From Rhodobacter sp. CZR27 (lineage in GTDB: Bacteria > Pseudomonadota > Alphaproteobacteria > Rhodobacterales > Rhodobacteraceae): DNA of 64,000 bases. The stretch is taken from contig NZ_CP023549.1 in assembly GCF_002407205.1 (NCBI RefSeq), positions 310,001-374,000 of the forward strand. Reading direction: 5' to 3'. The notes beneath the pieces are model-generated. The model saw only the letters and a program-made list of their open reading frames with translations, was not told the DNA's origin and did no database searches. The position numbers were made by a program, and so were the translations under genes. Below, one piece after another: positions 1 to 64,000 of this stretch; position 1 is the first letter of the stretch; every line of letters starts with the position of its first letter.

Positions 1-729
1 CTTCGCCCCATCCTCGCGCGCCACGCCATCTCGGGACCGTCGCAGCAGGTGCCCTGCAACGTCACCCTTCTGCGGGACGGGACGCATACGGTCCTGTTCG
101 ACGTGGGCTCGGGGCCCGACTTCATGCCGACCGCCGGCCGGCTGTCCGAGGCGCTCTCGGCGCTCGAGGTCGCGCCCGAGGACGTCACCCACGTCGTCTT
201 CACCCACGGCCATCCCGATCACCTCTGGGGGCTGCTCGACGAGTTCGACGAGCCGGTCTTCTCCGGGGCGCAGCACATGATGGGCCGGGCAGAGTTCGAC
301 TACTGGACGGACCCGGACACCGCATCCACCATCGGCGAGGCCAGACAGAGCTTCGCCGCCGGGGCGAAGCGGCGGCTGGAGGCCATGGCCGACCGCATCG
401 CCCTGTTCGAGGACGGGGCAGCGGTGCTGCCCGGCGTCACCGCGCGCCTCACCGCGGGACACACGCCCGGTCACATGGCCTTCGTCATCGACGCGCCGGA
501 TCCGGTGATGCTGGCGGGCGATGCGATCGGCAACGCCCATGTCGGGTTCGAGCGGCCGGACTGGCCCGTGCCGTCCGATCAGGACCCCGAGCTGGGGGCA
601 AGGACGCGGGCGGGTCTCCTCGACCAGATCACGGCCGACCGGATGGTGCTGATCGGCTTCCACCTGCCCGAGGGCGGCATCGGGCGAACCGAGCGGCATG
701 CCGGAGGCTACCGGTTCCTGACTGCCTGA
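1..729 (+). CDS. MBL-fold metallo-hydrolase (5' partial)
   Basis: Metallo-beta-lactamase-fold hydrolase of unknown substrate. The frame is open from base 1, so the true start lies upstream of the window; the GTG at 49 is an internal valine at best. The metal-binding signature THGHPDHLWG (HxHxDH) is present, followed by a later GHTPGH motif and a LAGDA motif that supply further His/Asp ligands. This is the layout of glyoxalase II, lactonase and sulfur-dioxygenase-like proteins. It converges on the YeeE/YedE gene, with the two stop codons directly abutting (729/730). A role in sulfur metabolism is possible only by association. Confidence 0.85.
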   Translation, partial: LRPILARHAISGPSQQVPCNVTLLRDGTHTVLFDVGSGPDFMPTAGRLSEALSALEVAPEDVTHVVFTHGHPDHLWGLLDEFDEPVFSGAQHMMGRAEFDYWTDPDTASTIGEARQSFAAGAKRRLEAMADRIALFEDGAAVLPGVTARLTAGHTPGHMAFVIDAPDPVMLAGDAIGNAHVGFERPDWPVPSDQDPELGARTRAGLLDQITADRMVLIGFHLPEGGIGRTERHAGGYRFLTA

Positions 730-1791
730 TCACGCCACCGCCGGACGCCGCGCCTGATCGACCACGAGGTCTGTCAGGACCGCCCCGATCCACATGCACA
801 GAAGCGCAAGCCACGCCGTGGCGACGAAGATCGAGGTGCCGGACACCCCGGCCCCGATGGCGCAGCCCCCCGCCAGCATCGCGCCGAACCCCATGAGCAC
901 GGCGCCGATCATCGCCCGCCGCATCGCGGGTGCACCGTCGAAGCCCTGGAACTGCAGCTCGCGCGCCGCCGCCGCCGCGAGGAACGCCCCGAGGAACACC
1001 CCCGGCACCAGCCCGATGTCGAAGCCGAACTCGGGCTGCGGCACGAGGAAGAACATCAGCGTGTTGGCCGAAGGCCCGCTGAAGGTCGCCGATGTGACCG
1101 ACACCGGCTCGAAGCTGACCTGCGCGAGGCTGTAGGTCAGCACCCAGCCCAGTGCCGCCGCAAATCCCACGCCCGAGGCGAAGACCAGCGTCGAGGCGCC
1201 GATCCGGTTCCTGCGCGCCAGCCACAGCGCGAAGGCCGCAAGCCCCAGCCCGAGGACCAGCCCGGCCTGCTGCGGCACTCCCAGCGCCTCCAGCAGATCG
1301 ACATTGCGGCCGTCCGGCGTCACCCAGAGCCGCGCCAGCCGGTCGCGCAGCGGCGACAGCCAGCCATGCAGCGACATCTGCGCCACCACCGCGAAGATGA
1401 GCCCCGCCACCACCGAGCGCAGGTTCCCCGTCGCCGCCAGCACCAGCAGCCGCCCCGAGCAGCCGCGCGCCAGAACCATGCCCACGCCGAACAGCAGGCC
1501 GCCGATGATCGCACCCGACCACGAGCCGGTCACCGCCATCATGCGCGCCTCCTCCTCGCGGAAGAAGCCGAGCATCTGCGCGGCCTGCACCCAGACCATG
1601 GCGGTCGAGAAGGTCAGAAGCCACACCGCCATGCGCTGCCCGAATTCCCCACGCGCGAACTCCACCGTGGCGGCGCGCAGGCAGAAGGCCGAGCGCTGCG
1701 CGGCGATGCCGAAGACAAGGCCGGTCAGCAGTCCGAACAGGGCCGAGGCGCGCGCCTCTCCCACGAGATCCACGAACGGGACGACATCCAT
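730..1791 (-). CDS. YeeE/YedE family (SoxT-like) sulfur-compound transporter
   Basis: Polytopic membrane protein of about 353 residues in the YeeE/YedE family (DUF395), whose members import thiosulfate or related sulfur compounds. The family's cysteine-bearing repeats are visible: AQRSAFCLRAA near the N-terminus, ARGCSGRLL in the middle and AGGCAIGAGVSG near the C-terminus. Alternating hydrophobic segments run throughout. The ATG at 1791 is preferred over the GTG at 1797 because a GGAGG lies 6 nt before it. Substrate is inferred from the family only. Confidence 0.85.
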   Translation of the reverse strand: MDVVPFVDLVGEARASALFGLLTGLVFGIAAQRSAFCLRAATVEFARGEFGQRMAVWLLTFSTAMVWVQAAQMLGFFREEEARMMAVTGSWSGAIIGGLLFGVGMVLARGCSGRLLVLAATGNLRSVVAGLIFAVVAQMSLHGWLSPLRDRLARLWVTPDGRNVDLLEALGVPQQAGLVLGLGLAAFALWLARRNRIGASTLVFASGVGFAAALGWVLTYSLAQVSFEPVSVTSATFSGPSANTLMFFLVPQPEFGFDIGLVPGVFLGAFLAAAAARELQFQGFDGAPAMRRAMIGAVLMGFGAMLAGGCAIGAGVSGTSIFVATAWLALLCMWIGAVLTDLVVDQARRPAVA

Positions 1792-1987
1792 GGGCACCCT
1801 CCGCCTGCCATCCGCGCAAGGCTATACCGGTCCGCGGGGCAAGGGGTTGATCTGCATCACGGGCCCGCTTGGCGGATCCGCGGCCCGGGCCTGCGGCGGA
1901 CCGGGAAGCGGGCTTCCGCTTCTTCCCGGTTTGACCATCCGCGGCCCCGCGCTAAGCTTTCGTCCGGACCACGAGGCGAGGCGGATC

Positions 1988-3277
1988 ATGGACATACTGG
2001 CACGCGCGACGGCCCTCGTCGGCGGGGCGATGGTGCTGCTGAGAAGAACCGGCGCGCCGGGGACACAGGCGGTCGGCGAAGCGCCGCAGATCCCGGCCGC
2101 GAAAAAGCAGGGCATCATGACGCTGAAGATGCCGACGGCGCAGGGCTGGGCGCCGGGTCAGGTCCCGCGCGCGGCGGCCGGCCTCCGGGTTGCGCCCTTC
2201 GCCACGGGCCTGAACCATCCGCGCTGGATCGAGGTCCTGCCGGGCGGCGATGTGCTGGTGGCCGAGGCGCTGCAGCAGGCGACGCCGCCGAAGAACCTGC
2301 TCGACCGCGTCACGCAGGCCACGATGCGGCGGGCGAAGGCGCTGGGGACCAGCCCCAACCGCATCACCCTGCTGCGCGACCGCGACGGCGACGGCGCGGC
2401 AGAGGTGCGCGAGGTCTTTCTCGAAGGCCAGAACCAGCCGTTCGGAATGGTGCTGGCGGACGGCACCTTCTACGTCGGCAACACTGACGGCATCGTGGCC
2501 TTCGACTTCGACGCCACTGCCGTGCGGCCGGTGGGACCGGGGCGAAGGCTGGTGGAGTTCAAGCCCGGCGGGCACTGGACACGCAGCCTGCTGCTGTCGC
2601 CCGACCGCAGGAGGCTCTATGCCGGCGTGGGTTCGCTCAGCAACATCGGCGACGAGGGCATGGCGGCCGAGGAAGGCCGCGCGGCGATCTGGGAGCTGGA
2701 CCTTGAGACAGGCAAGGCAAGGATCTTCGCCTCGGGCCTGCGCAATCCCGTCGGCATGGCGTGGGAGCCCGGGACCGGGACCCTCTGGACCGTCGTGAAC
2801 GAGCGCGACGGGCTGGGGGATGAGACCCCGCCCGACTACCTGACCTCGGTACGCGAGGGCGGCTTCTACGGCTGGCCCTATTGCTACTGGAACCGGATCG
2901 TGGACGACCGGGTGCGGCAGGATCCCGACCTCGTGGCGCAGGCGATCACGCCGGACTATGCGCTTGGCGGGCATACCGCCTCGCTCGGGCTGTGCTGGAT
3001 GCCTGCGGGCACGCTGCCGGGCTTCCCGGACGGGATGGTGATCGGACAGCACGGCTCGTGGAACCGCTCCATCCTCAGCGGATACAGGGTGATCTTCGTG
3101 CCCTTCGAGGCCGGGCGTCCCGCCGGCCCGCCGCGAGACATCCTGTGGGGCTTCCTGTCCACGGACGAAAGGACCGCATTCGGTCGTCCGGTGGGCGTCG
3201 CCATCGGCCCGGACCGCAGGTCCCTTCTGGTGGCCGATGACGTGGGCGACGTGATCTGGCGCGTCACCGCAGCCTGA
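1988..3277 (+). CDS. L-sorbosone/glucose dehydrogenase-like PQQ beta-propeller protein
   Basis: Protein of 429 residues in the glucose/sorbosone dehydrogenase superfamily, soluble six-bladed beta-propellers that often bind PQQ and oxidise aldoses or aldehydes. It opens with a short hydrophobic stretch (about residues 1-20), consistent with membrane anchoring or export. Typical blade motifs are visible: FATGLNHPRWIEVLPGGDVLVAE, SGLRNPVGMAWEPGTG, and GQHGSWNRS near the end. The frame extends far upstream, but the ATG at 1988 is the first start that gives a family-like N-terminus; upstream codons are a shadow of the YeeE gene. Cofactor and substrate are not determined. Confidence 0.8.
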   Translation: MDILARATALVGGAMVLLRRTGAPGTQAVGEAPQIPAAKKQGIMTLKMPTAQGWAPGQVPRAAAGLRVAPFATGLNHPRWIEVLPGGDVLVAEALQQATPPKNLLDRVTQATMRRAKALGTSPNRITLLRDRDGDGAAEVREVFLEGQNQPFGMVLADGTFYVGNTDGIVAFDFDATAVRPVGPGRRLVEFKPGGHWTRSLLLSPDRRRLYAGVGSLSNIGDEGMAAEEGRAAIWELDLETGKARIFASGLRNPVGMAWEPGTGTLWTVVNERDGLGDETPPDYLTSVREGGFYGWPYCYWNRIVDDRVRQDPDLVAQAITPDYALGGHTASLGLCWMPAGTLPGFPDGMVIGQHGSWNRSILSGYRVIFVPFEAGRPAGPPRDILWGFLSTDERTAFGRPVGVAIGPDRRSLLVADDVGDVIWRVTAA

Positions 3278-3458
3278 CGGAGCCGTGAGCGCCCGCCTGC
3301 CCTTTCGCGGTTGCGGGACGCGACCCTACGTCCCGTTCAGCGCAGGCTCCGCGCCGTCGTAGGATGCGCCGGACAAGCTCGGCACGCCGCGGAGCCGACG
3401 CCATGATCCCAGGGCGCCGGCGTCGTGGCTGCGGTCGAGACCGGCAAGGAACCTGCAG

Positions 3459-4460
3459 ATGAGCGACGTGGCCATTTCCGACCTCTCCCCCCGCCCCCGG
3501 CGCGTCTTCATGCTGGGGGCGACCGGCACGATCGGCCGGGCCACCGTGGCGGCCCTGCTCGGGAAGGGGCACGAGGTCGTCTGCTTCCTGCGGCCCCGCA
3601 ACGCCGGCAGCCGCAGCAACCTGCCCGACGGCGCCATCCTGCGCTACGGCGACGTGACCGATCCGCTCTCGCTCGACCGCGACGGCTTCCGGGGCGAGCG
3701 CTTCGATGTGCTGGTGTCCTGCCTTGCCTCGCGCACGGGCGTGCCGCGCGACGCCTGGGCGATCGATCACCGGGCACACAGCGACGCCCTCGCCGCGGCC
3801 CGCAGGGCCGGCGTCACCGAGGTGGTGCTGCTTTCGGCGATCTGCGTCCAGAAGCCGCTTCTCGCCTTCCAGCAGGCCAAGCTCGCCTTCGAGAAGGAGC
3901 TGATCGAGTCGGGCCTCACGTATTCCATCGTGCGGCCCACGGCCTTCTTCAAGTCGCTCTCGGGCCAGGTGGAGCGTGTCCGGCAGGGCAAGCCGTTCCT
4001 TCTGTTCGGCGATGGCACCCTGACCGCCTGCAAGCCGATCAGCGACGGCGACCTTGGCCGATACATCGCCGAGTGCCTCGACGCTCCGGGCCGCCGGAAC
4101 CGGATCCTGCCGATCGGCGGTCCGGGCGCAGCGATCACCCCCCGCCAGCAGGGCGAGGACCTGTTCCGTCTCCTCGGCCGCGATCCGAAGTTCCGGCAGG
4201 TGCCGGTCGCGCTGCTCGACACCATCATCGCGGTGCTCGACACCCTGGGGCGGGTGGTGCCGAAGCTGCGGGACAAGGCGGAGCTGGCGCGGATCGGCCG
4301 CTACTACGCGACGGAATCCATGCTGGTCCTCGACCCCGCGACAGGGCGCTACGATGCCGACGCGACACCCTCGGCCGGAAGCGAGACGCTGCACGAGTTC
4401 TACGCCCGCCTGATCCGAGGCGAGGCCTCGGTGGATCTCGGGGAGCACGCGGTGTTCTGA
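3459..4460 (+). CDS. bciA: Divinyl (proto)chlorophyllide a 8-vinyl reductase
   Basis: NADPH-dependent reductase of 333 residues that converts the C8 vinyl group of chlorophyllide precursors to ethyl in (bacterio)chlorophyll synthesis. A Rossmann GATGTIGR dinucleotide motif lies at residues 20-27. The protein resembles BciA along its length, with the RPTAFFKSLSGQVERVRQGKPF segment and the KPISDGDLG segment characteristic of this atypical SDR. An AAGGA precedes the ATG by about 8 nt. It stands alone rather than in a photosynthesis gene cluster, as it does in Rhodobacter relatives. This gene is the main evidence that the host is a phototroph. Confidence 0.9.
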   Translation: MSDVAISDLSPRPRRVFMLGATGTIGRATVAALLGKGHEVVCFLRPRNAGSRSNLPDGAILRYGDVTDPLSLDRDGFRGERFDVLVSCLASRTGVPRDAWAIDHRAHSDALAAARRAGVTEVVLLSAICVQKPLLAFQQAKLAFEKELIESGLTYSIVRPTAFFKSLSGQVERVRQGKPFLLFGDGTLTACKPISDGDLGRYIAECLDAPGRRNRILPIGGPGAAITPRQQGEDLFRLLGRDPKFRQVPVALLDTIIAVLDTLGRVVPKLRDKAELARIGRYYATESMLVLDPATGRYDADATPSAGSETLHEFYARLIRGEASVDLGEHAVF

Positions 4461-4555
4461 TCCGCAGGCCTGAGCCTTGGCCCAGACACCGGACTCCCGG
4501 ATTTCACAGCCGGAAGAGGACGGTCTTCGGCGAGCGCCATGGCCGGGAAGAAGAT

Positions 4556-4720
4556 CTAGGGGCACCTGTCGTATCGGGCGGCGACGCGCCGCCAGTCCTT
4601 GGGGCGGCCGAACATGATCTCGATGCGGTTGCGCCGCCGGTCGTATTTCACGGCTATCCTGCGGGACTTCCGGCCGGGGAGCCCTTCACCCCTGTCTTCC
4701 AATGCGTCTCGTAGGTCGTC
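4556..4720 (-). pseudogene. IS5-family transposase C-terminal remnant
   Basis: The minus strand encodes about 54 residues matching the end of an IS5-type DDE transposase. The catalytic-glutamate region NRIEIMFGRPKDWRR is retained, including the R-x3-E-x6-K spacing, and it is followed by VAARYDRCP, then a stop at 4556-4558. The stretch before it (PGRKSRR..KYDRRRNRIE) looks shortened relative to intact relatives, and nothing upstream continues the transposase. No terminal inverted repeats were found. It abuts the stop codon of the BKACE gene, marking an old insertion at the edge of the ben-cat island. Confidence 0.7.
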
Positions 4721-5546
4721 AGGCCGCCAACCGGAGGATGTCACGTGCCTGCTGCCAGGTTGCGACGGGGCGTTCGTGCTTCCCGCAAAGCTCCACCACA
4801 CGGCGGACCAGCGCCGCATTGGACGGCGCGAGCCGGTCCTTGTCGAGGCGCACGTTGTCCTCGAGGCCGGTGCGGGCATGACCGCCCGAAGCGACTGCCC
4901 ATTCGTTGACGACGATCTGGTGGGCGCCGATACCGGCCGCACACCATGGCGCATCGGGACCGAAGAGCCGGTGGACCGTGTGGACGTAGAACTCGAAGAC
5001 CTCGCGGTCGACCGGCATCGCGTTCCTCACGCCCATCACGAACTGCACGTAGGGCGTTGCCCGGATCCGGCCGTCGCCGTGCATCCGTGCCGCCTGAAAG
5101 ATATGGCTGAGGTCGAACGCCTCGATCTCGGGCTTCACGTCATACCTGATCATTTCGGCGGCCAGCCAGTCGACCAGATCGGGCGGGTTCTCGTAGACGC
5201 GGGTCGGGAAATTGTTCGACCCGACCGAGAGCGACGCCATGTCGGGGCCGAGCGGCAGCATGGCGCCACGCTCGCGACCGGCGCCGGACCGCCCGCCCGT
5301 GGAAAGCTGCACGATCATGCCGGGACAATGCCGCTCGATCCCTTCCTTCAATCGCGCGAACCTTTCGGGATCGCTGGTCGGCCTGCCCTTGTCGTCTCGC
5401 ACATGACAATGGGCGATGGCGGCCCCCGCCTCGAAGGCTTCCTGTGTCGACTCGATCTGCTCGGAGATCGTGATCGGAACGGCCGGGTTGTTGGCCCTGG
5501 TCGGAAGCGACCCGGTGATGGCCACACAGATGATGCACGGTTTCAT
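4719..5546 (-). CDS. Beta-keto acid cleavage enzyme (BKACE), probably acting on beta-ketoadipate
   Basis: A 275-residue BKACE (DUF849) TIM-barrel Zn enzyme. The family transfers acetyl-CoA onto a beta-keto acid to give acetoacetate and a new acyl-CoA. Zn ligands are visible as H46 and H48 (AHCHVRDD) and E229 beside D230 (GLEDN), with conserved S82 and R225. Position 14 is Leu; in the founding aminohexanoate-cleaving enzyme I recall a Glu there that contacts the substrate amino group, so an uncharged or acidic substrate is likelier. It is the last gene of the ben-cat operon and overlaps pcaD by 4 bp. Inferred reaction: beta-ketoadipate plus acetyl-CoA to succinyl-CoA plus acetoacetate. Confidence 0.88.
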   Translation of the reverse strand: MKPCIICVAITGSLPTRANNPAVPITISEQIESTQEAFEAGAAIAHCHVRDDKGRPTSDPERFARLKEGIERHCPGMIVQLSTGGRSGAGRERGAMLPLGPDMASLSVGSNNFPTRVYENPPDLVDWLAAEMIRYDVKPEIEAFDLSHIFQAARMHGDGRIRATPYVQFVMGVRNAMPVDREVFEFYVHTVHRLFGPDAPWCAAGIGAHQIVVNEWAVASGGHARTGLEDNVRLDKDRLAPSNAALVRRVVELCGKHERPVATWQQARDILRLAA

Positions 5547-6412
5547 GGCTTACCCTCGGATTTTGTGCTGTGGTTTGCGGGTGGTGGGCTGTCGGGGCCC
5601 ATGCGGTGCGGTGCAGGGTCGGCACGGCCGGAGGCCTTGAGGAAATCCCGCAGAACGGCGTTGAACGCCGCCGCGGATTCGAGGTTCAGGAGATGTCGGC
5701 CCGGCAGCGCGGCATGGTGTCCGTCCTGCACGGCGCGGGCGATCGCCTCCAGATCGGCGGGGGGACAGACCGGATCGTCTGCGCCGGAGATCGCAAGAAG
5801 CGGAGCCGCTATCTCGGCCAGCCGCTCCCGCAGATCCGCCCCGGCAAGAGCCGCGCAGCACCCGGCATAGCCAGCGACCGGCGTCGCGGCGAAACCGTCC
5901 AGGATCGCACCCACGGCGGCGGGGCGGGCCGCACGAAAAGCCGGAGTGAACCAGCGCTCGCCCGTCGCGGCAACGAGGCCTCTCAGGCCGTTCGCTTCCA
6001 CTTCGGCCCTGCGGGCGTTCCAGCTTTCGGCAGTTCCGATCCGGGCCGCCGTGGCGCATGCAACGACCCGGTCAAACCGATCCCCGGCGTGGATGGCCAG
6101 CCATTGCGCGGTCAGTCCGCCGATGGACAGGCCACAGATATGCGCCCGCGCAATGCCAAGCGCGTCCATCAGCGCGATCACGTCTCTGCCAAGATCGGCC
6201 AGGCTGTAGGGGGGCGTCGGCGTGCCGGACTTGCCATGCCCGCGGCGGTCATAGCGAAGGATGCGGAAATCCTCCGAGAGATCCGCGACCTGCGCGTCCC
6301 ACATGTGCAGGTCGGTGCCGAGCGAATTGCAGAATACCAGCCAGGGCCTGGCCGCGGCGGCCCCGTCGATGCGGTAGTGAAGGTGGTGGGTCGGAATGTG
6401 CAGATCGGGCAT
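5543..6412 (-). CDS. pcaD: 3-oxoadipate enol-lactonase
   Basis: Alpha/beta hydrolase of 289 residues that opens beta-ketoadipate enol-lactone to beta-ketoadipate. The nucleophile elbow GLSIGG places Ser96; the acid is in SGADDPVCP and the histidine in PGRHLLNLE. The ATG at 6412 gives the family start (MPDLHIPTHHLHYRIDG). The last 25 residues are a low-complexity, proline-rich tail. It lies 61 bp after the transporter gene and overlaps the BKACE start by 4 bp (ATGA), so the two are translationally coupled. The operon context (catBCA, benABCD) fixes its pathway step. Confidence 0.9.
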   Translation of the reverse strand: MPDLHIPTHHLHYRIDGAAAARPWLVFCNSLGTDLHMWDAQVADLSEDFRILRYDRRGHGKSGTPTPPYSLADLGRDVIALMDALGIARAHICGLSIGGLTAQWLAIHAGDRFDRVVACATAARIGTAESWNARRAEVEANGLRGLVAATGERWFTPAFRAARPAAVGAILDGFAATPVAGYAGCCAALAGADLRERLAEIAAPLLAISGADDPVCPPADLEAIARAVQDGHHAALPGRHLLNLESAAAFNAVLRDFLKASGRADPAPHRMGPDSPPPANHSTKSEGKP

Positions 6413-6473
6413 CACGGGCTCTCCGCAGGGGAGCGGCGGGCGGCAAGGCCGCGCGCCGCCCGAAAGGTCTTGA

Positions 6474-7802
6474 TCAGGTGGCGGCAAGCTGCACGGCGAC
6501 GCGAGGGCGGCTGTTGCTCAGCGCGAAGACCAGCATCGCGAGGGTCGAGATGACCGCCGGAAGGGCGAAGATCAGGAAGTTCTGGCCCAGCGGAAGCTCC
6601 TGAGCCAGCAAGACTCCCCCCAGCGTCGGCCCGACGATCGCGCCGATCCGCCCCACGCCCGAGGCCCATCCCAGCCCGGTCGAGCGCACCGACAGGTCGT
6701 AGAGTTGTGCGACGCTCGCATAGAGCAGGATCTGCGTGCCGATCGTGGTGGCGCCGGCGATGAAGACCAGCGCGAACAGCAGCCCCGGCGCCGGGTTTGC
6801 CCCGATCAGCGCGATGGCTACCGCGGCCGCCGCGAAGAAGCCGACGACGATCCTGGGCAGCCCGAACCGGTCTCCCAGCCGGCCGCCGAGGATCGCCCCC
6901 GCCATGCCGCCGAAGTTCAGCGAAAAGAGCGACAGAAGGCTCGCCCGCTCGGCATAGCCGGCCTCTTGCAGCACCTTGGGCAGCCACGAGGACAGCAGGT
7001 AGACCAGAAGCAGGCAGCAGAAGAACGACAGCCACAGCATCAGCGTGCGCAGCGTGCGGCCGTGGCGGAACAACTCCGCGACGGAGGCCGAGGTGCCGCG
7101 GGCCTCGGGAAAGACCAGCCGGTCATCGGCCGCCAGCGGCATGTCGCTGATCCGGGCGAAGACACGCTTCGCCTCGTCCTGCTTGCCCTGCCGGATCAGG
7201 AAGCCCAGCGATTCCGGCAGTTTCCACAGGATCAGCGGCAGCAGGACCAGCGGGATGGCCGCGATGAAGAACATCGGCTGCCAGCCGAAGCCGGGGATGA
7301 TGCCGATGCCCAGACCGGCCGCGACCATGCCGCCTATCGAATAGCCCGAGAACATCAGCGCAACCATCGTGCCGCGCAGGCGCTTCGGCGCATATTCGTT
7401 CATCAGCGCCACGGCATTCGGCATCAGCCCGCCGCAGCCCAGCCCGGCGATGAAGCGGAAGATCTTGAACTGCTCGGGCGAGGTGGCGAAGCCCGTCAGC
7501 AGGGTCGCGGTGGTGAACAGCACGAAGCTGATCGCCACGCCCTTCTTGCGGCCGATCCGGTCGGCCAGCGGCCCGAGGATCAGCGCCCCGAACATCATCC
7601 CGAAGAGCGCCCAGGCCTGCAGCGCGCCCGCCTGCGGCTTGGTCAGGCCCCACTCCGAGATCAGCGTCGGCAGCACGGTTCCGGCCACGAACACGTCATA
7701 GCCATCGACCACCAGCAGCGTGCCGCAGAGACCCACCACCATCCATTGAAACCGCCCGAACGGGCCATGTTCCATCGCCTCGCTCACGTCGATCGTGCGC
7801 AT
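6474..7802 (-). CDS. Aromatic acid:H+ symporter (AAHS family MFS), benzoate uptake
   Basis: Twelve-helix MFS transporter of 442 residues of the PcaK/BenK type. The loop 2-3 signature LADRIGRKKG and the family helix-1 motif DGYDVFVAG, which carries the acidic residue needed for aromatic acid transport, are both present. A strong GGGAGGAG precedes the ATG by 7 nt. It sits between benD and pcaD in the operon, so benzoate is the most likely substrate; 4-hydroxybenzoate or muconate cannot be excluded from sequence. Confidence 0.88.
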   Translation of the reverse strand: MRTIDVSEAMEHGPFGRFQWMVVGLCGTLLVVDGYDVFVAGTVLPTLISEWGLTKPQAGALQAWALFGMMFGALILGPLADRIGRKKGVAISFVLFTTATLLTGFATSPEQFKIFRFIAGLGCGGLMPNAVALMNEYAPKRLRGTMVALMFSGYSIGGMVAAGLGIGIIPGFGWQPMFFIAAIPLVLLPLILWKLPESLGFLIRQGKQDEAKRVFARISDMPLAADDRLVFPEARGTSASVAELFRHGRTLRTLMLWLSFFCCLLLVYLLSSWLPKVLQEAGYAERASLLSLFSLNFGGMAGAILGGRLGDRFGLPRIVVGFFAAAAVAIALIGANPAPGLLFALVFIAGATTIGTQILLYASVAQLYDLSVRSTGLGWASGVGRIGAIVGPTLGGVLLAQELPLGQNFLIFALPAVISTLAMLVFALSNSRPRVAVQLAAT

Positions 7803-7842
7803 TCCTGTCTCCTCCCGGTTGTGATGATTGCGTGAAGCCCGG

Positions 7843-8628
7843 TCAGCCCGTGTCGCCTCCCGCGACGGGCAGAACGGTTGCGGTGATGTAGGAGGCCTCG
7901 TCCGAGGCCAGGAAAAGGATCGGCGCCGCCTGTTCCTCGATGGTGCCGTAGCGTTTCATCAAGGCCGACTGCTTCACCTGCTCGACCACCTCGGCCATCC
8001 ATTGCCGTTCGGCGTCACTGTCGCCGCTGGCATTGCGCGGAACGCGGCGGGGCGGCGCTTCCGTGCCACCGGGCGCGGTGGCCACGACGCGGATGTTGTG
8101 GGGCGCCATCTCCATCGCCAGCGACTGCGTGATGGCGTTGACGCCCCCCTTGGCTGCCGAATAGGGCACGCGGTGAATGCCGCGCGTGGCGTTCGAGGAC
8201 ACGTTGACGATGGTGCCACCGCCGCGCGCCCGCAGATGCGGCAGGACGGCGTGGCAACAGTAGAGCGTCGGCATCAGCGAGCGGCGGATCTCGGCGTCGA
8301 TCTGGGCCGGCTCGAACTCGGCGAAGGGCCGCATCCGGATCGCGCCGCCGACGTTGTTGATCAGGATGTCGATGCCGCCGAAGGTCTCGACGGCCTGACG
8401 CATGGCGGCATCGGCGCCGTCCCATGTTTCGAGATCGGCGTTGCAGGCGGCGGCATTCTGCCCGGCTTCCGCCGCGACCTCGGCCACGAAATCGGCCCGG
8501 TCCACGAAAAGGACCTTGCCGCCCTCGGCCGCCGCCCGCAGGGCCACGGCGCGGCCGATGCCCTGCGCGGCCCCGGTCACGACAAGCACCTTGCCGGCAA
8601 AGCGCCCGGTGAAGACGGCGCCGGTCAT
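7843..8628 (-). CDS. benD: Benzoate cis-diol dehydrogenase (1,6-dihydroxycyclohexa-2,4-diene-1-carboxylate dehydrogenase)
   Basis: Short-chain dehydrogenase of 261 residues that oxidises and decarboxylates the benzoate cis-diol to catechol with NAD+. The cofactor motif TGAAQGIG lies near residues 19-26, NNVGG at 91-95, the catalytic serine at 144/145, and YSAAK gives Tyr156 and Lys160. The start at 8628 overlaps the benC stop by 4 bp, so it is translationally coupled. Function follows from the benABC genes directly before it. Confidence 0.92.
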   Translation of the reverse strand: MTGAVFTGRFAGKVLVVTGAAQGIGRAVALRAAAEGGKVLFVDRADFVAEVAAEAGQNAAACNADLETWDGADAAMRQAVETFGGIDILINNVGGAIRMRPFAEFEPAQIDAEIRRSLMPTLYCCHAVLPHLRARGGGTIVNVSSNATRGIHRVPYSAAKGGVNAITQSLAMEMAPHNIRVVATAPGGTEAPPRRVPRNASGDSDAERQWMAEVVEQVKQSALMKRYGTIEEQAAPILFLASDEASYITATVLPVAGGDTG

Positions 8629-9653
8629 GCGATGGCCTTCAGGGGCGCGTTGGGGGTGAACTTCTCGTAGTGGAAGCTCGCTGCCTTGACGCCGGTCTCG
8701 TCCAGATAGCGGCGGACGGCATCGACCATTGGCGGGGGACCGCAGAGATAGATGTCCGCCTCTCCGGTGGCCAGCATGTCCCCGGGCATGTGCTGCGTCA
8801 CCCAGCCCTTGCGCGGGTGGTCCGAGGTTTCCTCGGCCACCACGGTGGCAAAGGTAAAGTTCGGCAGGCGGCGGGTGTAAGCCGCGATCCGGTCCACCAG
8901 AATCAGGTCCAGATCGCGCGTCACGCCATAGATCAGGTGGATCTGGCGGCGCGAGCCGGCCCGGGCGAGGACCTCCAGCATGGACAGGAAGGGCGCAAGC
9001 CCGGTGCCGCCGGCAAGGAACAGGAGCGGGCCGTCGCCGTCGCGCAGGTAGAAGCTGCCCATCGGCCCGGTCAGGGTCAGCCGGTCGCCCGGCTTCGCCC
9101 GCGCGAGCCAGTTCCCCATCACCCCGCCGGGGATCTTCTTGATCAGGAAGCCCAGCGTGCGCTCGCCCGGCCCCGTGCTGAAGGAATAGGACCGGCACGC
9201 GCCGCTGCCCGGCACGTCGATGCCGACATACTGCCCCGGCAGGAAGGCCGGTGCCTCTGCCCCTTCATCGGTCGCGAGTTCCAGCACCACCGCCGCGTCG
9301 TGGTGCGGCTCGATCCGGGAGACGGTGGCCGCGAAGGACTGCTGGCCGGTCTTGCAGGCGAGCGACGTGGTCGGGACCGACAGCACGCAGTCGGAGGACG
9401 GCACCATCTGGCAGGTCAGCACCAGCCCCTCGGCCGCCTCGTCCCCGGTCAGGGCGTCGTCGATGTAATCCTCGCCCAGGTCATAGGCGCCGCTTTCCGC
9501 GCGGCACTTGCAGGTGCCGCAGACGCCGTCGGAGCAGTCCATCGGCAGGTTGATCCTGTTGCGGAAGGCGGCGTCGAGAACCTTCTCGCCCGGCTTGCAA
9601 TCGACGAAGCGGGTCACCCCGTCCTCGAAATTCAGTGCGATCCGATAGCACAT
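8625..9653 (-). CDS. benC: Benzoate 1,2-dioxygenase electron transfer component
   Basis: NADH-dependent reductase of 342 residues feeding electrons to BenAB. An N-terminal plant-type [2Fe-2S] ferredoxin domain has Cys40, Cys45, Cys48 and Cys81. It is followed by an FAD-binding domain with the RSYSFS motif and an NAD-binding domain with GGTGLAPFLSML. This ferredoxin-first order is the class IB reductase arrangement of benzoate and toluate dioxygenases. A GGAGGAAG stands just ahead of the ATG. The 3' end overlaps benD by 4 bp. Confidence 0.95.
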   Translation of the reverse strand: MCYRIALNFEDGVTRFVDCKPGEKVLDAAFRNRINLPMDCSDGVCGTCKCRAESGAYDLGEDYIDDALTGDEAAEGLVLTCQMVPSSDCVLSVPTTSLACKTGQQSFAATVSRIEPHHDAAVVLELATDEGAEAPAFLPGQYVGIDVPGSGACRSYSFSTGPGERTLGFLIKKIPGGVMGNWLARAKPGDRLTLTGPMGSFYLRDGDGPLLFLAGGTGLAPFLSMLEVLARAGSRRQIHLIYGVTRDLDLILVDRIAAYTRRLPNFTFATVVAEETSDHPRKGWVTQHMPGDMLATGEADIYLCGPPPMVDAVRRYLDETGVKAASFHYEKFTPNAPLKAIA

Positions 9654-9690
9654 GGTCGCTTCCTCCTTGCGGTTGTGCCGAGGGGGGAGG

Positions 9691-10206
9691 TCAGACGTGA
9701 TAGACGTCGATGACCTGGCGGATGTAGTCGTTCTTCAGGACGATCTTCTTGGCCGCGATCAGCAGGCCGGCGCCGTCCCGGCGCAGGGTGACGAACATGG
9801 TTCCGAAGAACTGGTCCGTGACCTGATAGCGGTGGTTGAGCGTGTGGAAGTTGTAGCGGACATCCACTTCGGAGCCGCGATCCGCGACCACCTCGACGTT
9901 CGAGACCGTGTGGCTGGTGCGGGGTTCCGGCGTGGATGCGCCCGACCGTTCCGTCTTGATGCGGAACACCCGGTCCTCGAGCCCCTCGCGGTTGGGATAG
10001 TACATCAGCGAGATCTCGGACTGCGGGTCCTCGGTCGTCTGGTCGTCGTCGTCCCAGGCCGGCATCCAGTAGGTCGCGTCGGGGGCATAGCAGCCCAGCC
10101 ATTCGTCCCACTGCCGATCGTCCAGAAGGCGCGCCTCGCGGTAGAGGAATGCGCAGATCGTGCCGTAGTCGAGACCCGTGCCGGCGGTGTTCATGTCGAG
10201 GCTCAT
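9691..10206 (-). CDS. benB: Benzoate 1,2-dioxygenase small (beta) subunit
   Basis: Ring-hydroxylating dioxygenase beta subunit of 171 residues, which packs against the alpha subunit in an alpha3beta3 oxygenase. It has the family's cystatin-like fold sequence: [18 protein letters not shown] near the N-terminus and DATYWMPAW about residue 45. The ATG at 10206 overlaps the benA stop by 4 bp; longer upstream frames are benA shadows. Confidence 0.93.
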
Positions 10207-11585
10207 GCTGCATCTCCTGCCTTCGCGGTCACCCGCCCGCCGGCCTTCTCGGCCGCCAGCGCGTTGCGCATCGCCTTGGCCCAGTAGTCGTGCTGGCAGA
10301 CGAACAGGCCCTCGTCCTCGCTGCGTTCGCCCGACAGGCGCGGGTTCAGCCCCATGCGGCGGGCGTTGTCGTCCGGGCCCGCGATCCACAACGGCGCTCC
10401 GCGCGACATGTCGTTGTAAAGCGGAGTGGAGCCGGCATAGGCTGTCTGGCACGCCCGGAATTCCTCGAGGTCGTCGGACGTGCCCATGCCCGAGACGTTG
10501 AAGAAATCCTCGTACTGGCGGATGCGGGTGGCACGGTCGGCCGCACTTTCCCCGCGGGGTGCGAAGCAGAAGATCGTCACCTCGGTCCTGTCTACCGAAA
10601 AGGGGCGGACGACGCGGATCTGGGTGCTGAACTGGTCCATCAGGAACACGTTCGGATAGATCCCCAGATTGCGCGTCTGGTTGATGATGAAACCTGCCTT
10701 CTCCTCGCCCAGACGCGAGACAAGCTCTTCACGCCGGTTCCAGACAGGACGCACCTCGGGGTTCCTGGTGTTGGTCCAGAGCAGGATGTGGCCGTTCTCG
10801 AAGCCGTAGACGCCCGCAACCGACTTGCTCCAGCTGTTCGCATCGACGGCCTTGGTGCCGGTTTCGCTGCGCCGTTCCATGGTGGTGGCATAGTTCCAGT
10901 GGACCGAGCTGACGTGGTAGCCGTCGCAGCCGTTCTCCATCTGCAGCTTCCAGTTGCCGTCGTAGATGTAGGAGGAATTGCCGCGTAGAACCTCGAGCCC
11001 CTCGGGCGCCTGATCGACGATCTGGTCGATGATGACCTTCGTCTCGCCCAGGAAGTCCTCCAGCGGCGCCACGTCGGGGTTCAGGCTGCCGAAGAGGAAC
11101 CCGCGATAGCTTTCGAACCGGGCCACGCGCGTCAGGTCGTGCGAGCCGTCCTTGTTGAACTGGTCGGGATATTGCGTGGTCTTCGCGTCCTTGACCTTCA
11201 GCAGCTTGCCGGTGTTGGAAAAGGTCCAGCCGTGGAAGGGGCAGGTGAAGCTGCCCTTGTTGCCCTGCTTGCGGCGGCAGAGCATGGCGCCCTTGTGGGC
11301 GCAGGCGTTGATGACGGCGTTCAGCGACCCGGCCTTGTCGCGGGTGATGACGATTGGCTGCCGGCCGATCCAGGTGGTGTAGTAATCGTTGACCTCGGGG
11401 ATCTGGCTTTCATGCGCCAGATAGACCCAGTTGCCTTCAAAGATGTGCTTCATCTCCAGTTCGAACAGATCCTCGTTCGTGAAGATGTCGCGGCGGCAGC
11501 GGTAGAGACCGGCTTCGGCGTCGTCCTGAACGGCAACGGCCAGAAGGTGATCCAGATCGCGTGCCTTCTCGATGATCGCGGACAT
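10203..11585 (-). CDS. benA: Benzoate 1,2-dioxygenase large (alpha) subunit
   Basis: Rieske non-haem iron oxygenase subunit of 460 residues that adds O2 across C1-C2 of benzoate. The Rieske [2Fe-2S] ligands are Cys95, His97, Cys115 and His118 (CAHKG and CPFHGW). The mononuclear iron site is visible as His224 and His229 within [13 protein letters not shown], with the bridging Asp221 that carries electrons between subunits. The ATG at 11585 is preceded by a GGAG, and the frame beyond it lacks family similarity. It follows catA after a 112-bp gap, the largest in the operon, so a second promoter there is possible. Confidence 0.95.
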
Positions 11586-11697
11586 GAGTTCTCCTTTCAG
11601 GGGATGCGCCGTTGGCGCCGGCCCCTGCCAGATGTCGGTGATGAAAAGGGTGGGTTCGGGTGGAGGCGCCCGTTTCGGCCGCTGTTGTCCCTCTCGG

Positions 11698-12636
11698 TCA
11701 GGCCGCCGCGCGGCGGCGCTGTTCGTTGATCTGGTTGTCGACGCCATCAACCAGCGCGGTCAGGTGGATGTCGAAGCTGATTTCGGCGAAGGGGCCGTTG
11801 AGGCCGTTGGCGTGGATGCTCTCCTCGTCCGTCCGCTCGATGACGTGCGGCACGAGGCCCTCGCGGGTGGCATAGGCGAAGTCGTCGTCGATCAGCGGAT
11901 CGCCCTCGATGTTGATCTGGGTGGTCAGCTTGCGGTGGCCCTCGCCGCTGACGAAGAAGTGGATATGCGCCGGACGCTGGCCGTGGCGGCCAAGCGCAGT
12001 CAGCAGCTTTTCCGTCGGGCTCCCCGGCGGCACGCCATAGCCCGAGGGCAGGATGCTCTGGAGCCGGTAGCGGCCCTCGGCGTCGGTGATGATGGTGCGG
12101 CGCATGTTGAAGGGCGCCTGTTTGCCGGTCGGGTCGAAGTGCGAGTAGAAGCCGCGGGTGTCGCAGTGCCAGACCTCGACCTTCGCGCCGGCCAGCGGCT
12201 TGCCGTCGGACCCATGCACCACGCCGCGCATGATCAGCGTATGGCCGTCGGCGTCGGTGCCGTCGTCCAGCCGCGCGAAGCCCACCGCCTCCGGCGCCCC
12301 GGCGACATAAAGCGGCCCTTCGATGGTGCGGGGCGTGGGGTTCTCGATCCCCAGCGCGGCGTCGATGGCGTCCAGACGCTCGTCGATGAAGTGATCGATC
12401 CCCAGCCCGGGCGAGATCAGACCCGCCTGCCCGGCCGCGCCCAGGTCATTCAGCCAGGCCACGCCGGTCCAGTACTCGTCGGGGGTGATGTCGAGATCGT
12501 CGATGGCCTTGAACAGGTCCGACATCAGCCGATGCACGATCTGCTTCATGCGCGGGCTGCCTTCGTTGGTGTTCAATCCGCTGAGTTCCCTCAGGAACGC
12601 CTGCACCTCGGGTTGGTCGAAGATCTTGACAGTCAT
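11698..12636 (-). CDS. catA: Catechol 1,2-dioxygenase
   Basis: Intradiol Fe(III) dioxygenase of 312 residues that cleaves catechol to cis,cis-muconate. The four iron ligands fall at Tyr164 (RGFYSHF), Tyr200 (LPSGYGVP), His224 and His226 (RPAHIHFF), the same numbering as the Acinetobacter enzyme. The N-terminal helical linker domain of the catechol subfamily is present. The ATG at 12636 has an AGGAGGAG 6 nt upstream and is preferred over a start 27 nt earlier. Confidence 0.96.
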
Positions 12637-12705
12637 GGCTTCTCCTCCTGGATTTGCTTGCAAACTGGGTCGGGCCGGCCCCCTCAGCCTGCCCCTGCGT
12701 CTGGT

Positions 12706-12996
12706 CTAGCTGTCGTCTCCTTCGATGGCCGAGGGGTGGCGCAGCAGCGGCGTGACCTTGATCTCCATGAAGGGGAACAGGGGCAGGCCGGACAGGATCT
12801 CGTGCAGTTCGGCATTGTCGCGCACGTCGAAGATGCTGACGTTTGCGTAGTGCCCGGCAATCCGCCAGATGTGGCGCCACGTGCCCTTGCGCTGCAGGTC
12901 CTGCGAATAGAGCTTCTCGCGCGCCACGATATCCGCCCGTTCCCCGGCGGAGAGGTCGCGCGGGATCTTCACGTCCATGGTCACGTGATAGAGCAT
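12706..12996 (-). CDS. catC: Muconolactone delta-isomerase
   Basis: Small cytoplasmic isomerase of 96 residues, the usual length, which converts muconolactone to beta-ketoadipate enol-lactone. The family start MLYHVTMDVKIP and the EKLYSQDLQRKGTWRHIWRI segment are recognisable. It starts 2 bp after the catB stop, so the two are coupled. It is followed by catA after 69 bp. Confidence 0.95.
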   Translation of the reverse strand: MLYHVTMDVKIPRDLSAGERADIVAREKLYSQDLQRKGTWRHIWRIAGHYANVSIFDVRDNAELHEILSGLPLFPFMEIKVTPLLRHPSAIEGDDS

Positions 12997-12998
12997 CG

Positions 12999-14195
12999 TC
13001 ACACCTTTCCGCCCGGCAGGCTGATCGTCTTGCGGATGCCCTCGCGGGCGAAGAAGGCCACGCGATCCTCGTCCAGCGTCAGGCCAAGGCCGGGCCCCAT
13101 TGGCACGGTCAGTTCGAAGTCGCTGTAGTCCAGCGGCTCGGCCAGGATTTCCTCGGTCAGAAGCAGGGGGCCGAACAGTTCGGTTCCCCATTGCAGGTTG
13201 GCGAAGACCGCAAAGGCATGGGCCGAGATCACCGTGCCCACCGCGCCTTCCAGCATGGTGCCGCCGTAAAGGCCGATCCCGGCCGCATCCGCGATGGCCG
13301 CCACGCGCAGCGCGTTGAAGGCGCCGCCGCTCTGTTCAAGCTTCACCGCGAACACATCCGCGCCGTGGGTGCGGGCGATCTCGAAGGCACTTTCCGGGCC
13401 GGTCAGCGATTCATCGGCCATCAGCGCCACGGGGAAGCGCCGCACCAGCCGGCTCAGCGCCGCGGTGGAGGCCACGGGCTGTTCGACCAGTTCGCAGCCC
13501 GCATCGGCAAGGGCGGCCATGCCGAAGGCGGCATCGCCCTCCGACCAGGCCATGTTCACATCGACGCGCACCGCCGCGCGTTCGCCAAGGGCGGCCTTGA
13601 TCGCGGCCACATGGGCAATGTCCTCGCGGATGGCGCGCGCTCCGATCTTCAGCTTGAAGACCCTGTGGCGGCGCAGATCCAGCATCTGTTCCGCCTCGGC
13701 GATGTCGCGCGCCGTGTCGCCCGAGGCCAGCGTCCAGGCCACCGGCAGCCGGTCCCGGCGCCGGCCGCCCAGCAACTCGCTGACCGGCAGGCCGAGGCGC
13801 TTGCCGTGGGCATCCAGAAGCGCGGTTTCCACCGCGGACTTGGCAAAGCGGTTGTCCTTCACCATCTTGCCGATCCGCGCCATCAGCGCCTGCACCCGCG
13901 TCGCATCCTGGCCGAGCATGACCGGCGCGACCCAGGTGTCGATGTTGGTCTTGATGCTTTCCGGGCTTTCCCCGCCATAGGCCAGGCCGCCGATGGTGGT
14001 GCCTTCGCCGATGCCGACGATGCCGTCGCTGCAATGGACCCGGACAAGCACGAGGACCTGTCCGTTCATCGTCGCCACCGACAGCTTGTGCGGCCGGATG
14101 GTCGGAAGGTCGACGATCACCGTCTCGACCTGCGTGACGACGGGGCTGGCGGTATCGGCGGGGTGGTGGATGCGGGGGGCGAATGACTGGTTCAT
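12999..14195 (-). CDS. catB: Muconate cycloisomerase
   Basis: Enolase-superfamily lactonising enzyme of 398 residues that turns cis,cis-muconate into muconolactone. The active-site lysine motif FKLKIGAR and the metal ligands in RVDVNMAWSEG, ELVEQPV and MADESL appear in the expected order. It is the first gene of the minus-strand operon, opposite the LysR gene. The start at 14195 has no strong Shine-Dalgarno sequence. Length and motifs are normal for CatB; a chloromuconate role is less likely because catA and benABC accompany it. Confidence 0.94.
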   Translation of the reverse strand: MNQSFAPRIHHPADTASPVVTQVETVIVDLPTIRPHKLSVATMNGQVLVLVRVHCSDGIVGIGEGTTIGGLAYGGESPESIKTNIDTWVAPVMLGQDATRVQALMARIGKMVKDNRFAKSAVETALLDAHGKRLGLPVSELLGGRRRDRLPVAWTLASGDTARDIAEAEQMLDLRRHRVFKLKIGARAIREDIAHVAAIKAALGERAAVRVDVNMAWSEGDAAFGMAALADAGCELVEQPVASTAALSRLVRRFPVALMADESLTGPESAFEIARTHGADVFAVKLEQSGGAFNALRVAAIADAAGIGLYGGTMLEGAVGTVISAHAFAVFANLQWGTELFGPLLLTEEILAEPLDYSDFELTVPMGPGLGLTLDEDRVAFFAREGIRKTISLPGGKV

Positions 14196-14247
14196 GACGG
14201 AACCATGCCAGCGCCGCCGGTCCGCCGTCCAAGACCGTTTGCATTTG

Positions 14248-14272
14248 ATACGATACCCTCAGGGTATGGTAT
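14248..14272. promoter_or_regulatory. CatM/BenM-type LysR operator (nested ATAC/GTAT dyad)
   Basis: A near-perfect dyad lies between divergent catB and the LysR gene. The inner pair is ATAC at 14253-14256 and GTAT at 14264-14267 with exactly 7 bases between, the ATAC-N7-GTAT consensus described for BenM and CatM. A second ATAC (14248-14251) and GTAT (14269-14272) flank it symmetrically. Only three positions break symmetry over 27 bp. It lies about 53 bp upstream of the catB start, suited to activation of the catabolic operon and autoregulation. Confidence 0.8.
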
Positions 14273-14356
14273 CCTGGAGCAGTCGAGGTTCAGCGACTTG
14301 CCGCGCTGCATAATACTGGAGACGGCGGCATGAATGCTGCTGCGCCAAGGGAGGCT

Positions 14357-15319
14357 ATGATGGACCTGCGCCAGTTGCGCTATTTCGCGGCCGTTGCGCG
14401 CGAGCGGAACTTTACCCGCGCGGCGGAGATCCTGAACATCGCACAGCCCCCGCTCAGCCGTCAGATCCAGTTGCTGGAGGAGGAACTGGGCGTCACGCTG
14501 ATCGTGCGCAAGAGCCGCCCGCTGAAGCTGACCGACGCGGGCCGCCTCTTTCACGAACAGGCCCTGCAGGTGTTGGGTCGCGTCGATCAGATGAAGGATG
14601 CCACGCGTCGGGTGGGCCTGAACCGGAACCGGGTGCTCTCCATCGGCTTCGTCGCCTCGACCCTATACGGGGGCCTCCCCTCGCTGGTCAGGAAGCTGCG
14701 CCAGAATGCGCCCGAACTCGACATCCAGTTGCTCGAGATGCTGTCGATCCAGCAGGTCCCGGCGCTGAAGGAAGGGCGGATCGACCTGGGCTTCGGCCGC
14801 CTGAAGCACAGCGACCCGAACATCTCGAGCACCGTCCTGCGCGAGGAGCGGCTGGTGGCCGCGCTGCCCCAGGGCACGGCTCTGGCCGGGGACAGCCGGC
14901 CGATGCCGCTGACCGCGCTGTCGGGCCAGAAGCTGATCGTCTATCCCAAGGAGCCACGTCCCAGCTTTGCAGACCAGATCCTGAACCTGCTGCAGGACGA
15001 GAATGTTCGCCCGTCCGAGGTGCTGGAAGTGCGCGAGATCCAGACGGCGCTCGGGCTGGTCGCGGCCGACTCGGGGATCTGCATCATCCCGGCCTCGGCC
15101 CGGCAGATGCGATCGGACGTGCTCTATCGGTTGATCGACGGGCCGCGCGCGGTGTCTCCGGTCATCCTCAGCCATCGCGAAGGCGATGTCTCGCGCTACC
15201 TCGACCTCGTCAAGCGCCTGATCGGCGACATGTATGCCGAGAACCCGGCTTGGCTCGAGGCCAGCAACTTCGGCTGCCTGACCAGCAAAGGGCTCGACGC
15301 GGAGACGGCTGAAGACTGA
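14357..15319 (+). CDS. LysR-family regulator of benzoate/catechol degradation
   Basis: LysR-type activator of 320 residues in the CatR/CatM/BenM group, which senses cis,cis-muconate (BenM also benzoate). The N-terminal winged helix is clear (MDLRQLRYFAAVARERNFTRAA, then AQPPLSRQIQLLEEELG). The effector domain contains the SIGFVASTLYGGLP segment typical of this group. An AAGGGAGG sits just before the ATG at 14357, making it better than the 27-nt-earlier start. It is transcribed divergently from catB over a canonical operator. Which of the two named regulators it matches in effector range cannot be told by eye. Confidence 0.9.
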   Translation: MMDLRQLRYFAAVARERNFTRAAEILNIAQPPLSRQIQLLEEELGVTLIVRKSRPLKLTDAGRLFHEQALQVLGRVDQMKDATRRVGLNRNRVLSIGFVASTLYGGLPSLVRKLRQNAPELDIQLLEMLSIQQVPALKEGRIDLGFGRLKHSDPNISSTVLREERLVAALPQGTALAGDSRPMPLTALSGQKLIVYPKEPRPSFADQILNLLQDENVRPSEVLEVREIQTALGLVAADSGICIIPASARQMRSDVLYRLIDGPRAVSPVILSHREGDVSRYLDLVKRLIGDMYAENPAWLEASNFGCLTSKGLDAETAED

Positions 15320-15369
15320 CCGGCCGACGACCATCCGTGCCTCTGCCAGCAAGCAGAGATTTGTCGTCG

Positions 15370-15394
15370 GTCAGGGCTCCTTGCGAAGCCTGAC
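15370..15394. terminator. Stem-loop after the LysR gene
   Basis: Arms GTCAGGGCT and AGCCTGAC pair with one bulged base around an 8-nt loop, about 50 bp after the regulator's stop. No T-run follows, so it is at best a weak or factor-assisted terminator. Confidence 0.35.
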
Positions 15395-15518
15395 TTACGA
15401 TACCGCCCCAAATCAATGGTCCCGAGCCTGGTGATTTCCTCGGTCCTTGCGGAACCGGCCCGTTGCGACGAGGCTTTTGGTCGGCAGCATGCTGCTTCCA
15501 CGGGGCAAGGGATCACGG

Positions 15519-16070
15519 ATGAAGCGCATTTTCGGCATCTCGGGCAGCCTGCGAGCGGAGTCGTTCAACGCGAGCCTTCTGCGGGCGGCGGTGGAGGAGG
15601 CGCCCGACGATGTCGTCGTGGAGGTCCACACGATTCGCGGTGTTCCGATCTATGACGGCGATCTGGAGGCCCGCGAGGGTCTGCCGGAGGCCATCGTCCG
15701 GCTGCAGGAGGCCCTGCGATCGGCCGATGGGATGCTGCTGGTGACGCCCGAATACAACAACGGCATCCCGGGCGCCTTCAAGAACACGATCGACTGGATG
15801 AGCCGCCCGCCTGCCGGGCGTGACCTGTTCCGGGGCAAGCCGGTCGCGCTGATGGGCGCCTCGCCCGGCAACTTCGGCACGACGCTCGCGCAGGCGCACT
15901 GGCTTCCGGTGATCCGCACGCTGGGCATGCGGCCATGGTTCGAGGGCCGGCTGATGGTCCCCCGCGCCCGCGAGGTGTTCGACGGCGAGGGCAAGCTTGT
16001 CGACGACGAGACCCGCCAGCGACTGGCGGAGTTCATGCGCGGCTTTGCAGACTTCCTGCCCTCGCCCTGA
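15519..16070 (+). CDS. NADPH-dependent FMN reductase family protein
   Basis: Flavodoxin-fold oxidoreductase of 183 residues of the NADPH:FMN reductase/quinone or azo reductase type. The FMN-phosphate loop GSLRAESFNASLLR lies at residues 9-22 and the flavin-contact motif PEYNNGIPGAFKN at about 86-98. These proteins reduce FMN, quinones or metal oxyanions; the natural substrate here is unknown. It stands alone between the LysR regulator and a convergent esterase. The ATG at 15519 gives the family N-terminus (MKRIFGISGS). Confidence 0.85.
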   Translation: MKRIFGISGSLRAESFNASLLRAAVEEAPDDVVVEVHTIRGVPIYDGDLEAREGLPEAIVRLQEALRSADGMLLVTPEYNNGIPGAFKNTIDWMSRPPAGRDLFRGKPVALMGASPGNFGTTLAQAHWLPVIRTLGMRPWFEGRLMVPRAREVFDGEGKLVDDETRQRLAEFMRGFADFLPSP

Positions 16071-16167
16071 GGCGGCGCCCCCTTCGCGCCCCGTGTGCCC
16101 GCAAGGGCCCTGCAGGCAGGCTGCCCGGCGCCAGCCGCCAGGCCACGGCGGGCTATGCGCGGCGCCG

Positions 16168-16776
16168 TCAGCTCAGGCCAAGGAACTCCGCGACCCGGGC
16201 CATTTCCGCCTCCGGAACCTCGTGGCCCCCCTCGTGCAGGGCAAGCTCGACCTTCGCGCCCTGGCCGCGCAGGAAGTCCTCCAGCTTCAGGGTCAGGGAC
16301 AGCGGGCAGATCGGATCATGGCGGCCCCCGGTGATCAGCACCGGAAGGCCCTCAAGCGCCGGGTTCGGCGTCGGCTCGTAGGGCACCACCGGATGCATCA
16401 GCACCACCCGGTCGAACAGGCGCGGGGCCGCAAACAGCACGGCGGACAGGATGTTCGCGCCGTTGGAGTAGCCGAGGCCGAACAGGCTGCGACCCGGCAG
16501 GCCCTCGCGCAGCCGCGCGACGAAGCGCGCCATCTTCTGCCTCCGGATGGCCAGATCGGCCATGTCGTAGATGTCCTCGCCCGAGCGGCGGAAGAACCGC
16601 AGCGCGCCCTCTTCGGACACGTCGCCGCGCAGGGCGACGAGGCCGACCCGCGGCAGGACCTCGCGGATGCGGCCGGAAAGCTGGTGCTCGTCCCCGCCCG
16701 TCCCATGCAGGGCAAGAACCACCGGCGCCTGCGGCTCGCCCGGTTCGGAGTAGCGGATGTAGTCTTCGGTCGGCAT
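16168..16776 (-). CDS. Phospholipase/carboxylesterase-type alpha/beta hydrolase
   Basis: Serine hydrolase of 202 residues of the small carboxylesterase (YpfH/EstB-like) family. The nucleophile is Ser104 in GYSNGAN, the acid is in GGRHDPICP and the histidine in HEGGHEVPE. An N-terminal LALHGTGGDEHQL forms the oxyanion region. A substrate such as short acyl esters is inferred from the family. It lies downstream of the MFS gene on the same strand with a 101-bp gap, so co-transcription is possible but unproven. Confidence 0.82.
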   Translation of the reverse strand: MPTEDYIRYSEPGEPQAPVVLALHGTGGDEHQLSGRIREVLPRVGLVALRGDVSEEGALRFFRRSGEDIYDMADLAIRRQKMARFVARLREGLPGRSLFGLGYSNGANILSAVLFAAPRLFDRVVLMHPVVPYEPTPNPALEGLPVLITGGRHDPICPLSLTLKLEDFLRGQGAKVELALHEGGHEVPEAEMARVAEFLGLS

Positions 16777-16877
16777 GACGTATTCCCTCTGGCGCTTCCT
16801 CGCATGTCGGTCCGGGCGGCGCGCGCGGTCCATCCGGCGGTGCGCGCGGGATGACAGGCCCCGGAACCGCTGCCCGA

Positions 16878-18011
16878 TCAGCCGCGGGCCACGACCCGCG
16901 CGAAGATCGGCAGCAGCGCCATCATCGCCGCGAGCATCCAGAAGGCCGCGGAAAGGCTGGTCGCCTGCGCCACGAAGCCGACCAGCGCCGGCCCCGCCAG
17001 GATGCCCGCATAGCCCGTCGTCGTGACGGCGGCCACCGCAAGCCCCGCCGGCATGGCGGTCTGGCGGCCGGCCAGGCTGAACAGCACCGGCACGAGGTTG
17101 GCGGCACCCAGGCCGATCAGCACGAAGCCGGCCATGGCGAGGGGCGTCCACTCGGCCAGCAGCATGAGCACGAAGCCCAGCAGTGCCAGAATCCCGCCAA
17201 GGACCAGCACCCTGCGGTCGCCAAGCGCCAGCACCACCCGGTCTCCGGTCAGGCGGCCCAGCGTCATGGCGATCGAGAACAGCATGTAGCCCAAGCCGCC
17301 CTTCGCCGGTTCCAGAAGGTCGCGTCCGACGATCAGCAGGGCGCTCCAGTCAAGCAGCGCGCCCTCGACAAGGAAGGTCACCGCGGTCAGCGCGGCCAGA
17401 AGAAGGACGAGCCCGCGCGGGCGGACGAACGCCGGCGGCTCGCCGGCGCGCGCCTTCAGCAACCGCGGCCCAGCCAGCAGGACCGCGGCAAGGGCCACGG
17501 CGCTGCCGCAGATCGCGGCCGCCGTCGGCGGAACCTCCTGCGACAGCAGCAGGGTCATGCCGCCCGCCCCCGCAAAGCCACCGACGCTGAACAGCGCATG
17601 GAACCCCGACATCAACGGGCGGCCGGCGGCCTTCTCGACCTCGACCGCGTGCACGTTCATGGCGACATCGATGGTGCCGAGGGACGCCCCGAACAGCAGG
17701 AGCGCGCCAGCCAGCAGCCAGGCCTCGCCGACGGCGACCAGCGCCGGCAGGCACAACACCATGCCGATGCCGCCGGTCAGGATCATCGACCGCGCGCCCA
17801 GTTGCGCGCTGATCCAGCCGGTGACCGGCATCGCGAGCAGCGACCCGATCCCGAGGCACAGCAGCAGCAGGCCGAGCTGCGCGTCGCCCGCGCCAACATT
17901 GGCCTTGGCGAAGGGCACCAGCGGCGCCCAGCAGGACATGGCAAACCCCGCCGCGAAGAAGGCAAGGCGGGTGGCCAGCCGCGTGGCGGCGGTATCGGCA
18001 GAGGGGGTCAT
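16878..18011 (-). CDS. MFS transporter
   Basis: Major facilitator superfamily protein of 377 residues with about twelve hydrophobic segments, similar in layout to the compact YbjJ-like sugar/drug exporter group (AVEVEKAAGRPLMSGFHALFSVGGFAGA mid-protein). The ATG at 18011 follows the DeoR gene stop by 22 bp, so the two probably form an operon with the regulator controlling the transporter. Substrate unknown; DeoR-family partners usually sense sugar phosphates. Confidence 0.82.
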   Translation of the reverse strand: MTPSADTAATRLATRLAFFAAGFAMSCWAPLVPFAKANVGAGDAQLGLLLLCLGIGSLLAMPVTGWISAQLGARSMILTGGIGMVLCLPALVAVGEAWLLAGALLLFGASLGTIDVAMNVHAVEVEKAAGRPLMSGFHALFSVGGFAGAGGMTLLLSQEVPPTAAAICGSAVALAAVLLAGPRLLKARAGEPPAFVRPRGLVLLLAALTAVTFLVEGALLDWSALLIVGRDLLEPAKGGLGYMLFSIAMTLGRLTGDRVVLALGDRRVLVLGGILALLGFVLMLLAEWTPLAMAGFVLIGLGAANLVPVLFSLAGRQTAMPAGLAVAAVTTTGYAGILAGPALVGFVAQATSLSAAFWMLAAMMALLPIFARVVARG

Positions 18012-18033
18012 GGCAGGGCTCGCGCGGGGAACA

Positions 18034-18816
18034 TCAGGTAGGAGCGGCAGCGGATCGCAGGTCGATGCCGGCCGAGCGGAGGGCCTCGACCACCCCGGCG
18101 GGTGCGTCATGCTCCAGAACCACATGGGTCAGGTCGGCGACCCGGGCGATCGCGAAGGGGGCGGAGGTGGCGAGCTTCGCCGTCGTCATCATCAGGACGG
18201 TCGCCGCACTCACCGCGACGAGGCGGCGCTTGAACTCCACGTCGTCCAGCTCGAAGCCGGCAAGGCCGTGCTCCGGCGACATCGCACAGGCCCCGAGAAA
18301 GCAGAGATCGAACCGGCAACCGGAAAGCTCCGCGCTGGCACGGGCATCGACGCAGCCACCGACCTGCGGGTTCACGCCGCCGCCGATCACCACCAGCGAC
18401 AGGTCGCGACGAGCCGTCAGCACGGCGGCCGCCGGGATCGAGTTGGTGACGACGCGCAGTCCCAGACCCTCGGGCAGCAGCGCGGCCAGCTGCAGGTTGG
18501 TGCTGCCGGTGTCGAGGAAGATTGTCTGGCCGGGGCGCAGCAGGTCCAGCGCGGCCCGCGCAAGGGCGCGCTTCCGCTCAAGATCCTCGCCCGCGCGCAC
18601 CGCCATCGGCGCCGCAGCCGGCGAGACCGGCAGCGCGCCGCCATAGACCCGCCGGCAGATCCCGTCCTGCGCCAGACCGCGCAGATCGCGCCGGATGGAA
18701 TCCTCGGACACGCCGAACTCCTGCGCGAGGGTTGCCGCCACCACGGCCTGTCCCGTCGCGAGACGATCGGCAATCCGGCGCCGCCTTTCGACGGGAAGAT
18801 CAGGTGAATCATGCAT
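18034..18816 (-). CDS. DeoR-family transcriptional regulator
   Basis: DeoR/GlpR-type repressor of 260 residues. The N-terminal helix-turn-helix is visible (VERRRRIADRL, then FGVSEDSIRRDLRGLAQDG at about residues 33-51). The C-terminal ISOCOT-like effector domain contains FLDTGSTN and the KRRLVAVSA region that binds phosphosugars. The start codon at 18816 falls inside an array of four 10-bp repeats, probably its own operator. It is the first gene of a unit with the MFS transporter. Confidence 0.88.
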   Translation of the reverse strand: MHDSPDLPVERRRRIADRLATGQAVVAATLAQEFGVSEDSIRRDLRGLAQDGICRRVYGGALPVSPAAAPMAVRAGEDLERKRALARAALDLLRPGQTIFLDTGSTNLQLAALLPEGLGLRVVTNSIPAAAVLTARRDLSLVVIGGGVNPQVGGCVDARASAELSGCRFDLCFLGACAMSPEHGLAGFELDDVEFKRRLVAVSAATVLMMTTAKLATSAPFAIARVADLTHVVLEHDAPAGVVEALRSAGIDLRSAAAPT

Positions 18817-18850
18817 GATCGTGCATTACCATGCATGGCCGTGCAGGTCG
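18811..18850. repeat. Four 10-bp direct repeats at a DeoR gene start (candidate operator)
   Basis: Four consecutive 10-bp units share RTGCA at their starts and mostly end in C: ATGCATGATC, GTGCATTACC, ATGCATGGCC and GTGCAGGTCG. The period matches one DNA turn, so a multimer could bind on one face. The first unit contains the regulator's start codon on the minus strand. Direct-repeat operators are common for DeoR proteins; the assignment is inference. Confidence 0.6.
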
Positions 18851-19102
18851 ATCCGGTTCCTGCAAAGGGCGCGGGTTTCCGCCTTGAGGCCGAGAGCCGC
18901 ATGGTCGCGTCGCGGGAAGTGCACTTCAGGATACAACTTTGAGGGAGCCACGCCGCTCTGCTAGCGTGGGCCCGGATCCGGATGAACCAGTGCAAGGGAC
19001 GCAAGCCCGGCCGGGCCGAGGTCAGCGCCATCCGGGACCCGTGGCGGCACGGTGCCCGCCGTGCCGGCCCTTCCCGTCCCGCAGTCAGAGCAAGAGTGAG
19101 CC

Positions 19103-20206
19103 ATGTCCACGATCTACTTTGCCAGCAACCGCAACGTCCTGCACGAAACCTCGGCCAGTGGCCGCATCTTCGGCGAAAGGTTCAACGCCGGCGGGCCGCA
19201 GATCTTCCGCGTCGGCAAGGCCGAGGTCGCCTTTGCCGGGGGCGATCCGAAGGATGACCGCAACTGGCAGCTGGGCCAGACGCGCCTTTTTCCAGAAAGC
19301 CTCGACAGCCGGCGCACGGAAGGGGTCCGGCTGGGCTCGAAGCGGCTATTCGACGAGCTTCGCGTGGCCCTGAAGGAAAATGACCGGGACGTCATCGTCT
19401 ACATCCACGGCTTCGCGAACACCTTCGAGGAGACGGTCCTGCGCGCCGCCACGCTTCAGGAGATCTATTCCTCCGCCGAGCAGCAGGCGCTGGTCGTCGT
19501 CTTCTCATGGCCGTCGAACGGCCGTGTGCAGCCCGCATGGGATTATTTTTCGGATCGCGAGGATGCCGAGGCTTCGGGTCTGGCGATGGGGCGGGCGCTG
19601 ATGCGGCTGGTGGAGTTCCTGACAGAACTGCGGACCGAGGACCGCAGGGTCGTCCTGGCGGCCCGGCGCGAGGGCCAGGTTCCCGAGAAGTCCGATCTGA
19701 AGCAGTGCACGCGCCGCCTGCACATCATGGCGCATTCGATGGGCAACTGGGCGCTGCGCCATGCGCTGCGCAAGTTCGCCGAGTTGAACGGCGGCCGGAT
19801 CACCCGCGTGGTGGATTGTGCCTTCCTCATGGCTGCCGACGAGGACAATGACGCGCTTCACGTGCCGCTGAAGCTGCGCCATCTGGACGATCTCGCGAAC
19901 CGGGTCTTCGTCTATCACGCCGCCAACGATGTCGCGCTGACGATCTCGGACCGCACGAAAGGCATGCCCGACCGGCTGGGATCGGACGGTCCGCAGAACC
20001 TGGATCTGGTCGGCGAGCGGGTCTTCGCCATCGACTGCCGCCATGTCAGCGAGACGGAGCCGCTGCATGGCCGGCACCAGTATTACCGGCTGCGGGACGA
20101 GGTCATCGCCGACATCCATGCCACCCTTGCCGACCGCCCGCAGGACGACCGGCCCGGACGCGAGACCCTGAGGCCCGGACGCAGTTGGCGGCTGTCCCGC
20201 GCCTGA
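19103..20206 (+). CDS. DUF900-type alpha/beta hydrolase
   Basis: Putative serine hydrolase of 367 residues of the DUF900 family. Motifs are VYIHGFANTFEE at about residues 99-110 (oxyanion region), FSWPSNG at 134-140, and the nucleophile elbow AHSMGNW with Ser212. The late histidine is probably in the GRHQYYR segment. No signal peptide is evident, so it is likely cytoplasmic. The physiological role of the family is unknown and the neighbours offer no clue; the gene stands alone. Confidence 0.78.
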   Translation: MSTIYFASNRNVLHETSASGRIFGERFNAGGPQIFRVGKAEVAFAGGDPKDDRNWQLGQTRLFPESLDSRRTEGVRLGSKRLFDELRVALKENDRDVIVYIHGFANTFEETVLRAATLQEIYSSAEQQALVVVFSWPSNGRVQPAWDYFSDREDAEASGLAMGRALMRLVEFLTELRTEDRRVVLAARREGQVPEKSDLKQCTRRLHIMAHSMGNWALRHALRKFAELNGGRITRVVDCAFLMAADEDNDALHVPLKLRHLDDLANRVFVYHAANDVALTISDRTKGMPDRLGSDGPQNLDLVGERVFAIDCRHVSETEPLHGRHQYYRLRDEVIADIHATLADRPQDDRPGRETLRPGRSWRLSRA

Positions 20207-20250
20207 GCCCTCCCGGCCCTTCGGCACGGGCACGGGGGATATCGCCAATC

Positions 20251-20265
20251 TGCGACGGAGTCGCA
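20251..20265. promoter_or_regulatory. Palindrome upstream of the TonB receptor gene
   Basis: TGCGAC and GTCGCA form a perfect 6-bp dyad around GGA, followed by a run of six A. It lies 145-160 bp before the receptor start in the only gap upstream of the iron operon. The A-run is on the wrong side for a plus-strand terminator, so a protein-binding site is likelier. It does not match Irr or Fur consensus by eye. Confidence 0.3.
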
Positions 20266-20410
20266 AAAAATCCGCCCGGGCGGCTGGACAAGGGTCGCCC
20301 GAAGCGATACCCGACAAAAACAGACAGCCATTCCGCTCTCGACTCGAGACACGCCGCCCCGCGGACGCCGGAAAGCCATCTCCCCCCATCGCCCGTTCCG
20401 GAGATCGCCC

Positions 20411-22507
20411 ATGGCTTCCACGCGCCCCCGCTCACCCTTCTGCCAATCCCTGCGGCCCCGGCCCACCCTTGTCGCGCTGCTTCTCTGCTCGGCGGCGGCC
20501 GTGCACCCCGGCGGCGCCGCCGCGCAGGAGGACGCGCTCGCGCTTCAGCCGATCACGGTGGACGGCTCGGATGACGACAGGAATTCCATCGTCGCGGCGC
20601 GCAACACTGCCGGCAGCAAGACCGACACCGACCTGATCGACACCCCGGCCTCGGTCTCGGTCGTGACTGCCAAGGAGATCGAGACCCGCGGCGCCGGGAC
20701 GCTGCAGCAGGTGCTGTCCTATACCGCCGGCGTCTCGGTGGACGAATTCGGCAGCGACGACCGCTACGACTATTACCGGATCCGCGGCTTCGACGAACTG
20801 GCGCTCGGCACCTATCGCGACGGGCTGGCGGTGCGCGGCGAGGGCTGGACCTTCGGCCGGCAAGAGCCCTACGGGATGGAGCGGGTCGAGGTGCTGAAGG
20901 GTGCGAACTCGGCGCTGTTCGGGCTGAACGCGCCAGGCGGGCTGGTCAACGCGATCACCAAGCAGCCGACCTCCTACGCCTTCGGCGAGGTCTATTCGAC
21001 GGTCGGCGAGGATCACGCCGAGGCCGGCACCGACTTCGGCGGCCCGCTCGACGAGGCCGGGGTCTGGAACTATCGCCTGACCGCCAAGTGGCAGGATGCC
21101 GACAACGGGGGCGAGTATTCCAACGACGACCGGCTGTATGTCGCCCCGGCCCTGACCTGGCGGCCGAGCGACATGACCTCGCTCACGCTGCTGGCCGATT
21201 ACAACAGGCGCGAAAGCTCGCTGGCCTACGGCTTCCCGGTGGGGGTGGATCTCGACCCCGAGACCTTCCTCGGCGAGCCGGACTTCAACCATTTCGACAC
21301 CGTCGAGAAGAACATCGGCTGGATCTTCGAGCATGACTTCGGCGGCGGGCTGAAGCTGCGCCAGAACGCGCGCTACACGAAACTGGACCTGGATTACGAG
21401 ACGGTCTACGGCGCCTCGACCGATCCGGCCGCCCCGCGCTCGGCCTTTGCCGTCATGAGCGAAAGCGAGCAGTTCGCCGTCGACACCCAGCTTCAGTATG
21501 ACGCGAGCTTCGGGCGCATCGAAAGCCGCACGCTGGCCGGGCTGGATCTCGGCTGGCTGAAGGTGGACGAGGAGGCACTGGCCGGCACCGCGGACGGGAT
21601 CGACATCTGGAACCCGGTGTTCTGCGGGCGCGGCTGCATCGCGCTCGGCCCCTATATCGACTGGGAGCCGGAACAGACCGGACACGGGATCTACCTGCAG
21701 GAGGAGCTGACGCTTGACGACCGCTGGATCCTGACGCTGGGCGGGCGCTATGACCATGTCGATGTCGAGATCGGCCGGCCCGACGGCACGGACGAGGCGA
21801 CCTTCACCGACTTCACCCGGCGCATCGGCCTGACCTACAAGATCGATCCTGACCTGTCGGTCTATGCCAACTATTCGGAATCCTTCCAGCCGAACCTCTG
21901 GAACATCGAGGAGGACGCCAAGGAGGGCTCGCAATACGAGATCGGGGTGAAATACCGCCCCGAGGGTCTTGATGCGCTCTTTACCGCGGCGGTCTTCGAC
22001 CTGACCCAGACCAACGTGCAAAGCTACGTCAGCCCCACCGAGCAGAGTCAGATCGGCAAGGTGGGCGTGCGCGGGCTGGAGCTGGAAGGCAAGCTTGCGA
22101 TGAACGAGCGGCTGAACCTGACCGCGGCCTATGCCTATTGGGATGCCGAGATCCTCGAGGACGGGATCGGCGGCAACGCGGGCAACCGGCCCTCGCGCGT
22201 GCCCGACCAGATCATTTCGCTCTGGGCCGACTACACGCTGCCCGGCACCGGGCGCCGGGGCGACATGACGCTGGGCCTCGGGCTGCGCCATGTCGGCGAC
22301 AGCTTCGGCGACGACGCCAATACCGCCGAGGTCGATGCCCATACGCTGGTCGATGCCGCGGCAAGCTACGGGATCGCCCCGAACGTCGATCTGGCGCTGA
22401 ACGTCACGAACCTGTTCGACAAGGACTACGTCGCCTCGGAATACTACGGGACGAAGTATTACGGCGACGGGCGCAAGGCCACCGCGACGCTGAAATACCG
22501 CTGGTGA
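20411..22507 (+). CDS. TonB-dependent ferric-siderophore receptor
   Basis: Outer-membrane receptor of 698 residues. A cleavable signal peptide ends near AAAQED (about residue 40). The plug domain follows (DTPASVSVVTAKEIETRG, LQQVLSYTAGVSV, RIRGFDE, EVLKGANSALFG). The 22-strand barrel ends with the aromatic C-terminal signature (LKYRW). A Cys pair in NPVFCGRGCIALG probably forms a surface-loop disulphide, as in FhuA-like receptors. The genes behind it (binding protein, permeases, ATPase, siderophore reductase) support a hydroxamate- or catecholate-type ferric siderophore; the exact ligand is not readable. Confidence 0.92.
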   Translation: MASTRPRSPFCQSLRPRPTLVALLLCSAAAVHPGGAAAQEDALALQPITVDGSDDDRNSIVAARNTAGSKTDTDLIDTPASVSVVTAKEIETRGAGTLQQVLSYTAGVSVDEFGSDDRYDYYRIRGFDELALGTYRDGLAVRGEGWTFGRQEPYGMERVEVLKGANSALFGLNAPGGLVNAITKQPTSYAFGEVYSTVGEDHAEAGTDFGGPLDEAGVWNYRLTAKWQDADNGGEYSNDDRLYVAPALTWRPSDMTSLTLLADYNRRESSLAYGFPVGVDLDPETFLGEPDFNHFDTVEKNIGWIFEHDFGGGLKLRQNARYTKLDLDYETVYGASTDPAAPRSAFAVMSESEQFAVDTQLQYDASFGRIESRTLAGLDLGWLKVDEEALAGTADGIDIWNPVFCGRGCIALGPYIDWEPEQTGHGIYLQEELTLDDRWILTLGGRYDHVDVEIGRPDGTDEATFTDFTRRIGLTYKIDPDLSVYANYSESFQPNLWNIEEDAKEGSQYEIGVKYRPEGLDALFTAAVFDLTQTNVQSYVSPTEQSQIGKVGVRGLELEGKLAMNERLNLTAAYAYWDAEILEDGIGGNAGNRPSRVPDQIISLWADYTLPGTGRRGDMTLGLGLRHVGDSFGDDANTAEVDAHTLVDAAASYGIAPNVDLALNVTNLFDKDYVASEYYGTKYYGDGRKATATLKYRW

Positions 22508-22572
22508 TCCCGGGGCGCGCCCGCCGAGATCCGGCGGGCGCCCGACCCGCCACTTTCCCGAAGGTTCCTGAA

Positions 22573-23589
22573 ATGCCTCGTTCCTCCTCACGGGCCAGCC
22601 TGTGCCGGCGGTCGTTCCTGGCCTCGGCGGCGGCCTCGGTGCTGGCCGCGCCGGCGCTGCGCGCGCATCAGGGCGGGCTCCGCTTCACCCACGCCTATGG
22701 CGAGACGGTGCTGCCCGCGCCGGCTCGCCGCGTGGTCTCGCTGGGCTATACCGGGCAGGACATGCTGCTGGCGCTCGGACTGGCGCCCATCGCTGTCCGC
22801 TACTGGTACGGCGACCATCCCTTCGGGGTCTGGCCCTGGGCGCAGCCCTATCTGGGCGATGCCCGACCAGTGCTGATCACGGGCGAGGTCTCGCTCGAAC
22901 GGGTGGCGGACCTTGCGCCGGACCTGATCCTTGCGGCGGGCTCCGGCATCTCGCGGGCGGAATACGAGGTGCTGTCGCGGATCGCACCCGTGCTGATGCA
23001 CGATCCGCGGCATTCCCCCTACGGAACGCCGTGGGATGTCGAGACCCGGATCGTCGGCCGGGCCATCGGCCGCGAGAACCTCGCCGAAGAGCGGATCGCG
23101 GGCGTTCATGCCGCCTTTGCCGCGGCGCGGGCGCGTCATCCCGACTGGGCGGGCCGAACGGCGGTTGCGGCCTATCAGGATGGCGGCCAGACCGGCGCCT
23201 TCGCGGGCGAGGATACCCGCGCGCGCTTTCTGGCCGCGCTCGGCTTTCGCCCTCCCGAGGCACTCGGGCGCCTGCCGCTGATCAGCGGCTTCTACGCGCA
23301 ACTCTCGCCCGAGGATCTTTCTCCGATCGACGCGGATCTGCTGATCTGGATCTCGTCGCTGGCCCGCGCGCCCGACATCGCGGGACTGGCAATGCGGCGC
23401 ACGCTCCGCGCCTTCGCGCAGGGGCGCGAACTTTTCGTGGACGAGTTGATCGCCGGGGCGCTGTCGTTCGGCAGCGTCCTGTCGCTACCCTTCGCGCTGA
23501 AGGCGCTGGAGGCCGATATCGCCACCGCTCTGGACGGGCGGCCCTGGACGCCGGTGGCCCCGTCCGTCGCGGCGGGGATCGCACCATGA
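22573..23589 (+). CDS. Ferric-siderophore ABC transporter substrate-binding protein
   Basis: Periplasmic binding protein of 338 residues in the FecB/BtuF-like class. It has a Tat-type signal (CRRSFLASAAASVLAAPALRA) ending near residue 30. The lobe motifs RVVSLGYTGQDMLLALGLAPIAV and LERVADLAPDLILAAGSG are typical. It begins 66 bp after the receptor stop and overlaps the next permease by 4 bp. It would hand the siderophore from the TonB receptor to the FecCD permease pair. Confidence 0.9.
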   Translation: MPRSSSRASLCRRSFLASAAASVLAAPALRAHQGGLRFTHAYGETVLPAPARRVVSLGYTGQDMLLALGLAPIAVRYWYGDHPFGVWPWAQPYLGDARPVLITGEVSLERVADLAPDLILAAGSGISRAEYEVLSRIAPVLMHDPRHSPYGTPWDVETRIVGRAIGRENLAEERIAGVHAAFAAARARHPDWAGRTAVAAYQDGGQTGAFAGEDTRARFLAALGFRPPEALGRLPLISGFYAQLSPEDLSPIDADLLIWISSLARAPDIAGLAMRRTLRAFAQGRELFVDELIAGALSFGSVLSLPFALKALEADIATALDGRPWTPVAPSVAAGIAP

Positions 23590-24569
23590 GGACGCTGCCG
23601 CTTCTCGCGCTGGTGGCGGCGGCTGCGGCGCTGTCGCTGGGCGTGGGCGTGCGCCCCCTGTCGCCGGGGAACGTCTGGCAGGCGCTGACGGCCTTCGATG
23701 CGACGGACGCCGACCACGTGACGCTTCTGGCGCTGAGGCTGCCACGGCTGGCGGCGGGGCTGGTCGCGGGGGCGGCGCTGGGGATCGCCGGCACGATGAT
23801 GCAGGCGCTGACGCGCAATCCGCTTGCCGATCCGGGGCTTCTCGGTGTGAACGCGGGCGCGGCCTGCGCCATCGTCGCGGGCGGCCTGATGCTGGGCCTG
23901 CGGGACGAGGGGGCGATGGCCGCGCTGGCCTTTCCCGGGGCGGCCCTCGCCTCGGTCGCCGTCTTCGCGCTGGGAGGCGGGCTGCGCGGCGACGCGGGGC
24001 CGGTGCGCCTGACGCTGGCGGGGGCGGCGCTCAATGCGCTGCTGCTGTCGGTGGTATCGGCCATCCTGCTGATCCGGCAGGAGACGCTCGATGTCTTCCG
24101 CTTCTGGGTGGCGGGATCGCTGACGCAGGCGGCAGAGCGTCCGCTGGCCGGGATGGCACTGGTCGTCGCGGCGGCGGGCGGGCTGGCGCTGGCCGTCGCA
24201 CCGGCCGTCGAGGCGCTGTCGCTTGGCGCGGCACTGGCGCGGGGGCTGGGCGTGCGGCCGGGCCGCGTGCAGGCGGCGGCGCTGGCCGTGGTGGCGCTGG
24301 CCACGGGTGCCGCCGTGACCGTGGCAGGACCGATCGCCTTTCTGGGGCTGATGGTGCCGCCGCTCGCGCGTCGCCTCGCGGGCCATGCGCTGCGGGCGGA
24401 ACTGCTGGTCTCGGCCGCAATGGGGGCGGCGATCCTGCTGCTGGCCGATACGGCCGGGCGCGTGCTGATCGCGCCGGCCGAGGTGCGCGCGGGCGTGATG
24501 ACGGCGCTGATCGGCGGGCCGGTCTTCATCCTCATCGCGCGGCGCATCCGGCCCGGAGCCATGGCATGA
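23586..24569 (+). CDS. FecCD-family siderophore ABC permease (first)
   Basis: Inner-membrane permease of 327 residues with about ten hydrophobic helices. Family motifs are RLPRLAAGLVAGAALGIAGTMMQALTRNPLADPGLLGVNAG near the N-terminus and GPIAFLGLMVPPLAR, the ATPase-contact region, near residue 250. The ATGA start overlaps the binding-protein stop, and its own stop overlaps the second permease, so the whole set is translationally coupled. Confidence 0.92.
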   Translation: MRTLPLLALVAAAAALSLGVGVRPLSPGNVWQALTAFDATDADHVTLLALRLPRLAAGLVAGAALGIAGTMMQALTRNPLADPGLLGVNAGAACAIVAGGLMLGLRDEGAMAALAFPGAALASVAVFALGGGLRGDAGPVRLTLAGAALNALLLSVVSAILLIRQETLDVFRFWVAGSLTQAAERPLAGMALVVAAAGGLALAVAPAVEALSLGAALARGLGVRPGRVQAAALAVVALATGAAVTVAGPIAFLGLMVPPLARRLAGHALRAELLVSAAMGAAILLLADTAGRVLIAPAEVRAGVMTALIGGPVFILIARRIRPGAMA

Positions 24570-25534
24570 CCCGGGTGGCCGTTCTGCTCGCCGCGGTGCT
24601 GGGCGCCGCCATGCTGTCGCTGTTCTGGGGGCCGGAGATGGGGTTCCTCTGGCGGGGAATGTGGTCCGGCGAGGGTCCGGCGGCGCTGACCCTACGCGTG
24701 ATCCGCGGGCCTAGGGTCGCCGCGGGCCTTGGCGTGGGGGCGGTGCTGGGCCTGTCGGGCGCCCTGTTCCAGATGCTGTTCCGCAATCCGCTCGCCGCGC
24801 CCGACCTGATGGGGTTCACCTCGGGCGCGGGGCTGGCCATCGTGGCGGCGATCAGCCTCGGGCTTGCGCTGCCGCTGCCGCTCGTTTCGGCGGCTGGAGG
24901 GCTGCTCGCCGCCCTCCTCGTGGCCGCGCTGAGCCGACACCGGCACCGCCCGACGCCGCCGCTGACGCTGGTTCTGGTCGGGCTGGGGGTGGGCTTCACC
25001 ACCTCGGCGCTCGGCACCTTCCTGATGACGCGCCTGCCGGTGCAGGAGGCCGCCGAGGCGCAGCGCTGGCTGACCGGATCGCTGGCGGCGCGCGGCTGGG
25101 ACCACGTGGCGCAGGTCTGGGCCATCGGCATCGGGCTGACGCTTGCGGCCGCGGCGCAGATGCGGCCGCTGGCGGCGCTGGAACTGGGGCCGGACCTTGC
25201 CGCGGGGCTGGGCATCCGGGCCGGACGGGCACGGGCGGCCCTTGCGTCCACCGCTGTCCTGCTCGCTGCGGCCGGCGTGGCCGTCGCCGGTCCCCTGCCC
25301 TTCGTGGCGCTGATGGCCGCGCCGCTGGGCGCGCGGCTGGTCCAGGCGCGCACCGCGGCGGGACGGCTCGCCGCCGCCGCGACTACCGGTGCGGGGATCG
25401 TCGTCCTGGCAGATCTGGCCGCCCGCGCGGCCCTGCCCGGCATCCAGCTGCCGGTGGGCGTCGCCACGGGGCTTCTGGGCGCGCCCTACCTGCTGTGGCT
25501 TCTCGCGCGCGAAATGGAAAGGGGAGACCTGTGA
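24566..25534 (+). CDS. FecCD-family siderophore ABC permease (second)
   Basis: Permease of 322 residues, the partner of the preceding one in a heterodimeric channel. The motifs RGPRVAAGLGVGAVLGLSGALFQMLFRNPLAAPDLMGFTSGAG and GPLPFVALMAAPLGAR are present. The latter is a degenerate form of the usual GxIxFVGLxxPH coupling region, which is common in second subunits. It overlaps its neighbours by 4 bp on both sides. Confidence 0.91.
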   Translation: MTRVAVLLAAVLGAAMLSLFWGPEMGFLWRGMWSGEGPAALTLRVIRGPRVAAGLGVGAVLGLSGALFQMLFRNPLAAPDLMGFTSGAGLAIVAAISLGLALPLPLVSAAGGLLAALLVAALSRHRHRPTPPLTLVLVGLGVGFTTSALGTFLMTRLPVQEAAEAQRWLTGSLAARGWDHVAQVWAIGIGLTLAAAAQMRPLAALELGPDLAAGLGIRAGRARAALASTAVLLAAAGVAVAGPLPFVALMAAPLGARLVQARTAAGRLAAAATTGAGIVVLADLAARAALPGIQLPVGVATGLLGAPYLLWLLAREMERGDL

Positions 25535-26310
25535 CCGGAACAACCCTGCAGGCGGTCTCGCTTTCGCTCGGCTATCCTGGCGAGACGGTGATACGGGGCC
25601 TGAACCTTGCCCTGCCGCTGGGACGGATGAGCGCGATCCTCGGGCCGAACGGCTGCGGAAAGTCCACCCTGCTGCGGACGATGGCGCGGGTGATCGCGCC
25701 GATGGCCGGCTCGGTGCGGCTCGAGGGAGAGGACATCCACGCCCTGCCGACCCGCGCACTGGCGCGCCGCCTGGCGATCCTTCCGCAGTCGCCGATCGCC
25801 CCCGAGGGCATCACCGTGGCCGACCTGGTCCGCCGCGGCCGCACGCCCTGGCGCGGCTTCCTTGCGCCGTGGCGCGAGGCGGATGCGCGCGCCTGCGCCT
25901 CCGCCCTCGCCGCCGTCGGGCTGACGGAGCTTGCCCACCGCCCGCTCGCCGAACTCTCGGGCGGGCAGCGGCAACGCGCCTGGATCGCGCTGGTGCTGGC
26001 ACAGGAGACGCCGCACCTTCTTCTGGACGAGCCCACCAGCTTCCTCGACCTGCCGCACCAGATCGAGCTTCTGACGCTGCTGCGCCGCCGCAACCGCGAG
26101 GCGGGAACCACGGTCATCAGCGTGCTGCATGACCTGAACCTCGCCGGGCGGTTCTCCGATCATCTGGTGCTGCTGGGTCCGGGCGGCGTGGTGGCCACCG
26201 GCACGCCCGCCGAGGTGCTGACCCCAGAGCGGCTGGCCCGCGCCTTCGGCCTGCGCGCGCAGGTAATCCCGGACCCGGTAAGCGGCACGCCGCTGGTCAT
26301 CCCGCTGTGA
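25531..26310 (+). CDS. Siderophore ABC transporter ATP-binding protein
   Basis: ABC ATPase of 259 residues. Walker A is GPNGCGKST, the signature is LSGGQRQRA, Walker B is LLLDEPTSFLD, and the switch histidine is in LHDLN. The GTG at 25531 overlaps the permease stop (GTGA) and has an AAAGGGGAGA just ahead, so it is preferred over the earlier ATG at 25495. It energises the FecCD pair encoded before it. Confidence 0.93.
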   Translation: MTGTTLQAVSLSLGYPGETVIRGLNLALPLGRMSAILGPNGCGKSTLLRTMARVIAPMAGSVRLEGEDIHALPTRALARRLAILPQSPIAPEGITVADLVRRGRTPWRGFLAPWREADARACASALAAVGLTELAHRPLAELSGGQRQRAWIALVLAQETPHLLLDEPTSFLDLPHQIELLTLLRRRNREAGTTVISVLHDLNLAGRFSDHLVLLGPGGVVATGTPAEVLTPERLARAFGLRAQVIPDPVSGTPLVIPL

Positions 26311-26332
26311 GCGCCATGCAAAGGAACAGGAC

Positions 26333-27364
26333 ATGACGGAGAAGGAAGCGCAAGGATGCCTGCCGGGCGCCCTGCCCGACGACCTGCTGGCCCGCCTCGC
26401 CGAGGAAATGGCCGAGCATGGCATCGCCCCGGCCTGGGAGGATCGGACCCTGCTGGCCGAGCTTTCCCATGGCCGGGCCACCATCGCGCTGGCGCCTCGG
26501 GGGCTGACCGCCCGGGTGACGGCCCGCGACGCCCTGCACCTGCACCAGATCCGCGAAGGGATCGCCCATCTGGTCGAGCATGTCCTGCCCGGCTCCGCCG
26601 CGGCGCTGGCCTGGACGGGCGATCTGGACCCCGCAGGGAGCATGCCGCCGAACCTGCAGCTGGCCGGGATCGTGTCGGTCGACCGCTTCGGGTCAAGCTT
26701 CCTGCGGGTCGAACTGTCCTGTCCGGGCGCCGCGGCCTTCGCGCGGGGCGGCATGCATTTCTCGCTTCTGCTGCCGCCGCGTGGACGCGCGCCGGTCTGG
26801 CCGCGGATCGATGCCCGGGGCCGCACGATCTGGGCCGAGGGAGCCGAGGCACTGCACCGCGCGGCCTTCACCTTCGTGGAGGTGGACCCCGGCCGCGGCC
26901 GCATCGTCTTCGACGTCTTCGACCACGCCGGCGGCCCGGCGGCCGACTGGATCCGCCACGCCCGCAAGGGCGAGACGGTCGCGCTGATGGGCCCGGGTGG
27001 TGGCGAGGCACCGCCGGGCGACGTGGTGCTGCTGGCCGGCGACGAGACCGCCCTGCCTGCGATCCGCCATATCCTCGAACGCTCGGACGCCGGACGGCGC
27101 GGCCATGTCATCCTCGAGATCGGACGGCCGGAAGACCGAACGGCACTGACCGCCCCTCCGGGCATCACCGTCGACTGGGTGCTGCGCGATCGGCCCGACG
27201 CCTTCTGGCAACGGCTCCTCGACGCGCCGCTGCCCCCCGGGGGCGAGAACCGATTCGTCTGGATCGCCGCGGAACAGGCGCTGGTTCGCCGCGCGAAGCG
27301 CCATTTCCGGGCCTTGGGGATAGCGCGGGAGGAAAGCTGCTTCGCGGCATACTGGGCGGCGTGA
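26333..27364 (+). CDS. Siderophore-interacting flavoprotein with N-terminal DUF2218 domain
   Basis: Cytoplasmic ferric-siderophore reductase of 343 residues. Residues about 10-100 look like a DUF2218 domain (LHLHQIREGIAHLVEHVLP). They are followed by a FAD-binding barrel (SSFLRVELSCPG, HFSLLLPPRG) and a SIP/NAD-binding domain (LLAGDETALPAIRHIL) ending in FAAYWAA, typical of the SIP family. It would release iron by reduction after uptake through the upstream ABC system. It begins 22 bp after the ATPase gene. The fusion makes it longer than single-domain SIPs. Confidence 0.88.
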   Translation: MTEKEAQGCLPGALPDDLLARLAEEMAEHGIAPAWEDRTLLAELSHGRATIALAPRGLTARVTARDALHLHQIREGIAHLVEHVLPGSAAALAWTGDLDPAGSMPPNLQLAGIVSVDRFGSSFLRVELSCPGAAAFARGGMHFSLLLPPRGRAPVWPRIDARGRTIWAEGAEALHRAAFTFVEVDPGRGRIVFDVFDHAGGPAADWIRHARKGETVALMGPGGGEAPPGDVVLLAGDETALPAIRHILERSDAGRRGHVILEIGRPEDRTALTAPPGITVDWVLRDRPDAFWQRLLDAPLPPGGENRFVWIAAEQALVRRAKRHFRALGIAREESCFAAYWAA

Positions 27365-27599
27365 TCCTCCGGCTGCCGATGCCCCGGCGCGCAGACCGGA
27401 CCTTCGGCCGACGTGCGACATTTCGGCAGGTCGGTGCCCTGAACCGCAGGCGCCGGGCGACCCAGGTTCGGGGCGCGGATCCGGCCCCTCCCGCTGACCA
27501 GCTGGTTCGGTCGCTGCCACAGGTCGCGGCGCGCCGGGCGCTAAATATCTGACTCTGCCGCAAATCTTTTGCCCGGCCATCCGTGGAGCCGCCCCTCGT

Positions 27600-27812
27600 G
27601 CGGCGCCCTTGCGCCGGGAGGCCAACTCCGCACGCAGGGGTCGAAAAAGCGGCACGGGTCAGGACCCGTGCTGCACCCGCGACGATGGCAAGAGTCCACA
27701 ATTTCCGGTTGACGTGGATCAAGGTGCGGACACCGGCGGAATGAGATCCGTGTCTCGTCGGGAAGGTTAGCTCGTGCGGACAGTCAGGTCGAAACCCCGG
27801 CGACAGGTCTAC
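27600..27812 (+). ncRNA. Structured leader with partial cobalamin-riboswitch features
   Basis: In the 478-bp gap before the mini-genes, segments like those of cobalamin riboswitches occur in order: a GCACGGGTC/GACCCGTGC hairpin (27652-27671), CTGCACCCGCGACG after it, GAGTCC (27692-27697), CGGGAAGG (27759-27766), and AGTCAGGTCGAAACC (27782-27796) resembling the B12 box. Against this, the usual short P5 helix and a good CACTG segment are not seen. An AT-rich TAAATAT at 27542 could be a -10 element for the full leader. An FNR-type site lies inside, which suggests an alternative, shorter transcript. Boundaries are approximate. Nothing else was recognised in 27365-27599. Confidence 0.4.
27709..27722. 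promoter_or_regulatory. FNR-type binding site upstream of the mini-gene cluster
   Basis: TTGACGTGGATCAA differs from the TTGAT-N4-ATCAA consensus at one position. If it activates at about -41, transcription would begin near 27757, giving an 86-nt leader before the first mini-gene. The neighbouring nos genes also carry an FNR-type site, so oxygen control of the whole area is plausible. Confidence 0.5.
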
Positions 27813-27842
27813 TTCATCCATGAGCTCCAGAGGCACCCGACC

Positions 27843-28001
27843 ATGAACTTCGCCACCGTCCAGATCTCGCCCTACATCTCTGCCCGCGGCCCCGTCGTGG
27901 CCGTGGATCCCGCGTCGGGCCTCGTCACCGTCCGGGACGGCAGCCGGACCCTTACCGGACGCCCGGTCGCGCCCGCGACCCCGCCCGCCCTGTCCGCCTG
28001 A
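27843..28001 (+). CDS. Small protein of unknown function (52 aa)
   Basis: Not recognised. It is predicted soluble, with a short beta-rich pattern (ATVQISPYISARGPVVAVD, GLVTVRDGSRTL) and no membrane segment or cysteine. The ATG at 27843 is chosen; an in-frame GTG 69 nt earlier would lie within the structured leader. It is first of four closely spaced small genes on the same strand, and the next begins 23 bp later with a GGAGG ahead of it. Coding status rests on this tight packing and on the upstream regulatory signals. Confidence 0.55.
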   Translation: MNFATVQISPYISARGPVVAVDPASGLVTVRDGSRTLTGRPVAPATPPALSA

Positions 28002-28024
28002 AGCCGCGACCGGAGGCGCGGAAG

Positions 28025-28276
28025 ATGGCGACGAAGGCACTGGCATTCGCGGGAGAGGCGGCCGTCGTGCCGCAGGACCGGACGGGCTTTGTCCGGCACA
28101 TTCAGGATGCGCTGCGCATCCGCAACTTCGAGGTGGCGCCGGCCGATGCCTTCGCGGCATGGAGCGCCTATTCCGCGACGGCCGGGTGGGCCTGGGTGCG
28201 CGTCCCCGAGGACACCTACGAGGTGCTCATGCGGATCCGGCCCTTCCTCGGCGCGACGCCCACGGTTGCGCGCTAA
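28025..28276 (+). CDS. Small protein of unknown function (83 aa)
   Basis: Not recognised. A soluble alpha/beta sequence with a likely amphipathic helix (GFVRHIQDALRIRNFEVAPADAFAAW) and a hydrophobic, tryptophan-containing middle (SATAGWAWVRVPEDTYEVL). No cysteines and no signal peptide. A GGAGG lies about 8 nt before the ATG. Spaced 23 and 10 bp from the neighbouring small genes, so probably in one operon with them. Confidence 0.65.
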   Translation: MATKALAFAGEAAVVPQDRTGFVRHIQDALRIRNFEVAPADAFAAWSAYSATAGWAWVRVPEDTYEVLMRIRPFLGATPTVAR

Positions 28277-28286
28277 GGGGGCTGCG

Positions 28287-28502
28287 ATGACACTCAGGAT
28301 TGTCCGCTGCCTGCACGGCGCCCCCGCGCGCGAGGTTCCACTGGACCGGAACCGTCTGGCGGCCCTGCTCGCCACCAATGACCGCCAGTTCCCGGACGAG
28401 GCCGCGCTGATGCGCCACCTTCGCCGCGGCAGGTCCGTCTGGATGATGCTCGCGGAATACCGGCTGCGGCCCGAGGATCAGTTCCGGCTGGTGGTCGCAT
28501 GA
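28287..28502 (+). CDS. Small protein of unknown function (71 aa)
   Basis: Not recognised. A basic, arginine-rich protein (LMRHLRRGRSVWMMLAEYRLRPEDQF) with one cysteine near the N-terminus (IVRCLHG). The high charge might suit binding to nucleic acid or to another protein, but no known fold is evident. Its stop overlaps the start of the next gene by 4 bp (ATGA), a strong sign that both are translated. Confidence 0.65.
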   Translation: MTLRIVRCLHGAPAREVPLDRNRLAALLATNDRQFPDEAALMRHLRRGRSVWMMLAEYRLRPEDQFRLVVA

Positions 28503-28681
28503 AATACCGCATCACCTACGGCTACGAGCGTCACGGCCGCGAGCGGGTCGATACCCGCGTGCTGGCCTTCGAGATCACCCTGAACACCCCGGACATCATC
28601 GAATACCTCGAGCGGCGCCTCGGTGCCGTGCTGCGGCTGGAGGCGCTGACGATCTTCGACCTGCGGCCGCTGCAGGGATGA
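28499..28681 (+). CDS. Small protein of unknown function (60 aa)
   Basis: Not recognised. Begins MKYRITYGYERHGRERVDT, with a beta-hairpin-like start and a predicted helix (PDIIEYLERRLGAVLRLEAL). The ATG overlaps the previous stop by 4 bp, so it is translationally coupled. A strong GC hairpin follows 7 bp after its stop and ends the unit against the convergent nosX. Confidence 0.65.
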   Translation: MKYRITYGYERHGRERVDTRVLAFEITLNTPDIIEYLERRLGAVLRLEALTIFDLRPLQG

Positions 28682-28687
28682 CAGACC

Positions 28688-28762
28688 CGCGGCCGCGGCG
28701 GACCTGAGCCGCGGCCGCGACTTCCGGAACGGGTGCGGCGCCGGCCGCCCGGCCCGGCGCCG
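28688..28762. terminator. Two strong stem-loops between convergent operons
   Basis: The first hairpin has perfect 12-bp arms (28688-28699 and 28708-28719) with an 8-nt loop. The second has 9-bp arms (28736-28744 and 28754-28762) with a 9-nt loop. They fill the gap between the last mini-gene and the nosX stop. No T-run is present, as is usual in this high-GC genome. They probably end transcription from both sides. Confidence 0.65.
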
Positions 28763-28766
28763 TGCG

Positions 28767-29663
28767 TCAGGCCAGCGCCGCCAGCCGCAGCTCCGGCATC
28801 CGCGCCAGCGCCGCCTCGATCCGCGGCCGATCCATCAGGCAGAACGCGGTGCTGGCGGCGTCGGCAAGGGCCGCGGAGGGGCCGGTGACGCTGACCAGCC
28901 GCCACGGCGCCTCGGCCGGATGCCCCGTGCGCGGGTCGAGGATGTGGCCCGCCTTCCCTTCCACATCGAACACCGTCCCGCGCGGCGCGGAACTGGCCAG
29001 TGCCCGGTCGCGCAGCGACAGCGTCCCCTGCCCCTCGGCCAGTGTCACAGGCCAGTCGCCGCCCCCGGGCCTGCCTCCCAGCGCCCGCAGCTCGCCCGTG
29101 TCCACCAGAACATCGGTCATCCCCTCGGCGCGCAGCCGGTCGCCGATCCGGTCGGCGATGTAGCCCTGCGCGATGCCGTTCAGCGTCAGCGCCATGCCGG
29201 GACGGCCGAGTTGCACCGCCGCCTCGTCCAGCACCACGTCGCGCCAGCCGGTCAGGTCGCGCGCGGCGGCAAGCTCGGCGGCCGAGGGCGGGCGGCCGGC
29301 CGAATGGGTCGCGGCATGAAGCGCCCAGAGCGGCTGGACCGTCGGGTCGAACAGGCCCTCCGTCGCCGCGTGCACGCGGCTGCACAGGGCAAGGCAGTCA
29401 AGGAGTTCGAACGGCGGCGCCCCAAGGACCCCGTCGCGGTTCAGCCGCACCAGCGCCGAGTCGCGGTAGAGGCTGAAGATCGCTTCGAGGCGCGCGATCT
29501 CGGCCAGTGCCCGGCCCGCCACCGCCTCGGCGTCAGGGTGGGCAAGAAGCAGGCTCACCCGGGCGCCCATCGCCTGCCCCCGGATCTCGCGCAGCGGCGG
29601 GCGGGCGAAGGCCGGCGTGGCGGCAAAGGCCGCGCTGATCGTGAGGAAACGGCGGCGGTTCAT
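28767..29663 (-). CDS. nosX: NosX: FAD:protein FMN transferase (ApbE family)
   Basis: ApbE-family flavin transferase of 298 residues, which covalently attaches FMN to the periplasmic domain of NosR. A Tat signal is present (NRRRFLTISAAFAATPAFA). Family motifs include MGARVSLLL near residue 32, GIAQGYIADRI mid-protein and a LADAASTAFCLM near the end. It is the last gene of the nos operon, 3 bp after nosL. Confidence 0.9.
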   Translation of the reverse strand: MNRRRFLTISAAFAATPAFARPPLREIRGQAMGARVSLLLAHPDAEAVAGRALAEIARLEAIFSLYRDSALVRLNRDGVLGAPPFELLDCLALCSRVHAATEGLFDPTVQPLWALHAATHSAGRPPSAAELAAARDLTGWRDVVLDEAAVQLGRPGMALTLNGIAQGYIADRIGDRLRAEGMTDVLVDTGELRALGGRPGGGDWPVTLAEGQGTLSLRDRALASSAPRGTVFDVEGKAGHILDPRTGHPAEAPWRLVSVTGPSAALADAASTAFCLMDRPRIEAALARMPELRLAALA

Positions 29664-29666
29664 CGG

Positions 29667-30209
29667 CTACTCCTTCTGCGACAAGCGGCGAAGGCTGTCG
29701 GCGAAATCCGCCTCGCTGCCGGCATCAACCTCGACGGGCGCCAGAACCTCGGCATCGCCCACCGACGCAAGCTCGGCGACGCGGCCGCCATGCTTGGCGG
29801 CAAAGCGGTCGGCCTCGCTGCGGTCGGCAAAGGGAACGAACTCGGGCGCGCCCATGCCCCCCGACCGATCCGAACCCACGACGTAGAAGGCGGCTTCGGC
29901 GGCGACCCAGCCCGCCTGTCCCGCCCGGTCCCAGCTCGGCGCGGTGCCGACGTCGTTCACATAGACGGCGGCAATCTCGGCCGCCTGTTCGGGCATCCGC
30001 TGGTAGGCGATGGCATCGCGCACCTGACTGAAGAACAGCGGGGCCTCGATCCCCTTCAGATGCACCTGGGCCTTCGGCCCGGGATGTTCCAGCAGGTTCA
30101 TCTGGCAGTAGTGCCCCACGGCCTCCGGCGTCAGCGCCACCGGGTCGGGCAGCACGGCCTCCTCGCGGCAGGCGGACAGCAGAAGGACGGCCAGCAGCAT
30201 CCGTTTCAT
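29667..30209 (-). CDS. nosL: NosL copper chaperone lipoprotein
   Basis: Outer-membrane or periplasm-facing lipoprotein of 180 residues that delivers Cu(I) for NosZ maturation. The signal ends in a lipobox (LLLSAC, about residue 14). The metal-binding CQMNLLEHPGPKAQV motif follows at about 35-49; most relatives have CGM where this has CQM. The start at 30209 overlaps nosY by 4 bp. Confidence 0.9.
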   Translation of the reverse strand: MKRMLLAVLLLSACREEAVLPDPVALTPEAVGHYCQMNLLEHPGPKAQVHLKGIEAPLFFSQVRDAIAYQRMPEQAAEIAAVYVNDVGTAPSWDRAGQAGWVAAEAAFYVVGSDRSGGMGAPEFVPFADRSEADRFAAKHGGRVAELASVGDAEVLAPVEVDAGSEADFADSLRRLSQKE

Positions 30210-31027
30210 GGCGTGACCCTCCGGAAGGCCGCGGTTGCAAGGCCGAGCGCGGCCAGCGGCCAGAGCACGACCGAGACCAGCGCATGCAGCGGCGAGACCG
30301 CGGCCGCAGCCCCGCCCACGCCGGCCGCCGCGGCCGTGGCCTGCGAGGCGGCAAGGTTGAACAGGCGGAAGGCATCGGCGGGATTGCCGAGCAGCAGCCA
30401 GGGAAAGACCTGCGTGGTGAAGCGCCCGCCGTCGTCCGCCACCACCGCCGCCAGCAGCGCGAGATCCCACAGCACGATCAGCCCTAGCCAGAGCCCGACG
30501 GCCATTCCCGCCGCCGCCCCCGGCCGGCGCGCCACGGCCGAAACCGCATAGCCCGCGCCAAGGAAGGCCGCGCCCAGCAGGAGCGACGACCAGAACAGGC
30601 GGATCAGCGCCGGCAGGCCCGCCGCGGCCTCGGGGTCCACCGCGAAGGCCGCACCGGCCGCCACGCCGTAGCCCACCGCCACCGCCAGCGCGAGGATGCC
30701 GAGATGGGCCACGAACTTGCCCAGCAGAAGCTCGCCGCGCGAGACCGGATAGCTGAGCGCCAGGGGCAGCGTCCCGCGCTCCACCTCGCCCGCCACCGCG
30801 TCGAAGGACATCAGCAGCGCGACCAGCGGCACCAGATAGACGCCAAGGCTGGTCAGGCTTGCCACCGTGACCGACAGCCGGTCCACGCCAAGCTCGCCCG
30901 TCGGTGCCGAACCCGCCGCCGACAGGACCAGCGCGAAGAGCGCCATGGTCAGGATCGCGATTGCCACCCAGCGGTTGCGCAGCGCGATGCGGAACTCGGC
31001 CGAGGCCGATGCGAGGATGCGGCTCAT
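30206..31027 (-). CDS. nosY: NosY ABC transporter permease
   Basis: Inner-membrane permease of 273 residues with about six helices, partner of NosF. The segment SFDAVAGEVERGTLPLALSYPVSRGELLLGKF is typical of NosY. The complex is needed to build the NosZ copper-sulfide centre, probably supplying a sulfur species to NosD. It overlaps nosF and nosL by 4 bp each. Confidence 0.92.
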   Translation of the reverse strand: MSRILASASAEFRIALRNRWVAIAILTMALFALVLSAAGSAPTGELGVDRLSVTVASLTSLGVYLVPLVALLMSFDAVAGEVERGTLPLALSYPVSRGELLLGKFVAHLGILALAVAVGYGVAAGAAFAVDPEAAAGLPALIRLFWSSLLLGAAFLGAGYAVSAVARRPGAAAGMAVGLWLGLIVLWDLALLAAVVADDGGRFTTQVFPWLLLGNPADAFRLFNLAASQATAAAAGVGGAAAAVSPLHALVSVVLWPLAALGLATAAFRRVTP

Positions 31028-31908
31028 GGCTGCCTCCGGCTGAAATGGGTATAGAGATCCTCGAGGCTGGGCGGCAGGATCTCGACATCGTCGATCATCG
31101 AACCCAGTGCCGCGATGTCGCCCAGGCGCGCCAGCTTCTCCTCGGGCCCGCAGGCCAGATCCACCAGCACGCCGTTGCGCCGCCCGCCGTGCAGCCGCGC
31201 GGCCACCGCATCGGCCGATCCCGGCCGGGCGGCGACCTGCAGCCGGATCGGCAGCGCCGCCTGCCGGCGCAGGTTGGCCAGCGTGTCATCCGCCACCAGC
31301 CGGCCGCCGGAAAGGATCACGATGCGGTCGGTGCGCGCCTCGACCTCGGTCAGCGCGTGGCTGGAATGCAGGATCGCCGCGCCCTCGGCGGCCAGACCGT
31401 CGAGCAGCTCGTAGAACTCGCGCCGCGAGACAGGGTCGAGGCCGCTGGTCGGCTCGTCCAGCACCAGAAGCTTCGGGTGCCCGATCAGCGCCTGCGCCAG
31501 CCCGACCCGCTGGCGCATCCCCTTGGAATAGGTGCCGAGCCGCCGCCGGGCCGCCGGACCGAGACCGACGCGATCGAGCAGGCCCGCGGCCTGCCGCGGA
31601 TCCTCGCCACGCAGGCGCAGGTAATAGGCAAGCGTCTCCACACCGGTCAGCGCGGGATGGAACGCCACGTTCTCGGGTAGGTAGGCGGTGATGGCGCGGG
31701 CCGCGCGGCTGCCGGGCGCATGACCGCCGACCGAGATCCGCCCGGCATCGGCCTCGATCAGCCCCAGCACGATCTTCATCAGCGTGGATTTCCCCGCGCC
31801 GTTGTGGCCGATCAGGGCGACCCGTTCTCCGGGGGCGACCCCGAAGCCGACCGAGGACAGGGCGGGCGTGCCGCCGTAACTCTTAGTGAGCTGCGAGAGC
31901 GTCAGCAT
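31024..31908 (-). CDS. nosF: NosF ABC transporter ATPase
   Basis: ATPase of 294 residues. Walker A is GHNGAGKST, the signature region is SKGMRQRVGLAQ, and Walker B is LLVLDEPTSGLDP. The C-terminal extension beyond the core is usual for NosF. Its first 26 bp overlap the end of nosD in a different frame, an unusually long overlap for this operon. Confidence 0.93.
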   Translation of the reverse strand: MLTLSQLTKSYGGTPALSSVGFGVAPGERVALIGHNGAGKSTLMKIVLGLIEADAGRISVGGHAPGSRAARAITAYLPENVAFHPALTGVETLAYYLRLRGEDPRQAAGLLDRVGLGPAARRRLGTYSKGMRQRVGLAQALIGHPKLLVLDEPTSGLDPVSRREFYELLDGLAAEGAAILHSSHALTEVEARTDRIVILSGGRLVADDTLANLRRQAALPIRLQVAARPGSADAVAARLHGGRRNGVLVDLACGPEEKLARLGDIAALGSMIDDVEILPPSLEDLYTHFSRRQP

Positions 31909-33199
31909 CGTCGTCTCCTTTCGGGCGGGGCGGCAGCGCCGCCTCCATCGCGGCGAAGCGGCCGGGAACCGCGATCTCGACCGGCGCCATCAGCGGATGG
32001 CTGTCGAGCACGCCGCCGGGCAGAGTCGCGGGAAAGCTCGCCTGGCTCCAGCGGATCAGCTGCACGGCGGGCGAGCCCACCAGCAGCGCGGCGGCGGGCT
32101 GCGACCACAGTATATGGTCCATCAGGTCGTTCGGGCGGAACGGCGCGTCGGCGGTGCCGTCGCCGTCAAGATCGAAGGCCGGATGATCCGACCAGAAGTT
32201 GCCGCGCCCCTCGAAACTCCATTCGACATTCCTGGAGCCGACATATTTCACCTGCGTCCGGTTGCCGAGGAAGGCGTTGCCGGTCAGGGCGTTGCGCTCG
32301 GAGCCGGCCGTGAAGTGGATGCCGATCCCGCAGCCCTCGAAGCGGTTGGCGTGGATCAGGTTGCGGTGGGCGTTGTAGATGAAGGTGCACTTGCCCGCCC
32401 CGCGGACAAGGTTGCCCGAGACCTCGGCATTGTTGACGTAGTTCAGCATCACGCCGTGGTCGCGGTCGCCGAGGCTGAGGTTGTCCTGCACCTTGACGTG
32501 ATGCGAATACATCAGCGCGAAGCCGAGGTGGTTGCCGACCGAGACGTTGCCGGTCACCTCGGAATGGTGGGCGTACATGTAGTGCACGGCAAAGCGCAGG
32601 TCGCGCATCACGTTGTTGCGGAAGGTGTTTCGGTCCGAGACGTTCACGAAGATCCCGTCGCGGCCAAGGCTGATGTCGTTGCCTTCCACCAGCAGGCCCG
32701 GCGCGCTCCAGACATAGACACCGTTGCCGCGGGCATTCATGTGGGGATCGTCGCGGCCGACGATCACGTTGTCGCGCACGATGGCGTCGCGCGCCCCGTG
32801 GATGTCCACCCCGACGAGGTTTCCCAGCAGGCGGTTGCCCTCGACGACGGCCCGCTCGGAGCCCTTGAGCAGCCGAACGCCGGAGTCGATCGCCTCGTGC
32901 GACGAGCCGGAGCCGACGATCTCGAGTCCGCGGATGGTGACATCGGGCGCGGTGACGGTGATGACGGTCCCCTTGCCGTGGCCGTCGATCACCGCTCCCG
33001 CCCGGCCGAGGAGCGAGACCGGCCGGTCAAGAAGCACCGGGCCGTCATGGCGGCCCGGTGCAAGGTCGAGCACATCGCCGGGGCTGGCCGCGGCGATGGC
33101 TGCCCTGAGCGCCCCGGCTTCGGCCGCAACCAGCCGGTCGGCCGCAGAGACCGGGCCGGCGAGCAGGCAGGACAGCGCGAGGACGAGGCGCAGCGTCAT
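31883..33199 (-). CDS. nosD: NosD periplasmic copper-centre maturation protein
   Basis: Secreted right-handed beta-helix protein of 438 residues, with a Sec signal ending near VSAAD (about residue 20). Many short CASH-type repeats are visible (GNGVYVWSAPGLLVEGNDISLGRDGIFV, NHLGFALMYSHHVKVQDN). It works with NosFY in making the CuZ cluster. It starts 2 bp after the nosZ stop and ends with an acidic tail (KGDDDADALAAH) overlapping nosF. Confidence 0.93.
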   Translation of the reverse strand: MTLRLVLALSCLLAGPVSAADRLVAAEAGALRAAIAAASPGDVLDLAPGRHDGPVLLDRPVSLLGRAGAVIDGHGKGTVITVTAPDVTIRGLEIVGSGSSHEAIDSGVRLLKGSERAVVEGNRLLGNLVGVDIHGARDAIVRDNVIVGRDDPHMNARGNGVYVWSAPGLLVEGNDISLGRDGIFVNVSDRNTFRNNVMRDLRFAVHYMYAHHSEVTGNVSVGNHLGFALMYSHHVKVQDNLSLGDRDHGVMLNYVNNAEVSGNLVRGAGKCTFIYNAHRNLIHANRFEGCGIGIHFTAGSERNALTGNAFLGNRTQVKYVGSRNVEWSFEGRGNFWSDHPAFDLDGDGTADAPFRPNDLMDHILWSQPAAALLVGSPAVQLIRWSQASFPATLPGGVLDSHPLMAPVEIAVPGRFAAMEAALPPRPKGDDDADALAAH

Positions 33200-33201
33200 C
33201 G

Positions 33202-35139
33202 TCAGGCCGCCTTCGGCTCGACGAACATGCGGCCGCGCATCTCCATGTGGAGGGCGTGGCAGAACCACTGGCAGTAATACCAGTAGACGCCCGGCTGGCC
33301 CGCGACGAAGGTGACCGACGAGGTGGCCATCGGCCCGATCTCCATCGCGACGCCATGGTTGCCCATGGTGAAGCCGTGGGTCAGGTCGTCCACGTCGTCG
33401 AGGTTGGTGACGATCACCGTCACCTCGTCGCCCTCGGTGACGGTGAACTTCTCGAGGCTGTAGCTCGGCGCCACGCCCGAGAGGTAGACGCGGACCTTGT
33501 TGCCGTCGCGGATCACCTCGCCGGTGAACTCGTCGAGGTTGACGCCATCCTTCTCGGCCTGCGCGCGCGCATCGGCCCACATCGGGTCGTTGCGGTCCCA
33601 GACGGCGCGGATGTTCGTCATCTTCGACGCGTGCACGGCGATGGCGTCATGCGGCTCGGCGAAGGTCGGGCCGTCGTGCACGATCACCATCTCGTCGCCC
33701 GAGATATCGACCAGCTGGTCGTTCTCGGGTTTCAGCGGACCCACGTTCAGGAAGCGGTCCTTCGAGAACTTGCACAGCACCACGAGCCACTTGCCGTCGG
33801 CTTCCAGCGTCTCGCCCATCGAGGTCTTCAGGTGGCCCGGCTGATAGTGCACGTCGAGCTTCTGGATGATCGGGTCGACCTGCTCGCCGTTGTGGGCGGC
33901 GATGGCCTTCTCGATGTTCCACTTCACCACCTGGCTGTCGAGGAACAGCGAGGTGTAGCAGTTGCCCTGGCCGTCGAAGGCGGTGTGCAGCGGCCCGAGG
34001 CCCAGTTCCGGCTCGGCCACGATGACCGAGCGCGGCTCGGCGCCCTCGTAGAACACCGCGTCAAGCTTGCGGACGTCGATCACGCTGACCGTCGGCGAGA
34101 GCTTGCCGTTGATGCAGAGGTGGATCTTGTCCGGCGCCATGTTGCAGCCGTGCGGGTTGTTGGCAATCGGGATGTAGCGGGTGTAGTTCTTGTTCTGGCC
34201 CTTGCGGCCGTCGATCACCTTGACCCCGTTCAGTTCCTGATAGTCGCCTGCGGCGATGCCCTTCTCGATCTCGGCCAGGTTGAAGACCACGACGTGGTCC
34301 ATCTCGGCTTCCATCATCTCGCCGAGGTTGGTGCCCATCTCCGAGTTGTAGGAGGTCGAGAAGGCATACTTGCCCTCGTAGTCCGCGTCGGTGTTGTCGA
34401 GGTTGCCCGACACCAGCACCTGCCACGCCACGTCCCACTTGTCGGCATCGACGGCGGTGAAGAAGTTCACATACTGCTTCGGATCGTCGAGCACCTTGCC
34501 GTCGTTCACCATCGGCGCCTCGTCCTCGCCATTGCAGAAGACGTAGTTCGAGCGCGGCCACTTCTGCGGACGCAGGCCGTGGATGCCCTTGGCGTTCGGG
34601 ATCTCGAGGATCGCGTCGGTCTTCATCACGTCGCAGCGCACGCGGGCCACGCGCGTGTTGGCCTTGTCGTTCATGAACAGGTAGCGGCCGTCATACTTGC
34701 CCTCGGTGAAGGACATGTGGACGTGGTGCAGGTCGCCGTTGTCATGGACCTTCTTGCCGTTCGCCGCGAGATACTTCCGCGTCTTCTCGGTCATCTTCTC
34801 GGTCATGATCTTCAGCGACTCGTTGGTCTGGCCCCAGCCCGTCGCCGAGCAGCGGTTGAACACCGGCACCCGCATCAGCTCGCGCATCGAGGGAACACCC
34901 AGGATGCGCAGCTCACCCGTCTGGCCCGAGGACCAGAAGCCGTAGTATTCGTCCAGTTCGCCCGGCGCGAGCATGGCCTTGCCTGCGGCCGAGGCCGGCG
35001 CGGTCGCGGCGACGGTGGCGATCCCCGCCCCGCCCGCAAGCATGGCCGCCCGCGGTGCCAGCGCGCCGAACGCGACGCCCCCGGCCGTTGCCCCCAGCAG
35101 GCCCCGCCGGCTGATTCCTCCCTGATCCTTGTCAGACAT
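33202..35139 (-). CDS. nosZ: Nitrous oxide reductase
   Basis: Periplasmic multicopper enzyme of 645 residues that reduces N2O to N2. A Tat signal ([12 protein letters not shown]) marks it as clade I. The beta-propeller domain carries CuZ histidines in motifs such as HVHMSF, NPHGCN and EPHDAIAVH. The C-terminal cupredoxin has the CuA site [12 protein letters not shown] with its two cysteines, two histidines and methionine. Length is normal and no ligand appears missing. It overlaps nosR by 8 bp. Confidence 0.97.
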
Positions 35140-37315
35140 GGGTTCTTCCCTTCACGTTTGGATGGTTCTGGATCGCTTGCTCCAGCGCATCGCGGACGGC
35201 GGCGGTCCCCGCCGAGACCGTCTCGCGGCGCTTGAGTTTCTTGATGACGACCGGACAGGTCGTCTTCGACTGGTAGTGCACCTGACAGTTGAGGCAGTTC
35301 AGGCACTCGTTGGGGTTGATCTCGCCCGTGGGATGGATCGCCTGGACCATGCAGTCGCGGGCGCAGGTCTGGCACGGGTTGCCGCATTCGCGGTAGCGCT
35401 TCAGCCAGTCGAACATGCGGATGCGGGCGGGTATCGCCAGCGCCGCGCCGAGCGGGCAGAGATAGCGGCAGTAGAAGCGTTCGACGAAAAGGCCGATGCC
35501 AAGCAGCACGACCGCATAGAGCACGAAGGGCCAGGCGCGGTCGAACTTCAGGATGATCGCGGTCTTGAACGGCTCCACCTCGGCCAGGTGCTCGGCCTGG
35601 TCGACCGAGATCAGGCTGACCCCGAAGAGGCCGAGGAACAGGATGTATTTCACCGCCCAGAGCCGCTCGTGCAGGCCCCAGGGCAGCGTGACCTGCGGGA
35701 TGCGGGCCAGTTTCGCCAGCCGGTTCGTCAGTTCCTGCAGCGCGCCGAACGGGCAGAGCCAGCCGCAATAGGCGCCGCGCCCCCAGAACAGCAACGCCGC
35801 CGCGATCGAGAACCACAGGATGAAGGTCAGCGGATCCAGCAGGAACGCCTGCCACGAGAAGCCGTCGCGCAGCGAGGCGACCAGCGCCATCAGGTTCACC
35901 ACCGACAACTGCGCGTTCGAGACCCAGCCGAGGAAGACGAGCGTGGTCGACAGGAACGCGATGCGGAACCAGAAGGTGAGCCGCGCCGAGGCGGTCAGGA
36001 AGCTCTGGAAGAAGAAGGCGGCGGTGAGCACGCCGAGCATCGTCACGAGCGCCGCGATCTCCAGGTGGTTGTCCTGCCAGATCCGCTGCCACAGCGCGGC
36101 CTGCGCGGCCTCTTCCGCCGGCTCGGGCGCGGCGGCGACGGGCGCCGCGATGGGGCGGAGGTAGCGCGGCGGCAGCTGGTAGCCGAGGTCGAAGGTGGTG
36201 AAGACCTTGTCGATGGGGCCGACGCTGCGCTGCACCAGAAGCTGGATGCGGAACGGCTCGGTCGGGTCGAAGCCGGTATCGGCCGGGATGCGGAACAGGT
36301 CCATCTCGGTCATTTCCGGCGCACCGGAGGCGGCGATGGCGCCCAGCCGGCGGTGCATCCGGTCCCGGAAGCGGATCGAGACATCGCCCTGGACCAGCAC
36401 GATCCGGTCGAAGATCCCGCCGCGGACATAGCCCGAGCCCTTGTAGGAATATTCCCCCCGCCCGGCGAGCAGCAGGGCGTGGTCGCCGGGCTCCAGCCAG
36501 CCGGACAGGCCGGCCACTTCCCGCTCGCCCAGCAGGCTGCGCGCGATGCCCGGCACGCTGACGAGGGCCGCGTGCATGTCGATGAAGGTGGCGCCCGGCT
36601 CTCCGGGGTGCGGGCGGGCGGTGGCGCGGGGATCTCCCTTTTCCTCGAAGGCCGCGTTGATCTGCCCGACGTCCAGCGACAGCCGCCGCAGCGTGCCGTC
36701 TCCCGTCAGCCCGAGCCAGTCGGATGGCGCGGCGGCCTCGGGGTCGATCTCGGTGCTCCTGACGTCCGCCGCCTCGGGCGTCAGCCCGCCGAGGCCGAGC
36801 GCCCGCGCGACCTTGATGCCCGAGCGCACGATGGAATCGTCGATCACCATGATGGTGACCGTGGCGCCGGAGATGATCTGAAGCTCGTGTGCCGATCCGT
36901 TCTCGGCGGCCTCCTGGCGAAGATCCACGCCGACATAGCTTGCGGCGAGCGCCTTGATCTTCGCGTCGGGGATGCCGACCAGCACGATCGGCTCGGAATG
37001 CTTGACAAGCTTGACGCCGGTGACGCGGCCGTCGAGGTCGACCCCGACCATCACGTGGATCGGCTTGCCGGAATAGCCGGTGGTGCCCACGAAATCCGAG
37101 GTGACGAAGGCATATCCGGCGGTCTGTCCCGCCACCTGCAGCGGCAGGACGGGCAGGTCCTCGCGCAGCGGGCCGTAGCCTTCCGCGCCGGGCAGCAGGT
37201 CGGCCGCGGGAACCTCGGCCGCATAGGTCGCGACATGGGGCGGGGCCGCCACGGCGCCCGTTGGCGCCATCAAGGCAAGGATCAGACCGGCAAGCAGGAC
37301 CAGCAGGTAACGCAT
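35132..37315 (-). CDS. nosR: NosR flavo-iron-sulfur protein
   Basis: Membrane protein of 727 residues needed for nos expression and electron supply to NosZ. Order: signal peptide, periplasmic FMN-binding domain (attachment region near [14 protein letters not shown]), five or six helices, then cytoplasmic cysteine motifs CGWLCPFG and CRYLCPLG and two [4Fe-4S] clusters ([12 protein letters not shown] and CLNCLNC). NosX provides the FMN. It begins 3 bp after the small upstream gene. Confidence 0.95.
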
Positions 37316-37318
37316 CGT

Positions 37319-37687
37319 TCAGGCTTTCGCGATGGGAGGAGCGCGGGCGCGGACGGTCACGGGGCGCGCCGCCACGACGGTGGCATCCTCCGCCGCATCG
37401 TCGGACGCCCCGAAGGACGGGGCGGGAGTGACCTCGGCCGCGACAGGCGGCAGCGCCGCGAAGGATGGCAGGCATTTGGCACAGGGATGGGCGGGATCCT
37501 GGCTCAGGGGGCGGCCCGAGCCATCGACGAGGATGGTGGCCGTGCCCCCGCCTGAACAGATCACCATCTCGGCAAGCGGACCGTGCGGCACCGTCCTCGC
37601 CTCGGCCGCGCCCATCAGGACATGCAGCGCCGCCAGCGCGAGGCTGACGAACAGGCCGAGCAGGCGATGGCGCAGGCAACGGTTCAT
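37319..37687 (-). CDS. nosC: NosC-like small CxxC protein (DUF2946-like)
   Basis: About 122 residues: an N-terminal hydrophobic signal or anchor (LLGLFVSLALAALHVLMG), then VICSGGGTATILVDGSG and a CAKCLPS motif with two cysteines. This fits DUF2946-like proteins and the position of nosC in Paracoccus-type nosCRZDFYLX clusters. The function is unknown; metal or redox binding is a guess from the cysteines. The frame runs to a TTG at 37738, but that codon lies in the FNR-type site, so the ATG at 37687 (or 37696) is preferred. Confidence 0.65.
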   Translation of the reverse strand: MNRCLRHRLLGLFVSLALAALHVLMGAAEARTVPHGPLAEMVICSGGGTATILVDGSGRPLSQDPAHPCAKCLPSFAALPPVAAEVTPAPSFGASDDAAEDATVVAARPVTVRARAPPIAKA

Positions 37688-37724
37688 GGCCGACATGCAA
37701 TAGCTGCAAAGCCGGCGCCGAACG

Positions 37725-37738
37725 TTGATATGGGTCAA
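37725..37738. promoter_or_regulatory. FNR/NnrR-type site of the nos operon
   Basis: TTGATATGGGTCAA matches the TTGAT-N4-GTCAA form of FNR/CRP-superfamily sites. It is centred near 37731, about 44 bp from the likely nosC start on the minus strand. A class II promoter would start transcription near 37690, so nosC would have almost no leader. Whether FnrL or an NO-sensing homologue binds cannot be read from the site. Confidence 0.75.
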
Positions 37739-37828
37739 ATAACCTATCCCTTTTATTCGGCGGGCAGGGACATCCCGCGAACCGTCACGTCCGGACCGGC
37801 AAGTCGGGCGCCGTGACGCGGACAGGGC

Positions 37829-38866
37829 TCAGGCGGATCGGGCGTCTGCGGTCTTCGCACCAGTATCCGCAGGGCGGCGGGCCGCCTGCAGCCGTCGAAC
37901 GCTCGTTTCAAGCGAGCGGATGCGGTCGGCCTGGTTCAGGACAAGGTGAAGCATGTGGTCGATCAGCCGGTTGCGGATGTCCTCCGGCGGAGGGATCCGC
38001 GGCGGCGCGGCCTCGGCGGCCACAAGGTCGATGCCGAACCGCTCGCGGATGAAATCGAAGGTGTGCCGTTGGCTTTCGACAAGCTCTTCCGTCGCGTCGT
38101 AGCACAGCGCGGTTTCAAGGAAGCCTGCCAGCGTCGGCACCGAGGCGAAGGAGATGCCGGAGAAGGCCTGGTCGAACCGCAGCGGCAGCACGCTTTCCGG
38201 CAGCCTGTTGTTGTAGAGCCCGCGCAGCACCGTCTCGCCGATGTCCGTCCGCTCCAGCATCCGTGCGGCCGGCTGGTCGAGCCCGATCCCCAGCAGCCCG
38301 GTGAAATCATCGACCACGTTGCCCCGCTTGTGGAACTCGCGCAGGGTCAGGACGTCGGACGGCAGCTTCGCCCAGATTTCGATCGCCGCATAGGCGCGAA
38401 CGAGTTTCGCCGCGACCGTCGGATAGGGCTTGACCGGCCCCGGTCCGGCCTTGTGATAAAGCGCCCATTGCGTATAGGCCGAGGGAAGCCATTCCCGCGG
38501 ATTGCGGACATAGGCAATGACCCGGACCGTCGCGTGCTGCCGCAACTCGTCCACGAAGGGCTCGAGCGCGGCGGCCTTCGAATACATGCTTTCGTTCGAC
38601 AGGATGAAGCGCGAGCAGCCGTTGCCTTCCTGCCGCTGGCGCAGCGTGGAGACGAGGCTGCGGGCGTGCTGGCGCATCTCGTCGGGCGGCGACCGGAAGA
38701 ACGCCCCCTGACCGGAGAAGCCGGCGAAGCGTTCGTCCACCCCATCGAACCACAGCCCCAGATAGTCCACGCCCTGCTCGATCAGCCGGGCCGCGTTCCG
38801 GCCTAGGGCGATCTGGATGGACGAGGTTCCGGTCTTTCCCATTCCGACGTGCAGGATGATTTCCAC
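37829..38866 (-). CDS. Sulfotransferase-like P-loop protein
   Basis: Protein of 345 residues beginning with a PAPS-binding-type P-loop (ILHVGMGKTGTSSIQIAL, about residues 4-21). A second motif, RVIAYVRNPREWLPSAYTQW, at about 113-132 matches the 3'-phosphate-binding region of sulfotransferases. The C-terminus is predicted coiled-coil (ADRIRSLETSVRRLQAARR). Likely acceptors are surface glycans or small molecules, but none is indicated. It stands alone upstream of the nos genes. Confidence 0.75.
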   Translation of the reverse strand: MEIILHVGMGKTGTSSIQIALGRNAARLIEQGVDYLGLWFDGVDERFAGFSGQGAFFRSPPDEMRQHARSLVSTLRQRQEGNGCSRFILSNESMYSKAAALEPFVDELRQHATVRVIAYVRNPREWLPSAYTQWALYHKAGPGPVKPYPTVAAKLVRAYAAIEIWAKLPSDVLTLREFHKRGNVVDDFTGLLGIGLDQPAARMLERTDIGETVLRGLYNNRLPESVLPLRFDQAFSGISFASVPTLAGFLETALCYDATEELVESQRHTFDFIRERFGIDLVAAEAAPPRIPPPEDIRNRLIDHMLHLVLNQADRIRSLETSVRRLQAARRPADTGAKTADARSA

Positions 38867-39170
38867 GATGACAGCCTCCCCGGTGAGATGGATCAGGATT
38901 CGTCCCGGTGTCGCACAGGAGATTTGAGGAAATGGAAATGCGGAACGGTTGCGGTGAGAAATGCGGCCCTGCCCTCACAGCCCACGTCCCCTTGCAGGAT
39001 CCCGCAGGCGCAAGGGGGTGGCGGCCGTCTGGGACGCGCAGGCCACAGGCAAGCTCTCTGCGGGTTCCAGTGGACGGCAGCCACGGGCGCCCGCGACGCC
39101 GGCTGAAGGCCCGAGCCCGGCTGCGCGCGGGCGGCCGGATGCCGCCGGGGGAGGCGCGTCCGGCCGGCTG
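38867..39170. other. Intergenic region, no gene seen
   Basis: Gap of 304 bp between the end of the kinase gene and the start of the sulfotransferase-like gene, both on the minus strand. It probably holds the sulfotransferase promoter. No convincing operator, terminator or short gene was recognised; the open frames here are continuations of shadows. Confidence 0.5.
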
Positions 39171-40637
39171 CTACTCGGCCACTGACGGACGCAGCGGAGC
39201 CGCGCCCGCGGTGTCGGGCAGCGGTCCTGCCGGTTCGTCCCGGCGGGCGAGCGGCACGCGGATCACCGTCGCGCTGCAGGGCGCCTCGGCCACCACCTGG
39301 CTTGACACCGATCCGAGGATCCGCCGGCTGAGCGAATGGCTGCGCGCGCCCATCAGGATGTGGCTGACATGATTCTTGGCGGCGTAGTCGATGATCGCCT
39401 TTGCGGGATCGGTATGCTCGAGGATGGTGAAGGTCAGGCGGTCCTCGGGCATGTCGAGTTCGCGCGCCCATTTCCGCAGCGAGATCAGGCGGGCGACATG
39501 CAGGTGCTCGCCCTTCTCGTCGGTGATGTGATCGACCCCGATCCGGTTCGAGCGGATCACGTTCACGCAGGCCACGCGGGCGTCCGGCTGAAGCTCCAGC
39601 ATCCGCTTGAGCGAGTGCAGGATCTGCCGCGCCAGATCCTCCATCCCCGAGGCGAGATCGACGGCCACCATCAGGATCGGCGCCTTCTGGATCTGGGCCG
39701 AGGGGCTGGGGGGATCGGGGAACCGGCGCAGCTTCCGCATCCGGCGCCAACGCCCGACCCGCGTCCAGAAGCCGTCGCGCTCCATCCGGTGCGCCCGGTC
39801 GGTCAGCTTCACCAGCTGCGGGTTCTGCAGGTCGAACAGCATCTGTGCCGCGGTCTGGTAGCGGTCCTTGGGATCGACCTCGAGGCCGCGCAGGATGATC
39901 TCCTGCAGCCATTCCGGGATCATCCGGTCGATGGCACGCGGCGGCACCGGATCGGACCAGAGCCGCCGGCGCACCCCGCGCAGCCGCTCGGGCTTGCCGA
40001 AGGGCATCTTTCCCGTCGTCAACTCGTAGATCATCACGCCAAGCGCGAAGACGTCCGAGCGCAGGTCGTTGCGCTGGCCCAGATACTGCTCGGGTGCGAT
40101 GTAGGGGAAGGTTCCCATCGGGATGGTGAATTCCTCGGCCAGCAGGTCGGGCAGCCCGTCGTGCCGCGAGAGGCCGAAGTCGATGCAGACCATCTCGCCC
40201 GTCGGGCGCCGCATGAAATTGTCCGGCTTGAGGTCGAGGTGGATGACGTGCTGCTTGTGCAGGTCGTGCACCGCCTCGGTCATCAGGGCTGTGATCTCGA
40301 TGACTTCGGACAGCGGGCGGGGCGCCTTGCTGAACAGCTCCAGCAGCGACGGCCCGGGGATCATCTCGGTGACGATATAGGGCATCACCGTGAAATCGCC
40401 CTCGGCCATCACCCGCAACACATGCGGCCCGGTCAGGCGCGGCATGATCATCTGCTCGACCTCGAAGCCCACGATGGTCGGCGCATCGTAGCCGTCGAGG
40501 ATGGTCGGCACCTTCATCACCATGGGCGTGCGATAGAGCGGATGCGTCACGGCCCAGATCGTGGCGAAGCCGCCGCGATGCAGGCATTCGGTCAGCCGGA
40601 AGCCGTCGATCTCGAGCCCGGCGTGGGGTCTCAGCAT
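39171..40637 (-). CDS. Ser/Thr protein kinase fused to a universal stress protein domain
   Basis: Protein of 488 residues. The N-terminal Hanks-type kinase (about 12-275) is complete: RGGFATIW glycine loop, Lys42, catalytic HLDLKPDN with Asp135, DFG with Asp153, and APEQYLGQ. A basic linker (about 285-315) leads to a universal stress protein domain (about 320-465) with the nucleotide-binding MGARSHSLSRRILGSVSSQVV pattern. No transmembrane segment or extracellular sensor is present, so it is cytoplasmic. It starts 3 bp after the stop of a phosphoesterase gene, suggesting a coupled pair. Confidence 0.9.
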   Translation of the reverse strand: MLRPHAGLEIDGFRLTECLHRGGFATIWAVTHPLYRTPMVMKVPTILDGYDAPTIVGFEVEQMIMPRLTGPHVLRVMAEGDFTVMPYIVTEMIPGPSLLELFSKAPRPLSEVIEITALMTEAVHDLHKQHVIHLDLKPDNFMRRPTGEMVCIDFGLSRHDGLPDLLAEEFTIPMGTFPYIAPEQYLGQRNDLRSDVFALGVMIYELTTGKMPFGKPERLRGVRRRLWSDPVPPRAIDRMIPEWLQEIILRGLEVDPKDRYQTAAQMLFDLQNPQLVKLTDRAHRMERDGFWTRVGRWRRMRKLRRFPDPPSPSAQIQKAPILMVAVDLASGMEDLARQILHSLKRMLELQPDARVACVNVIRSNRIGVDHITDEKGEHLHVARLISLRKWARELDMPEDRLTFTILEHTDPAKAIIDYAAKNHVSHILMGARSHSLSRRILGSVSSQVVAEAPCSATVIRVPLARRDEPAGPLPDTAGAAPLRPSVAE

Positions 40638-40640
40638 GGC

Positions 40641-41381
40641 TCACGCTCCCCGCATCAGGCGCGAGGCGAGCGAGTCGGGCAGGCCCTGCTCGCGCATCTT
40701 CCGCGCCGTCGTCACGTTGTCATAGGGCACGCGCCGGAAGGTCAGCTCGTTCCGGCCGGTGTCCACCAGCGCCCATCCGGCCTCGGGCACGCCATCGCGC
40801 GGCTGCCCGACCGATCCCACCACCGCCAGCCAGCGCCGCGACTGGATCAGCGGCACCGGCGTGCCGATCCGCACCCGCTGCTCGCGCACCGTGCCGCCGA
40901 TGTCGTAGGACATCAGCGATGGGACGTGCACGTGCCCGCACAGGATCAGCCGCGCCCGCGAGACCTTGAACGACGGGCGCGCGCGGGCCTCGCTCGTGAC
41001 ATAGATCCAGTCCCCCGGATCGTTCGCGCTGGCATGGACGAGCAGCAGGTCGCCCAGCTCCCTCGACAGCGGCAGCCCGTCGAGGAACTCCCGCTGCGCT
41101 TCGGAGAGGCGCGGCCGCGTCCAGTCGATCACCGTCTTCGCGTTCTGGTTCATCGCCCCGTCCCGCTCGGCGATGGCGCTGTCGTGGTTGCCCTTCACGC
41201 AGAGCGCGCCGCCGTGGACCAGATGCATCACCGCCATCGTGCACCATTCGGGGTCCGGGCCATAGCCCACGATGTCGCCCAGGACGGCGATCCGGTCCAC
41301 GCGCTCCGCGTCGAGATCGTCGAGGACCGCCTCCAGGGCCTCCCTGTTGCCATGGATGTCACTCAGTACCGCCAGCCGCAT
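40641..41381 (-). CDS. Calcineurin-like metallophosphoesterase
   Basis: Dinuclear-metal phosphoesterase of 246 residues of the YfcE/PPP-like superfamily. The motifs are in order: LSDIHGN (residues 6-12), GDIVGYGPD, GNHDS, and CGHVHVP near residue 174. It could remove phosphate from proteins, nucleotides or cyclic nucleotides. The kinase gene follows by 3 bp, so dephosphorylation of kinase targets is an attractive inference. It is divergent from acs. Confidence 0.87.
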   Translation of the reverse strand: MRLAVLSDIHGNREALEAVLDDLDAERVDRIAVLGDIVGYGPDPEWCTMAVMHLVHGGALCVKGNHDSAIAERDGAMNQNAKTVIDWTRPRLSEAQREFLDGLPLSRELGDLLLVHASANDPGDWIYVTSEARARPSFKVSRARLILCGHVHVPSLMSYDIGGTVREQRVRIGTPVPLIQSRRWLAVVGSVGQPRDGVPEAGWALVDTGRNELTFRRVPYDNVTTARKMREQGLPDSLASRLMRGA

Positions 41382-41605
41382 TGCACCCCTCCCAAGGCCC
41401 GGGACGTGGCATCGGACCGTGCGGCGCGTCCCCCATCTGCCGCGTCCTCACGTCGCGTTGCCCTGCCCCCACGTCGAATCATCGCGCGAAAGCGCGGCAG
41501 CGCGCAAGGGCTGCGGTTCGGTCGGCCGGACACCGTCCGCCGCACTGCCCGGGCTGTGCTGCGGCCGTGTAGGGGCCTGTCAAGGCCATGCGTCTGACAT
41601 GTCGT

Positions 41606-41698
41606 GTAAATCACCCCCGGCCAGCGTAATGATTTACCCAATTCCCAAGGCCCGGTAAATTCGTTTACACCTAAGCGCCGCATAACAAAAGTGTTTAC
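41606..41698. promoter_or_regulatory. Cluster of GTAAAT/TTTAC motifs in the acs upstream region
   Basis: The 398-bp gap between the phosphoesterase gene and acs has an AT-rich block with five GTAAA/TTTAC half-sites. GTAAATCA (41606-41613) pairs with TGATTTAC (41630-41637) as a perfect 8-bp inverted repeat. GTAAA-TTCG-TTTAC (41655-41668) is a compact palindrome, and GTTTAC recurs at 41693-41698. The rest of the gap holds no gene. A transcription factor for acetate metabolism probably binds here; the protein is not identifiable. Confidence 0.6.
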
Positions 41699-41779
41699 TC
41701 GCGGATTGACCGAGAGTTATCGTCAAGAACGCGCCGGGGAGCGGACCGGACGGCGCGCCAGACTCGTGGAGGGGAACCA

Positions 41780-43741
41780 GTGGATCACGCTCAGGCGCAG
41801 GCCGTTTACACGGCTTCTTCGGACTTCATCGCGCAGGCCCATGTGGACGCGTCGGGATACGATCGGATGTATGCGGCATCCGTTTCGGACCCGGAGGCGT
41901 TCTGGGGGGAACAGGGCAAGCGGCTGGACTGGATCAGGCCCTACACGAAGGTGAAGGAGACGAGCTTCAAGCCCGGCGAGGTCTCGATCAAGTGGTTCCA
42001 CGACGGCACGCTGAACGTGGCCTGGAACTGCATCGACCGCCACCTCGCGACCCGCGCCAGCCAGACCGCGATCATCTGGGAGCCGGACGATCCGAACCAG
42101 CCCGCCCAGCACATCAGCTACCAGGAACTCCACGACCAGGTCTGCCGGATGGCGAACGTGCTGGTCAGCCAGGGCGTGCGCAAGGGCGACCGGGTGGTGA
42201 TGTACCTGCCCATGATCCCCGAGGCCGCCTATGCCATGCTCGCCTGCGCGCGGATCGGCGCGATCCATTCGGTCGTCTTCGCGGGCTTCTCGCCGGATGC
42301 GCTGGCGAACCGGATCAACGACTGCCAGGCCAAGGTGGTGATCACCGCCGACACCGCACCGCGCGGCGGGCGGCGCACGCCCTTGAAGTCGAACACCGAC
42401 GCGGCGCTGCTGCACTGCTCGGACCGGGTGCGCTGCCTCGTGGTGAAGCACACCGGCGACCAGACCCACTGGACCGAAGGCCGCGACGTCGACGTGAAGG
42501 CGATGATGGCCCAGGCCTCGCCCGACTGCCCGATCGAGGAAGTGAACGCCGAGGATCCGCTCTTCATCCTCTACACCTCGGGCTCCACCGGCAAGCCGAA
42601 GGGCGTGGTCCACACCTCGGGCGGTTATCTCACCTACGCGGCGATGACGCACCAGCTGACCTTCGACTACCACGACGGCGACGTGTTCTGGTGCACCGCG
42701 GACGTGGGCTGGGTGACGGGGCACAGCTACATCGTCTACGGCCCGCTCGCCAACGGCGGCACCACGGTGATGTTCGAGGGCGTGCCGACCTACCCGGATG
42801 CGGGCCGCTTCTGGGCGGTCTGCGAGAAGCACAGGGTCAACCAGTTCTACACCGCGCCGACGGCGATCCGCTCGCTGATGGGGCTCGGGCCGGAGTGGGT
42901 GGACAAGTACGACCTGTCGTCGCTGAAGCTGCTGGGCTCGGTCGGCGAGCCGATCAACCCCGAGGCCTGGAGCTGGTACAACACCCATGTCGGCAAGGGC
43001 CGCTGCCCGATCGTCGACACCTTCTGGCAGACCGAGACCGGCGGCCACATGATCACGCCCTTGCCGGGCGCCATTCCGGTGAAGCCGGGCGCGGCCTCCA
43101 AGCCCTTCTTCGGGGTGAAGCCGGTGGTTCTGGACCCGACCGACGGGCACGAGCTGACCGAGATGGCGACCGAGGGCGTGCTCTGCATCGCCGACAGCTG
43201 GCCGGGGCAGATGCGCACGCTCTGGGGCGACCACGAGCGCTTCGAGGAGGCTTATTTCTCGCAATACAAGGGCTATTACTTCACCGGCGACGGCTGCCGC
43301 CGCGATGCCGACGGCTATTACTGGGTGACCGGCCGGGTCGATGACGTGATCAACGTCTCGGGCCACCGGATGGGCACGGCCGAGGTGGAATCGGCCCTCG
43401 TGGCCCATGCCCAGGTCGCCGAGGCCGCGGTGGTGGGCTATCCGCACGACATCAAGGGCCAGGGCATCTATGCCTATGTCACGCTGATGAACGGGGTGGA
43501 GCCCTCCGAGGAGTTGCGCAAGGACCTGGTGAAATGGGTCCGGACCGAGATCGGCCCGATCGCCTCGCCCGACATCATCCAGTGGGCGCCGGGGCTGCCG
43601 AAGACCCGCTCGGGCAAGATCATGCGCCGGATCCTGCGCAAGATCGCCGAGAACGACTTCGGCAGCTTGGGCGACACCACGACGCTCGCCGATCCGTCGG
43701 TGGTGGACGACCTGATCGCCAACCGCAAGAACCGGGGCTGA
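41780..43741 (+). CDS. acs: Acetyl-CoA synthetase
   Basis: AMP-forming acetate:CoA ligase of 653 residues, normal length for Acs. The adenylation motif [13 protein letters not shown] and the acetyl-pocket and [11 protein letters not shown] motifs are present. The C-terminal [11 protein letters not shown] places Lys613 at the site controlled by reversible acetylation in other Acs proteins. GAGGGGAA stands just ahead of the GTG start at 41780. The next gene, an adenylate kinase, begins 4 bp after its stop and would recycle the AMP this reaction makes. Confidence 0.96.
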
Positions 43742-43745
43742 GGCG

Positions 43746-44654
43746 ATGGCGGAGGGAACCGCAGGGGCGCCGGAGGGCGGCTCTGGAGCCGCCCGGCCTC
43801 TCGGAACGGCAGAGGGCGGCTCTGGAGCCGCCCGACCTCTCGGAACGGCAGAGGGCGGCTCTGGAGCCGCCCGACCTCTCGGAACGCCGGAGGGCGGCCC
43901 CGGCGCCGCCCGACCTCTCGGAACGGCAGAGGGCGGCCCCGGCGCCGCCCGGCCCGCCGCGGCGGCGGAGGGTGGCACGGAGGCGGCCGCCCGTCCGGCG
44001 GTGCTGATCCTGCTCGGGCCTCCGGGTGCGGGCAAGGGCACGCAGGCGCGGATGCTGGAGGAGCGCTTCGGCCTCGTCCAGCTGTCCACCGGCGACCTGC
44101 TGCGCGCGGCGGTGGCGGCGGGCACGCCCGCGGGGCTGGCGGCGAAGGCGGTGATGGAGGCGGGCGGCCTCGTCTCGGACGAGATCGTGCTGCGCGTCCT
44201 CGCCGACCGGATGGCCGCGCCCGACGTGGCGGCGGGCATCATCCTCGACGGCTTCCCGCGCACCGCGGGGCAGGCGGCGGCGCTTGACGCGCTGCTGGCG
44301 GGGGCGGGGCAGCGGGTGACGGCGGCGATCAGCCTCGAGGTCGACGACGCGGCGATGGTCGAGCGCGTCTCGGGCCGCTTCACCTGCGCCGCTTGCGGCG
44401 AGGGCTACCACGACCGCTTCAAGCGCCCCGCGGCGGAGGGCACCTGCGACCGCTGCAACGGCACCGAGTTCAAGCGCCGCCCGGACGACAACGCCGAGAC
44501 GGTGGGCGCGCGGCTGGCGGCCTACCACGCCCAGACCGCGCCGCTGATCGCCCATTACGACGCCCAGGGCGTCCTGCACCGCATCGACGCCATGCGCAAC
44601 ATCGACCAGATCGCCGAGACCCTCGAAACCATCGTCAGAAACGTCTCGGACTAA
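43746..44654 (+). CDS. adk: Adenylate kinase with N-terminal repeat extension
   Basis: AMP + ATP to 2 ADP kinase. The core (about residues 86-302) has the P-loop GPPGAGKGT, NMP-binding region, DGFPRT and a LID with zinc-type cysteine pairs (CAACGEGY, CDRCNG). Residues 10-75 form a low-complexity extension with five copies of a 13-residue unit. The ATG at 43746 is used; a GTG at 44001 would give a core-only enzyme but lacks a well-placed ribosome site. It lies 4 bp after acs, unlike the usual ribosomal-operon adk, so it is probably a second, dedicated copy. Confidence 0.88.
   Translation: MAEGTAGAPEGGSGAARPLGTAEGGSGAARPLGTAEGGSGAARPLGTPEGGPGAARPLGTAEGGPGAARPAAAAEGGTEAAARPAVLILLGPPGAGKGTQARMLEERFGLVQLSTGDLLRAAVAAGTPAGLAAKAVMEAGGLVSDEIVLRVLADRMAAPDVAAGIILDGFPRTAGQAAALDALLAGAGQRVTAAISLEVDDAAMVERVSGRFTCAACGEGYHDRFKRPAAEGTCDRCNGTEFKRRPDDNAETVGARLAAYHAQTAPLIAHYDAQGVLHRIDAMRNIDQIAETLETIVRNVSD
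43773..43967 (+). repeat. Five tandem 39-bp repeats, each a perfect hairpin, inside adk
   Basis: Units start at 43773, 43812, 43851, 43890 and 43929 and encode EGGSGAARPLGTA or close variants. Each contains a self-complementary core (GGGCGGCTC/GAGCCGCCC in the first three, GGGCGGC/GCCGCCC in the last two). The copy number is a multiple-of-three length, so the frame is kept. The variation between unit types changes both arms together. Confidence 0.9.
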
Positions 44655-44824
44655 GGGACACCGTCCGCCCCTCGGGGCTGGCGGTAGGGAGGATGACCGA
44701 CAAGCCGGGAGCCGAATGGCGCCCGCGCCGGCGACTGCCGGCCTCCACACCCCTTGGGGTGGGGCGGGATCTTGCACGGTCATGAGGACAACTGGCCCCC
44801 GAGGCCGGCAACAGGAGGAAACCA

Positions 44825-46630
44825 ATGGCGAACACATATGTCGAGGACGCCAGCGTCCGATCTCGCCCGATGACGAGGGAGGAGAGGAAGGTCATCCTCG
44901 CCTCGTCCGCGGGCACCATCTTCGAATGGTACGACTTCTATCTCTACGGCTCGCTTGCAGCGATCATCGGCGCGCAGTTCTTCACGGCATTCCCTGAAGC
45001 GACGCGCAACGTCTTCGCGCTGCTGGCCTTTGCCGCGGGCTTCATCGTGCGCCCGTTCGGCGCGCTTGTGTTCGGTGCCATGGGTGACCTCATCGGCCGG
45101 AAGTATACCTTCCTGGCCACGATCCTGATCATGGGTCTCTCGACCTTCTTCGTGGGCCTGCTGCCCAGCTACCAGTCCTGGGGCGTCGCGGCGCCGATCA
45201 TCCTGATCGTCCTGCGCATGGCGCAGGGTCTGGCGCTTGGCGGCGAATACGGCGGCGCCGCGGTCTATGTGGCCGAGCACGCGCCGCAGAACCGCCGCGG
45301 CTACTACACCGCCTTCATCCAGACCACGGCCACGCTGGGTCTTCTGCTGTCGCTGATCGTCATCCTGCTGGTGCAGGGCTACGTGAACGGCAACTACCCC
45401 GAGCAGCCGGTGCTCGACGCGGCCGGCATGGCCACGATGAACGCCGACGGCACGCCGGCGATGATGAAGGCCTTCAACGCCTGGGGCTGGCGGATCCCGT
45501 TCCTCGGCTCGATCTTCCTGCTGCTGATCTCGCTCTACATCCGGCTGCAGATGAACGAGAGCCCGGCCTTCAAGAAGATGAAGGAAGAGGGTGCGCAGTC
45601 CAAGGCACCGCTGCGCGAGGCCTTTGGCCAGTGGCGCAACGCGCGGATCGCGCTGATCGCGCTGTTCGGCCTGACCGCGGGCCAGGCCGTCGTGTGGTAC
45701 TCGGGCCAGTTCTATGCGCTGTTCTTCATTCAGAACGTGATCAAGCTCGACACCTTCACCGCCAACGTGCTGGTCGCTTGGTCGCTGATCCTCGGCACCG
45801 GCGGCTTCCTGATCTTCGGCGCGCTGTCGGACCGGATCGGCCGCAAGCCGATCATCCTCGCCGGCTGCCTGATCGCGGCGATCACCTACTTCCCGGTGTT
45901 CCAGTACCTGACCAAGACCGCGAACCCCGCGCTCTATGCCGCGCACCAGACCCCGGTCACCGTGACCGCGGACCCGGAAAGCTGCTCGTTCCAGTTCAAC
46001 CCGACCGGCACTGCCAAGTTCACCTCGTCCTGCGACATCGCCAAGGCGCTGCTTGCCAAGAGCTCGGTGAACTACTCCTCGGCCAATGCCCCGGCCGGCG
46101 CGACCGCCGAGGTGAAGATCGGCGACACCGTCATCCCGTCCTATGACGCCGCGACGCTGACGGGGGACGAGCTGAAGGCCGCGAAGGCCGCCTTCGAGAA
46201 ATCCGTGACCGACGCGCTGCTTGCGGTGGGCTATCCGCTCGTCGCGGACAAGAACCCGACCGCGGCGAAGGCCGACCACTTCCTCGACATCTTCACGCCG
46301 CAGAAGCTGACCATCGTGGCCGTGCTCACCTATCTCATCATCCTGGTGACCATGGTCTACGGCCCGATCGCCGCCATGCTGGTCGAACTCTACCCGACCC
46401 GCATCCGCTACTCGGGCCTGTCGCTGCCCTATCACATCGGCAACGGCTGGTTCGGGGGCCTGCTGCCCGCGACCGCCTTCGCGATCTCGGCGCAGAGCGG
46501 CAACATCTACGCCGGTCTCTGGTATGCGATCGTCGTGGCGCTGATGACGGTGATCGTCGGTGCGCTCCTCGTGCCCGGCAAGACCCACAAGAAGAGCATC
46601 TTCGCCGACGACTCGGCCAACCGGATGTGA
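44825..46630 (+). CDS. MFS metabolite:H+ symporter with a large periplasmic insert
   Basis: MHS-type MFS transporter of 601 residues, about 150 longer than usual. The loop motif GDLIGRKYTF and the GGEYGGAAVYVAEHAP motif in helix 5 mark the metabolite:H+ symporter group. Between helices in the C-terminal half (about residues 365-500) lies a hydrophilic insert with two cysteines (ESCSFQF, SSCDIAK). An AGGAGGAAA precedes the ATG. Position after acs-adk suggests acetate or another short carboxylate as substrate. Confidence 0.88.
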   Translation: MANTYVEDASVRSRPMTREERKVILASSAGTIFEWYDFYLYGSLAAIIGAQFFTAFPEATRNVFALLAFAAGFIVRPFGALVFGAMGDLIGRKYTFLATILIMGLSTFFVGLLPSYQSWGVAAPIILIVLRMAQGLALGGEYGGAAVYVAEHAPQNRRGYYTAFIQTTATLGLLLSLIVILLVQGYVNGNYPEQPVLDAAGMATMNADGTPAMMKAFNAWGWRIPFLGSIFLLLISLYIRLQMNESPAFKKMKEEGAQSKAPLREAFGQWRNARIALIALFGLTAGQAVVWYSGQFYALFFIQNVIKLDTFTANVLVAWSLILGTGGFLIFGALSDRIGRKPIILAGCLIAAITYFPVFQYLTKTANPALYAAHQTPVTVTADPESCSFQFNPTGTAKFTSSCDIAKALLAKSSVNYSSANAPAGATAEVKIGDTVIPSYDAATLTGDELKAAKAAFEKSVTDALLAVGYPLVADKNPTAAKADHFLDIFTPQKLTIVAVLTYLIILVTMVYGPIAAMLVELYPTRIRYSGLSLPYHIGNGWFGGLLPATAFAISAQSGNIYAGLWYAIVVALMTVIVGALLVPGKTHKKSIFADDSANRM

Positions 46631-46748
46631 TCCGGCACACGGCGGGCCCGGGAACCCGGCCCGCCGTTCCGCTGCCTCAGGGCGCGACCTTCGGTGCCGC
46701 GGCCGTTTCCTGCGCGCCGCCCGATCCAGTCCCCGCGAAAGGCGAGAT

Positions 46749-47147
46749 ATGACATCGGCTCCCACCCCCCAGCGCGTTCTTGTCGTCGAGGACGACGACA
46801 GCATCGCGGCAGCCCTCGAATACGTTGTCCTGCACGAGGGGTTGCGGCACGAGCGCGTTGCCAACGGCGCGGTGGCCCTTCGCCACATCCGCGAGACGCG
46901 GCCGGATCTGGTCCTGCTCGACGTGATGCTGCCCGAGCTTTCGGGCTACGAGATCTGCCATGAGGTGCGGCTCGATCCGGCGCTGCGCAACATCAAGATC
47001 GTGATGATGACCGCGCGCGGCTCGGCGCTCGAGCGCAAGCGCGGGATGTCGCTCGGCGCGGACGGCTTCGTGTCGAAGCCCTTCGAACTCGGCGACCTGC
47101 GCCACGAGGTCCGCCGGCTTCTTGCCGGAGGCCGGTCCGCCCCCTGA
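46749..47147 (+). CDS. Single-domain response regulator
   Basis: CheY-like receiver of 132 residues with no output domain. The acidic pair VVEDDD is near residue 14, the phosphoacceptor is in LVLLDVMLPE (about residue 56), the conserved Thr is in MMTARG and the Lys in SKPFE. An AAAGGCGAGA precedes the ATG. No histidine kinase lies in the window, so its partner is encoded elsewhere. It is 118 bp after the transporter gene and could share its transcript. Confidence 0.88.
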   Translation: MTSAPTPQRVLVVEDDDSIAAALEYVVLHEGLRHERVANGAVALRHIRETRPDLVLLDVMLPELSGYEICHEVRLDPALRNIKIVMMTARGSALERKRGMSLGADGFVSKPFELGDLRHEVRRLLAGGRSAP

Positions 47148-47155
47148 CCGGGAAC

Positions 47156-47437
47156 TTACGACCGCAGGCGGCGCACCAGCGTCCAGACAGCCAGCACGGC
47201 GGCCAGGATGATCAGGTTCGCGACCGCGCCCGTCGCCGCAACGATCCACAAGGGCCCAGACCCCGCCTGCGTCGTCAGCGGAATGATCACCGCGATGAAC
47301 AGGACCCCGAGGAGCAGCGGGATCACCGTTCCGGTGACGGACTCGGTCCGCACCGTGGTGGCGACGAGGGCGACGACGAGGCCGATCCGGAACGGATCGG
47401 CAAGCTGTTCCAGAACCTGTGCCGAAAGATCCAACAC
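47156..47437 (-). CDS. Small membrane protein of unknown function (93 aa)
   Basis: Two clear hydrophobic segments (VIPLLLGVLFIAVIIPL and VANLIILAAVLAVWTLV) separated by a short loop, with a basic C-terminus (RRLRS) likely in the cytoplasm. Not assigned to a family. It converges on the response regulator gene, with 8 bp between the stops. Confidence 0.65.
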   Translation of the reverse strand: MLDLSAQVLEQLADPFRIGLVVALVATTVRTESVTGTVIPLLLGVLFIAVIIPLTTQAGSGPLWIVAATGAVANLIILAAVLAVWTLVRRLRS

Positions 47438-48196
47438 CCTGTCTCCCCCACCCTTGTCCTTCGGGCAGGCTTACAGCCTGCATCGGCGTCCGACCACGGG
47501 AAAATTCCGGCGCTCGGCAGTTCGGTGGCCAACACCTTCCTCAAGCTCGTCGGCTGCGATGAATTCGACGTGGCCGTGACCCGCGTGGCCTGTTGCGGCC
47601 CGCCGGGACGCTGCACCTGTGTATGCAGCGACCAGATCACCCTCTCGTCCAGCAACTGGATCGGCTCGCGCTACTGCGCCCTTGGAGCGGACCAAGATCC
47701 TTGTCGGCCCGGAAGACCCGCCACCGCAGTCGGGGGGCGACGCTTCGGCACCTCTCGGCGGAGGCATCCTCCTGTCGGCCAGGCTTCCCCGCGGGGGTTC
47801 CGGAGCGCCTTGCGAAACGGCCGTCCCTGTCGCTTCCGCAGCCCGACCCTCACGGCGGAGGTCATCGAGGCACGGCGATGCGAACGGTCATTCCGGGGCC
47901 GGGCGCTCCGGAAGAACGCCACCCACGCCAAAACAGGCGCGAACACAAGCACATGACAGGAAACGAAGGCAACAGGCGCACAGGGCGTTCACGTAAGGCA
48001 GCATCGCGGGTTGCGGGCCGCGCGCATTGAAGTTCGTCAACGGCGCCCGCTGGGACAAGCGACAGGATGCCGCACCCCCGCCTTGCGGGCGCCCTGATCC
48101 GCCCTCGGCGGCAGGGCAGATCAGGGCGCCGGTCCTGCGCCCTCTCGCGACCTAAAGCGGCTGAACAGGCCGCAACCCCGCTGCCTCGGGCGGCGG
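47438..48196. other. Long intergenic region, no supported gene
   Basis: About 760 bp without a convincing coding region. Several frames are open but arginine- and proline-rich with no family resemblance, including one from 47525 with an odd cysteine cluster. It may be decayed sequence. The only clear structure is the strong hairpin at 48088-48130, after the PLP-enzyme gene. Confidence 0.5.
48088..48130. terminator. Very strong stem-loop downstream of the PLP-enzyme gene
   Basis: A 12-bp arm (48088-48099, GGCGCCCTGATC) pairs perfectly with 48119-48130, extended by a further 5-bp stem after one C/A mismatch, around a 7-nt loop. It lies about 67 bp past the stop of the minus-strand PLP enzyme. 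No T-run. Confidence 0.6.
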
Positions 48197-49513
48197 TCAA
48201 ACCGCCTGCGCCGCCTGAAGCTCGCCCCGGGCTGCGCGGAGGAAGGCCTGGTTCAGATCGAGGATCAGGTCGTCCGGATGCTCCAGCCCCACCGACAGGC
48301 GGATCAGCCCCTCTGTCACGCCGGTGATCTCGCGCAGGTCGGCCGGCACGCCCGAATGCGTGGTCGAGGCGGGATGGCAGACCAGCGATTCCGATCCCCC
48401 CAGCGAGACCGCAAGCTTGAAGATCTGCAGGTTGTTCAGGATGCGGAAGGCCAGCGCCCGGTCATCCTCGACCACGAAGGCGAAGGTCGAACCGGGACCC
48501 GAGCACTGGCGGGCATGGATCTCGCGCTGGCGCTCGTCGACGAAATACTGCGGATGCAGGACGCGGCAGGGGATGTGCGGGTTCGAGGCCAGCCAGGCCG
48601 CCACCTTCGCGCCGCTTTCCGCCGCGCGCTCCATCCGCAACGACAGGGTTTCCATCGAGCGTGACAGCATCCAGCAGGAATGCGGATCAAGCTGGAAGCC
48701 ATAGGCGGAACGGGTCTGCCGCACCGGCCGCAGCTTCTCGCGCGAGCCGGTGATGCCCCCGGCCACCAGGTCGGAATGGCCGCCGACATATTTCGTCAGG
48801 GAATAGACGCAGATGTCCACGCCGAAATCGAGCGGCTGCTGGAAGACCGGTCCGAGCATCGTGTTGTCACAGACAAGGATGGGGCTCTGGCCGGAGGTGC
48901 GGCTCCAGTCATCCACCGTCCGCCGCACGAGCGCGAGGTCGATCATCGCATTGGTCGGATTGGCCGGCGTCTCGAGATAGACCATCTTCACCGGCCCGTG
49001 CCGCGCGGCCTTCTCGAGCACGTAGAGCAGCGCCTCGGGGTGCGAGCCGTCGGTGAAGGGGATCGGCTTGATCCCCCATTGCGTGAAGACCTTGCCGAAG
49101 AGCGTCTCTGTCCCGCCATAGAGCGGGGTGTAATGCACCACCGCATCGCCCGGCCGCAGGTAGCTCAGCGCCACCGCGCTGATCGCGGCCATCCCGGACG
49201 AGGTCACCAGCGCGGCCTCGGCATGGTCGTAAAGCGCCAGCCGGTCCTCGACGATCTCGAGGTTCGGGTGGTTGAAGCGCGAGTAGACGAGGCCCCCGGC
49301 ACCCATGCCTTCGCCGGCGGGCTTGCGGCCGGCCACCACGTCGAAGAACTCCGCCCCCTGCTCGGCGCTTGCGAAGACGAAGGTCGAGGTCAGGAAGACC
49401 GGCGGCTTCACCGCGCCCTCCGACAGCGCCGGATCGTAGCCATAGGCCGTCATCTGCGTCTGGGGATGCAGCGGAGTGCCGTCGAGATGGGTCCGCCGGA
49501 AGTTCCTGGGCAT
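48197..49513 (-). CDS. Cys/Met metabolism PLP-dependent enzyme (cystathionine gamma-synthase family)
   Basis: Fold-type I PLP enzyme of 438 residues. The Schiff-base lysine is in VYSLTKYVGGHSDLVAGG; other motifs are SSGMAAIS (phosphate loop), ETPANPTN and STTHSGVP near the C-terminus. Members include cystathionine gamma-synthase, methionine gamma-lyase and O-acetylhomoserine sulfhydrylase; the sequence here does not separate them by eye. The ATG at 49513 has a GGAGG 9 nt upstream and is preferred over a TTG 15 nt earlier. A GlxA-type regulator lies upstream on the same strand. Confidence 0.88.
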   Translation of the reverse strand: MPRNFRRTHLDGTPLHPQTQMTAYGYDPALSEGAVKPPVFLTSTFVFASAEQGAEFFDVVAGRKPAGEGMGAGGLVYSRFNHPNLEIVEDRLALYDHAEAALVTSSGMAAISAVALSYLRPGDAVVHYTPLYGGTETLFGKVFTQWGIKPIPFTDGSHPEALLYVLEKAARHGPVKMVYLETPANPTNAMIDLALVRRTVDDWSRTSGQSPILVCDNTMLGPVFQQPLDFGVDICVYSLTKYVGGHSDLVAGGITGSREKLRPVRQTRSAYGFQLDPHSCWMLSRSMETLSLRMERAAESGAKVAAWLASNPHIPCRVLHPQYFVDERQREIHARQCSGPGSTFAFVVEDDRALAFRILNNLQIFKLAVSLGGSESLVCHPASTTHSGVPADLREITGVTEGLIRLSVGLEHPDDLILDLNQAFLRAARGELQAAQAV

Positions 49514-49631
49514 CGTGCTGTCCTCCAATCACCGCGGGACGGCCCGCAGGCGCATCCCCTGCGAGACTATCTGGATCGACCGGCCGCGCTGACGAGTCGC
49601 CACGGCAGCGCGCCGGGGCCGCCGCCGGCAT

Positions 49632-50684
49632 CTACCGGACGGGCGCCCGATGCGACCCGCGGTTCCGGTGGCTGAATTTCGTCGGCACCGTGCCGAAGCG
49701 CGCCTTGAAGCATTTCGAGAAATGCGACACCGAGTTGAAGCCGCAGGCCGTGGCGACCTCCAGCAGCGTGAGGTCCGTCGTGCTGAGCAGGTTGCGCCCC
49801 CGGTCGAGCCGCAGGCCGCGATAGAACTCGCCGGGCGTCTCGCCCAGCACGGTGCGGAACAGCCGTTCGATGTGGCGGCGCGAGCAGCCGGCCGCCGATG
49901 CCAGCGCCTCGAGCGACAGCGTGTCCTCCAGATGGTCGGTCATCAGCTTGACGGCGGCGATCAGGGCGGGGTTCCTCGACCGCATCAGCACGGCAAGCGA
50001 GCTGCGCTGCACCGGCTCGACCCCGGCCATGACGGTGCGCAGGCACATCTCGGACACCATGGCGGCGAACTCGGGGCCGTGGTCGCGGGCGATCACCGAC
50101 AGCATCATGTCCGTCGAGGCTGCCCCGCCGCCGCAGGTCATCATCCGGCCCTCGATCTCGAAACGGTTCTCGGTCGGGGTCAGGTCGGGAAAGGCTTCGG
50201 CGAAGCCTGGCTGGTTCTCCCAGTGCAGCGTGAAGCGGCGCCCCTCCAGCAGGCCCGCCCGTGCCAGGGCGACCGCCCCGGTGCAGATGCCGCCCACCGC
50301 ACCCCCGAAGCGGTGATGCCGGGAGATCGCGGCCACGATGGCCGGTGCCGCCGCCTCGGACGGCAGGTTGCCCGCGCAGACAAAAAGCCGCGTGTCGCGG
50401 TCCAGCGCCTCGAGCGAGCCATCGGCGGCCACCGCAATTCCTGACGAGCTCGCAACTGGCGCGCCCCGTTCGGACAGCACCCGCCACTGGTAGAGCGGCC
50501 GCTGCGACAGCTGGTTGGCGATCCTCAGCGGCTCGACCGCCGAGCTGAAGGCGAGCAGCGTGAAGCCCGGCACGAGGATGAAGGCATATTTCCGGGTGGC
50601 GCCGGGGTTTGCCACGGGGAAGTAGGCGGCACCCGGCGGCACGAGGGTCGGGGGATCGGAACTCGTCGCGTCTCCGCCGGTCAT
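49632..50684 (-). CDS. GlxA-family AraC-type transcriptional regulator
   Basis: Regulator of 350 residues with an N-terminal DJ-1/PfpI-like amidotransferase domain (about 30-200) and a C-terminal AraC double helix-turn-helix (about 240-340). The nucleophile-elbow cysteine is in GGICTGAVALARAGLL. The DNA-binding part shows LASAAGCSRRHIERLFR and VATACGFNSVSHFSKCFKARFG. Relatives control amine, choline or amino-acid catabolism. Lying 118 bp upstream of the PLP enzyme on the same strand, it probably regulates that gene. Confidence 0.88.
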   Translation of the reverse strand: MTGGDATSSDPPTLVPPGAAYFPVANPGATRKYAFILVPGFTLLAFSSAVEPLRIANQLSQRPLYQWRVLSERGAPVASSSGIAVAADGSLEALDRDTRLFVCAGNLPSEAAAPAIVAAISRHHRFGGAVGGICTGAVALARAGLLEGRRFTLHWENQPGFAEAFPDLTPTENRFEIEGRMMTCGGGAASTDMMLSVIARDHGPEFAAMVSEMCLRTVMAGVEPVQRSSLAVLMRSRNPALIAAVKLMTDHLEDTLSLEALASAAGCSRRHIERLFRTVLGETPGEFYRGLRLDRGRNLLSTTDLTLLEVATACGFNSVSHFSKCFKARFGTVPTKFSHRNRGSHRAPVR

Positions 50685-51116
50685 GGCCCGTTGCCCCCGT
50701 CTGCTGCGCCCGTCGCGTCCCGCGATATAGGAGGATCGACGGCGCCCGGGAAGGCTGTCAGCGGAAGGATCGCCACGCACCCGCACGGCATGAGCCAGGC
50801 ATCCCCTGCCCGAACCGCGGCCAGCAGATGTTCAACGGACCGCGTCCAGCGTGTCGAACCGGCCATGCGAGACAAAGAAGCGATACCGTCAACGGATGAA
50901 GGTTCAGAAGGCTCTGCTTGACGCCGTGCTTCACTGGGAGATCGCGGAGCGAGATGTGCCGCCCCATCGGTCCGGCTTGGCGCGTCCAGAGCGACCGCCC
51001 TTCATCGGCGGTCGCGCAGGCCCCTGGTCTTGGCCCCGTGCTCCCCGCACGGGGTGAACCTGCAGCACCCGCATCAGCGGCAGCCTCGGGCCGGGCACTC
51101 CTGCGAGGCGAGGCAG
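50685..51116. other. Intergenic region with two hairpins, no supported gene
   Basis: 432 bp between the GlxA-type gene start and the end of the polyol operon. One hairpin has 9-bp arms (50991-50999 and 51007-51015) with a 7-nt loop; another has 8-bp arms (51034-51041 and 51047-51054) with a 5-nt loop. Both lie downstream of the last dehydrogenase gene and may end that operon. The remainder presumably holds the regulator's promoter. No short gene is supported. Confidence 0.55.
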
Positions 51117-51851
51117 TCAACGGATGGTGTAGCCGCCGTCGATGACGAGTGTCGTGCCGTTCACCATGGCCGCCCCGGCCGAGGCGAGGAACACCGCCCC
51201 GGCGGCAATCTCGCCGGGCTTCGCGAACCGGCCGACCGGGATCTCGCGCCGCGCCTGCTCGCCCTTCTCGCCCGACCAGCCGATCACCGCCATCGGCGTC
51301 TCCACGACCGTGGGCGCAATGGCGTTGGCGGTGATGCCGAACCTTGCCCATTCCAGGGCCATGATCATGGTCAGGTTGATCAGTCCGGCCTTGCTCGCGC
51401 CGTAGGCCGCATGATCGGCGATGGCCACGATCCCGGCCTGCGACGACAGGTTGATGATCCGGCCGCGCCCCGACGCCTTCAGATAGGGAAGTGCCGCAGC
51501 GGCCATCAGCCAGGGCGCGCGGAGGTTGATCCGCATGGTGCGGTCCCAGGCCTCCACGTCGGTCTCCTCCAGCGGGAAGACGATGCCGAGCCCCGCGTTG
51601 TTGACGAGGATGTCGAGGCCCATCTCATCGCCGATCCGCGCCACGGTGGTGCGGATCGCCTCGGGATCCTGCAGGTCTATCCGGAACGCGCGGTGCTGCG
51701 GCCCGAGCCTTTCGGCAAGCGCCGCCGCATCTTCCACATCGACCAGCGCAAGGCGCGCGCCGGCCGCCGCGAAGCTTTCGGCCATGGCGGTGCCGATCCC
51801 GCCGGCGGCACCGGTGATCAGGGCAGTCAGTCCGGCAAGATCGGTCATCAT
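51117..51851 (-). CDS. Short-chain dehydrogenase, polyol/ketose type
   Basis: Classical SDR of 244 residues. The cofactor motif TGAAGGIG is near residue 13, the acidic D in VDVED favours NAD, NNAG is at about 85, and YGASK provides the catalytic Tyr and Lys. The C-terminal VNGTTLVIDGGYTIR is typical of the family. It is the last gene of the polyol operon, 32 bp after the second dehydrogenase. Substrate undetermined; a hexitol or pentitol is likely from context. Confidence 0.85.
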   Translation of the reverse strand: MMTDLAGLTALITGAAGGIGTAMAESFAAAGARLALVDVEDAAALAERLGPQHRAFRIDLQDPEAIRTTVARIGDEMGLDILVNNAGLGIVFPLEETDVEAWDRTMRINLRAPWLMAAAALPYLKASGRGRIINLSSQAGIVAIADHAAYGASKAGLINLTMIMALEWARFGITANAIAPTVVETPMAVIGWSGEKGEQARREIPVGRFAKPGEIAAGAVFLASAGAAMVNGTTLVIDGGYTIR

Positions 51852-51883
51852 TCAGCCTTTCGTGGCGACGCGGCGGGGCCCGG

Positions 51884-52612
51884 TCAGATGTCGAAGTTCG
51901 ACGGCAGCACGATCATGTCGCGGATCGTGACGTTGCGCGGCCGGCTCAGCATGAACATGACCGCATCGGCGACCTCGACCGGCTCGATCAGCGCGCCGTT
52001 CTCCTTCGCCTTGCGCAGGTTCTCCTCCGGCCAGTCGGCCAGCAGCGCCGAGATCACCGGCCCGGGCGACACCTGCCCCACCCGGATCCCGTGCTTCATC
52101 AGCTGGCGCCGCATGGTCTGCACAAAGCAGGTGATGGCCCATTTCGACCCGGAATAGACCGGCTCCCACGGGATCGCCGAATGGCCGGCGACCGAGCAGG
52201 TCACGATGATGTCGCCGGTGCCGCGCTCCGACATGTGCGGGATCACGGCGTGGACGTTCTTCATCACCGCGTTGACGTTGAGGTTCAGCATCCGGTCGAT
52301 GGCCGCCGGATTGGTCTCGGACAGGTCGCCGCCGATATAGGTGCCCGCGTTGCAGTGCAGGATGTCGATCTGGCCCGCCTTGGCGAGGATCTCCGGCACC
52401 ATCGCGTCGCAGCTTGCGGCGTCAAGCAGGTCCGTGACCTGGGCGATGCACTTCGCCCCGTGCCTTTCGCCAAGCGCCTTCAGCGCCGCCTCGTCGCGGT
52501 CCACGACCACGACGGTGGCGCCTTCGGCCAGCAGCGCCTCCACGGTGGCAAGACCGATGCCCGAGGCACCCCCGGTGATCACTGCCACCTTGCCGTCAAA
52601 TCTTCCGCTCAT
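51884..52612 (-). CDS. Ribitol 2-dehydrogenase-like SDR
   Basis: SDR of 242 residues resembling ribitol 2-dehydrogenase (RbtD) at several diagnostic places. These are HCNAGTYIGGDLSE, the IPWEPVYSGSKWAI catalytic region (Tyr-x3-Lys), GPVISALLADWPEENL, and a C-terminus ending NVTIRDMIVLPS. The enzyme oxidises ribitol to D-ribulose with NAD+. No ribulokinase gene is present nearby, so either a different polyol is used or the ketose is processed by the neighbouring epimerase and kinase. Confidence 0.82.
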   Translation of the reverse strand: MSGRFDGKVAVITGGASGIGLATVEALLAEGATVVVVDRDEAALKALGERHGAKCIAQVTDLLDAASCDAMVPEILAKAGQIDILHCNAGTYIGGDLSETNPAAIDRMLNLNVNAVMKNVHAVIPHMSERGTGDIIVTCSVAGHSAIPWEPVYSGSKWAITCFVQTMRRQLMKHGIRVGQVSPGPVISALLADWPEENLRKAKENGALIEPVEVADAVMFMLSRPRNVTIRDMIVLPSNFDI

Positions 52613-52733
52613 CCTTCAACTTCTCCCTGTCCGGTCCCGAGGACCGCCTTGCCAGAAAATTTTTCCACTGCTGCGCCTTCCGCCGCGGCCGGCCAAAGCG
52701 CATGCCGCCGGCGAAAGATTTTTTTCGTTTGAA

Positions 52734-53498
52734 TCAGTGCGTGATGTAGCCCCCATCCGCGACCAGCGTCGCCCCCGTCACGTAGGACGCCGCGTCCGAG
52801 GCGAGGAACAGGGCGCAGGTCGCCATCTCCTCGGGCTTGCCGAACCGGCCCATCGGGGTGTTCTCGGTCCAGACCCGGTTCATCTCGGCATTGGCGATCC
52901 CGTTCGCCGTCATGTCCGAGACGACATAGCCCGGGGCCAGCGCATTCACCCGGATGCCGCGCGAGGCATATTCGAAGGCCATCACCGTAGTCATCTGGTG
53001 GATCGCCGCCTTCGACGCGTTGTAGGCCACCTGAAGCTGGGGCTTGTTGGCGACAAAGCCCGAGATCGAGCCGATGTTGACGATCGACCCTTTCCCCTGC
53101 GCCAGCATCGGCGGGATGGCGGCACGGGCGATGCGGAAGGGGGCGGTGAAGTTGGTCTCCATGATCCGCGCCAGCCGGGCATCGTCGAATTCGTGGAAGT
53201 TGCCGCCGTCGGCAACGCCCGCGTTGTTCACCAGCACGTCGAGCCGGCCGAACCGCTCCAGCGTCGCGGCCACCAGCGCCGCCGGCGTGGCGGGGTCGGT
53301 CACGTCGCCCGCGACCCAGGCGAAGCGGTCGGGCTGGCCCTCGACCAGCGACCGCACGGCATCCGTCTCGGTCCGGCCGGTCAGTATCACCTGCGCCCCC
53401 GCCTCGCCGAAGAGGGTCGCGATGGCGAGGCCGATGCCGCGATTGCCGCCCGTCACGAGCGCGATCTTGCCGTCGAGGCGGAACATGTCGAGGGACAT
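52734..53498 (-). CDS. Short-chain dehydrogenase, polyol type
   Basis: SDR of 254 residues with TGGNRGIG at residues 16-23, NNAGVADGG at about 92, YNASK catalytic pair and the ending VTGATLVADGGYITH. It shares the overall pattern of the galactitol dehydrogenase and gluconate 5-dehydrogenase group. It begins 4 bp after the GatZ-like gene stop. A 121-bp gap follows before the ribitol dehydrogenase-like gene. Confidence 0.85.
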   Translation of the reverse strand: MSLDMFRLDGKIALVTGGNRGIGLAIATLFGEAGAQVILTGRTETDAVRSLVEGQPDRFAWVAGDVTDPATPAALVAATLERFGRLDVLVNNAGVADGGNFHEFDDARLARIMETNFTAPFRIARAAIPPMLAQGKGSIVNIGSISGFVANKPQLQVAYNASKAAIHQMTTVMAFEYASRGIRVNALAPGYVVSDMTANGIANAEMNRVWTENTPMGRFGKPEEMATCALFLASDAASYVTGATLVADGGYITH

Positions 53499-53502
53499 GG
53501 GC

Positions 53503-54783
53503 TTATCCTTTCATTGCTTCAGGGTTGCAGGCGGCATGGTAGGCATCGAGACTTTGCGTCACGCGCCAGACCAGCAGCGCCTCCGGATCTAGCGGCGCAT
53601 CGGCAAAAGCCTGTGCCGCAGGCAGATGCTGCCGGAACAGCGGAAGCGGCACGCGCTGGCCGCGGAGCGCGGCGACAAGCCGGGACACGGCCTCGGCCGC
53701 CGGAGGTTCCGGCCAGTAGTAGCGGATCCGGTCCGACAGCGAATAATGGCGCAGGACGTGCTGCTCGGCCGGCTCGCCGGGATAGTGGCGCAGCCAGTGG
53801 CCGGGCGAGGCACACATGACCTGCTCCATCACCCGCATCAGCGGGCGGTCGCCGTAGCCGGGCCGCAGGTCGGTCGCGATCAGGTCGAGCGCATAGAGCG
53901 CCTCGCGCAGCACGAAGGTCAGTTCGGGGCCGACCTTGAGGATCGGGAAGCCGTCGCGGACCAGCCGGGCGAGCGGCGCCGTGCCCTGGTAATCGGTCGA
54001 GTGGGCCTCGAAGACCAGTCCGGGCTCGTCGTCCAGCACCTGCGAAAGCGCCTGTGCCCGCGCCGGATCGTAGCGGATCACGTTCTGGTTGCCGAATTCG
54101 ACTCCCGGCTGGACGACGAAGCCAAGCACCCGGCCGAAGGCGTCGCCGAGCCCCTCGCGCGCGAAGACTTCGCGGTGCAGGGCGATGGTGCGGCGCGCGG
54201 CCTTCGGCGAGGTCGGTTCGATGTGGTCCAGCGCATGGTCCGCGCCGCCCGGCGGCGGCACCTCGGTGCCGAGGATGAACCGCGGCATCTCGCCCCCGGC
54301 CTCGCGCGCGGCCGCATCCGCCACCCGGGCCAGTCGCGCCGCCCGCCCGGCGGTGGTCGCATCGTCCAGCGCCTCGGGTTCGCCCGCGCAGCCCATCGAG
54401 GCATCGAGATGGATCTTGCGGAAGCCCGCCGCGACATAGGCCGCGACCATCGCCTCGGCCTCGATCATCGCAGCCTCGGCCGGCTGGTCGCGCCAGGGGT
54501 TGGGGCCGAGGTGATCGCCGCCCAGCACGAGCCGGTCGGAGGGGCAGCCCTCCTCCTCGGCGATCCGTCGAATGAGCGCTGCGAAGTCTCCGGGCATCAT
54601 CCCGGTATAACCGCCGCGGTGGTTCACCTGGTTGCAGGTCGCCTCGATCAGCACGGTGGAGCCCGCCGCCGCCCCGTGCCGCAGGGCCGCCCGCAGCACG
54701 AGCGGGTGGGCCGAGCAGACCGAGGTGATGCCCCGGGGCGTGCCGGCCCACCGAAGCGCCGCCAGTTCGTCCAGCACCCTCAC
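53503..54783 (-). CDS. GatZ/KbaZ-family protein, probable D-tagatose-6-phosphate 4-epimerase
   Basis: TIM-barrel protein of 426 residues of the GatZ/KbaZ family (COG4573). Motifs such as GITSVCSAHPLVLRAAL, EATCNQVNHRGGYTGM and GGDHLGPNPWR are well conserved. GatZ was long described as a non-catalytic aldolase subunit, but an Agrobacterium homologue was shown to be a D-tagatose-6-phosphate 4-epimerase in galactitol and altritol use. No GatY or KbaY aldolase is encoded here, and a tagatose-kinase-like gene overlaps it, so the epimerase role fits better. GTG start overlaps the kinase stop (GTGA). Confidence 0.82.
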   Translation of the reverse strand: MRVLDELAALRWAGTPRGITSVCSAHPLVLRAALRHGAAAGSTVLIEATCNQVNHRGGYTGMMPGDFAALIRRIAEEEGCPSDRLVLGGDHLGPNPWRDQPAEAAMIEAEAMVAAYVAAGFRKIHLDASMGCAGEPEALDDATTAGRAARLARVADAAAREAGGEMPRFILGTEVPPPGGADHALDHIEPTSPKAARRTIALHREVFAREGLGDAFGRVLGFVVQPGVEFGNQNVIRYDPARAQALSQVLDDEPGLVFEAHSTDYQGTAPLARLVRDGFPILKVGPELTFVLREALYALDLIATDLRPGYGDRPLMRVMEQVMCASPGHWLRHYPGEPAEQHVLRHYSLSDRIRYYWPEPPAAEAVSRLVAALRGQRVPLPLFRQHLPAAQAFADAPLDPEALLVWRVTQSLDAYHAACNPEAMKG

Positions 54784-55760
54784 GGCATGACCCTGGGGGT
54801 CGAGGCGATGAAGGCATCCAGCTCGGCACGTGTGCCCGCCCCCTCCATCGGCCCGCGGCGCGTGACGTTGCGGGCGCCGGCCGCATTGGCATAGGTGAGC
54901 GCCTCGGCAACCGGCATCCCCAGCCTGCGGCAGGCGACATAGGCGCCGCCGAAGCAGTCTCCCGCGCCGGTCGGATCGACCTCCTCCACCGCGAAGGCGG
55001 TCGCGTGGATCAGCGGGGCGCCGGGCGTGAAGACGGTGGCGCCGTCACGGCCCTGCTTCAGCGCAACCTCCTTCACGCCGCGCTCGAACAGGCGGGCCAG
55101 CGCCGCCTCGACGCCGTCGACGCCTGCCGCACGCTCCAGTTCGTCGCCCGAGGGCAGCAGAAGGTCGCTGATGTCCACAAGGTTTGCGAACCGCCGTTCG
55201 GTATCCCCGCCGAGAACCAGTTCCTTGCGCAGGTTCGGGTCGAGCGAGATCGTCCCGCCACGTGCCTTGACGACCTGCGCGGCGGCCTCGATCACCTCGG
55301 CCGCGCCCGGCATCGAAAGGGCAGATCCCATCACGTGCAGGTGGCCTGCTCGATGGACCAGCGCCGCCACGCGCTCCGTCCAGCCGAAGCGCGCCGCCGC
55401 GGACTTCGCGATGTTGTAGACGAAGTCGCGCGAGCCGTCGGCACGGTAGCGCACGAAGGCCGAGCCGGTCGGGTAATCCGGGTCCACCGCGATGCCCGAC
55501 ACATCCGCACCGTCCCGTTCCAGCCGCTCGATGTTCAGCCGGCCGAAGTCGTCACTGCCGACCGCGCCGATCATCGCGGCGCTGCCGCCGATCCGGGCGC
55601 ACTGGTCGATGAAGATGGCGGGGGCGCCGCTGGGATAGGGGCCGACAAGCTCCACCGGCTCGCGGAATCCGTCGCCGATCGAAGTGGCCATGATCTCGAC
55701 GAGGATCTCGCCGACGCAGATCGTCGGGCCGAGGGAGTCGGGCGCCAGCGCGGATGTCAT
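54780..55760 (-). CDS. PfkB-family sugar kinase, tagatose-kinase-like
   Basis: Ribokinase-family kinase of 326 residues. It has the N-terminal substrate region (VGEILVEIMATSIGDGF, PSGAPAIFIDQCARIGGSAAMIGAVG) and the C-terminal anion-hole signature DPTGAGDCFGGAYV with the catalytic Asp. The N-terminal region resembles the tagatose kinase of Agrobacterium polyol pathways. The ATG at 55760 gives the family start; 17 codons upstream are excluded. It overlaps the GatZ-like gene, so kinase and epimerase are made together. Confidence 0.85.
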   Translation of the reverse strand: MTSALAPDSLGPTICVGEILVEIMATSIGDGFREPVELVGPYPSGAPAIFIDQCARIGGSAAMIGAVGSDDFGRLNIERLERDGADVSGIAVDPDYPTGSAFVRYRADGSRDFVYNIAKSAAARFGWTERVAALVHRAGHLHVMGSALSMPGAAEVIEAAAQVVKARGGTISLDPNLRKELVLGGDTERRFANLVDISDLLLPSGDELERAAGVDGVEAALARLFERGVKEVALKQGRDGATVFTPGAPLIHATAFAVEEVDPTGAGDCFGGAYVACRRLGMPVAEALTYANAAGARNVTRRGPMEGAGTRAELDAFIASTPRVMP

Positions 55761-55883
55761 CAGTCCTGTCTCACCTTCCGTCGGGCCGCAGAAAGGCACC
55801 CTACCGCTCACAGCAGGGAGACACCGGCACGCGGGCCCGCACGTGCCGGAACCGATTAGGTGCCGAAGCGCGCGCCGGCCGCG

Positions 55884-56768
55884 TCAGGCGGCCGCGTTGA
55901 TCGCCCGCTGACGCTGCGCCTCGTCCCACTTCATCTCGATGAAGCGCTTCGCATGGGCGGCGAGCGGATCGTTGTCGGTCCAGGTGTCGCGCCAGATGCC
56001 GCAGGCCAGCGACAGCCCCTCGTCCACGATCGCGCTCGAGAAACTTTCGAAGACGATGTCGCGGTCATAGCCGATGTCGGCCAGCGCGCCGAAGATCGCG
56101 TCGAAATCCACCGTCCCTGTGCCGAGGTAGCCGCGGTAGTTCTCGCCGATGTGGTAGTAGGTCAGCTTGTCGCCGGCGAGCCGGATCGCCGCCGCGGGAT
56201 CGGCCTCCTCGATGTTCATGTGGAACGAGTCGAGATGCAGGAAGACGTCGTCGCGCCCGGTGTCGCGCAGGAACTTCAGGCCCTGCGCGGTGGTGTTCAG
56301 CAGGTTCGATTCGAACCGGTTCACCACCTCCAGCACGATCTCGACGCCGCTGTCCTTCGCCACCTCGGCCGTCGCTGCGATGGCATCGACGCTGTTCTTC
56401 CAGCCCTCGGCCGAGGGCATGCGGTTGTACTTGCCGTGCATGGAATAAAGGATGCCGCCCAGCCGCACGCCGCCGATGTCGCGCACCGCCTTGACCGCGT
56501 CGGACAAAAGCGCCCTGCCCTTCGCTACGACCTCGCGGTCCTCGCTCGAGACATCGGCCTGCGGCGGCAGGCCCATCGTCACCACGATCTGGATGTCATG
56601 CGCCTGCGCCTTCCTCGCCAGACGGTCCAGATCGAACCTTTCGGGACGCAGATAGGCGAATTCGATCATCCGGTAGCCATGCTCGGCGGACTTGTCGAGC
56701 GCCATCTCCAGCCCCTCCTGGGTCTGGCCGCCGGTCCACACGAAGGAGTGAATGCCGAGTCGTCTCAT
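55884..56768 (-). CDS. Ketose 3-epimerase (D-tagatose/D-psicose 3-epimerase family)
   Basis: TIM-barrel sugar epimerase of 294 residues. The Mn/Co-binding and catalytic residues of the D-tagatose 3-epimerase family are visible in order: Glu in LEVVNRFESNLLNTTAQG, Asp and His in LHLDSFHMNIEE, His in YYHIGENYRGYLGTG, and Glu in FESFSS. It interconverts ketoses at C3, for example tagatose/sorbose, fructose/psicose or ribulose/xylulose. The ATG at 56768 starts the family-like MRRLGIHSFVW. It lies 34 bp after the SorC regulator gene. Confidence 0.85.
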   Translation of the reverse strand: MRRLGIHSFVWTGGQTQEGLEMALDKSAEHGYRMIEFAYLRPERFDLDRLARKAQAHDIQIVVTMGLPPQADVSSEDREVVAKGRALLSDAVKAVRDIGGVRLGGILYSMHGKYNRMPSAEGWKNSVDAIAATAEVAKDSGVEIVLEVVNRFESNLLNTTAQGLKFLRDTGRDDVFLHLDSFHMNIEEADPAAAIRLAGDKLTYYHIGENYRGYLGTGTVDFDAIFGALADIGYDRDIVFESFSSAIVDEGLSLACGIWRDTWTDNDPLAAHAKRFIEMKWDEAQRQRAINAAA

Positions 56769-56802
56769 GGTCCTGCCCTTTCGGATGCTGGGTCTGCGGC
56801 GG

Positions 56803-57789
56803 TCATTCGGCCGCCTCTTCGTGCGCCTGGCCGAGCCCGCCGCTGATGATGAGTTCCGCCGTGACATCGTCGGTCACCAGCGTGTCCACGAGGCCGCTCA
56901 TCGAGGCGGCCCGGATGATGTCCACCTTGTGCCGACCGGCGGCGGCCAGCACCTTCTCGGGAATGCGCCGCACGATGTCGAGATCGACGCCGATCGTGCG
57001 GCGGTCGATCGGATGGTCGATCCGGGTCCCGTCCCGCCCGAGGAACCGCCCCAGCACGTCGCCGATAGCGCCCGCCCGCATCAGGTCGTCGGGCGAGATC
57101 TCCTTCGGCAGGCCGTTCGCGATCAGGAAGGACCGGGGAGAGATGTCGCTTGCCGTCAGGATGGCCGCGTCGAGCGACTCGAGCTTGGCGAAATGCGCGG
57201 CAAAGATTTCCTGCGCAAGGAAGGCCTCGCGTTCGACGCCTTCTGACAGGAAGATCGGCGCGGCAAGCAGCGAATAGTTGGCGCCGAGTGCCGCGGCGAA
57301 GCCGGAAACGATGCTGAACGAGTTGAACGAGGCGCCCTGCATGGTGCCGCCCAGCATCGAGACGATCTCGAGGTCGGAGTGGGACTGCTGCGGCAGCTTG
57401 CGGATCGCATGCTCCAGCGTCATCCCCCAGGACACGCCGATCGAGCGCCAGCTCCGCGTCCGCAGTTTCTCGGTCAGGTAGTTCGCCAGCGCCGCGCCCA
57501 CCGCGCAGTGGCAGTCATAGGGCTCCTGCCGGGCCGGCACGACCAGCACGCGCCGCAGCCCCAGCCGCAGACGCACGGCCTCCTGCAACTCGATCCGCGC
57601 GATGAACGGCGCCTCGATCCGGACCTTGACCATGCCGGCCACCTTGGCCCGCTGGATCGCCTGGTTCACCCGCAGCCGCGTCGCATCGAGCTGCTGGGCG
57701 ATCTCCGCCTGGGTCATGCCATTGACATAGTAGTGCCAGCAGACCTCTGCGGCGAAAGCGTCGGTTTCATCCTGCACCTCTCGAACCAT
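56803..57789 (-). CDS. SorC/DeoR-type sugar-binding transcriptional regulator
   Basis: Regulator of 328 residues of the SorC family. The N-terminal helix-turn-helix is [29 protein letters not shown] (about 20-48). A long C-terminal effector domain of the NagB-like fold includes [17 protein letters not shown] and ends with the [11 protein letters not shown] segment. It heads the minus-strand polyol operon and is divergent from the ABC transporter, so it probably controls both. The ligand is likely a ketose or its phosphate. Confidence 0.9.
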
Positions 57790-57844
57790 GTCCGCCGCTA
57801 CCCTCGATCAAATGCACACGCCAACGGGCAGACTGTGACACAGC

Positions 57845-57912
57845 TTACAAATGTCTGGCAAGGGATACAGATGATAATTTTTCCACTTGCATGGGGCGTC
57901 ATACATTTGCAA
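57845..57912. promoter_or_regulatory. Inverted repeat in the divergent polyol promoter region
   Basis: TTACAAATGTCTG (57845-57857) and CATACATTTGCAA (57900-57912) are inverted copies matching at 11 of 13 positions, separated by 42 bp. The region between is AT-rich, with a GATAATTTT block suggesting promoter elements. The spacing (about five turns, centre to centre) would allow DNA looping by a SorC tetramer. Confidence 0.6.
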
Positions 57913-57993
57913 GGTGTTGGACGGGGAGGTGCTGCCCGACCGCGAAGGTCCGCAGCCAACGCAGCCCCGGATGGGATTTCAGGGAGGAGACTC

Positions 57994-59445
57994 ATGGGTT
58001 TTTCGAGAAAGATCGGCGCATCCGTGCTGGCGCTTGTCGTCGCCGCCGGCAGCGCCTTCGCGCAGGATCTCCAGATCGAAAACGCCGACTGGTGGACGAA
58101 GGCCGGCGAGCAATTCAAGGGCGTCACGCTGCGCGGCGTGACCGAATCCACGCCGGCGTCGAACTACGTCTCGGACGTGCTTGCGCCGAAGTTCGAGGAG
58201 CTGACCGGCATCCGCGTCGACGTCGAGACCACCTCGTGGGACCAGATGTACGACAAGGCGATCAAGGACATGGAAGCCGGCACCGGCATCTATGACATGG
58301 TCTATATCGAGCAGGACATCGTCTACGCCTACATGGCGCGCAACTTCCTCGTGAACCTGACCAAGGCGCTCGAGGAGAAGCCGGAACTGAAGGCCGCCAA
58401 CTACTCGGAAGACAACTTCACCACCTTCGCGCAGAACTTCCGGGGCGCGGACGGCGGGCTTTACGGCACGCCGATGGAAGCCTTCATCAAGGTCTACCTC
58501 TATCGCACCGACCTCTTCAGCGACCCCGAGGTTCAGGCGGCCTTCAAGGAGCAGACCGGCCGCGACCTCGCCCCGGCCAAGACCCACGAGGAATATGCCG
58601 AGATCGCGCAGTTCTTCACCAAATGGGGCCAGGACCACGACCTCGACCTGTGGGGCACGACTGCGCAGGCCCACACCGGCCACCCGGCCTCGTGGTACGA
58701 ATACTTCGAGTCGATCGCGCCGACCTTCGGCGTCTACAACTGGGGCATCGACGCGAACAACAATTATGCCGCCAGCGTCGCGAACGGCGGCCGCATGAAC
58801 TCGCCCGAGGCCAAGACCGCACTGAAGTGGTGGCTGTCGATGCGCGACATCGCGCCGCCGGAGTCGGTGCAGTCGACCTGGACCGAGACCGCGACCACCT
58901 TCGCCGCCGGGCGCGTGGCCCAAGGCCTGATCTACGGCGAGAACGCCGCATGGATCGCCTCGGACGAGGCCAAGTCGAAGGTCGTGGGCAACGTGGGCGT
59001 GGCGCTGCCGCCGGTCGAGGATGGCGTGATGGCCCAGGCCGAGGCCGGCGAGGGCTACATCGGCTACTATGACGGCGGCGCCTTCGGCCTGCCGGTCACC
59101 TCGAAGAACCAGGACGCGGCGACGCTGTTCCTGCAGTTCATGGCGCTGCCGGAAGTGCAGGAAGAATGGGCAGCTGCCAGCTCGCGCGTGACGCTGACCT
59201 CGACCTACGACACGCCGAAGGTGCAGGCGCTCGACAAGGAACTGGGCGGCTTCTTCAGCATGCTCCGGGACCAGGGCAAGCTGTTCAAGGGCGCCCCGGA
59301 ATATCCGTTCCACGCCCAGGTCCGCGAAGCGACCGCGCCGATCTTCTACGAGATCCTGACCGGCTCAATCGAGCCTGACGCGGGTCTCGACCAGATGGCC
59401 GCGAAGGCCGAGGAAGAGCTGACCTCGCTCGGCTACCGCAAGTAA
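57994..59445 (+). CDS. CUT1 polyol ABC transporter substrate-binding protein
   Basis: Periplasmic binding protein of 483 residues with a Sec signal ending at SAFAQD (about residue 23). Body motifs such as [33 protein letters not shown] and the tryptophan-rich middle are typical of family 1 extracellular solute-binding proteins. It is longer than most maltose- or polyol-binding proteins. AGGGAGGAGA lies 4-13 nt before the ATG. It is the first gene of the plus-strand operon, divergent from the SorC regulator. Confidence 0.9.
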
Positions 59446-59566
59446 GCCGATCCTCCCGCGGGTCGCCGCCTCGGCGGCGGCCCGTTCCTTTTGTCCCGAG
59501 ACCGCCCTCCGCTGCCGCGGCGGAGTGCCGAGTTCACCGCATGTCGTCACGCGGGAGGGTATGTCC

Positions 59567-60445
59567 ATGCAATCCAGAATGCTCGGATGGCTGCTGTTGT
59601 TGCCAACGCTGCTCATCCTGTTCCTGTTCGGCGTCGTGCCGTTCATCTACGTGCTCTACGTCTCGTTCCATGACTGGAACCCCTTCGCCGCGAACCCCGA
59701 GATGGTCTGGAGCGGCGCGAACAACTTCCGCCGCGTGGTGTTCGACGCGGGCTTCCTCGCCTCGCTGGGCGTGACGGTCGCCTTCGTGTTCTTCGCGGTC
59801 CTGTCCGAGCTGGTGATCGGCTATGCGCTGGCGCAGGCCTTCATGAAGGACTTTCCGGGCAAGGCCTTCTTCCGCACGATCCACACGCTGCCGCTGATCA
59901 TGGCGCCGATCATCGTAGGCTCGATCTGGAAGCTGATGACGACGCCCTCGATCGGCATCATTCCGAACCTGCTCGACAGCTGGTTCGGCTATGACCTGAA
60001 CATTGGCCAGTCGGCCGCCGCCGCCTTCATCCTGACCGTGGTGATGGACGTCTGGCACTGGACACCGCTGGTCACCCTGACCCTGATCGCGGCGCTGGTC
60101 TCGCTGCCGCCCGACCCGTTCGAGCAGGCTCAGATCGACGGCGCCAACAAGCGGCAGATCTTCTGGCACATCACGCTGCCGATGATCGCGCCGGCCGTGG
60201 TCGCCACCATCTTCATCCGCCTGATGGACGCGCTGCGCACCGTGGACGAGGTGCTGATGCTGACCGGCGGCGGTCCGGGATCGGCCACGCGCTACGTGGG
60301 CGTGCACATCTTCAAGGAGGTCTTCCCGCGCACGAACTACGGCTATGGCTCGGCCGTGTCGGTGATCGTCCTCTACCTGACCATCGTGGCCTGCTGGCTG
60401 CTCTACGTGAGCATGCTCGCGCCCCGCAACGCGAAGAAGGGCTGA
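59567..60445 (+). CDS. CUT1 ABC transporter permease (MalF-type)
   Basis: Inner-membrane permease of 292 residues with six predicted helices. The ATPase-contact EAA loop is EQAQIDGANKRQIFWHITLP (about residues 185-205). Two ATGs compete: 59561 and 59567. GGGAGGG ends at 59559, so the second has the normal 7-nt spacing and is chosen. It is separated from the binding-protein gene by 121 bp. Confidence 0.9.
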   Translation: MQSRMLGWLLLLPTLLILFLFGVVPFIYVLYVSFHDWNPFAANPEMVWSGANNFRRVVFDAGFLASLGVTVAFVFFAVLSELVIGYALAQAFMKDFPGKAFFRTIHTLPLIMAPIIVGSIWKLMTTPSIGIIPNLLDSWFGYDLNIGQSAAAAFILTVVMDVWHWTPLVTLTLIAALVSLPPDPFEQAQIDGANKRQIFWHITLPMIAPAVVATIFIRLMDALRTVDEVLMLTGGGPGSATRYVGVHIFKEVFPRTNYGYGSAVSVIVLYLTIVACWLLYVSMLAPRNAKKG

Positions 60446-60449
60446 TGCG

Positions 60450-61286
60450 ATGAAGAAGGGCAATCCCTGGCTCTACATGCTGTTCTGGGTGTTCGGCAGC
60501 TTCCTGACCCTGTTCCCGATCTACTGGCTGTTCGTGATCTCGGTGAAACCCGCGGTCGAGCTGTTCTCGACGCCGGAGATCCTGCTCAAGGACGTCTACT
60601 GGCAGAACTACATCGACGTCCTGAACGACCGGACGCTGCGCGGCTACATGGTGAACTCGCTCATCATCTCGACCGGCAACGCGGTGCTGTGCACCACGCT
60701 CGGCTTCTTCGCCTGCTATGCGCTGTCGCGCTTCAACATGAGCGGGAAGGAGTCGATCTTCTTCTGGACCATCACCAACCGGATGGCCCCGCCCGCGGTG
60801 TTCCTGCTGCCGCTGTTCCTGCTGATGACGCAGGTCTACCGGATCGGCGACTTCAGCCTGCTTGATACGCGGATCGGCATGATCCTCGTCTACTGCACCT
60901 TCAACCTGCCCTTCGCGATCTGGACCCTGCGACCGACCGTCGACGGCATCCCGAAGGAACTGGACGAGGCCGCCTATGTCGATGGCGCAAGCCCGTGGAA
61001 GGTCATAACCGAGGTCGTGTTCCCGCTCTGCCGGCCGGGCCTTGCGGTGACGCTGATCCTGACCTGGGTCTTTGCCTGGAACGAATACCTGCTGGCCGCG
61101 ACGCTCACGAACTTCAACGCCCGCACGCTGACCACGGGCCTTTCGGAATACGTGACCACCACGGGCACCGAATGGGGCATCATGGCGGCCATCTCGATGT
61201 TCACCCTCATCCCGGCGCTGATCATCTTCAGCCTCGTGCAGAAGCACATCGTGACCGGCCTGACCTTCGGCGCGGTGAAAGGATAG
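60450..61286 (+). CDS. CUT1 ABC transporter permease (MalG-type)
   Basis: Permease of 278 residues, six helices, with the EAA loop DEAAYVDGASPWKVITEVVFPL near residue 170. It starts 4 bp after its partner. Together the two form the membrane channel energised by the ATPase encoded three genes later. Confidence 0.92.
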   Translation: MKKGNPWLYMLFWVFGSFLTLFPIYWLFVISVKPAVELFSTPEILLKDVYWQNYIDVLNDRTLRGYMVNSLIISTGNAVLCTTLGFFACYALSRFNMSGKESIFFWTITNRMAPPAVFLLPLFLLMTQVYRIGDFSLLDTRIGMILVYCTFNLPFAIWTLRPTVDGIPKELDEAAYVDGASPWKVITEVVFPLCRPGLAVTLILTWVFAWNEYLLAATLTNFNARTLTTGLSEYVTTTGTEWGIMAAISMFTLIPALIIFSLVQKHIVTGLTFGAVKG

Positions 61287-61289
61287 GCC

Positions 61290-61538
61290 ATGAGCGAGAA
61301 ACTCGAAGACATCTCCGGCCCGATCGACATCCTCGAGGACGAGGCGCCCCCGCCGGTCGCCAAGGCAGGCTTCCTGCCGATCGAGACCAACTGGTTCGAC
61401 CGGCTGTTCATTTCGGTCGTGATCTGGGTCGCCCTGTCGCTGTTCTGGTTCCGGTTCATCGAGCCTCTGGGGCCGTCGATCTGGATCTCCAACGCCATCG
61501 CCGTTGCGCTGGCCGTTTTCATCATCTCGAAAGGCTGA
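61290..61538 (+). CDS. Small membrane protein in the polyol transporter operon (82 aa)
   Basis: An acidic N-terminal tail ([20 protein letters not shown]) precedes two hydrophobic segments ([16 protein letters not shown] and [16 protein letters not shown]). It is packed 3 bp after the permease and 4 bp before the dehydrogenase, so it is surely translated with them. Small membrane proteins occur in several polyol and glycerol ABC operons; the function is unknown, perhaps an accessory transporter subunit. Confidence 0.75.
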
Positions 61539-61542
61539 CAGG

Positions 61543-62595
61543 ATGAAATCGCTCGTCCTCGAACGGAAAGACGAACTCTCGCTGCGCGACTTCCCCGACA
61601 TCGACCGTCAGGAAGAAACGCTCGGCCCCCGCGACGTGCGCATCAAGCTGCATACGGTCGGCATCTGCGGCTCCGACGTGCATTACTACACCCACGGCCG
61701 CATCGGCCCCTTCGTGGTGAACGAGCCGATGATCCTCGGCCACGAGGCTTCGGGCACGGTGATCGAGGTCGGGCCGCAGGTCACGACGCTGAAGGTCGGT
61801 GACCGCGTCTGCATGGAGCCGGGCATTCCCGATCCGAACTCCAAGGCCGCACGGCTGGGGATGTACAACATCGACCCCGCCGTGCGCTTCTGGGCCACGC
61901 CGCCGATCCACGGCATCCTGCGCCCGACCTGCGTGCATCCGGAAGCCTTCACCTTCAAGCTGCCCGACAACGTGAGCTTCGCCGAGGCCGCGATGGTCGA
62001 GCCGCTGGCCGTGGGCGTCCATGCCGCGACCAAGGCGCGGATTCGGCCCGGCGACATCGGCCTCGTGATGGGCGCGGGCCCCATCGGCCTCGTGACGGCA
62101 CTGTCGGCCCTCGCGGGGGGCTGCGCGCGGGTGTACGTCACCGACCTCGCGCCGAAGAAGCTCGAGATCGCCGAAAGCCTGAGCCCCGCCATCACCGGCG
62201 TGAACGTGGGCAGCGACGACATCGTGAAGCGGATCAAGGCCGACACCGACGGCTGGGGTGCCGACGTGGTGTTCGAGGCGACCGGCTCGCCCCGCGCGGC
62301 GGCGAGCGTGTTCGAGCCCCTCGCCCCCGGCGGCTGCGTGGTGATGATCGGCGGCCAGCCCGACCCGATCTCCTACGACGCGGGCGCGGCGATGGTGCGC
62401 GAGGCGCGGGTCGAGAACATCTTCCGCTACGCCCATGTCTTCCCGCGCTGCGTGGCGATGCTCGCGAGCGGCGCGATCGACGTCAAACCGCTCATCACCC
62501 GGACCTTCGGGTTCGACGACAGCGTCCACGCCTTCGAGGTGGCGGCCTCCGCCCCGCCCGCGGACGTGAAGATGCAGATCGAATTGCCGCAGTAA
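61543..62595 (+). CDS. Zn-dependent polyol dehydrogenase (xylitol/sorbitol/galactitol type)
   Basis: Medium-chain dehydrogenase of 350 residues. Catalytic Zn ligands lie in [10 protein letters not shown] (Cys), GHEASG (His and Glu), and the MVEPLAVG region. The NAD-binding motif GAGPIG is near residue 178, with VTDLAPKK following. The four-cysteine structural-zinc loop is replaced by [17 protein letters not shown], as in many xylitol and sorbitol dehydrogenases. It oxidises a polyol to a ketose. Lying within the ABC operon, it likely acts on the imported substrate itself. Confidence 0.88.
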
Positions 62596-62607
62596 GGGGG
62601 AACAGAC

Positions 62608-63669
<1,062 letters not shown>

Positions 63670-63700
63670 CGGCGCACGACAAGGGAGGCGTTCGCAAGCC

Positions 63701-64000
63701 GTGACCGGGACAGCGATCTCTGCCGTGATCTTCGATCTGGACGGATGCCTCGTGGACAGCGAGCCGCATTCGCTCGAGGCGATCTCGGCAGAGCTGCGGG
63801 CCGCGGGCCTGAGGAACGTCTCGGCCGATAGCATCCGCGCCGCCTATCTCGGCGTCTCGATGACCGACATCTGCAAGGACATCACCCGGCAGAGCGGTTT
63901 GGCCCTGCCCGCGGATTTCGTGGACCGGGTCGAGACGCGGCTGTTCCAGGTCTATGCCGAGAAGCTGAGGCCGATCGAGGGCGCCTTTCGCCTGCTCGAT
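63701..64000 (+). CDS. HAD-superfamily phosphatase/phosphoglucomutase (3' partial)
   Basis: The first 100 residues of a HAD hydrolase continue past the window end. The catalytic motif FDLDGCLVDSEP is at residues 11-22, with Asp12 and Asp14, and a four-helix cap follows (type of beta-phosphoglucomutase and sugar-phosphatases). Position 16 is Cys where Thr or Val is usual. GTG start; AGGGAGG lies 12 nt upstream, which is a rather long spacing. It probably dephosphorylates a sugar phosphate in polyol metabolism. Confidence 0.8.
   Translation, partial: MTGTAISAVIFDLDGCLVDSEPHSLEAISAELRAAGLRNVSADSIRAAYLGVSMTDICKDITRQSGLALPADFVDRVETRLFQVYAEKLRPIEGAFRLLD

Follow-up and report, generated by a model that had tools for sequence, protein, structure and literature searches.

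A benzoate-catechol gene run that ends in BKACE

The window analysed here is a stretch of 64,000 nucleotides from Rhodobacter sp. CZR27 (C2:310001-374000), in which ten minus-strand genes run from 14195 to 4719 in the order catB-catC-catA-benA-benB-benC-benD-benK-pcaD-BKACE, with a LysR gene divergent from them. The features are listed below in window coordinates, with bit scores and model cut-offs in brackets.

4719..5546, minus strand: BKACE, predicted 3-oxoadipate:acetyl-CoA acetyltransferase, 275 aa (NF053568 494.2 bits, cut-off 350; PF05853 304.4, cut-off 24.8)
5543..5546, minus strand: ATGA, 4 nt common to the pcaD stop and the BKACE start
5543..6412, minus strand: pcaD, 3-oxoadipate enol-lactonase (TIGR02427 329 bits, cut-off 255.85)
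6474..7802, minus strand: MFS aromatic acid transporter, benK/pcaK-like (TIGR00895 371 bits, below cut-off 418.55)
7843..8628, minus strand: benD (NF040811 436.7 bits, cut-off 380)
8625..9653, minus strand: benC (NF040810 535.9 bits, cut-off 430)
9691..10206, minus strand: benB (TIGR03232 250.7 bits, cut-off 225.55; start codon chosen in the analysis)
10203..11585, minus strand: benA (TIGR03229 737 bits, below cut-off 780.95; start codon chosen in the analysis)
11698..12636, minus strand: catA, catechol 1,2-dioxygenase (TIGR02439 444.5 bits, cut-off 392)
12706..12996, minus strand: catC, muconolactone isomerase (TIGR03221 145.9 bits, cut-off 130.6; start codon chosen in the analysis)
12999..14195, minus strand: catB, muconate cycloisomerase (TIGR02534 551.7 bits, cut-off 334.95)
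14253..14267, no strand: ATAC-N7-GTAT palindrome, candidate BenM/CatM-type operator, between catB and the LysR gene
14330..15319, plus strand: divergent LysR regulator, BenM/CatM-like (BenM 257.8 and CatM 241.6 bits, below cut-offs 600 and 580)

The initial annotation had claimed that every step from benzoate to beta-ketoadipate is encoded here, and each step could indeed be matched to a gene by NCBIfam models, at strengths for which chance is no concern. The benA product scored far lower on the anthranilate model (442.6 bits) than on the benzoate model, and BenM and CatM were the top-scoring models for the LysR gene. Coupling of the beta-keto acid cleavage enzyme (BKACE) to pcaD, also claimed, is seen as the ATGA overlap at 5546-5543; benC and benD overlap by the same ATGA, and benA and benB by four bases with the chosen starts.

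ATAC-N7-GTAT, which we take to be the BenM/CatM operator pattern, has a single match in the window, and 2 of 100 shuffles contained one. The palindrome recurs at the equivalent site in two Paracoccus ben-cat-BKACE operons (L052 and L036) and is absent from a third related operon (L025), whose benA matches piecewise. Among the reference genes, both Paracoccus operons keep the LysR-to-BKACE order of the window, although the PcaD of L036 is just 40% identical to the window PcaD. No sigma-70-type promoters were found, and terminator-like sites numbered 5, compared with 4.2 in shuffles. Taken together, the gene order, the overlaps, the LysR gene and the operator-like palindrome make BKACE plausibly the last gene of an operon controlled by benzoate or muconate.

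Downstream of BKACE, a candidate transposase remnant at about 4560-4714 on the minus strand was left unconfirmed (39 aa without a Pfam family). A plus-strand gene at 3459-4460 encodes an NAD(P)-binding protein that matched solely NAD_binding_10, Epimerase and NmrA in Pfam and nothing in NCBIfam at 1e-15; presumably it resembles divinyl chlorophyllide reductase.

Family membership, conserved residues and phylogeny of BKACE

NF053568, whose cut-off the window protein exceeds, is the NCBIfam equivalog model named "3-oxoadipate:acetyl-CoA acetyltransferase". Kce, the enzyme of lysine fermentation (PDB 2Y7D-2Y7G), belongs to the same family, shares H46 and H48 with the window BKACE and catalyses the same acetyl-CoA-dependent type of cleavage. 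Its substrate, however, is 3-keto-5-aminohexanoate, and the window protein fails the Kce model NF052387 (248.7 bits versus a cut-off of 382). Solved relatives include 3fa5 (541 bits), 3chv and 3no5, labelled as of unknown function or uncharacterized, and the Kce structure matches at 174 bits. Among plasmid records, 40 listed of 85 matched, 37 were annotated and 3 were without annotation; all 37 annotated matches were named "3-keto-5-aminohexanoate cleavage" protein or enzyme.

Aligned to Kce, the window protein retains H46, H48, S82, R225, E229 and D230, which we take to bind the metal or act in catalysis in Kce, and differs in having Leu14 for Glu14 and Arg86 for Ala86. Among 81 sequences, made up of the window protein and 80 relatives, every one has H46, H48, S82, R225, D230 and the distinguishing Arg86, and 80 have E229. 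No residue difference between BKACEs in pca or cat context (45 rows) and the rest (32 rows) passed our filter, so the substrate is not readable from single residues.

In a tree of these proteins, the window BKACE falls inside a supported set (99/94) of 21 rows. The pca clusters account for 14 of these and cat clusters, the window's among them, for 4; a further 2 lack marker genes, and 1 comes from a cluster with an unassigned dioxygenase. Context labels change 25 times on the tree compared with 36.7 in shuffles, and are thus clustered, yet far from a single origin each. While within-genome paralogues may contribute to these changes, the simplest reading is that the BKACE gene has moved among branches converging on beta-ketoadipate.

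PcaIJ and PcaF appear to be missing from the genome

The genome (4.44 Mb, four contigs, 100% complete) encodes a single PF05853 protein, the BKACE. No CoA-transferase (PF01144) or thiolase (PF00108) match lies within the window at E 0.001, in line with the earlier statement that pcaIJ and pcaF are not found there; all PF01144 matches are on C1, and C2 has just one thiolase match, at 246189-246935. The whole-genome search that the initial annotation had proposed gave four matches to the PcaF model (top 6.7e-122), none above cut-off, and no PcaIJ-type pair by comparison with one PcaJ reference. Both PcaIJ, judged by that one reference, and PcaF thus look absent from the genome. Eight thiolase-N matches were found, four of them full-length, the best reaching 408 bits on the PcaF model (TIGR02430, cut-off 597). 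One thiolase is BktB-like, scoring 660 bits on PRK09051 against a cut-off of 565, and there is a phaA-phaB-like pair of a thiolase and an acetoacetyl-CoA reductase (TIGR01829 371 bits, cut-off 302).

CoA transferases comprise one pair, unlinked to the ben-cat operon and covered by the comparisons that follow, and a weak CoA_trans match in a 530-aa frame (C1:1554693). The pair scored 330 bits on TIGR02428 and 234 bits on TIGR02429, models that both mix pcaI/J and sco. Its B subunit is 51% identical to the one PcaJ reference used, and the pair is 80-89% identical to pairs near BKACE in other bacteria, versus 40-44% (A) and 50-53% (B) to five pairs adjoining PcaF. Judged by these identities to BKACE-linked and PcaF-linked pairs, the pair looks ScoAB-like.

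A second PcaD-like hydrolase (C1:998297-999040) scored 284 bits on TIGR02427 and is 38% identical to the operon PcaD; within 19.5 kb around it no other reference gene was found. The description of the organism as a phototroph is supported in so far as the genome has two reaction-centre genes (Photo_RC, C1:2230338-2232003).

A predicted route through acetoacetate

We put at about 0.8 the probability that benzoate breakdown in this organism ends via BKACE, followed by ScoAB and a housekeeping thiolase, in place of PcaIJ and PcaF. BKACE would convert beta-ketoadipate and acetyl-CoA to succinyl-CoA and acetoacetate; the single putative ScoAB pair would then turn acetoacetate and succinyl-CoA into acetoacetyl-CoA and succinate; and the thiolase would split acetoacetyl-CoA with CoA into two acetyl-CoA. 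Alternatively, acetoacetyl-CoA reductase could send acetoacetyl-CoA towards storage polymer. What we infer from the genes here is the BKACE substrate, its reaction and the hand-over to ScoAB; that the net equation (beta-ketoadipate + CoA -> succinate + acetyl-CoA) equals the sum of PcaIJ and PcaF is arithmetic on established reactions. The initial annotation had likewise put BKACE in the place of PcaIJ and PcaF, and this part of it is well supported by the family membership, by the gene context in relatives and by the lack of any PcaF or PcaIJ-type match across the genome. Its description of the route as a shortcut does not stand: activation and cleavage of acetoacetate have yet to follow, most likely by ScoAB and a thiolase, so there are three steps versus two, and general ketone-body enzymes replace two dedicated ones.

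The same enzymes could act differently, with ScoAB itself serving as PcaIJ on beta-ketoadipate, a beta-oxidation or BktB-like thiolase serving as PcaF, and BKACE being auxiliary. The BktB-like thiolase of this genome would suit such an arrangement, and Roseovarius nubinhibens has been read in this way: according to PMC12442348, a mutant in its CoA transferase, which was taken as PcaIJ, cannot grow on 4-hydroxybenzoate, whereas pcaF or a second thiolase can each be lost without stopping growth. There, the phenotypes are explained by thiolase cross-talk and the residual substrate use of the CoA-transferase mutant with citation of Bastard 2014. BKACE plus ScoAB predicts the same phenotypes, however, since acetoacetate produced by BKACE would need ScoAB, and direct action of ScoAB gives no reason for BKACE to sit in the operon. 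We therefore regard this alternative as improbable.

Gene context of BKACE in relatives

We examined gene context in the best 80 of 588 BKACE relatives, some of whose loci end at a contig edge. Classified by markers, 40 loci carried pcaHG and 4 catB; a catA-like gene was present at about 30% identity in 4 and at 24-27% in 12, and 20 had none of these markers. Four of these 20 still matched other pathway genes: pcaB, pcaC and pcaD in L051 and L055; benABC, pcaD and scoAB in L091; and pobA in L063. BKACE lies inside the pca cluster in two Roseovarius loci (L032, L049). Clustering of neighbouring ORFs was rejected because spurious high-GC ORFs confounded it.

A scoA-like gene was found near BKACE in 10 of the 80 loci (L014, L026, L038, L044, L048, L057, L059, L064, L077 and L091), and in nine it adjoins BKACE in reference-gene order, the exception being L014, where it follows pcaB. 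A further scoA-like piece, at the stretch end of L054, was dropped by the coverage filter. In Phaeobacter inhibens P88, the genes form one run, pcaC-pcaH-pcaG-BKACE-CoA transferase A-B-pcaD-pcaB. These ten loci and the P88 run support the predicted hand-over from BKACE to ScoAB.

The 12 loci with the distant catA-like gene (24-27%) are L033, L035, L045, L047, L050, L054, L057, L059, L064, L073, L074 and L077. Of these, 11 have a LysR gene, 10 a benC-like reductase and four a scoA-like gene; L057 also has an alpha/beta hydrolase. The three weaker catA-like genes that were scanned (L061, L034 and L057) match intradiol dioxygenase models below every cut-off, and an iron-alcohol-dehydrogenase gene in L061 could be a maleylacetate reductase. 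In five loci (L021, L029, L030, L042 and L043), the BKACE shares 78-82% identity with the window protein and no reference gene lies in the stretch; inspection by eye suggested an amidohydrolase-like gene in L021 and an upstream sugar-isomerase-like gene in both L029 and L043. On the Sulfitobacter sp. D7 plasmid p5SUD7 (L141), pcaCHG-BKACE-pcaD-pcaB lies about 10 kb from IclR-CoA transferase A/B-pcaF, so the plasmid appears to carry both pathway ends side by side.

Some close BKACEs thus lack aromatic reference genes nearby, which counts against the predicted route: 16 of the 80 had no reference pathway gene in the flank, some being on short contigs. Together with the promiscuity of the BKACE family (excerpt of PMC4922564), this would be expected if the enzyme acted on a different beta-keto acid, such as one derived from a substituted catechol, with unsubstituted beta-ketoadipate being handled otherwise. 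Yet members of the same subfamily adjoin pcaHG, cat genes and further genes for intradiol dioxygenases, and the window protein scores above an equivalog cut-off for beta-ketoadipate, which makes a different substrate very unlikely.

Distribution of BKACE and PcaJ across the family

We then counted BKACE, by the NF053568 cut-off, in 198 genomes of the same family representing 197 genera, and found it in 141. As a test of replacement, PcaF presence or absence was rejected because it did not separate genomes with and without BKACE (87 of 127 versus 17 of 31 among PcaD-positive genomes, p 0.20), probably as a result of PaaJ, which we take to be included in the PcaF model (TIGR02430). It was replaced by a PcaJ reference, which gave a clear identity gap: 24 of the 198 genomes matched at 79-94% and five at 57-61%, the remaining matches listed were at or below 54%, and 14 genomes had no listed match. 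The five genomes at 57-61% were counted as PcaJ-negative, and a single reference may miss other PcaJ types. Among the matches listed, 18 of the 24 PcaJ genes at 79-94% lay within 300 nt of PcaF.

Among 158 genomes with a PcaD match above cut-off (PcaD-positive), 113 had BKACE without PcaJ, 14 had both, 7 had PcaJ only and 24 had neither; the corresponding numbers for the 40 genomes without PcaD were 14, 0, 3 and 23. PcaD matches in these counts can include other hydrolases, of which the second match in our own genome may be one. BKACE accompanied PcaD, being present in 127 of 158 PcaD-positive genomes and in 14 of the 40 others (Fisher p 7.7e-8, relatedness ignored), which speaks for the BKACE reading. 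In PcaD-positive genomes, PcaJ was present in 14 of 127 with BKACE versus 7 of 31 without (p 0.14, relatedness ignored). BKACE and PcaJ are therefore not significantly anticorrelated, and replacement is common but not a rule. The 14 genomes with both, which show that the two are not mutually exclusive, and the 24 with neither stand against the BKACE reading.

From the 80 loci we chose 33 named BKACE genomes (27 with pca context, 2 with cat and 4 with other). In 12 of them a CoA-transferase B subunit fell into a class with lower scores (258-302 bits), and in G209 this was the sole B subunit; one of the 33 lacked a B subunit of any class. The lower-scoring pair adjoined PcaF in 5 of the 33, with 13 of 14 such sites inspected, and this too counts against the BKACE reading. 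In the sample, the genus has one further genome (G051), which carries PcaF and no BKACE above cut-off, as a recently acquired or decaying operon with a dispensable BKACE gene might predict, but the ten reading frames here are all open and tightly spaced or overlapping and the operator-like palindrome is common to two of three related operons, leaving this explanation next to no weight.

Discussion

The initial annotation held the use of BKACE as the terminal step of a benzoate operon in a phototroph to be worth showing; the route is not a new proposal, having been predicted before. In Ralstonia eutropha H16, a COG3246 gene of the same family is linked to benzoate and catechol genes, lying with catBCD under CatM/BenM, and cleavage of beta-ketoadipate, the same reaction, was suggested (excerpt of PMC6449761, 2019); ATAC or GTAT gave no match in the main text of that paper. 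That bacterium belongs to another class; here, the genes form a single catBCA-benABCDK-pcaD-BKACE run, reaction-centre genes are present, and PcaF and PcaIJ were checked genome-wide. In Methylobacterium, pca clusters contain kce (DUF849) and are missing pcaIJ and pcaF, and action on beta-ketoadipate was proposed (excerpts of PMC8963497, 2022, and PMC12379598, 2025); kce serves the protocatechuate branch there, whereas the window BKACE sits in the benzoate-catechol branch. Moving a pcaHGBL and possible kce cluster to M. extorquens PA1 gave growth on protocatechuate, a transfer that leaves room for the host's own CoA transferases and thiolases (excerpt of PMC12379598). Given these predictions and the NCBIfam name, the window case is a further member and not a new kind.

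What this analysis adds is the family-wide distribution of BKACE versus PcaJ; among the papers listed in searches of the open-licence literature, none described BKACE as the normal end of the pathway in this family. According to the excerpt of PMC5064897, pcaIJ are missing in Phaeobacter, Pseudophaeobacter, Leisingera and Ruegeria, seemingly with a 3-oxoacid CoA-transferase (EC 2.8.3.5) instead. Sulfitobacter D7 grows on benzoate (excerpt of PMC9873259), which is not decisive because p5SUD7 also has a CoA-transferase pair beside PcaF.

On balance, we lean towards BKACE with ScoAB and a thiolase, rather than PcaIJ with PcaF, as the default end of the beta-ketoadipate pathway in the family, with BKACE as a shared terminal module that moves among the intradiol branches, catechol and protocatechuate included. 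Such a default would explain why pcaIJ and pcaF are missing in many Roseobacters, and why R. nubinhibens that has lost its CoA transferase fails on 4-hydroxybenzoate, apart from some residual use, whereas its thiolase mutants grow. The single locus is of modest interest; the family-wide question is of more, and is now testable. If the reading is true family-wide, a misleading lysine-fermentation annotation would be corrected, and a large group of bacteria from water and soil would end a textbook pathway in another way. In these bacteria, aromatic breakdown would always pass through acetoacetate, and the flow into storage polymer could begin directly at acetoacetyl-CoA.
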